Below, piece after piece: positions 1 to 21,298 of a stretch of DNA of 21,298 nucleotides; the first letter of the stretch is position 1; each line of letters starts with the position of its first letter. Under the pieces are notes generated by a model. It was not told the origin of the DNA and did no database searches. It saw only the letters and a program-made list of their open reading frames with translations. This DNA is from a virus. The position numbers and the translations under genes are program-made. Location: positions 1-21,298 of the IMG/VR virus record IMGVR_UViG_3300044720_000024; one strand, given 5' to 3'.

Positions 1-2393
1 GAAACAACAGGCCCGCCGAGCATCGAGAACACGGACTTCCACCCCGGAGCGAGGTCCTCGACCGGCGCGGTGCCGGGCAGCTGAGCGCCGAGCAGGTACC
101 AGTCGTTGCCGATTTTGACCGGGACGCCACCCTGATCGACGGCGTACTGGCGGAACTTCTCGACGTTGGCGGTGCCTCCGCCGGCGGCCGTGAGTTCCTG
201 ATAGGCGTGCGCCACGGCCGTGAACTTGCCGGGCTGGCGCGCAAAGGATGCACCCTGCAGCGGAGCGTTCTTTCTCATGAAGGTCCAAAACGGAATCGCC
301 CGTTTCAGGGAGCGTTCGGTAGCGGTGAGATCGCCGTAGTCGAACAAGTACTTCTTGACCGAGCGCGCTGCCTCATCCGCAGAGCCCAGCGTCTTGAGCT
401 TCGAGATGAAATGCGCAAGGCGAGCGTTTGTTTCAACTGCTGAGCCGACCGATCGACCTGACCGCATCAGGGCGTTCTCGGTAGATCCGAGGTTGACAGC
501 GCGGCCGACGTTCTTGAGCTTCTGACCCTTTGCGACGCGCGTGAGCTTTGCGCCGGCGCCGGTCCCCAGGTCGGTAGCGAGGAAGCCCTCCTCGATAACA
601 CCATGCTTCTTCGCCAGTTCGAAGATCTTGCGGTCCGCTAACGACAACGCTTCGACGCCGCCCTTGTGCGCCATAGCTTGGATCTTGGCCGCCTGGGCAT
701 AGTCCCGAGGGTTCTTCACACCGGCGAGGAAGTTGTTAAAGATGTTGCCCTCGGCGTTGCGGGCGTGGAAGCCCACGCCGCCGACTACGGGGACTGTCGC
801 ATAGCCCTTCCAGAGCGTTCCGAGCTTGCCCAGCAACCCGTGGAACTCCTTGAGCGCCTCGTCGTTGGTGATGACGTCGCGCACTTTCGCTATCTCGTTA
901 GCCACGTCGGGGTGCGCGATCAATCGCCCAAGCGGACCGGCGTCAAACTCGACATGCCCTAGCGCCTTTTTCGCCGTTCCGGCGACTGCCACTAGTGGCG
1001 AGCCGTGAGCGTCCTTGATCTTGGCGAGCTCGTCGACGAACCCGCGCTCAGCGATCGCCCTCTCGGCATGGGCACGACGAGCCGCCACTCGCGTCAGCGC
1101 TGTGTCATTCGGGTTGTACAGCGGACCCTTGAGTGCGCCGGCATCGCGCAGCTTCCCTCCGATTACCTGCTCCACTTGGTGCGCTGGCGCCTCGGGCATC
1201 AGCGTGCGCGCGTGGACGTGGCCGCCCTGTTCGAATGCCGACTGGATTTCGGTCGGCGGCACACCGATGCGCTCAGCTAACACGGGATCGTGGTTAATCG
1301 CTGTGCGCGCCCGTTTGGTGAGTTGGGGCCGCGGAAGGTACTCGGCGCGCTCGTGCGGCAGAACACCGGCTGCCAGCTGGCGCTGCGTGGTCTCATCCCC
1401 GATGGCGCGCAGTTCGTCAACGAGCGGACGAAGGTGGTCAGGCACCTGGATTGCCTCACCCCCGACATCGAGCGCCGGGCCAACGATGTGCTCGAGCTCC
1501 GACACCGAGACCTTGGCGCTCTTAGCGACGTTGTAGATGCGATCGGCGGTTTCCGTCGATGCATTGCTCGCCGCTGCGCGAGCGCGTGCGGCCGCCGCTC
1601 CGACATCATCGGCCGTCTGTTTGCCCAGGGACCGAGCCAGGGCGGAGCGCGGCGTGATCGCGGCGAGTGGCTTGAGGTCTGCGAGCTTGCGTCCGGCTTG
1701 GCGGGCCGCTGCGGCGCCAGGGATCTTCCCCTCGGGAATGACGGTGTGGCCAGCGACCTTCACGCCGCCCTGGGCGTTGCGATCGAGCGCCTTGAGTACC
1801 CTGTCGGCTGCCTTGGCCGAGCCACCCTCCTGTGCAGCGATGTGCTCGGCAACCTTCTTGCGCAGATCGCCCTGCAGCACCTTCTTGGCGCCGCGCTTGG
1901 CCACCTCCTCGGCCACGTCCTTGCCCGCTGACTCAGCTACGTGCTTGAGGCCGACCTTCGCCGCAGCGCTGGTGCCGAACGAAACATATGTCGTCGGGTC
2001 TAGAGCAATGTCCCCGGCAAAATTCAGGGCAAAGCCCGCCGCCCCCTTGACCTTCTCCTCGCCGAGAATCGCTTTCTGGAAGCTTTGCTTCCGTCGCCCG
2101 GACGCAGCATCACGTAGTTCACGCAAGAGACCACCAGTGCCGCGGTATTCGTCGTCGGCGTGCGCACGGTTCCCGGCGAGCACTTTGACCGTCTGAGTGC
2201 CGCGATCAAGAACATCGAGCGCTCCCTTTACGCCACCGCCGGTGACGCCACCGATCTTGGAGAGCAGGTTCTTCTTCTTCGGCTTCGACGAACCGCTCGA
2301 CGAGCCAGATCCATGATTCAGCAGGCTGCCGCCTGACGAACCACCACCACTCGTCGAGCCGCCGCCTTTGCCTCCGTCGATGAGGCTGGGCAC
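1..2393 (-). CDS. Large internal virion / ejection protein, 3' end outside window
   Basis: The minus-strand frame is open from a GTG directly after the upstream stop (TAG at 2396-2394) to the left edge: 797 codons with no stop, so the C-terminus is missing. The first 40 or so residues are Gly/Ser-rich, followed by a short basic patch (KPKKK). The rest is mostly Ala/Lys/Glu-rich and predicted helical. Segments resembling ones I know from large phage internal or ejection proteins include ALDPTTYVSFG (about 130-140), HARNAEGNIFNNFLAG (543-558) and LFDYGDLT followed by IPFWTFMRKNAPLQ (683-713). Size, composition and position after the wall-cutting enzymes suggest a protein packed in the head and ejected with DNA, like T7 gp15/gp16 in role; this is inference. 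The start is GTG with no clear Shine-Dalgarno, so translational coupling to the upstream gene is likely. Function is moderately sure; that it is a real gene is nearly certain. Confidence 0.8.
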   Translation of the reverse strand, partial: MPSLIDGGKGGGSTSGGGSSGGSLLNHGSGSSSGSSKPKKKNLLSKIGGVTGGGVKGALDVLDRGTQTVKVLAGNRAHADDEYRGTGGLLRELRDAASGRRKQSFQKAILGEEKVKGAAGFALNFAGDIALDPTTYVSFGTSAAAKVGLKHVAESAGKDVAEEVAKRGAKKVLQGDLRKKVAEHIAAQEGGSAKAADRVLKALDRNAQGGVKVAGHTVIPEGKIPGAAAARQAGRKLADLKPLAAITPRSALARSLGKQTADDVGAAAARARAAASNASTETADRIYNVAKSAKVSVSELEHIVGPALDVGGEAIQVPDHLRPLVDELRAIGDETTQRQLAAGVLPHERAEYLPRPQLTKRARTAINHDPVLAERIGVPPTEIQSAFEQGGHVHARTLMPEAPAHQVEQVIGGKLRDAGALKGPLYNPNDTALTRVAARRAHAERAIAERGFVDELAKIKDAHGSPLVAVAGTAKKALGHVEFDAGPLGRLIAHPDVANEIAKVRDVITNDEALKEFHGLLGKLGTLWKGYATVPVVGGVGFHARNAEGNIFNNFLAGVKNPRDYAQAAKIQAMAHKGGVEALSLADRKIFELAKKHGVIEEGFLATDLGTGAGAKLTRVAKGQKLKNVGRAVNLGSTENALMRSGRSVGSAVETNARLAHFISKLKTLGSADEAARSVKKYLFDYGDLTATERSLKRAIPFWTFMRKNAPLQGASFARQPGKFTAVAHAYQELTAAGGGTANVEKFRQYAVDQGGVPVKIGNDWYLLGAQLPGTAPVEDLAPGWKSVFSMLGGPVV

Positions 2394-3380
2394 CTATCGG
2401 CCTCCGTACATCGCGCGGATCATCTTGCGGAGCTCGGGGAAATCGTTGCCGTACTTGTCGACAAACCCTGAGCGGAGACCGTCGTCTATGTCACGCAAGT
2501 TCCACTTGTGCTTGATGCCATCGGCGTAGGTGTCGAGGGCGTCCTTGTACACGCTCTTGAAACGCTTGCCCTTCGACAGCAGGTCGTAGTTGACCCCGGC
2601 GCGCTTAGCCGCTGTGCGAACGTCGTACATCGCCTTCGGAGGCGTCGACTTGGTGGGTGCGTACGTGTCGAGCTCACCGATCAGCAACTGGCGCAGCGCT
2701 GGCTGGCTCGAGAGGGACACAAACGAATTGATGCGCTTCTTGATGTCGTCCTTGCCCAAGCCTTCGCGCACGAACTGGTCGACACGCTCTTTTGCCTTCA
2801 CGTACGAGTCTTTCGCCCGAAGTTGGTCAACCACTTCCCCCGCCAGCCCGTTGAGGTTCGCCGTCTTGACCTTCTTGGTGCCGTCGTCATTGAGGCCGGC
2901 GAAGAACTCCTTTTCGTCCAGGCCGAGCCGGGCCTCTGAGAGCCGCAACCGGCGCTCCTCGAGGCTGTCGTTCTGAGCGTCCTTGGCGGCCTTGGCGTTG
3001 AGCTCGGCGAGCTTGCCCTGGTGGATGGTGCGCAGCGCGGGGATGGACGCCTTGACCTGACCGAAGTAGCTCTCGATGTCGGCGAGCCGACGCGACTGGT
3101 CATAGCCCGCCATGCCCGCGGCCGACGTCATGTCCGACATCCGTCGGTCATAGGGCTGGCCGATCTGGCTCCGCAGCCGCTCGATCATCTCCGGCGGCGC
3201 ACCGCGATTGGCCGCCTCGGCGATGGCCGAGTTGATCGCCATCTCGCGCTGGGAGCGAACGTCGTTCTGCGCCTGGATGAACGCGCTCTGGCCCTGGCTC
3301 CCGTACTGAGCCATCGCCGCGAGCTGAGCGGCCTTTTGCTGATCGATCTGGGATCCGGCTTCGTCGTAGGTGTCAGCCAA
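2394..3380 (-). CDS. Helical internal virion protein, 328 aa, TTG start
   Basis: I chose the TTG at 3380 because a full Shine-Dalgarno (AAGGAGG, 3392-3386) sits 5 nt upstream. The only upstream ATG in frame (3479) would overlap the endonuclease gene by 88 bp. The protein is almost wholly alpha-helical in composition: Gln/Ala-rich at residues 10-70 (IDQQKAAQLAAMAQYG), Arg/Glu-rich with coiled-coil character around 110-175 (ESYFGQVKAS, SLEERRLRLSEARLGLDEKE), and a more basic C-terminal third (KRAGVNYDLLSKGKRFKSVY). No catalytic motif is visible. Position between the wall-cutting enzymes and the very large internal protein suggests an ejection or core protein in the capsid; I cannot assign a named family. 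Its stop (TAG) directly abuts the GTG of the next gene, indicating coupled translation. Confidence 0.8.
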   Translation of the reverse strand: MADTYDEAGSQIDQQKAAQLAAMAQYGSQGQSAFIQAQNDVRSQREMAINSAIAEAANRGAPPEMIERLRSQIGQPYDRRMSDMTSAAGMAGYDQSRRLADIESYFGQVKASIPALRTIHQGKLAELNAKAAKDAQNDSLEERRLRLSEARLGLDEKEFFAGLNDDGTKKVKTANLNGLAGEVVDQLRAKDSYVKAKERVDQFVREGLGKDDIKKRINSFVSLSSQPALRQLLIGELDTYAPTKSTPPKAMYDVRTAAKRAGVNYDLLSKGKRFKSVYKDALDTYADGIKHKWNLRDIDDGLRSGFVDKYGNDFPELRKMIRAMYGGR

Positions 3381-3385
3381 GTGGG

Positions 3386-3392
3386 CCTCCTT
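3386..3392 (-). promoter_or_regulatory. Shine-Dalgarno that fixes the TTG start at 3380
   Basis: The minus strand reads TGAAGGAGGCCCACTTG. The TGA stop of the endonuclease gene overlaps the first base of AAGGAGG, and five bases separate it from TTG. This is among the best ribosome-binding sites in the window and the main reason for choosing TTG over the distant ATG. Confidence 0.8.
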
Positions 3393-3817
3393 CAAACGAC
3401 GGCAGCAGCCTCCAAGTACTCGGCGGCGCGGCGGATGCGTTCGGGGTCGTGAGCGAGTTGACCGATCGCTCGATTGCATTGCGAGCAGAGCAAGCCGCGG
3501 ACGTGACCCGAATCGGCATCGTGGTCAACAGCGAGTCGCCGACCGATGCAGTCGAGCGCGGTGTGGCAGATGGCGCAGCCGCCATCCTGAGCGGCCAGCA
3601 TCTCGTCGTATTGGTCGGCGGTGATGCCGTACTTGCGGATGAGATGGGTGTAGCGACGCCACCGCAGGGCGCGCTCACGATCCGGTCCAGTGAGCTGCGC
3701 CTTGGTGGTCTCGTACCAACAGGGTTTGCACCACGCCTGCACGCCGTCGCTCGTCGACCGGTTCTTCCAGAACTCGGTGAGTGGTTTGGTCTCGCCGCAC
3801 TTCGGACAACGCTTCAT
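3392..3817 (-). CDS. Endonuclease VII-type HNH (His-Me finger) nuclease, 141 aa
   Basis: The protein begins with a zinc finger (C4-x2-C7 ... C30-x2-C33, in the common CPKCGETKPLTEFWKN context). It continues with the recombination endonuclease VII fold: structural zinc ligands C81-x2-C84 and C111-x2-C114, catalytic DHD at 98-100, and N115 in LLCSQCNRAIG. A helical tail (HDPERIRRAAEYLE) matches the usual end of the family. T4 endonuclease VII (gp49) resolves branched DNA before packaging; stand-alone relatives in phages may do this or nick DNA in a homing-like way. This copy sits among virion genes rather than with replication or packaging genes. No Shine-Dalgarno is evident ahead of the ATG, and the 36-bp spacer is the longest between genes from 9739 to the left edge. 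That may mean an inserted cargo gene. Confidence 0.9.
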   Translation of the reverse strand: MKRCPKCGETKPLTEFWKNRSTSDGVQAWCKPCWYETTKAQLTGPDRERALRWRRYTHLIRKYGITADQYDEMLAAQDGGCAICHTALDCIGRRLAVDHDADSGHVRGLLCSQCNRAIGQLAHDPERIRRAAEYLEAAAVV

Positions 3818-3853
3818 GCGTCATTAGTACCAGCGCGGTGTAACACCTCTGGG

Positions 3854-4369
3854 TCAATACCAACCGTGGCTCCTCCACCATTCGACCGCCTGCTCTGGCG
3901 TCCCGTAGCGCTGCCTCACGTACAGGCGGAACATGGCGAGTTGCTGGGTGGGGTCAGTCGTGTCCGGGTTGGCGATGCCGAGTTGCCGGGCGTAGGACTG
4001 CCGGTTGGTATCGACGAGCTGGCCCAGGCCGAAGGCGTGGCCGAGGTTCTTCCCGCCGGAGATCACAGCCTGCGGATTCCGTGCTGTCGTGCTGCCGCCC
4101 GACTCGCGCTGGATGATCCAGGCCTCGGCCGGGGAAAGGTTGAGGCCTGCGAGGTTGGCCTTGAACGAGACACCACCCGGCGCCGATGCAAGCCCTATCG
4201 ACGACGCGGCCGGCTGCTGCGCCGCTACGGACTGCGCGAGCTGCTGGGGATCGATGCGGGGAACCTCGGCGAGTGGCGCCGGCGCATCGGCGATTCCGCT
4301 GATGCCCTGACGGGCGAGCGCTACCCGCTCCTGCAGCCCGCGCAGGTAATCGGCGACCTGCGTGCTCAC
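3854..4369 (-). CDS. Virion-associated lytic transglycosylase, 171 aa
   Basis: The GTG start overlaps the peptidase stop as GTGA. Residues 78-171 form a small soluble-lytic-transglycosylase/goose-lysozyme-like domain. The probable catalytic glutamate is E89 in IIQRES; the AFGLGQL motif is at 112-118; and the ending YGTPEQAVEWWRSHGWY is typical of actinobacterial and phage forms of this domain. The enzyme would cleave the MurNAc-GlcNAc bond of peptidoglycan. There is no signal peptide or membrane segment and no holin next to it, and it lies in the structural cluster, so a virion-borne role in cell-wall penetration is more likely than end-of-cycle lysis. Residues 8-58 align with the N-terminus of the neighbouring peptidase and look like a shared tag or docking helix pair. 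The family call is strong; the virion location is inferred from context. Confidence 0.88.
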   Translation of the reverse strand: MSTQVADYLRGLQERVALARQGISGIADAPAPLAEVPRIDPQQLAQSVAAQQPAASSIGLASAPGGVSFKANLAGLNLSPAEAWIIQRESGGSTTARNPQAVISGGKNLGHAFGLGQLVDTNRQSYARQLGIANPDTTDPTQQLAMFRLYVRQRYGTPEQAVEWWRSHGWY

Positions 4370-4881
4370 CCCCGCGATCCGATCGGCTCGACGTGCCAAT
4401 CCTCGTACTGCATTGGAAACCACAGCCCGAACTGCCGGGCGTTGGCGTGGGCCCACTTGACGAGTGCCGGCGAGGAGTAGGCCAGGTCGGCGGCGATGCC
4501 TTCCTCGTGCTTCGAGTGACCCGGGCGCGCCACGTACTTGCCGGTCTTGTCGGAGCGGTTCCAGAGCGCCCACTGCTCGGCGTTGGAGCGGCGACCGCTC
4601 TTGACGCCGAGCTTGCCCGGTGCGGCAGCGAACATCGCACTGAGCCGCCGCTGGAATTCGCTCTGCAGTCCGGCAGCGGTGCCATTGCCACCATGGCCGT
4701 CGTAGGGCGTCGTGATGGGCGGAGCCGCCCGTTGCGTCGCCACAGCGTTGAGGAGCACGGAAGGATCGGCGTGCGGGATCGACGACAATGCCGCCGGGCC
4801 GATACCAGCGTCCGCGATACCCGACCGGGCCGTCGCCACACGCTGCGCGAGCTGCTCGAGGAACGGCGCCAAGTCCGGCAC
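4366..4881 (-). CDS. M15-family (VanY-like) zinc peptidase, virion-associated, 171 aa
   Basis: The C-terminal half (about 95-171) carries the zinc signature SxHxxGxAxD as SKHEEGIAAD (H125, D132) and the second part EDWHVEP (E160 likely catalytic, H163 third zinc ligand). SGRRSNAEQWALW before it matches the usual SGYRS..EQ element of phage D-alanyl-D-alanine carboxypeptidase/endopeptidase-type endolysins. It should cut peptide cross-links or stems of peptidoglycan. Residues 1-57 are an Ala-rich helical module shared with the next gene. The start is GTG, 5 bp after the stop of the upstream gene, with only a weak G-rich ribosome-binding site. No export signal is present. Placement beside a transglycosylase and helical internal proteins points to wall digestion during infection. 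Confidence 0.9.
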   Translation of the reverse strand: MPDLAPFLEQLAQRVATARSGIADAGIGPAALSSIPHADPSVLLNAVATQRAAPPITTPYDGHGGNGTAAGLQSEFQRRLSAMFAAAPGKLGVKSGRRSNAEQWALWNRSDKTGKYVARPGHSKHEEGIAADLAYSSPALVKWAHANARQFGLWFPMQYEDWHVEPIGSRG

Positions 4882-4886
4882 GTTGG

Positions 4887-5549
4887 TCAGTAAGCCCCGA
4901 GGTAGCTCTGTCCGGCGCTCGTGAGCGTCTGCTCGGCGCGTTGGCGTGCGATCTCGGACAACCTCCGCTGCAACTCGGAGTTGACCGCGGCGACCTGGTC
5001 GGCCGTCGTGCCCTCGAGGGAGCTCGTCGCCTGCCCCTCTGCATACCGCTGGCGGCTCAGGCCCTTCTCGGTCTCACCTGATCGGTAGAGCCCGCGGGCT
5101 TCCATGTTGCCGGCGATGTTGCGCCGCGCCTCCTCGCCGGCGAAGGAGATCTCAGGCAGCCGACGCGAGAGCTCACGGTTGAGCAGGTCGATCCGGCTCG
5201 CGCCCGACGCACGCAGATCCGACTCTTCGGCGCCCAGCGCTCGAAGGAAGGCGAGATAGGCCGGATTCGCGCCCAGGGACGCCGGTCCGGCACCGATGCC
5301 GGCGGAGCCACCCGCAAGCCCTGCACCGCCGAACGGATCGGCATAGCCACCGCCGCCGCCGCTCGCGTAGCCGTAGTCCGCCGGTTCGGTCGCGGGTGCC
5401 GGGCGAGCCATCAGCTCGCGCGAGCGATCCGCAAACGTGTACGGCTTCGCCGGCGGTGGCGCCTCCGGGCGCGGTTGCGAGTAGGTGGACCTACCGGTGG
5501 TGTTCGGAGCGCCCGGGTTCTTTACATACATCCCACCGTCTGCGGCCAT
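4887..5549 (-). CDS. Helical virion protein with Gly/Pro-rich N-terminus, 220 aa
   Basis: The ATG is preceded by GGAGG with a 4-nt spacer, which fixes the start; longer in-frame readings have shadow-like Arg/His-rich sequence. Residues 1-45 are Pro/Ser-rich and 60-95 Gly/Ala-rich (ASGGGGGYADPFGGAGLAGG). Residues 95-215 are amphipathic helices rich in Arg, Glu and Ala (LLNRELSRRLPEISFAGEEA, RNIAGNMEARGLYRSGETEK), with a GLxRSG pattern I associate with phage internal or pre-ejection proteins. No enzymatic motif is visible. The neighbours are a fibre-tip-like gene upstream and the two wall hydrolases downstream. A structural or ejected virion role is likely; no precise family can be given. Confidence 0.8.
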   Translation of the reverse strand: MAADGGMYVKNPGAPNTTGRSTYSQPRPEAPPPAKPYTFADRSRELMARPAPATEPADYGYASGGGGGYADPFGGAGLAGGSAGIGAGPASLGANPAYLAFLRALGAEESDLRASGASRIDLLNRELSRRLPEISFAGEEARRNIAGNMEARGLYRSGETEKGLSRQRYAEGQATSSLEGTTADQVAAVNSELQRRLSEIARQRAEQTLTSAGQSYLGAY

Positions 5550-5553
5550 GTGT

Positions 5554-5558
5554 CCTCC
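5554..5558 (-). promoter_or_regulatory. Ribosome-binding site fixing the start at 5549
   Basis: The minus strand reads TAGGAGGACACATG: the stop codon TAG of the fibre-tip-like gene runs directly into GGAGG, four bases before the ATG. Confidence 0.75.
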
Positions 5559-6037
5559 TAGAAACCGAATGCGAGCCAGTCGACGCGCCACGAACCGGTT
5601 GTGCGTTCCGTGGAGCCCGACATGATCTGAGCCTTGAAACCCTGCAGCGACTTCGACGACTGGACCGACTGCACGGTCTCGCCACCGGTGTGTCCATCCC
5701 CGGCGCTGACGACAACGCAGACCAGGCCGTGGGGGAAGGCACTGGGAAACACGATGTCGGCGCCGCCGGCGGTCGCCGTGATGACCGTTGACCCGCCCTG
5801 CACCTGGAAGCCGACACGGCTGAGTGGTGTCGTGCCGACGGCGATGTCGTTCGCACCGGCGCTGGTGACCCACGTGCCGTCGAGGAAGTCCTCGAGCTCG
5901 CGGTCCCTGTTGTTGAAGGCCTCGGCGACGCCGTCGATCGCCTTGACGATCTTCGCATCGAGGCCGAGCTTCTTGAGTCCGAGCGCATCGAGAATCGCCT
6001 GTGTGTTGGTGAGGTACTCGAAGTACTGATCAGCCAT
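5558..6037 (-). CDS. Small tail-fibre-tip-like protein, 159 aa
   Basis: The ATG shares one base with the stop of the nozzle-like gene (TGATG), so translation is probably coupled. Residues 1-50 are helical (LTNTQAILDALGLKKLGLDA...ELEDFL). From about residue 75 the protein is beta-rich: ADIVFPSAFPHGLVCVVVSA, and the end VDWLAFGF. This arrangement (a Phe-Pro strand pair, a valine-rich strand, and an ending like W-x-A-x-G-F/Y) recalls C-terminal tip domains of phage tail fibres such as the gp53-like fibre domain. Its place just after the nozzle genes fits a tail appendage or receptor-binding subunit. The resemblance is by motif pattern only and the fold call is tentative. Confidence 0.7.
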   Translation of the reverse strand: MADQYFEYLTNTQAILDALGLKKLGLDAKIVKAIDGVAEAFNNRDRELEDFLDGTWVTSAGANDIAVGTTPLSRVGFQVQGGSTVITATAGGADIVFPSAFPHGLVCVVVSAGDGHTGGETVQSVQSSKSLQGFKAQIMSGSTERTTGSWRVDWLAFGF

Positions 6038-7572
6038 CAGATGCCCTGGACCGGGCGGGTGTCGTAGAAGAGGTGCAGGCGCTGGATGGCGCACCCCACG
6101 ATGCCGGTGACCTTGAGCCGGAAGCCGGAGGCGAAGTTGGTGTTGGCAAAGGTCAGCCGCCGGCTATCGGTCGTTCCCGATACCGACGCCTCGGCGGCGT
6201 CCTCGGTGAATGTCGTCGATTGCGGAGCCCCGTCGCCGCTGCCGTCACGGTGCGTCGGTGTCACTTCGACGGTGATCGTGTTGTCGCCGCCAAAGCCGTG
6301 GTTCCACTTCTTGAAGTCGACGACGACGCCGACGAGCGAGATCTCGTTCTGCTTGGGATCGACGAACTCGGGCAGCGTGAACTCGGAGGTGAAGGCGACG
6401 CCGGCGTCGTCGAGCGACTCGAACGTCTTGCCGTCAAAGGGCGGGCGATCGAGGTCGTAGCTCCACGAATAGAACTTGGCGGCCGTGCCGGCGGCGCCGC
6501 CGTCGCAGATGATCGCCCGTCGCGAGGTGTCCTCACGGCCGTCGACCCAGCCAGAGATCGACTTGCCGAAGGCGTGCTTGGTCCACACGCCGCGGTGGAA
6601 GAGCAGCGCCTGGTCGTCGTAGATCGAGTCGTTGCCGCCGGTGACCGCGAGCAGCTCCTCGGACTTGGCCAGGCCCGCCATGCCGACCTTCGGCGTGTTG
6701 CCCGTGTCGTCGTAGTCCCCCGTGAGAGCGGTGAGACTGAGATGCTCGAGGCGCTGGAACTTGTCACCGGCGACGCGCACCGGATAGTCGCCTTCCTCGG
6801 CCACAAACCAGGTGTCCTCGCCACCTACGAGGGCCCAGCGCGTGGGCGCTGCGGTGGTATCGCCCGGTCGCAGACCGCGGGCGACCTTGCCCCAACGCTC
6901 GGAGATCGGAGGGATGCCGGCCAACGTCCACCACGAGAAATCGGTCTTGGCCGCCACCAGCTGATGCGTTGCGCCGAACAGGGCGACGATCGGGTAATCC
7001 GCGGAGCCCAGGTCGATGAAGCCGGCCGCCGGCCAGTCGGTGTAGTTACGCCACCTCGAGTACTGGATCCGATTGGGATGAGCAGCGGTGCCGCCAACGA
7101 GCATGCGATCGGCGAACAGCGTCACGACACGGCCGCCGGGTGACCCGCTGACACCTGCCACCGTCCCGGCGCCGTGGTCGAGTGTGTAGACCTTGTCGCC
7201 GTAGTTCGTGATGTACGTCGAGTCGCCGACATTGACGACCGAGCGGATCCGGCCGGACACTGCGGCGTCGAGCGAGCCGAGCGATCGCGACGCCGGTGAC
7301 AGCGCTGAGAGCCCGAAGTCGCGCACGGCGGTTCCGACGATGACCCAGGCCTTCTGCTGGTAGGGGTGCACGCCGAAGCCGCGGACGACGCCGGCGGGGA
7401 TGCCCGAGGGCGCCAGGTCGACGAGACCCGAACGAGGACACAGCGTGCCGTCGAGGAGCCGCACGACGTTGTTGCCGGTGAAGCTGCCCTTTGGTGCGAT
7501 GACGTCGCCCAGGAGGCCGAACTCACCGCCACTGAAATCGGCGAACGTGACGAGCGCCTTACCGCTAGGCAC
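6037..7572 (-). CDS. Tail nozzle-like protein, downstream paralogue, 511 aa
   Basis: The start is GTG at 7572, overlapping the upstream stop by 8 bp (GTGCCTAG). I prefer it over an ATG at 7632 because it aligns the N-terminus with that of the upstream paralogue and avoids a Cys/Arg-rich shadow segment. The two proteins are colinear over their full length: GGEFGLLG (15-22), PRSGLVD (46-52), PGGRVVTLFADR, then a highly conserved block at 298-379 with GVWTKHAFGKSISGWVDG, and the ending TGIVGCAIQRLH. Beta-rich sequence with repeated Trp/Tyr-Asp turns suggests a propeller- or barrel-based ring protein. Position directly after the gp11-like adaptor fits a T7 gp12-like nozzle, though it is shorter than T7 gp12 (about 790 residues). 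The role is inferred from order and composition, not from a diagnostic motif. Confidence 0.8.
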   Translation of the reverse strand: MPSGKALVTFADFSGGEFGLLGDVIAPKGSFTGNNVVRLLDGTLCPRSGLVDLAPSGIPAGVVRGFGVHPYQQKAWVIVGTAVRDFGLSALSPASRSLGSLDAAVSGRIRSVVNVGDSTYITNYGDKVYTLDHGAGTVAGVSGSPGGRVVTLFADRMLVGGTAAHPNRIQYSRWRNYTDWPAAGFIDLGSADYPIVALFGATHQLVAAKTDFSWWTLAGIPPISERWGKVARGLRPGDTTAAPTRWALVGGEDTWFVAEEGDYPVRVAGDKFQRLEHLSLTALTGDYDDTGNTPKVGMAGLAKSEELLAVTGGNDSIYDDQALLFHRGVWTKHAFGKSISGWVDGREDTSRRAIICDGGAAGTAAKFYSWSYDLDRPPFDGKTFESLDDAGVAFTSEFTLPEFVDPKQNEISLVGVVVDFKKWNHGFGGDNTITVEVTPTHRDGSGDGAPQSTTFTEDAAEASVSGTTDSRRLTFANTNFASGFRLKVTGIVGCAIQRLHLFYDTRPVQGI

Positions 7573-9115
7573 TCGAATCCACCGATCGCTGCGGACGTTC
7601 GTCGAGCAGCACCCGCACCTTCTGGATGGCACAACCGACGATGCCCGTGATCTTCACTCGCACGCCTTCGCCCGATGCGGTGTCGTCGGCGAACGTGGCC
7701 GTAAAGGCATCGTCTTGACCAGCGACGCCACCAGTCGGCGTCGCGGCTGATTCGGTGAATGTGTCGTTGACGACCGCGCCCTCGCCTCCGTCGATGTGCA
7801 ACGGAGTGACCTCGACCGTGAAGCTGTTGTTGCCGCCGTAGCCATGCGCCCACTTGCGGAACTCGACGGTGACGCCGGCGACGAGGAACTCGCCTTCGAC
7901 CTCGTGCCACCAGGCCGGCAGGGTGAACTCCGATGTGAACGCCGTCCCCGCATCCGTGTTCTTCTCATAGGCGTTGGCGGCGAACGGCGGGCGGGTGTTG
8001 CCGTAGTGCCAGATGTAGAACTTCGGCGCAACGCCGCCGGCGCCGCCGTCGGTGAGGAACACGCGCCGGTAGGTGTCGTTGAGGCCCTCCACCCAACCGG
8101 AGATGTTCTTGCCGAACGTGTGCCTCGACCACACGCCGTTGTGCAGCAGCAGGCCCTGGTTGTCGTAGCTGCCGCTGTTGGCGCCAGTGGCGAAGAACAT
8201 CTCATCGGGCATCAGCAGGCCGGTGACGCCGATCTTTGGCGTGCCTGAGTCCGGGAACGTGTCGCCGTTCTTGGTCAGGGTCAGGTAGTCCTCGTGCCGC
8301 ATTCCAGGACTGCCGGTGAACACGGTCGGGTACTCGCCGTTGTACGGGAGGAACCACACCTTGCCGTCGCCGGCGACAGCCTGGCGAGTGACCGCAGCGA
8401 TGGCGTCGGGTGACGGTGACGCGCCCCGCACGATCTCGCGCAATACGTCATTGACGCCAGGAACGCCAGTGAGCACCCACCACGAGCCCTCGGCCTTGAC
8501 GATCACGAGACGCGAGCCGCTGCCATGAAGGCCGGTGATTGGCGAGGGCCCGCCGACATCGAAGTAGTCGGTGGGGTCCCAGGTGTCGACGAGCCCGGGA
8601 GCCGAGAAGTACACGCGGTTGGGGTTGGCCGACTTGCCTGCCGTGACGTAGCGATCACCCAGGCGAGCGGCGGTGCGGCCGCCGGGCATCTGCGTCAGCG
8701 CAGTGCAGGCGGCGCCGGCGTGGTCGATGTAGTACCCCTGGTCGTCGAGCACGGCGAAGGCGGTGGTGTTGTACGTCGTGTCGATGCCGCGGACACGGTT
8801 GGTCGGTGTCGCGGTGATGACGTTGGTGCCGACGGTGACGACGGCATTTCCGGGTGCATCGGTGACCTGGTACACGTTCCGGCCGATGACGAACCACACC
8901 TTGCCGGCGCTCGGGTTGTGGCCGAAGCCGGCGACGGCGCCCGTGGGCGTGCTCGTCGTGGCCATATCGACAAGGCCGCTGCGGGGGCCGATCGAACCGT
9001 CGATATAACGCAGGACGTTCTTGCCGGTCCATGAGCCGCGAGGTGCCTCGCGCTCGCCGAGCAGGCCGAACTCTCCGGCATCGAAACGATCGAAAACGAC
9101 GACCCGGCGCGGCAT
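7565..9115 (-). CDS. Tail nozzle-like protein, upstream paralogue, 516 aa
   Basis: The ATG directly follows the adaptor stop (TAGATG). N-terminal FDAGEFGLLG (11-20) and PRSGLVD (44-50) match the downstream paralogue. In residues 296-378 I count about 45 identities of 83, including GVWSRHTFGKNISGWVEG (327-344) and KFYIWHYGNTRPPF (365-378). The C-terminus has GTAFTSEFTLP, FRKWAHGYGGNN, TVEVTPLH and ITGIVGCAIQKV, again mirrored in the neighbour. The protein is beta-rich and lacks transmembrane segments, a signal peptide or catalytic motifs. The gene order adaptor then nozzle is that of T7-like and related short-tailed phages, so a tail ring or nozzle role is likely. An alternative is that one paralogue forms the ring and the other a distal tail knob. 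Confidence 0.82.
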   Translation of the reverse strand: MPRRVVVFDRFDAGEFGLLGEREAPRGSWTGKNVLRYIDGSIGPRSGLVDMATTSTPTGAVAGFGHNPSAGKVWFVIGRNVYQVTDAPGNAVVTVGTNVITATPTNRVRGIDTTYNTTAFAVLDDQGYYIDHAGAACTALTQMPGGRTAARLGDRYVTAGKSANPNRVYFSAPGLVDTWDPTDYFDVGGPSPITGLHGSGSRLVIVKAEGSWWVLTGVPGVNDVLREIVRGASPSPDAIAAVTRQAVAGDGKVWFLPYNGEYPTVFTGSPGMRHEDYLTLTKNGDTFPDSGTPKIGVTGLLMPDEMFFATGANSGSYDNQGLLLHNGVWSRHTFGKNISGWVEGLNDTYRRVFLTDGGAGGVAPKFYIWHYGNTRPPFAANAYEKNTDAGTAFTSEFTLPAWWHEVEGEFLVAGVTVEFRKWAHGYGGNNSFTVEVTPLHIDGGEGAVVNDTFTESAATPTGGVAGQDDAFTATFADDTASGEGVRVKITGIVGCAIQKVRVLLDERPQRSVDSSA

Positions 9116-9739
9116 CTAGATCCAGCCGCCCGGACGAATCCGAACACTGGGAGTGCCCTGGGTCCGCCGGCGGTTGTCGACCATCCGTTCGTGCCAGTCC
9201 TTGTAGGCGGCGAAAGCGACGGCGGCCCGTTCCTCCTCCCGGGTGCGACGGAGGGACAGATAGGCGGCGACCTCGGCGATCGCCGGGTGAAAGCTGGCGG
9301 GCATCAGGGGCGACTGGTCGTCGTTGTTGAGGTCCGGTTCCATGCGCACGTAGCGGTGTGTGACGGTGTAAACGCCGCTCGGCAGCGGGCGCAGCAGCAG
9401 CTGGTCCCCCTCGAAGCCGAAGGCAGTCGGGACGCCCTGCTCGGTCGAGAGCGGGTAGTCGTAGTCGAGCTCCTCGCTCGATCGGACCTCAAGCGGCGAG
9501 TAGTCGGCGATACGCAGTGAGCGGGTGCGCAGCCAGTCAGTCGGAGCGGTATAGGCGCCGGTGCCGGCGGCAGTCGAAAACGTCGTCGACGTCATTAGCC
9601 ACGGCCAGTCCTTGTCCGTCTCGATCCAGTGCAGCGCCTCATTGATAAGGCGATCGATGCGAGCGGTGCCAAGGCGCGGGTCGGTCGAGTCGACACCGAG
9701 CTTGTCGTAGGTCGCCTCGCGCAGCTGGGCTCGGTTCAT
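9116..9739 (-). CDS. Head-tail adaptor, T7 gp11 / tail tubular A-like, 207 aa
   Basis: The N-terminus carries the hallmark helix of this adaptor family, RIDRLINEALHWIETDKDWPWL (begins about residue 27), in which a helix ends in the D/R-WPWL element. A beta section follows (TSTTFSTAAGTGAYTAPTDW, LRIADYSPLEVRSSEEL), then strands with LLLRPLP and a final helical region (HPAIAEVAAYLSLRRTREEE) with a basic tail. About 200 residues is the normal size for tail tubular protein A-like adaptors, which bind the portal ring and seat the nozzle. It begins 3 bp after the stop of the upstream gene and abuts the first nozzle-like gene. Confidence 0.85.
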   Translation of the reverse strand: MNRAQLREATYDKLGVDSTDPRLGTARIDRLINEALHWIETDKDWPWLMTSTTFSTAAGTGAYTAPTDWLRTRSLRIADYSPLEVRSSEELDYDYPLSTEQGVPTAFGFEGDQLLLRPLPSGVYTVTHRYVRMEPDLNNDDQSPLMPASFHPAIAEVAAYLSLRRTREEERAAVAFAAYKDWHERMVDNRRRTQGTPSVRIRPGGWI

Positions 9740-9742
9740 CGC

Positions 9743-10186
9743 TCAGTCGACGCCGTCTTTGATGAGCCCGTGGGCGAGCCGGTCGGCGGCTTCGTCGTAG
9801 AAGGCCTCACGCTCGGCCGCCTTGGCGCGCTCGAGCTCGGTTTGGTGACGCTCGATCGCAGCGAACGGGTCGAAGCCTCGGCGCGTGTCGGAAGCGATGA
9901 GCTGCACGATCATCTCGGCGACGACATCGGGGCCGCGCCACTGCTCGGCCGGGAAGCGCATGACGCCCCGGTAGAGACCGTCGTGCTCGAGCCGGAACAG
10001 CTCCCAGGTTCGGCCGCGCCGATCGACGTAGAGCGCCAGGCGCTCGTCGCCTTCCCACCCGAGGATCGAGTCACCCTTGGCGAGCTTGTCCGCCAGGGGG
10101 TCGACGATGAGCTCGAGCTCGCGCCCGGTGTCGAGGCGCAGTGGGTCGGGGTGATCGACCCTGCCGAGGGTCGCCTCGCGGTGCAC
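9743..10186 (-). CDS. Conserved-looking head/connector-region protein, 147 aa
   Basis: I do not recognise the family. The GTG start abuts the stop of the upstream gene (TAGGTG); no strong ribosome-binding site is visible. Residues 20-80 look alpha/beta (RELELIVDPLADKLAKGDS, ERLALYVDRRGRTWELFRLE). Residues 85-147 are helical and charged (DVVAEMIVQLIASDTRRGFD, RAKAAEREAFYDEAADRLAH). It is acidic, with no membrane or zinc motif. Its place between the coat/decoration genes and the adaptor suggests a head-completion or connector function, but only by context. Confidence 0.7.
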   Translation of the reverse strand: MHREATLGRVDHPDPLRLDTGRELELIVDPLADKLAKGDSILGWEGDERLALYVDRRGRTWELFRLEHDGLYRGVMRFPAEQWRGPDVVAEMIVQLIASDTRRGFDPFAAIERHQTELERAKAAEREAFYDEAADRLAHGLIKDGVD

Positions 10187-10447
10187 CTAGATCCCGACGG
10201 CCTGCACGTAGCAGTCGCGGGCGGTTCCGGCGACCTGGAAGGTCACGACGCCGCCGGAGATCGAGTCCACTGCGATCGAGTCGGCGGCCACGGTCGACGC
10301 GGATGCCGCTGTGATCTGGACGTTGTCGATCGACACGAGACCGGTGTCCCATGTGTTCGTGTCGGCCGGCGCCGTGAGCAGCGCCGACACAACGCGCCGG
10401 TTGCCGACGACATTGAGTTGCTGGGAAACGACTGCAGCTGCTGCCAT
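10187..10447 (-). CDS. Small head protein, possibly decoration, 86 aa
   Basis: The ATG has a strong Shine-Dalgarno (AAGGAG, 10459-10454) with a 6-nt spacer. It is the first gene after the capsid hairpin, so translation is probably independent and high. The sequence is Ala/Val/Thr/Ser-rich and beta-like (VVSQQLNVVGNRRVVSALLT, VTFQVAGTARDCYVQAVG), with one cysteine and very few charges. Small beta-rich proteins just after the coat gene are often capsid decoration or stabilising proteins. That is the most likely role here, but I cannot name a family and a connector component is also possible. Confidence 0.75.
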   Translation of the reverse strand: MAAAAVVSQQLNVVGNRRVVSALLTAPADTNTWDTGLVSIDNVQITAASASTVAADSIAVDSISGGVVTFQVAGTARDCYVQAVGI

Positions 10448-10453
10448 ATCTGG

Positions 10454-10459
10454 CTCCTT
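10454..10459 (-). promoter_or_regulatory. Strong ribosome-binding site for the 86-aa gene
   Basis: The minus strand reads AAGGAGCCAGATATG. It lies in the 84-bp gap after the capsid gene, so this gene is not coupled to its upstream neighbour. Confidence 0.7.
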
Positions 10460-10484
10460 GTGCGAGAGAAAGGTCGGACCGCGC

Positions 10485-10512
10485 GACGAGGGCCCCCGAA
10501 GGGGCCCCCGTC
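10485..10512 (-). terminator. Strong UUCG-loop hairpin after the capsid gene
   Basis: The minus strand folds GACGGGGGCCCC / TTCG / GGGGCCCTCGTC: a 12-bp stem with one C-A mismatch and a C(UUCG)G tetraloop, an especially stable loop type. It starts 19 bp past the capsid stop. No U-run follows, so it may be a partial terminator or an mRNA-stabilising 3' end for the abundant coat transcript rather than a classic intrinsic terminator. Confidence 0.65.
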
Positions 10513-10526
10513 AGTCGTGCGGTGGT

Positions 10527-10540
10527 GAGGCCTAGGCCTC
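10527..10540. repeat. Perfect 14-bp palindrome over the capsid stop codon
   Basis: GAGGCCTAGGCCTC is its own reverse complement and contains the TAG stop of the capsid gene (10534-10532). With the hairpin 14 bp further on, it gives this gene end two adjacent dyad symmetries. It may be chance, since it encodes the Glu-Ala-stop end of the protein. Confidence 0.5.
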
Positions 10541-11761
10541 GGTGATGTCCTTGATGACGAAGTGCGCGTTGCGCTTGTCCGTCGCCACCTCGTGGTACTT
10601 GAAGAGCGTCGACTCGTAGGCGTCGACGTTGGCAACTCGGTTGAGCACGTTGCCGTCCTCCTCCATGAACTCCCAATCACTCATCTGGTATTCGGTGAGG
10701 TGATCGGTGTCGAGTCCGTAGAGGCTGTTTGCCGGGCAGTCACGGTCCCAGACGGCGGGGATCGTGGGGCCGCCGGCGGTGAAGTCGAGACCCGAATAGC
10801 CGCCCTTGAGGTTGGTGGTCCCAGGGAAGCGCTTGAGGCTCGTCAGCAGGTTCGACAGCGCACGGATGACGCCGGGCGATCCGATGAGGATCTTGGCCCA
10901 GCCGCCGCCGAGGATCTGTGCGTTCTGCATCGCCTTGGCGATCAGGTTCTCCGACAGCGAGCGATTGGTGCCGCCGTTGGAGTCCACCGTCGCCACCCAG
11001 GAGGGGTCGACGGTCGGGTTGACGTTGTGCAGCGTGCCCGAGGAAGCCACGATCGACTGCATGCCGGTGATTTCCTTCTGGGATGCGCCGCCGCCGCCTG
11101 CACCCGACCGGTAGATCCGGTGTGAGCTCGAGGTGGTGACGTTGCCGCCGGCGGCGTCGATCGTGACGGTCTTGTTGGTCGTATCGACCGACTGGATCGT
11201 CCGGGCCGAGCCGTTGGTGATGATCACCGGCGGGTCTGCGGTGTCGGCGATGTCGATGACCATGCCGACCTCGAGCTGGCGCAGCTTGACGTCCGAGGTG
11301 GTCGCGGCCAGCACGACGATTACGGCGCCGGACGTGGTGCCACAGGTGGCGATGACGCCGTCTGAGGTGCCCCACGCCTGACGATTCACGTCACGCTTGA
11401 GGTCGCGCACCAGGCCCTCGGACTCCATGGCGATCGCTCGCTTGAAGCTGCCGCGGTTGGTGCGCATGGCCCGGATCGTCGGACCGGAGACCTGCATCCG
11501 GCCGTAGTTCTGCAGCGTGGGCACGCGCTCTTCGGCCGTGCCCTGGTTCCCAGCGGTCGGCAGGGTGCCGAGCTCGGCGCGGGCGCCGACACCGGAGTTG
11601 CGTCGAGTGTGCAGCGACAGGACCGCTCGCTTGCCCTCGATGTCCTCGGTGTTCTTCTCGAGCTGCGCGAGCAGCGGGATGTCGTTGTTGAGTTGTTCGC
11701 GCATGCCGGGCTCGTAGAACTCTTTGAGCGCGGCGGACGCGGTGGACAGTGAAAGGCCCAT
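10532..11761 (-). CDS. Major capsid protein, HK97-type fold, 409 aa
   Basis: The ATG has a textbook AAGGAG nine bases upstream. The N-terminal helix (ALKEFYEPGMREQLNNDIPL) and the segment KRAVLSLHTRRNSGVGARAE followed by LPTAGNQGTAEERVP are typical of HK97-fold coat proteins in short-tailed and related phages. A beta-rich insert lies at about 140-225 (LEVGMVIDIADTADPPVIIT, TIQSVDTTNKTVTIDAAGG), flanked by a Gly run, probably an inserted surface domain. The C-terminal half has the P-domain and A-domain pattern (QNAQILGGGWAKILIGSPGV) and ends beta-rich (NAHFVIKDITEA). The scaffold gene precedes it and a hairpin follows it, as expected for a highly expressed coat gene. There is no N-terminal protease-cleaved delta domain, consistent with a separate scaffold. 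Confidence 0.9.
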   Translation of the reverse strand: MGLSLSTASAALKEFYEPGMREQLNNDIPLLAQLEKNTEDIEGKRAVLSLHTRRNSGVGARAELGTLPTAGNQGTAEERVPTLQNYGRMQVSGPTIRAMRTNRGSFKRAIAMESEGLVRDLKRDVNRQAWGTSDGVIATCGTTSGAVIVVLAATTSDVKLRQLEVGMVIDIADTADPPVIITNGSARTIQSVDTTNKTVTIDAAGGNVTTSSSHRIYRSGAGGGGASQKEITGMQSIVASSGTLHNVNPTVDPSWVATVDSNGGTNRSLSENLIAKAMQNAQILGGGWAKILIGSPGVIRALSNLLTSLKRFPGTTNLKGGYSGLDFTAGGPTIPAVWDRDCPANSLYGLDTDHLTEYQMSDWEFMEEDGNVLNRVANVDAYESTLFKYHEVATDKRNAHFVIKDITEA

Positions 11762-11770
11762 CGGTAGTTG

Positions 11771-11776
11771 CTCCTT
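11771..11776 (-). promoter_or_regulatory. Strong ribosome-binding site for the capsid gene
   Basis: AAGGAG on the minus strand, nine bases before the capsid ATG. It lies just downstream of a hairpin that ends the untranslated leader. Confidence 0.75.
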
Positions 11777-11784
11777 GGTGGTTG

Positions 11785-11802
11785 GACGCGCGTGTGCGCG
11801 TC
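11785..11802 (-). promoter_or_regulatory. Leader hairpin just upstream of the capsid ribosome-binding site
   Basis: The minus strand reads GACGCGC / ACAC / GCGCGTC: a perfect 7-bp G+C stem with a 4-base loop, 8 bp before the AAGGAG. It lies in the 148-bp non-coding stretch between scaffold and capsid (11762-11909), the longest gene gap in the window. No convincing -10/-35 pair was found there. A processing site or 5' stabiliser for capsid mRNA is the simplest reading; a weak terminator for scaffold transcripts is possible but no U-run follows. Confidence 0.5.
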
Positions 11803-11909
11803 AGCTCGTGGGGTTGCTGGTTCCAGGAGCCGGATCGATCCACCAGGGACCTGCGGCAGCGGCATCGGGCCGCTCTGGGAGAACTTCGGGGGCGTGCCGG
11901 ATCAGCCGG

Positions 11910-12734
11910 CTACGCGATGCCTTGTGCGTCGAGGAAACCGTCCATCGCCGCCTTTGCCTCGGCGAGGCTCTTCGGTGGTTCGAGTTGGCCGGATGGCGCC
12001 ACACCCGTCGGGGGTGCCGGCGTCACGCCACCGTCGGCGGCGGCCTGCTGTTGTGCGAGGTAGTGGTCGACCCACCGCTGCTTCTCGGCGAGGACCTCGG
12101 CGTGTGCGGCCTTGATGTCGCCGCCGGTGCGGTTGTTGGCGATCCACAGCAACTGGATGTACTCGGGCGACTCGGTGTCGTAGCCGAGGCCCTTCGCCTC
12201 GTCGATCACGCCCTGCGTTGCCATCTCGATCGACCGTTGGCGCTCGCGCTGGTCGAGCACACGGTTGAGATCATCCGCAGTGAGGTACTGCTGCTGGGCG
12301 CCACCGTCGTCGCCACCCATGTCGATGCCCTCGCCGGCGAGATACTCGGCGATCGCCCGGTACTCCTGAGCGGCCTCGCGGCGCACCGCCGGATCGGAGT
12401 CGCCCGTCTTGCGGACGAGGTCGATCATGTATGCGCGGTCGGGCTCGTCGAGACCGGCGAATGCCGACTCGGCGGCTTGGGCGCGCTGGCGGTAGTTCTG
12501 CGACTCGCCGCGGAGGCGGCGGATCTCCTTGGCGGCTTCGGGCGGGAGCGTGTCGAGCCAACTGTCGCCGGCAGGCTCGGTCGCAGCTGGCGCCGGTGCA
12601 GCAGGTTCGGCAGGCTCGGCTGGTGCCGGCGGCTCCGCAGCGGCCGCTGGGGCCGCGGGTGTCGGCTCGGCGTCGTCGTCGGGCATCTCGTCCTCGAGTC
12701 GGTCGAGAACGTCGTCAATGCTGGGTTCAGCCAT
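11910..12734 (-). CDS. Capsid scaffolding protein, 274 aa
   Basis: It lies between portal and coat, the usual scaffold position, and has the usual composition. There is an acidic start (MAEPSIDDVLDRLEDEMPDD), a Pro/Ala/Glu-rich disordered stretch at about 22-55 (PAPAEPAEPAAPAPAA), then long charged helices (EIRRLRGESQNYRQRAQAAE, and LNRVLDQRERQRSIEMATQG) and a Gln/Ala-rich section. It ends with a helical tail (SLAEAKAAMDGFLDAQGIA) that could bind coat subunits. There are no cysteines or enzymatic motifs, and I see no protease domain. The ATG is preceded by AAAGGA about 11 nt upstream. It would direct procapsid assembly and then leave the head. Confidence 0.85.
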   Translation of the reverse strand: MAEPSIDDVLDRLEDEMPDDDAEPTPAAPAAAAEPPAPAEPAEPAAPAPAATEPAGDSWLDTLPPEAAKEIRRLRGESQNYRQRAQAAESAFAGLDEPDRAYMIDLVRKTGDSDPAVRREAAQEYRAIAEYLAGEGIDMGGDDGGAQQQYLTADDLNRVLDQRERQRSIEMATQGVIDEAKGLGYDTESPEYIQLLWIANNRTGGDIKAAHAEVLAEKQRWVDHYLAQQQAAADGGVTPAPPTGVAPSGQLEPPKSLAEAKAAMDGFLDAQGIA

Positions 12735-12761
12735 CGGGGCTGGTCCTTTCGGGTTGTCGGG

Positions 12762-14798
12762 TTACTGCGGTGGTAGGGCCAGATCGGGCGGAGGTGCGTC
12801 GCCGCCAGGAGGTGCGGCCATCTCCGGCGGCATGCCGGGCGGCATCGGTGGAGGCGACGGCAAAGCGTTCGGTCCGCCCATCGAGCCGGGCGGTTGGCCG
12901 GCCTGTGCGGCGGCCGCGAGAGCGGGATGCACGCTGGCCTTGGCCTGCTGCAGAGCGGCCTCTTCGGCGGCCTTGGTCTCGTGCGCCTGGACGTGATCGT
13001 CGACGATGTTGCGGACGGCCTGCGGGAGCGACTCGTAGCGCTCGCTCATGCGGAAGCGGTTGTGCTCCTCGATGTGCAGGGCATGATCGTCGAAGTCGGC
13101 GGGGATGCAGACGATGCCGATGGCGAGCTCGTGGTTCTCACGTCGCGCCTTTTCGACTGCGGGACTCACGCCGGCGAGAAGATCGTCGGTGCCGGGGAGA
13201 TCGGCGATCGTGGCAAAGACCCGCATCGGCAGGTCGGGGAACTCTTGCTTGAGCTGCAGCGCGAACTGCAACGAAGCGTCGCGACTGCGCGGCTGCACGG
13301 CCTCGAGCGGCACCTCGGCCTCGGTCTGATCCGACAGGTCGCTGCCGGTCCACTTGACCTCCTCGGGGCGTTGACCGTTGGTCTGCACGCGCGCCTTGCG
13401 GGTGTTCTTGACCTTGGCGGCGTAGGTCTGCAGCACGAGCGTGGCGAAGCGACCGAAGCCCTCCGCCATCTCCTTCGCCATGCGGCCGAGAGGCGTGTCG
13501 TCCTGGGCGGAGAGCAGCTGCAGTGCAACGCCGGCGTGGACGCCCGACGGCGCTTCGCCGCGGCTGATGTCGTGGACGCCCAACATGTCGTCGATCTCGG
13601 CCTCGAGGCGGCCGACGAGGTTCTCGAGGTAGCTGGGCAGGTTCGGCGGCGACTGGTAGCCGGGCGGCGGGATGCCGGGAGCGGCGTGATACGGCACGAC
13701 CTCGCCGGGCTCGTCCGACAGCGAGTCGATGATGTCGAGGCTGCCCTCGGGGACGAAGAGCCGGGCGTTGCCGGCCTTCTTGGAGTGCTCGACGATCGAG
13801 GAGTAGACGTGGTTGAGCGCGACCTGCGGACTGACCGCCTTGCTGAGCACCGTGTCGCCGGTCCACGAACCGAGGATGCGGGTCTCGCGCATGGCGACGA
13901 CGTTGAGCCGGTCCTTGAACGGGAACGGCCACGCACCGCGCTGAACGACGCGGCCGTCGACGACGACGGCGACCTGGCCGGCCTTGTTGTTGCGGTTCGG
14001 CCGCTCGTAGTAGGTGAGCACCAACGTGAGCGACATCGGCGAGTCACTGCGATCCGAACGCAGCAGCTTGAACTGCAGCGGTGAGAGCGCAGCCGAGGCG
14101 TCGGGCTTCGGCACCTTCGGCAGGCGATAGGTCTCCTGCACGACCTCGGGCGGAAGGGCCACCGACTTGATCCACCACTGGGCCCGCTCGATGTCGCGGG
14201 TGCCGGGCTGCGTCGTCGCCTCGTTGACGGCGAGAGCCGTCGCGCAGACGTCGCCGGTGCCGTAGTCGCGGCCGTTGACGGTCTGTCCGAGCGGTTGGCC
14301 GGCCGCCGCGTCCCAGTCGAGGCACAGCAGGCCGGTGCCGCCCTGCCACATCGCCCAGCCGGCCTCCTCGCGCAGGCCCTCCCAGTTCTGATCCCGGGCG
14401 CAGTGAGCGAGAACCGCTTGAGCCTTCCGGGCCCCGCGGTTCGCATCGTCGTCACTGCTCGTCGCCGGCACTTGGAACACGAGCTGGCGGCGGAGCAGCT
14501 TGGCGATGATGGTGCGGCTGCACGGCAGGAGCCGGTCGATCGTGATGCGAAGCCGACCGTCGGGGTCCGGCGATGCTGTCTGCGGGCGGCGTTGCTGATC
14601 GTTCCAGACGATCCACTGCTCGCCGCCCAGGAAGCTGCGGTTGATCCAGAGGTTGCGGGTCTCGGTGCGAGTGGCCTTGGTGCCCTTGTCGTAGAGCTCC
14701 TTGACCTTGCCCGCGCTGATCTGGCTCGTGAGCTCGGAAGTCGTCGGTGTCTCGCTGCCCTGGCCGATGAACTCGGCCGCGGTCATCGGCTTGGCCAT
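12762..14798 (-). CDS. Portal protein, 678 aa
   Basis: The length and layout fit a large podovirus-type portal. There is a helical N-terminus (about 20-50), then NLWINRSFLGGEQWIVWND with the aromatic G-x-Q-W element, then RLRITIDRLLPCSRTIIAKL, where many portals have the N/D-R-hydrophobic stretch. The middle holds wing/stem-type sequence (TRILGSWTGDTVLSKAVSPQ, QVALNHVYSSIVEHSKKAGN), and the probable tunnel/stem helix region is around LEAEIDDMLGVHDISRGEAP. The C-terminal 45 residues are Pro/Gly/Met-rich (PPPMPPGMPPEMAAPPGG), probably disordered. It would form the dodecameric vertex that binds the terminase and adaptor. It starts 3 bp after the membrane-protein stop; a second ATG four codons on is a possible start. 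Confidence 0.88.
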   Translation of the reverse strand: MAKPMTAAEFIGQGSETPTTSELTSQISAGKVKELYDKGTKATRTETRNLWINRSFLGGEQWIVWNDQQRRPQTASPDPDGRLRITIDRLLPCSRTIIAKLLRRQLVFQVPATSSDDDANRGARKAQAVLAHCARDQNWEGLREEAGWAMWQGGTGLLCLDWDAAAGQPLGQTVNGRDYGTGDVCATALAVNEATTQPGTRDIERAQWWIKSVALPPEVVQETYRLPKVPKPDASAALSPLQFKLLRSDRSDSPMSLTLVLTYYERPNRNNKAGQVAVVVDGRVVQRGAWPFPFKDRLNVVAMRETRILGSWTGDTVLSKAVSPQVALNHVYSSIVEHSKKAGNARLFVPEGSLDIIDSLSDEPGEVVPYHAAPGIPPPGYQSPPNLPSYLENLVGRLEAEIDDMLGVHDISRGEAPSGVHAGVALQLLSAQDDTPLGRMAKEMAEGFGRFATLVLQTYAAKVKNTRKARVQTNGQRPEEVKWTGSDLSDQTEAEVPLEAVQPRSRDASLQFALQLKQEFPDLPMRVFATIADLPGTDDLLAGVSPAVEKARRENHELAIGIVCIPADFDDHALHIEEHNRFRMSERYESLPQAVRNIVDDHVQAHETKAAEEAALQQAKASVHPALAAAAQAGQPPGSMGGPNALPSPPPMPPGMPPEMAAPPGGDAPPPDLALPPQ

Positions 14799-14801
14799 CG
14801 A

Positions 14802-15026
14802 CTAGGCCAGACCGACGAGCTGGGTGTCGCCCGCCTCGTCGTCGTCGTCCTTGCGCGGGCGCCGGCGGCGGGGCCGCTGGTCGATCCGCTCGAGGGTGAC
14901 GAGCTCGGCCGCGTCGCGGGCCATTGCCGCGTTGAGCAGTCGCCGCCTCTCGACGGCGACCTGACGCTCACGGATCAGCTGCGTCACCCACGAGGCGACG
15001 AGGAGGGCAGCGAGGACGTAGACCAC
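14802..15026 (-). CDS. Small one-pass membrane protein, 74 aa
   Basis: The GTG start shares one base with the stop of the upstream gene (TAGTG). Residues 2-17 (VYVLAALLVASWVTQL) form one short hydrophobic segment, followed by a basic helix (IRERQVAVERRRLLNAAMAR) and a tail with a strong basic run (RPRRRRPRK) next to an acidic run (DDDDE). A single N-terminal anchor with the charged part in the cytoplasm is predicted. It is too short and too lopsided to call a holin with confidence. Placement beside the portal gene suggests a virion-assembly or membrane-tethering role, but function is unknown. Confidence 0.65.
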   Translation of the reverse strand: MVYVLAALLVASWVTQLIRERQVAVERRRLLNAAMARDAAELVTLERIDQRPRRRRPRKDDDDEAGDTQLVGLA

Positions 15027-15769
15027 TAGGACTTCTTGGCCGCCTTCGTGGCACGCGTGGCCTTCTTGGCCGGTGCCTTGTCCTCGGCCGGCGGCGGCGT
15101 CCCGCCGTCGCGCAGTGCCCGCTTCTCCGGGTCGGCCTGGGGCTCGGGGACCTTCACCTCGACGCCGCGCTCGTCCATCTTGGCCTTGGTGATCTGCGTC
15201 GGCGCGTCGTCGGCGTTCTCACCCTTGGGCGGCCCGCCGTCGGCGAGGCCTTCCGGAGCCCGCTCAACGGTGCCCTGTGCGGGTGCCGCTGCGTGGTCCC
15301 AGTCCTGCGCGGTGTCCTGCACATCGGCCGGCGTCACCGCGTTGTTCTTGTCGTACTCCTCGTTCTTGCCCACTTCGCTCTCCTTGTCGTTGTCGGGTGT
15401 TCCATTGCCCCCAGATGCCCACGACACCGCGGCGCTTCCGGCGCCGTAGTCGTGCCGCCGGATGGCCTCGAAGGCCTCCTCCGCCTCGTGCGCCCGCTTC
15501 TCGAGCGATGCGATCTCGGCGTCCTTGAACGCCACGCTCTCGACGAGCGCCTCGACCTCGCCGTGCGTCAACATCCCGAGCCCTCGTGCCGCCTCGGTGA
15601 TGCAGGACTCGCAAGCGAGCAGGTGCCCCTCGTACTCGATGGTGATGCCGAGGTCGACGACGCGCTCGAGGACACCGCCGTCAACCGTGCGCTGCGCGGC
15701 GCCGCAGACGTAGCAGCAGCCCCCGTTCGCGGTGCCGTCGGGATAGGTGTCGACAACGGTTACGGGCAT
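15026..15769 (-). CDS. Zinc-ribbon / coiled-coil protein with Lys/Ala tail, 247 aa
   Basis: The N-terminus has two Cys pairs, C19-x2-C22 (CCYVCGAAQR) and C53-x2-C56 (ACESCITEA), a probable zinc ribbon. A helix or coiled coil follows at about 70-105 (VESVAFKDAEIASLEKRAHE). From about 110 on the sequence is disordered and acidic, rich in Asp, Glu, Gly and Pro. The last 25 residues are histone-tail-like (KAPAKKATRATKAAKKS) and could bind nucleic acid. I do not recognise a named family, although zinc-ribbon proteins of this kind are familiar near portals in phages of high-GC hosts. The start is ATG with CGGAG about 9 nt upstream, and the gene is coupled to the membrane-protein gene downstream. 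Confidence 0.75.
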   Translation of the reverse strand: MPVTVVDTYPDGTANGGCCYVCGAAQRTVDGGVLERVVDLGITIEYEGHLLACESCITEAARGLGMLTHGEVEALVESVAFKDAEIASLEKRAHEAEEAFEAIRRHDYGAGSAAVSWASGGNGTPDNDKESEVGKNEEYDKNNAVTPADVQDTAQDWDHAAAPAQGTVERAPEGLADGGPPKGENADDAPTQITKAKMDERGVEVKVPEPQADPEKRALRDGGTPPPAEDKAPAKKATRATKAAKKS

Positions 15770-15821
15770 GGTGTTCGGCTCCGATCAGTGGCCGCGGCGG
15801 TACTAGCCGGCGGGTCGTGGT

Positions 15822-17594
15822 TCAGGTGATGGCGTTGTAGACCGGGATGAAGCCGGCCGACGCCCCGGTGTCGTCGAAGATCTGCATCTTCTTCACGACC
15901 GAACCGGGCGTCGTCGCTGCCGTCAGCACGCCGGCGCCCACGCCGATGCCCGAAGTGACGATGAGCTTTTCGCCGATGATCCGGGAGACCCCTTCGGCGA
16001 TGTCGTTAAGCAACCGCTTGCTGCCGCTGCCCACGTCGTTGATCGACGCCGTCGCAGCGTTGATCAAGACGTTCATTCCGTAGGTGTTGTTGCCGCCAGT
16101 GACGTGCATGCAGTAGCGCCACCCCGAGCTCACGTAGTTGCCGATCGCCACCGATCGGTTGCCCGACAAGAGAATGCCGTCGTGCGTGTTGGCGGCGATG
16201 GCGCTGCCGGTCAACAGCACGTTGTGTGAGATGACGCTGTTCCCGCCGTTGTCCCGGATGCCACCCCGCTTGCAGTTGCGGATGACGTTGCCGGTTATCG
16301 CGTGGTACGAGGAGATCTCGATGTTGACGAACAGCCCGCCGAGGGTGTCGCCGTTGTTGTTCGCGACGGTGAAGCGGTTGCAGTTCGCCGTGTTCAAGAA
16401 GATGCTCGGCGCTCCACCCCCGTAAGCGGGCCCGTCGTCCTGCAGGAAGAAGTTGTCGTTGATCTGGCCGTCCACGCCGTAGTCGAACTCGATCGACTGA
16501 CTGTTGCGGTAGAAGGCGTTGCCGAGGATTTGGATCTGGTCGGCTTGGATGGTGCCGCCGGCGAGGTCGTCTGGGATGTAGGTGCCGGTGTCGACGGCGG
16601 CGATGGCGATGACGTTCGCCTCGAAGTTGCCGCCCTGGATCAGCACGTCCGAGCAGTGGCGAAGTGAGATCGCGTGGTAGCAGGCGAAGAAACCGCAGTT
16701 GAGGATCTTGCCGCCTGAGGCCAGCGTGGAGGAGTTGCCGAGCACGAGCGCCTTTGAGGTCGACGTGCCGGTGAGGTCCCAATTGAGGTTCGAGAAGGTG
16801 AAGCCACCGTCGAGCTGAGTGACCGCAGCGATGCCATTGGTCGAGCAGCGGATGATCGACCCGCTCGTCGTCGTGTTGGATCGCGTACCGATCCAGTGCT
16901 GGTTCCCCAAAGCGGAGATGACGACCGGGGTGACGATGCGGAACACGAGCTCGGGGAAGCGGACGATGCCGCCGGTGCCCGCGGCAAGAGAGGTGGAGGT
17001 GATGGCAGGGCCGTCGTCGGCAACGCCGTTGCCGAGGGCGCCGTAGTCCTGCGGGTTGAAGCCGAGCGCCTCGTCAGGAGCAATCCACCGACCCGACGTC
17101 GAGCTCCACTCGTACCAGCGGTTGATGTCCTCAGCGACATAGATCTGGCCCGCCGTCCCCGAAGCCGGCCGGACGGCGAAGGCACCGCGCCCCGCGAGCG
17201 CGGTGCCGACGATCTGCTGGATGTATCGAGCATCGCCCTGGACCTGAGTAAGAAACGTTGTCAGCCCAGTGGCGAGAACCGGATTGACCCGAGCGGCCGC
17301 CACCGTCGAGTTCGCGGTCAGCGCGCACAGCCACTGCTTGGGGCCGCCCCTGTCCTCTGGGATCTGTTCCTCGACCTGCCAGTAGCTCCCCTCTGGGAAG
17401 ATGTCGTCAGTCTTTTCGAGCGGAGCCGACCAGGCGCCGGATCCGTTTGAAATGACGCTGACGAGCTGGGCGATCTCGGAGTTGTCCGACTCGCGGAAGC
17501 CGATCCCCGGCCAGAGTCGGATGTTGACGACGACGTCGGCGACCGCTGTGCCGGACGGGTCCTTGATGACGTTGCTGAGGACCGCCGTCGCCAC
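15822..17594 (-). CDS. Tailspike-like protein with pectate-lyase beta-helix, 590 aa
   Basis: Residues 179-198 (FNPQDYGALGNGVADDGPAI) are the classic entry motif of the pectate-lyase-3 / phage tailspike beta-helix (F-x-x-x-DYGA-x-G-(D/N)G-x-x-DD-x-x-A). About 200-500 are parallel-beta-helix repeats with Asn- and Gly-rich turns (GNAFYRNSQSIEFDYG, ISHNVLLTGSAIAANTHDG). The first 100 residues look like an immunoglobulin/carboxypeptidase-regulatory-like sandwich (IKDPSGTAVADVVVNIRLWP), probably the virion anchor. Residues about 120-175 act as a neck. The last 70 residues (IIGEKLIVTSGIGVGAG onward) may be a small C-terminal domain. It probably binds and cleaves a surface or capsular polysaccharide; catalytic residues cannot be picked out by eye. 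The start is GTG, 3 bp after the preceding stop. Confidence 0.9.
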   Translation of the reverse strand: MATAVLSNVIKDPSGTAVADVVVNIRLWPGIGFRESDNSEIAQLVSVISNGSGAWSAPLEKTDDIFPEGSYWQVEEQIPEDRGGPKQWLCALTANSTVAAARVNPVLATGLTTFLTQVQGDARYIQQIVGTALAGRGAFAVRPASGTAGQIYVAEDINRWYEWSSTSGRWIAPDEALGFNPQDYGALGNGVADDGPAITSTSLAAGTGGIVRFPELVFRIVTPVVISALGNQHWIGTRSNTTTSGSIIRCSTNGIAAVTQLDGGFTFSNLNWDLTGTSTSKALVLGNSSTLASGGKILNCGFFACYHAISLRHCSDVLIQGGNFEANVIAIAAVDTGTYIPDDLAGGTIQADQIQILGNAFYRNSQSIEFDYGVDGQINDNFFLQDDGPAYGGGAPSIFLNTANCNRFTVANNNGDTLGGLFVNIEISSYHAITGNVIRNCKRGGIRDNGGNSVISHNVLLTGSAIAANTHDGILLSGNRSVAIGNYVSSGWRYCMHVTGGNNTYGMNVLINAATASINDVGSGSKRLLNDIAEGVSRIIGEKLIVTSGIGVGAGVLTAATTPGSVVKKMQIFDDTGASAGFIPVYNAIT

Positions 17595-17597
17595 GAG

Positions 17598-18038
17598 TTA
17601 GGCCGTCCGAGTGAAGACGAACTCGAGGAGGTACACGTTCTGGTTGCCGTGATTGGTGCCGATGACGTCGACACGCAGCGTGTGCAGGCCGGGACTGGCT
17701 ACGACGATGCCCGCCTGGCTGACCTTGTCGCTGGTGCCGGCTGCGTCATAAGCGTCGATCGTTCCCATGACACTGACGCCATCGAGTTTGACCGTGATCG
17801 TGCCGCCGTTGACCTGCTTCCACAGGTAGGCGTCGAGCGTGTACGTACCGGCCTCGAGGGCGACGAGCCACGACACCGCGTCGCCGACGTTGTTGGGACT
17901 GAGGAGGTACCCGCCCTTGTAGAGCACCGTCGAGAAGCCCGGCGTCCATGCACCGGACACGTTCGTGAACCCGCTGAGGGGGTTGAGGGCGACCTGGCGT
18001 GGTGACACCCCCGGCCTTCCACCAAGTTCGACCGTCAT
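17598..18038 (-). CDS. Carbohydrate-binding-module-like virion protein, 146 aa
   Basis: The start is ATG in a 4-bp ATGA overlap with the upstream stop; longer in-frame readings are Arg/Gly/His-rich shadow sequence. From about residue 50 it reads as a jelly-roll beta-sandwich: AVSWLVALEAGTYTLDAYLW, then TITVKLDGVSVMGTIDAYDA, then GLHTLRVDVIGTNHGNQN, with a final strand VYLLEFVFTRTA. This order (A-G-x-Y-x-L strand, K-L-D-G, LHTLRV) is typical of galactose-binding-like/CBM6-type domains and of phage decoration or fibre accessory domains. Ligand residues cannot be assigned. The tailspike is next downstream, so it may be a tail or head surface protein that binds glycans. Confidence 0.78.
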   Translation of the reverse strand: MTVELGGRPGVSPRQVALNPLSGFTNVSGAWTPGFSTVLYKGGYLLSPNNVGDAVSWLVALEAGTYTLDAYLWKQVNGGTITVKLDGVSVMGTIDAYDAAGTSDKVSQAGIVVASPGLHTLRVDVIGTNHGNQNVYLLEFVFTRTA

Positions 18039-18760
18039 GCGATCTCCACGACCTGGATCACCGCGTCGCTGGCGCCCTCGCGAATGGCGTTGATCGCAAC
18101 GGTGGGACAAAACGGCGCCTGCAGGATGAGCGGCGGGCCGCCGGCGGCGAGCTGTACCCCGAGTGTCGTCGTAGCGGTCACGCCGATGGCGACGCGGGCA
18201 TTCCCGCCGCTGACGACCTGGATGATCGCCGCCTTGCGGTCGACATTCGCAGCGAGGATCGCTTCGGATGCGTTGGTCACCGTGTTGTCGGCGGTGTGTG
18301 TGGCCACGCCGGCGGTGTTCGTCGCCTGCGTGACCTTCCACGATGCCGAGCCGGCGGCGCCCTGGTCGACGGTGCCGACCGTGATCGCTCCGGTCGACAG
18401 CTGCACATCGGGCATCAGCGCACCCGCTGCGCCGCTGATGCCGCGTGCCTTGGCTGTGACCGAGCCCGACACGTAGCCCGAGACCCGGAGCCGGAAATAC
18501 TCGCACCCCAGCACCGGGAACACGTAGATGCCAGCGGCCGTCACCGTCGACGCCCTCGAGCTGTCGGCGACCTTGATGCCCTCGGCGGTCACCCAGTTGG
18601 TGCCGTCGAGGGTGATCTCCGGGGTCAGCGTCGCCGAGAACGTGCCGGTGACCTGGACCACGACGGCGGCGTAGCCGTGCACATCGAGCTGCGTGCCGTT
18701 GCCGGTAGCGGCGGCGGCCGTCTGCAGTGAGTTGAGTGTGTCGTCGAGCATGTCGCGCAT
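18035..18760 (-). CDS. Beta-rich virion surface protein, 241 aa
   Basis: The ATG is preceded by CGGAG with a short spacer, 24 bp after the large-terminase stop. Residues 20-110 match a pattern I know from phage head-fibre or decoration proteins: LDVHGYAAVVVQVTGTFSAT, then ITLDGTNWVTAEGIKVAD, then GIYVFPVLGCEYFRLRVSGY. The middle (about 115-165) is Thr/Ala-rich. The C-terminal segment has ASEAILAANVDRKAAIIQVV, then a strand set ending PTVAINAIREGASDAVIQVV. The latter resembles small beta-barrel domains in which the sequence gives N-x-x-R-K...I-x-N and a final I-x-V-x-E. Low Cys, no signal peptide, no enzymatic site. A head fibre or decoration role fits; no exact family can be claimed. Confidence 0.78.
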   Translation of the reverse strand: MRDMLDDTLNSLQTAAAATGNGTQLDVHGYAAVVVQVTGTFSATLTPEITLDGTNWVTAEGIKVADSSRASTVTAAGIYVFPVLGCEYFRLRVSGYVSGSVTAKARGISGAAGALMPDVQLSTGAITVGTVDQGAAGSASWKVTQATNTAGVATHTADNTVTNASEAILAANVDRKAAIIQVVSGGNARVAIGVTATTTLGVQLAAGGPPLILQAPFCPTVAINAIREGASDAVIQVVEIA

Positions 18761-18784
18761 GGGCGCTCCGATCGTTGAGTGCGG

Positions 18785-20374
18785 CTACGAGCCGATGACG
18801 GCGCCGGACCGCCGGCGCTTGTTGCGGATGCGCTCGGCCAGGTGCGTGTCGATCCGCTCCTGGATGGTCTCGGGCTCGGGCTTACGTTCCTTGGCCGCCT
18901 GCGGAACCGACAGCCGCATCAACAGGTAGCGAAGAGCGTCGGGCGCGTGGTCCTCGGCGTCGGTGTCGACGTCCTCGGGCTTCTTGTCGTCGTGCGGCAG
19001 CGCCGGCAGTGTGCGGATGACGTTTACGCAGGTCTCGAACACGTGGAGCCATGGGCAGGTCTCCCAACCCAGCGCACGGTGAAGGCGACACGCCGGGCCT
19101 TCGGCGAGGTAGCTGTGCACGCGCTGCCAGCCGTTGACGCGGTCGTTGTCGGCCGGCAACAGGTGGCACCCCTCGCCGGCGTAGACCTGGGCGATCGGCG
19201 TGGCATCACCGCGCCGGCCCCACATGGACGGATCGGCGACTCGTACATCGACGCGCTCGCCAGGTAGGCGTGCGACCTTGCCGTCAGTGGTGAGCGCGCC
19301 CTCGGCCGTGAGGATGCGCTTGGCCTGGTCGTGCTCGCCGACTTCGGTGTCGTAGAGCTCCCGGTACAGCCACACTCGACGGTCGCCGTCGATGGCCGCC
19401 CACTCGACGGCCCACGGTGCGGCGAAACCCCAGTCGATGCCGGCGATGCGGCGCCACTGCTTGGGGATCTCGAACGGGCGAACGACGTGGCGCTCGCGGT
19501 TCCACTCGGAGAAGAACTGGCCGGCGAAGGTGTCCCAGTCGCCCTCGAGCATCGCCTTGCGACGATGAGGATCGGGGATCGATTGCAGCCGGGACTTGTA
19601 GCCGGCGTCGACGTGGGGGTTGTCGTCGACCTTGGCGGGGATGAACCGCACGGTGCGGCCCGAGTCGTCGAGGTACGTCTTGAGCCCGCCGTCGGTGGCG
19701 TCGACGTAGCGCTCCTTGACCGAGGCGTGGCCGATCGAGCCGGGGTTGCTCGCCGAACGAATGCCGATGACCGGAACGTTCGAGCCGGAGCGGACCCGCT
19801 CGTCGATGACGATCGACACGGCGGCCGGCAGGATCATCGTGCGCTCATCGATGAGCACCAGCTGGTACTCGCCACCTTGCCGGCGAGTGGCGTCCTGCAC
19901 CGACTCGAGGTAGCGAAAGCGGATCACCGAGCTGTTCGGGAAACGAAGCTCGCGGTCGGTGCCGTTCCACCGGCAGCCGATGTCCTCGGCGTAGTTGATC
20001 CCGATCAGCTCTTTGAAGAACGACTCGGCGAGCTCGTCGTAGGTTCGACGGAAGGCACCGACCCGGAGACCGGCGTGCTTGTCGGCCTTCTTGATCCCCT
20101 CGAGGAGCAGCGCCTTGGTCTTGCCGCCACCGGCGGCGCCGCCGTAGAACACGTCGAACTCGGTGGCCGAGTGGAACAGCTCCTGCGGACACTGGCCGCA
20201 CGGGTCCGGCAACGGCCAGACGCCGCGCTCTCGAGCGTCCTCCCGGACGACGCAGTTGGGCTCGTAACCGAGGATCTCGAACACGTCGCGCTCGGTCGGC
20301 GCCAGGCGCTCGGCGAGCAGTAACAACGGGTCAGGTCGCTGAGATTGAGCGGAGGTTGTTGGCGATGGCACCAC
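18785..20374 (-). CDS. terL: Terminase large subunit, 529 aa
   Basis: The ATPase half has Walker A GGAAGGGKT (78-86), Walker B QLVLIDE (171-177, D176/E177) and a coupling motif SASNPG (208-212). The nuclease half has an RNase-H-like acidic set: D314 in GIDWGF, D381 in VADPSM, and D475/D479 in EDHAPDALRY. The C-terminal 40 residues are basic and helical. It would cut concatemers and drive DNA into the head through the portal. A CxxC (59-62) precedes the ATPase. The GTG start at 20374 overlaps the upstream gene by 44 bp; a nearer TTG at about 20326 is possible, so the first 16 or so residues are uncertain. Motif order and size fit the family fully. Confidence 0.96.
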   Translation of the reverse strand: MVPSPTTSAQSQRPDPLLLLAERLAPTERDVFEILGYEPNCVVREDARERGVWPLPDPCGQCPQELFHSATEFDVFYGGAAGGGKTKALLLEGIKKADKHAGLRVGAFRRTYDELAESFFKELIGINYAEDIGCRWNGTDRELRFPNSSVIRFRYLESVQDATRRQGGEYQLVLIDERTMILPAAVSIVIDERVRSGSNVPVIGIRSASNPGSIGHASVKERYVDATDGGLKTYLDDSGRTVRFIPAKVDDNPHVDAGYKSRLQSIPDPHRRKAMLEGDWDTFAGQFFSEWNRERHVVRPFEIPKQWRRIAGIDWGFAAPWAVEWAAIDGDRRVWLYRELYDTEVGEHDQAKRILTAEGALTTDGKVARLPGERVDVRVADPSMWGRRGDATPIAQVYAGEGCHLLPADNDRVNGWQRVHSYLAEGPACRLHRALGWETCPWLHVFETCVNVIRTLPALPHDDKKPEDVDTDAEDHAPDALRYLLMRLSVPQAAKERKPEPETIQERIDTHLAERIRNKRRRSGAVIGS

Positions 20375-20912
20375 GGATCGCCTCCTCCTGCGCCGGCGTC
20401 AGGCCGGCTACAGCGAGTGCGTCGACGAGCGCATCGAACAGACGGGTGGCCGAGATCTCGGCGAGCTGGACCCGGCGTTCGTCGACACCGGCCTTGAGTG
20501 CGAGCGAGGCGTACTGCGCCAGGCGGGTGCGCTCGTCGTCGTAGAGCTTGATGAACACGTCGGGCGACTTGCCGACGATCGAGTCGTGAACGAGCTCGCC
20601 GTCCTTGAGCGCCTGGACCTTGGCGCGGTAGAAGGCGACGTTGCCGGCCGACTCCCACACGAGCTGCTCGAGCGCATCGGCCGAGTCGATCTCGATCGGC
20701 ACGCCCAACTTGTTGACGAGCTGCTGTGCTTCGGTCAGAGCCAGGTTCCTCTCGGCGTTGCGCTTGGCCTCCGGCTTGGACCCGCCGTGCATCCGACACA
20801 CGCGCTGACCGAGCATCGGCCGGTTACCGCAGGGCTCGTTGTCACGAGTGCGGGAGTGGGCAGCGCAACCGGTATGCACCTGGCCGCAGCGCTCGCACGG
20901 AGACTCACCCAT
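20331..20912 (-). CDS. terS: Probable terminase small subunit with Cys/His cluster, 193 aa
   Basis: The N-terminus is a metal-binding segment: C6-x2-C9, C16-x2-H19, C28 and C39-x2-H42 (CRMHGGSKPEAKRNAER). The VCRMHGG signature followed by a basic helix is common in small terminase-type genes of phages from high-GC Gram-positive hosts. The rest is helical (LALTEAQQLVNKLGVPIEID, ADALEQLVWESAGNVAFYRA, LYDDERTRLAQYASLALKAG), as expected for an oligomeric DNA-recognition subunit, with a C-terminal helix (AQEEAIRGAIANNL). Position immediately upstream of, and overlapping, the large terminase supports the call. Without a search the alternative is a conserved packaging-associated protein of another family. 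Confidence 0.8.
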   Translation of the reverse strand: MGESPCERCGQVHTGCAAHSRTRDNEPCGNRPMLGQRVCRMHGGSKPEAKRNAERNLALTEAQQLVNKLGVPIEIDSADALEQLVWESAGNVAFYRAKVQALKDGELVHDSIVGKSPDVFIKLYDDERTRLAQYASLALKAGVDERRVQLAEISATRLFDALVDALAVAGLTPAQEEAIRGAIANNLRSISAT

Positions 20913-20942
20913 CAGGGCGCACTCATCCGACGATGAGAAGAG

Positions 20943-21137
20943 TTATACACCACGGGCCATCGCAAACGCTGCACACTCGAGTCGGCGGTCATCGGCGCGG
21001 CGCTCACGACGCACGAGGACAGCGGCCGGCGGGAGCGTGGAGTACTTCGCCCGGTAGGCGTTGCAGGCGTCGCAGATCCCGTCACGCCGGCGGGCCCGGC
21101 GAACGTCGCAGTGTCGGCACCACGGTCTCGGCGTCAT
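20943..21137 (-). CDS. Small zinc-finger-like protein, 64 aa
   Basis: The ATG at 21137 overlaps the stop of the upstream gene (ATGA). Two Cys pairs, C7-x2-C10 and C22-x2-C25, lie in a strongly basic segment (VRRARRRDGICDACNAYRAK), suggesting a treble-clef-like or zinc-ribbon DNA-binding peptide. Residues 34-64 are Arg/Ala-rich with no further motif. The gene ends 30 bp before the small terminase start. A role in packaging control or as a small nucleic-acid-binding accessory is possible, but none is shown. The longer in-frame reading to 21296 looks like shadow sequence and collides with the better-supported upstream gene. Confidence 0.65.
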   Translation of the reverse strand: MTPRPWCRHCDVRRARRRDGICDACNAYRAKYSTLPPAAVLVRRERRADDRRLECAAFAMARGV

Positions 21138-21298
21138 GGCTCTCGGATCACCGTGCGCGCCTTGACCAGGCTCAGTCGGGTCGGTCGCTTGGTGGCGGTG
21201 TCGTCCCACAGCTCGGCATGAGCGACGCACAGCGGCACCTCGATCGCCCAGCCCTCGAAGATCACGGCGCGCAGACGCTCGGCCTTCGACTGACACGA
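21134..21298 (-). CDS. C-terminal fragment of an unknown protein, 54 aa, 5' end outside window
   Basis: The frame is open from the right edge to a TGA at 21136-21134. It reads SCQSKAERLRAVIFEGW, then EVPLCVAHAELWDD, then a basic end (TKRPTRLSLVKARTVIREP). The C/H pair in LCVAHAELWDD suggests part of a metal-binding motif. The ATGA overlap with the 64-aa gene supports it as a real coding end. Nothing more can be said without the upstream sequence. Confidence 0.6.
   Translation of the reverse strand, partial: SCQSKAERLRAVIFEGWAIEVPLCVAHAELWDDTATKRPTRLSLVKARTVIREP

What the first reader, a model, noticed from the sequence alone, without database searches (positions are those of the whole stretch)
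3854..4881. Two different wall-cutting enzymes share an N-terminal module of about 50 residues
Residues 7-56 of the M15 peptidase and 8-58 of the lytic transglycosylase align with roughly 19 identities (pattern L-x-x-L-x-x-RVA-x-AR-x-GI, then P-x-x-x-L...P-x-x-DP...L-x-x-x-VA-x-Q). Their catalytic domains are unrelated. A shared helical leader on adjacent enzymes looks like a recombined docking or packaging tag that places both on the same virion partner, perhaps the helical internal proteins nearby.
Basis: partly seen in the sequence, partly recalled or inferred. Interest (0 to 1): 0.82.

Follow-up and report, generated by a model that had tools for sequence, protein, structure and literature searches.

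The report
Shared leader on two wall-cutting enzymes
In an uncultured short-tailed phage, two neighbouring genes for unrelated cell-wall-cutting enzymes begin with the same old, conserved stretch of about 50 residues, probably a tag that seats both enzymes on the same part of the virus particle, although no experiment yet shows they are in the particle.

Summary
An M15 (VanY-type) peptidase (4366-4881, -) and an SLT-type lytic transglycosylase (3854-4369, -) share their first ~53 residues: 21/51 identical, no gaps, pairwise E 5e-9; none of 20,000 shuffles and none of 2,140 Ala-rich helix-like control segments comes near. Similarity stops where the linkers begin. Synonymous sites look randomised while positions 1 and 2 do not, so the copies are old and held by selection on protein. 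Both are modelled (low confidence) as helix, Pro-containing loop, helix, then a flexible linker. The phage is a distant relative of Jasmine-type actinobacterial podoviruses. M15-LT pairs recur there next to the large internal-protein gene (Microbacterium phage Shocker gp38/gp39; contig L161), and one contig fuses SLT to an internal protein, which favours virion-associated enzymes over ordinary endolysins. But the module was not found in any collection searched beyond a near-identical contig, and the leaders of Shocker and L161 do not match it. Most likely: a duplicated docking leader that places two complementary wall-cutting activities on one partner in the ejection machinery. Docking, partner and virion location are inferred.

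The parts
4723..4881 (-). shared N-terminal module, copy 1 (M15 residues 1-53): predicted helix 4-24, Pro-containing loop, helix 40-51
   Evidence: pLDDT about 67 in helix 1, 40-50 in the rest
4369..4683 (-). M15/VanY-type zinc peptidase domain (residues 67-171) with H125xxGxAxD132 and E160xWH163; stop codon 4366-4368
   Evidence: Pfam VanY E 2.5e-7; A7/A9 conservation; Foldseek to VanY, LdcB and Ply500
4208..4369 (-). shared N-terminal module, copy 2 (LT residues 1-54): predicted helix 3-24 and helix 41-50
   Evidence: pLDDT 68/65 in helix 1, about 41-45 in the rest
3854..4132 (-). SLT-type lytic transglycosylase domain (residues 80-171, catalytic Glu candidate E89), with stop codon
   Evidence: Pfam SLT E 1.9e-4, 21.4 bits against cut-off 21.3; E89 nearly invariant in 29 aligned rows
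4366..4369 (-). GTGA overlap: LT start codon overlaps the M15 stop codon (translational coupling likely)
   Evidence: sequence
4887..5549 (-). p220, gp35-family cassette protein; candidate docking partner
   Evidence: iterated profile matches Shocker gp35, Cellulosimicrobium phage DS1 4503-5246, L193 and L180
2394..3380 (-). p328, helical protein in the position of Shocker gp36; candidate docking partner
   Evidence: position and composition only; no sequence match found
3..2393 (-). p797+, large internal protein (gp37 family), cut by the end of the window; candidate docking partner
   Evidence: 27% identity over about 300 residues to Shocker gp37, E 4e-8; 80 relatives in viral contigs

Best explanation
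M15 and LT are most likely virion-associated lysins of a Jasminevirus-like podovirus, encoded as a translationally coupled pair within the internal (ejection) protein cassette. Each is built as module, flexible linker, catalytic domain. The module, two helices joined by a Pro-containing loop, arose once and was duplicated (or copied from one gene to the other) long ago; selection on the protein has since kept it. The likeliest reason to keep one leader on two unrelated enzymes is a common binding site: the module docks each enzyme to the same internal or tail partner (p220, p328, p797 or the portal vestibule), so that a glycan-cutting and a peptide-cutting activity enter the wall together when the DNA is ejected. 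Shown: homology of the modules, old divergence under constraint, domain identities, intact catalytic motifs, gene context, recurrence of the enzyme pair in relatives. Inferred: presence in the virion, docking, the partner, joint action.
For: Homology. Constraint: of 21 identical residues 8 use the identical codon, against 9.2 +- 2.2 expected at synonymous saturation, while codon positions 1 and 2 stay well above chance. Same predicted helix-loop-helix in both, then a low-confidence linker before the M15 fold. Catalytic motifs present. Context: the cassette runs TTA-TTB1-TTB2-fibre-p220-M15-LT-EndoVII-p328-p797. In relatives a gene next to the large protein is a wall hydrolase with a long N-terminal extension: Shocker gp38 M15 + gp39 SLT, L161 M15 + SLT, L193 and L160 M15, L144 and L200 SLT, Adat SLT_3-CHAP, DS1 NlpC/P60. 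In L146 an SLT domain (E 2.4e-25) is the C-terminus of a 620-aa helical protein encoded directly before the large protein. Shocker also has another M15 gene without a long leader (gp14), next to a two-helix membrane protein, gp15, that looks like the true lysis pair. In the window no TM protein adjoins M15-LT. Jasmine is a podovirus (PMC5513430); wall-hydrolase domains are known to move between ejection proteins (PMC8954989).
Against: No proteomics. The module was not found outside this phage, so its role rests on two copies. Leaders of the Shocker and L161 pairs do not match it or (convincingly) each other. In Adat and DS1 the corresponding hydrolase is followed by a small TM protein, as in a lysis cassette. 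Models of the module have low confidence. No partner has been identified.
Confidence: 0.5

Rival explanations
1. Heteromer: the two modules pair with each other (or form a mixed ring), so that M15 and LT act as one bifunctional lysin; the module is an oligomerisation domain, not a tag for a third protein.
For: Homologous helical segments in adjacent, translationally coupled genes. In a relative the two activities sit in one polypeptide: Adat gp27, SLT_3 + CHAP; M15 + SLT-like domains in single frames in L266 and L361.
Against: No model of the complex could be made. Helix 1 is not notably amphipathic (hydrophobic moment within the shuffled range). Needs no virion partner, but does not exclude one.
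Confidence: 0.2
2. Ordinary endolysins: M15 and LT are the lysis enzymes of the phage and the leader serves lysis (wall binding, timing or solubility).
For: Small single-domain M15 and SLT-like enzymes are common endolysins (PHROG lysis families among the M15 hits; Foldseek to Ply500 and LysB4). Annotators of Shocker call gp38/gp39 endolysins. Adat and DS1 have a TM protein next to the corresponding gene.
Against: No TM protein next to the pair here; it lies between internal-protein genes; no known wall-binding domain (Pfam shows only the catalytic domain of M15; in LT only SLT plus two sub-threshold hits). Shocker has a separate M15 + membrane-protein pair. The window is a fragment, so the true lysis genes of this phage are unseen.
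Confidence: 0.22
3. Neutral leftover: a 5' duplication gave both genes the same start; the leader is only a spacer and has no binding role.
For: Leaders in this family vary beyond recognition. Tandem duplication is at work nearby (TTB1/TTB2, 42% identity).
Against: With synonymous sites at saturation, 41% identity of a free spacer would not be expected; first and second codon positions are conserved.
Confidence: 0.08

Closest known systems
Ejection-protein wall hydrolases of podoviruses (T7 gp16 N-terminal transglycosylase; K1E/K1-5 gp35) reviewed in PMC8954989
   Same: Lytic enzyme encoded among the internal virion proteins; hydrolase domains move between them; here SLT is a C-terminal domain of an internal protein in relative L146.
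   Different: Here the enzymes are separate small proteins, two activities, joined only by a common leader; no similarity of the leader to any phage protein was found by tblastn.
Jasmine-type podovirus hydrolases: Arthrobacter phage Adat gp27 (SLT_3 + CHAP), Microbacterium phage Shocker gp38/gp39 (M15, SLT), Cellulosimicrobium phage DS1 NlpC/P60
   Same: Same phage lineage by capsid (30-35% identity) and large internal protein; same kind of gene in the same cassette with N-terminal extensions.
   Different: In them the gene follows the large protein; in the window it lies between p220 and p328. The Shocker leaders do not match the window module.
N-terminal loading signals of contractile injection systems (Photorhabdus virulence cassette, PMC11495950)
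   Same: Works-like comparison only: an N-terminal segment that directs cargo into a phage-tail-like particle (abstract).
   Different: Homology not tested; different particle; no AAA loading ATPase was looked for here.
N-terminal anchors of depolymerase receptor-binding proteins (Klebsiella phages, PMC6872550)
   Same: Works-like comparison only: an N-terminal anchor with a variable catalytic part (paper found, not read in full).
   Different: Those are external receptor-binding proteins; here the enzymes cut peptidoglycan and the leader is about 50 residues.

Membership tests
Peptidase family M15 (VanY, PF02557) | score above the curated cut-off | tested here: met
   31 bits against 25, E 2.5e-7
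Peptidase family M15 (VanY, PF02557) | HxxGxAxD and ExWH-type zinc and catalytic residues | tested here: met
   H125, D132, E160 and H163 present and conserved in alignments A7 and A9
Peptidase family M15 (VanY, PF02557) | M15 fold | tested here: met
   domain pLDDT about 90; Foldseek E 8e-8 to BaLdcB, also VanY and Ply500
SLT lytic transglycosylase (PF01464, GH23-like) | score above the curated cut-off | tested here: met
   21.4 bits against 21.3, E 1.9e-4; marginal
SLT lytic transglycosylase (PF01464, GH23-like) | catalytic Glu in an ES motif | tested here: met
   E89-S90 nearly invariant in A8 and A10
SLT lytic transglycosylase (PF01464, GH23-like) | lysozyme-like fold | tested here: inconclusive
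   all-helical model, mean pLDDT 55.6, no fold search run
Virion-associated lysin | gene within the structural gene cluster | tested here: met
   between p220 (gp35 family) and p328/p797 (gp37 family)
Virion-associated lysin | protein present in the virion | not testable with these tools
   no proteomics; uncultured phage
Endolysin of a lysis cassette | neighbouring holin-like TM protein | tested here: not met
   no TM segment in the genes beside M15-LT; the window is a fragment
Known cell-wall-binding domain (as leader) | Pfam match in the leader | tested here: not met
   no family overlaps residues 1-55 of either protein at E <= 0.1

The most novel reading that the evidence does not exclude
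The module is a virion-loading tag of a fast-changing kind: each phage of this lineage may have its own leader matched to its own internal proteins, and here one such tag has been put on two different wall enzymes so that both load onto equivalent sites of one core protein. The leader would then decide which enzymes a podovirus carries.
Probability: 0.3. Interest if true: 0.65.

Novelty: new variant of a known kind. Interest (0 to 1): 0.45.

Why it matters
How podoviruses of thick-walled actinobacteria get through the wall is poorly known; a 2022 review counts ejection proteins as absent from phi29-like phages of Gram-positive hosts (PMC8954989). A pair of enzymes with one shared leader gives a small, testable handle on which protein holds the enzymes in the particle and whether the leader alone is enough to load a cargo.

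Tried and rejected
(1) Module alone by tblastn against phages at E <= 10: one 26-residue Microviridae match at E 10, and none; against plasmids one at E 0.7. (2) Module alignment A1 in viral contigs: itself only; in genome contigs: none. (4) Module HMM over 28,401 frames of about 4.3 Mb of fetched loci: own copies at about 1e-30, next best E 0.009 among loci picked by the pattern itself. (5) 395 genomes of one actinobacterial class: five weak hits (best E 9.7e-5 per genome); the three that re-scored align inside long unrelated frames, not at an N-terminus; taken as chance. (6) Idea that the M15/LT pairs of relatives share leaders too: Shocker 586 of 5,000 shuffles reach the score; L161 18 of 5,000 but the match is largely Gly-rich; the leader of a close M15 relative (L160) against the M15 module 733 of 5,000. 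(7) The internal half of the L146 fusion as kin of p220: not significant; L146 matches Adat gp24 only at E 0.025. (8) Known wall-binding domain as leader: none. (9) MAFFT misaligned the module in A7, A8 and A10; A9 (aligned in part) and A11 were used for folding instead.

Full report
What is there. The window is a 21,298-base IMG/VR virus record. On the - strand, a 171-aa M15 peptidase gene (4881-4366, GTG) is followed by a 171-aa lytic transglycosylase gene (4369-3854, GTG) whose start overlaps the M15 stop as GTGA. M15 matches Pfam VanY (E 2.5e-7) and LT matches SLT (E 1.9e-4, just above the cut-off).

Is the shared leader real? Residues 3-53 of M15 and 4-54 of LT align without gaps, 21/51 identical, BLASTP E 5e-9. 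The Smith-Waterman score is 97; 20,000 pairs of shuffled leaders average 26.3 (sd 5.2) and never exceed 57. Against 2,140 real Ala-rich, helix-like segments with a proline from the fetched loci, the best score is 60 for one module and 54 for the other. Among all 231 pairs of gene starts in the window only the two tail-tubular-B paralogues score higher. A caution on that control: random pairs drawn within the control set reach 97 nine times in 20,000, probably because the set holds related or overlapping segments.

Age and constraint. DNA identity over the module is 51%. By codon position it is 0.51, 0.61 and 0.41, with 0.34, 0.28 and 0.35 expected from composition. Among the 21 identical residues 8 have the same codon; 9.2 +- 2.2 are expected if synonymous sites are fully randomised. 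The copies are therefore old, and what has been kept is the protein sequence. This rests on 51 codons.

Shape. AlphaFold models with both copies in the alignment (in A9 only in part) give helix 4-24 and 40-51 in M15 and 3-24 and 41-50 in LT, with pLDDT near 67 in the first helix and 40-50 beyond. The M15 domain is modelled at about 90 and matches VanY, LdcB and the phage endolysin Ply500. The LT model is poor (mean 55.6). The first helix is not more amphipathic than its shuffles.

Which phage. The capsid protein matches Cellulosimicrobium phage DS1, Microbacterium phage Shocker, Arthrobacter phage Jasmine and relatives, and two spring-water podoviruses at 30-35%; [quoted passage not shown] p797 is 27% identical to Shocker gp37 over about 300 residues. 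An iterated profile links p220 to Shocker gp35 and the corresponding DS1 gene. p328 lies where gp36 would be; no match was found.

The enzyme pair in relatives. A scan with the large protein brought 80 contigs; in 15 of them an M15 or LT domain was found within the fetched stretch, in several directly beside the large protein. M15 followed by LT occurs in Shocker (gp38/gp39) and in L161 (with L162, apparently the same phage), both after the large protein. Adat has SLT_3 and CHAP in one protein, DS1 an NlpC/P60 enzyme. In L146 an SLT domain is the end of a 620-aa helical protein encoded just before the large protein. The extensions before these catalytic domains are long (roughly 60 to 180 residues) but their sequences differ; none of those tested is detectably like the window module. 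Thus the pair is a recurring theme and the shared leader is, so far, private to this phage.

Virion or lysis? Position and the L146 fusion favour the virion. Shocker has a second M15 gene, gp14, that starts almost at its catalytic domain and is followed by a two-TM protein, gp15, a plausible lysis pair. No TM protein adjoins M15-LT in the window. Against this, Adat gp27 and the DS1 enzyme are each followed by a small TM protein, and annotators call Shocker gp38 and gp39 endolysins. I hold the virion role as more likely than not, not as shown.

Explanation. A leader kept on two unrelated enzymes through saturation of silent sites most simply means a shared binding task. Docking both to one virion partner is my first choice (0.5); ordinary endolysins with a common leader (0.22) and pairing of the modules with each other (0.2) are the main rivals. 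They overlap in part: a heteromer could also dock. How the leader came to both genes is open: duplication of a whole gene followed by replacement of one catalytic domain, or copying of the 5' end between two genes already adjacent. Since relatives have the pair without the shared leader, the second is attractive, but leaders that diverged beyond recognition would look the same.

Known and new. Hydrolase domains moving between ejection proteins are known (PMC8954989), and the enzymes are members of known families. New, as far as these searches go, is the same leader under two different wall-cutting domains in one cassette. The literature search was limited to an open-access library, so a published precedent may have been missed.

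Noticed in passing
window 6037-7632 and 7565-9115 (-): Two tandem tail-tubular-B-like paralogues, 42% identical over 514 residues; identical codons slightly above saturation (132 against 118.7 +- 6.7). A hetero-oligomeric nozzle is possible.
   Followed up: partly
window 3392-3817 (-): Recombination endonuclease VII (PF02945, E 8e-24) lies between LT and p328, inside the structural cassette; it may have come with the insertion of M15-LT.
   Followed up: no
L146 5699-7588: SLT domain fused to the C-terminus of a helical internal protein directly before the large protein.
   Followed up: partly
L262 2843-3637 and 3570-5153: LT-like gene followed by an M15 gene, reverse order, with a Gln-rich stretch before the M15 domain.
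   Followed up: no
L266 3165-5627; L361 3579-5729: M15 and SLT-like domains found in one open frame; L361 is a Solirubrobacterales MAG contig.
   Followed up: no
window 5558-6094 (-): Short protein with a gp53-like tail-fibre C-terminus (PF21882, E 1e-7) between TTB2 and p220.
   Followed up: no
window 14802-15026 (-): 74-aa protein with one N-terminal TM segment beside the portal gene.
   Followed up: no
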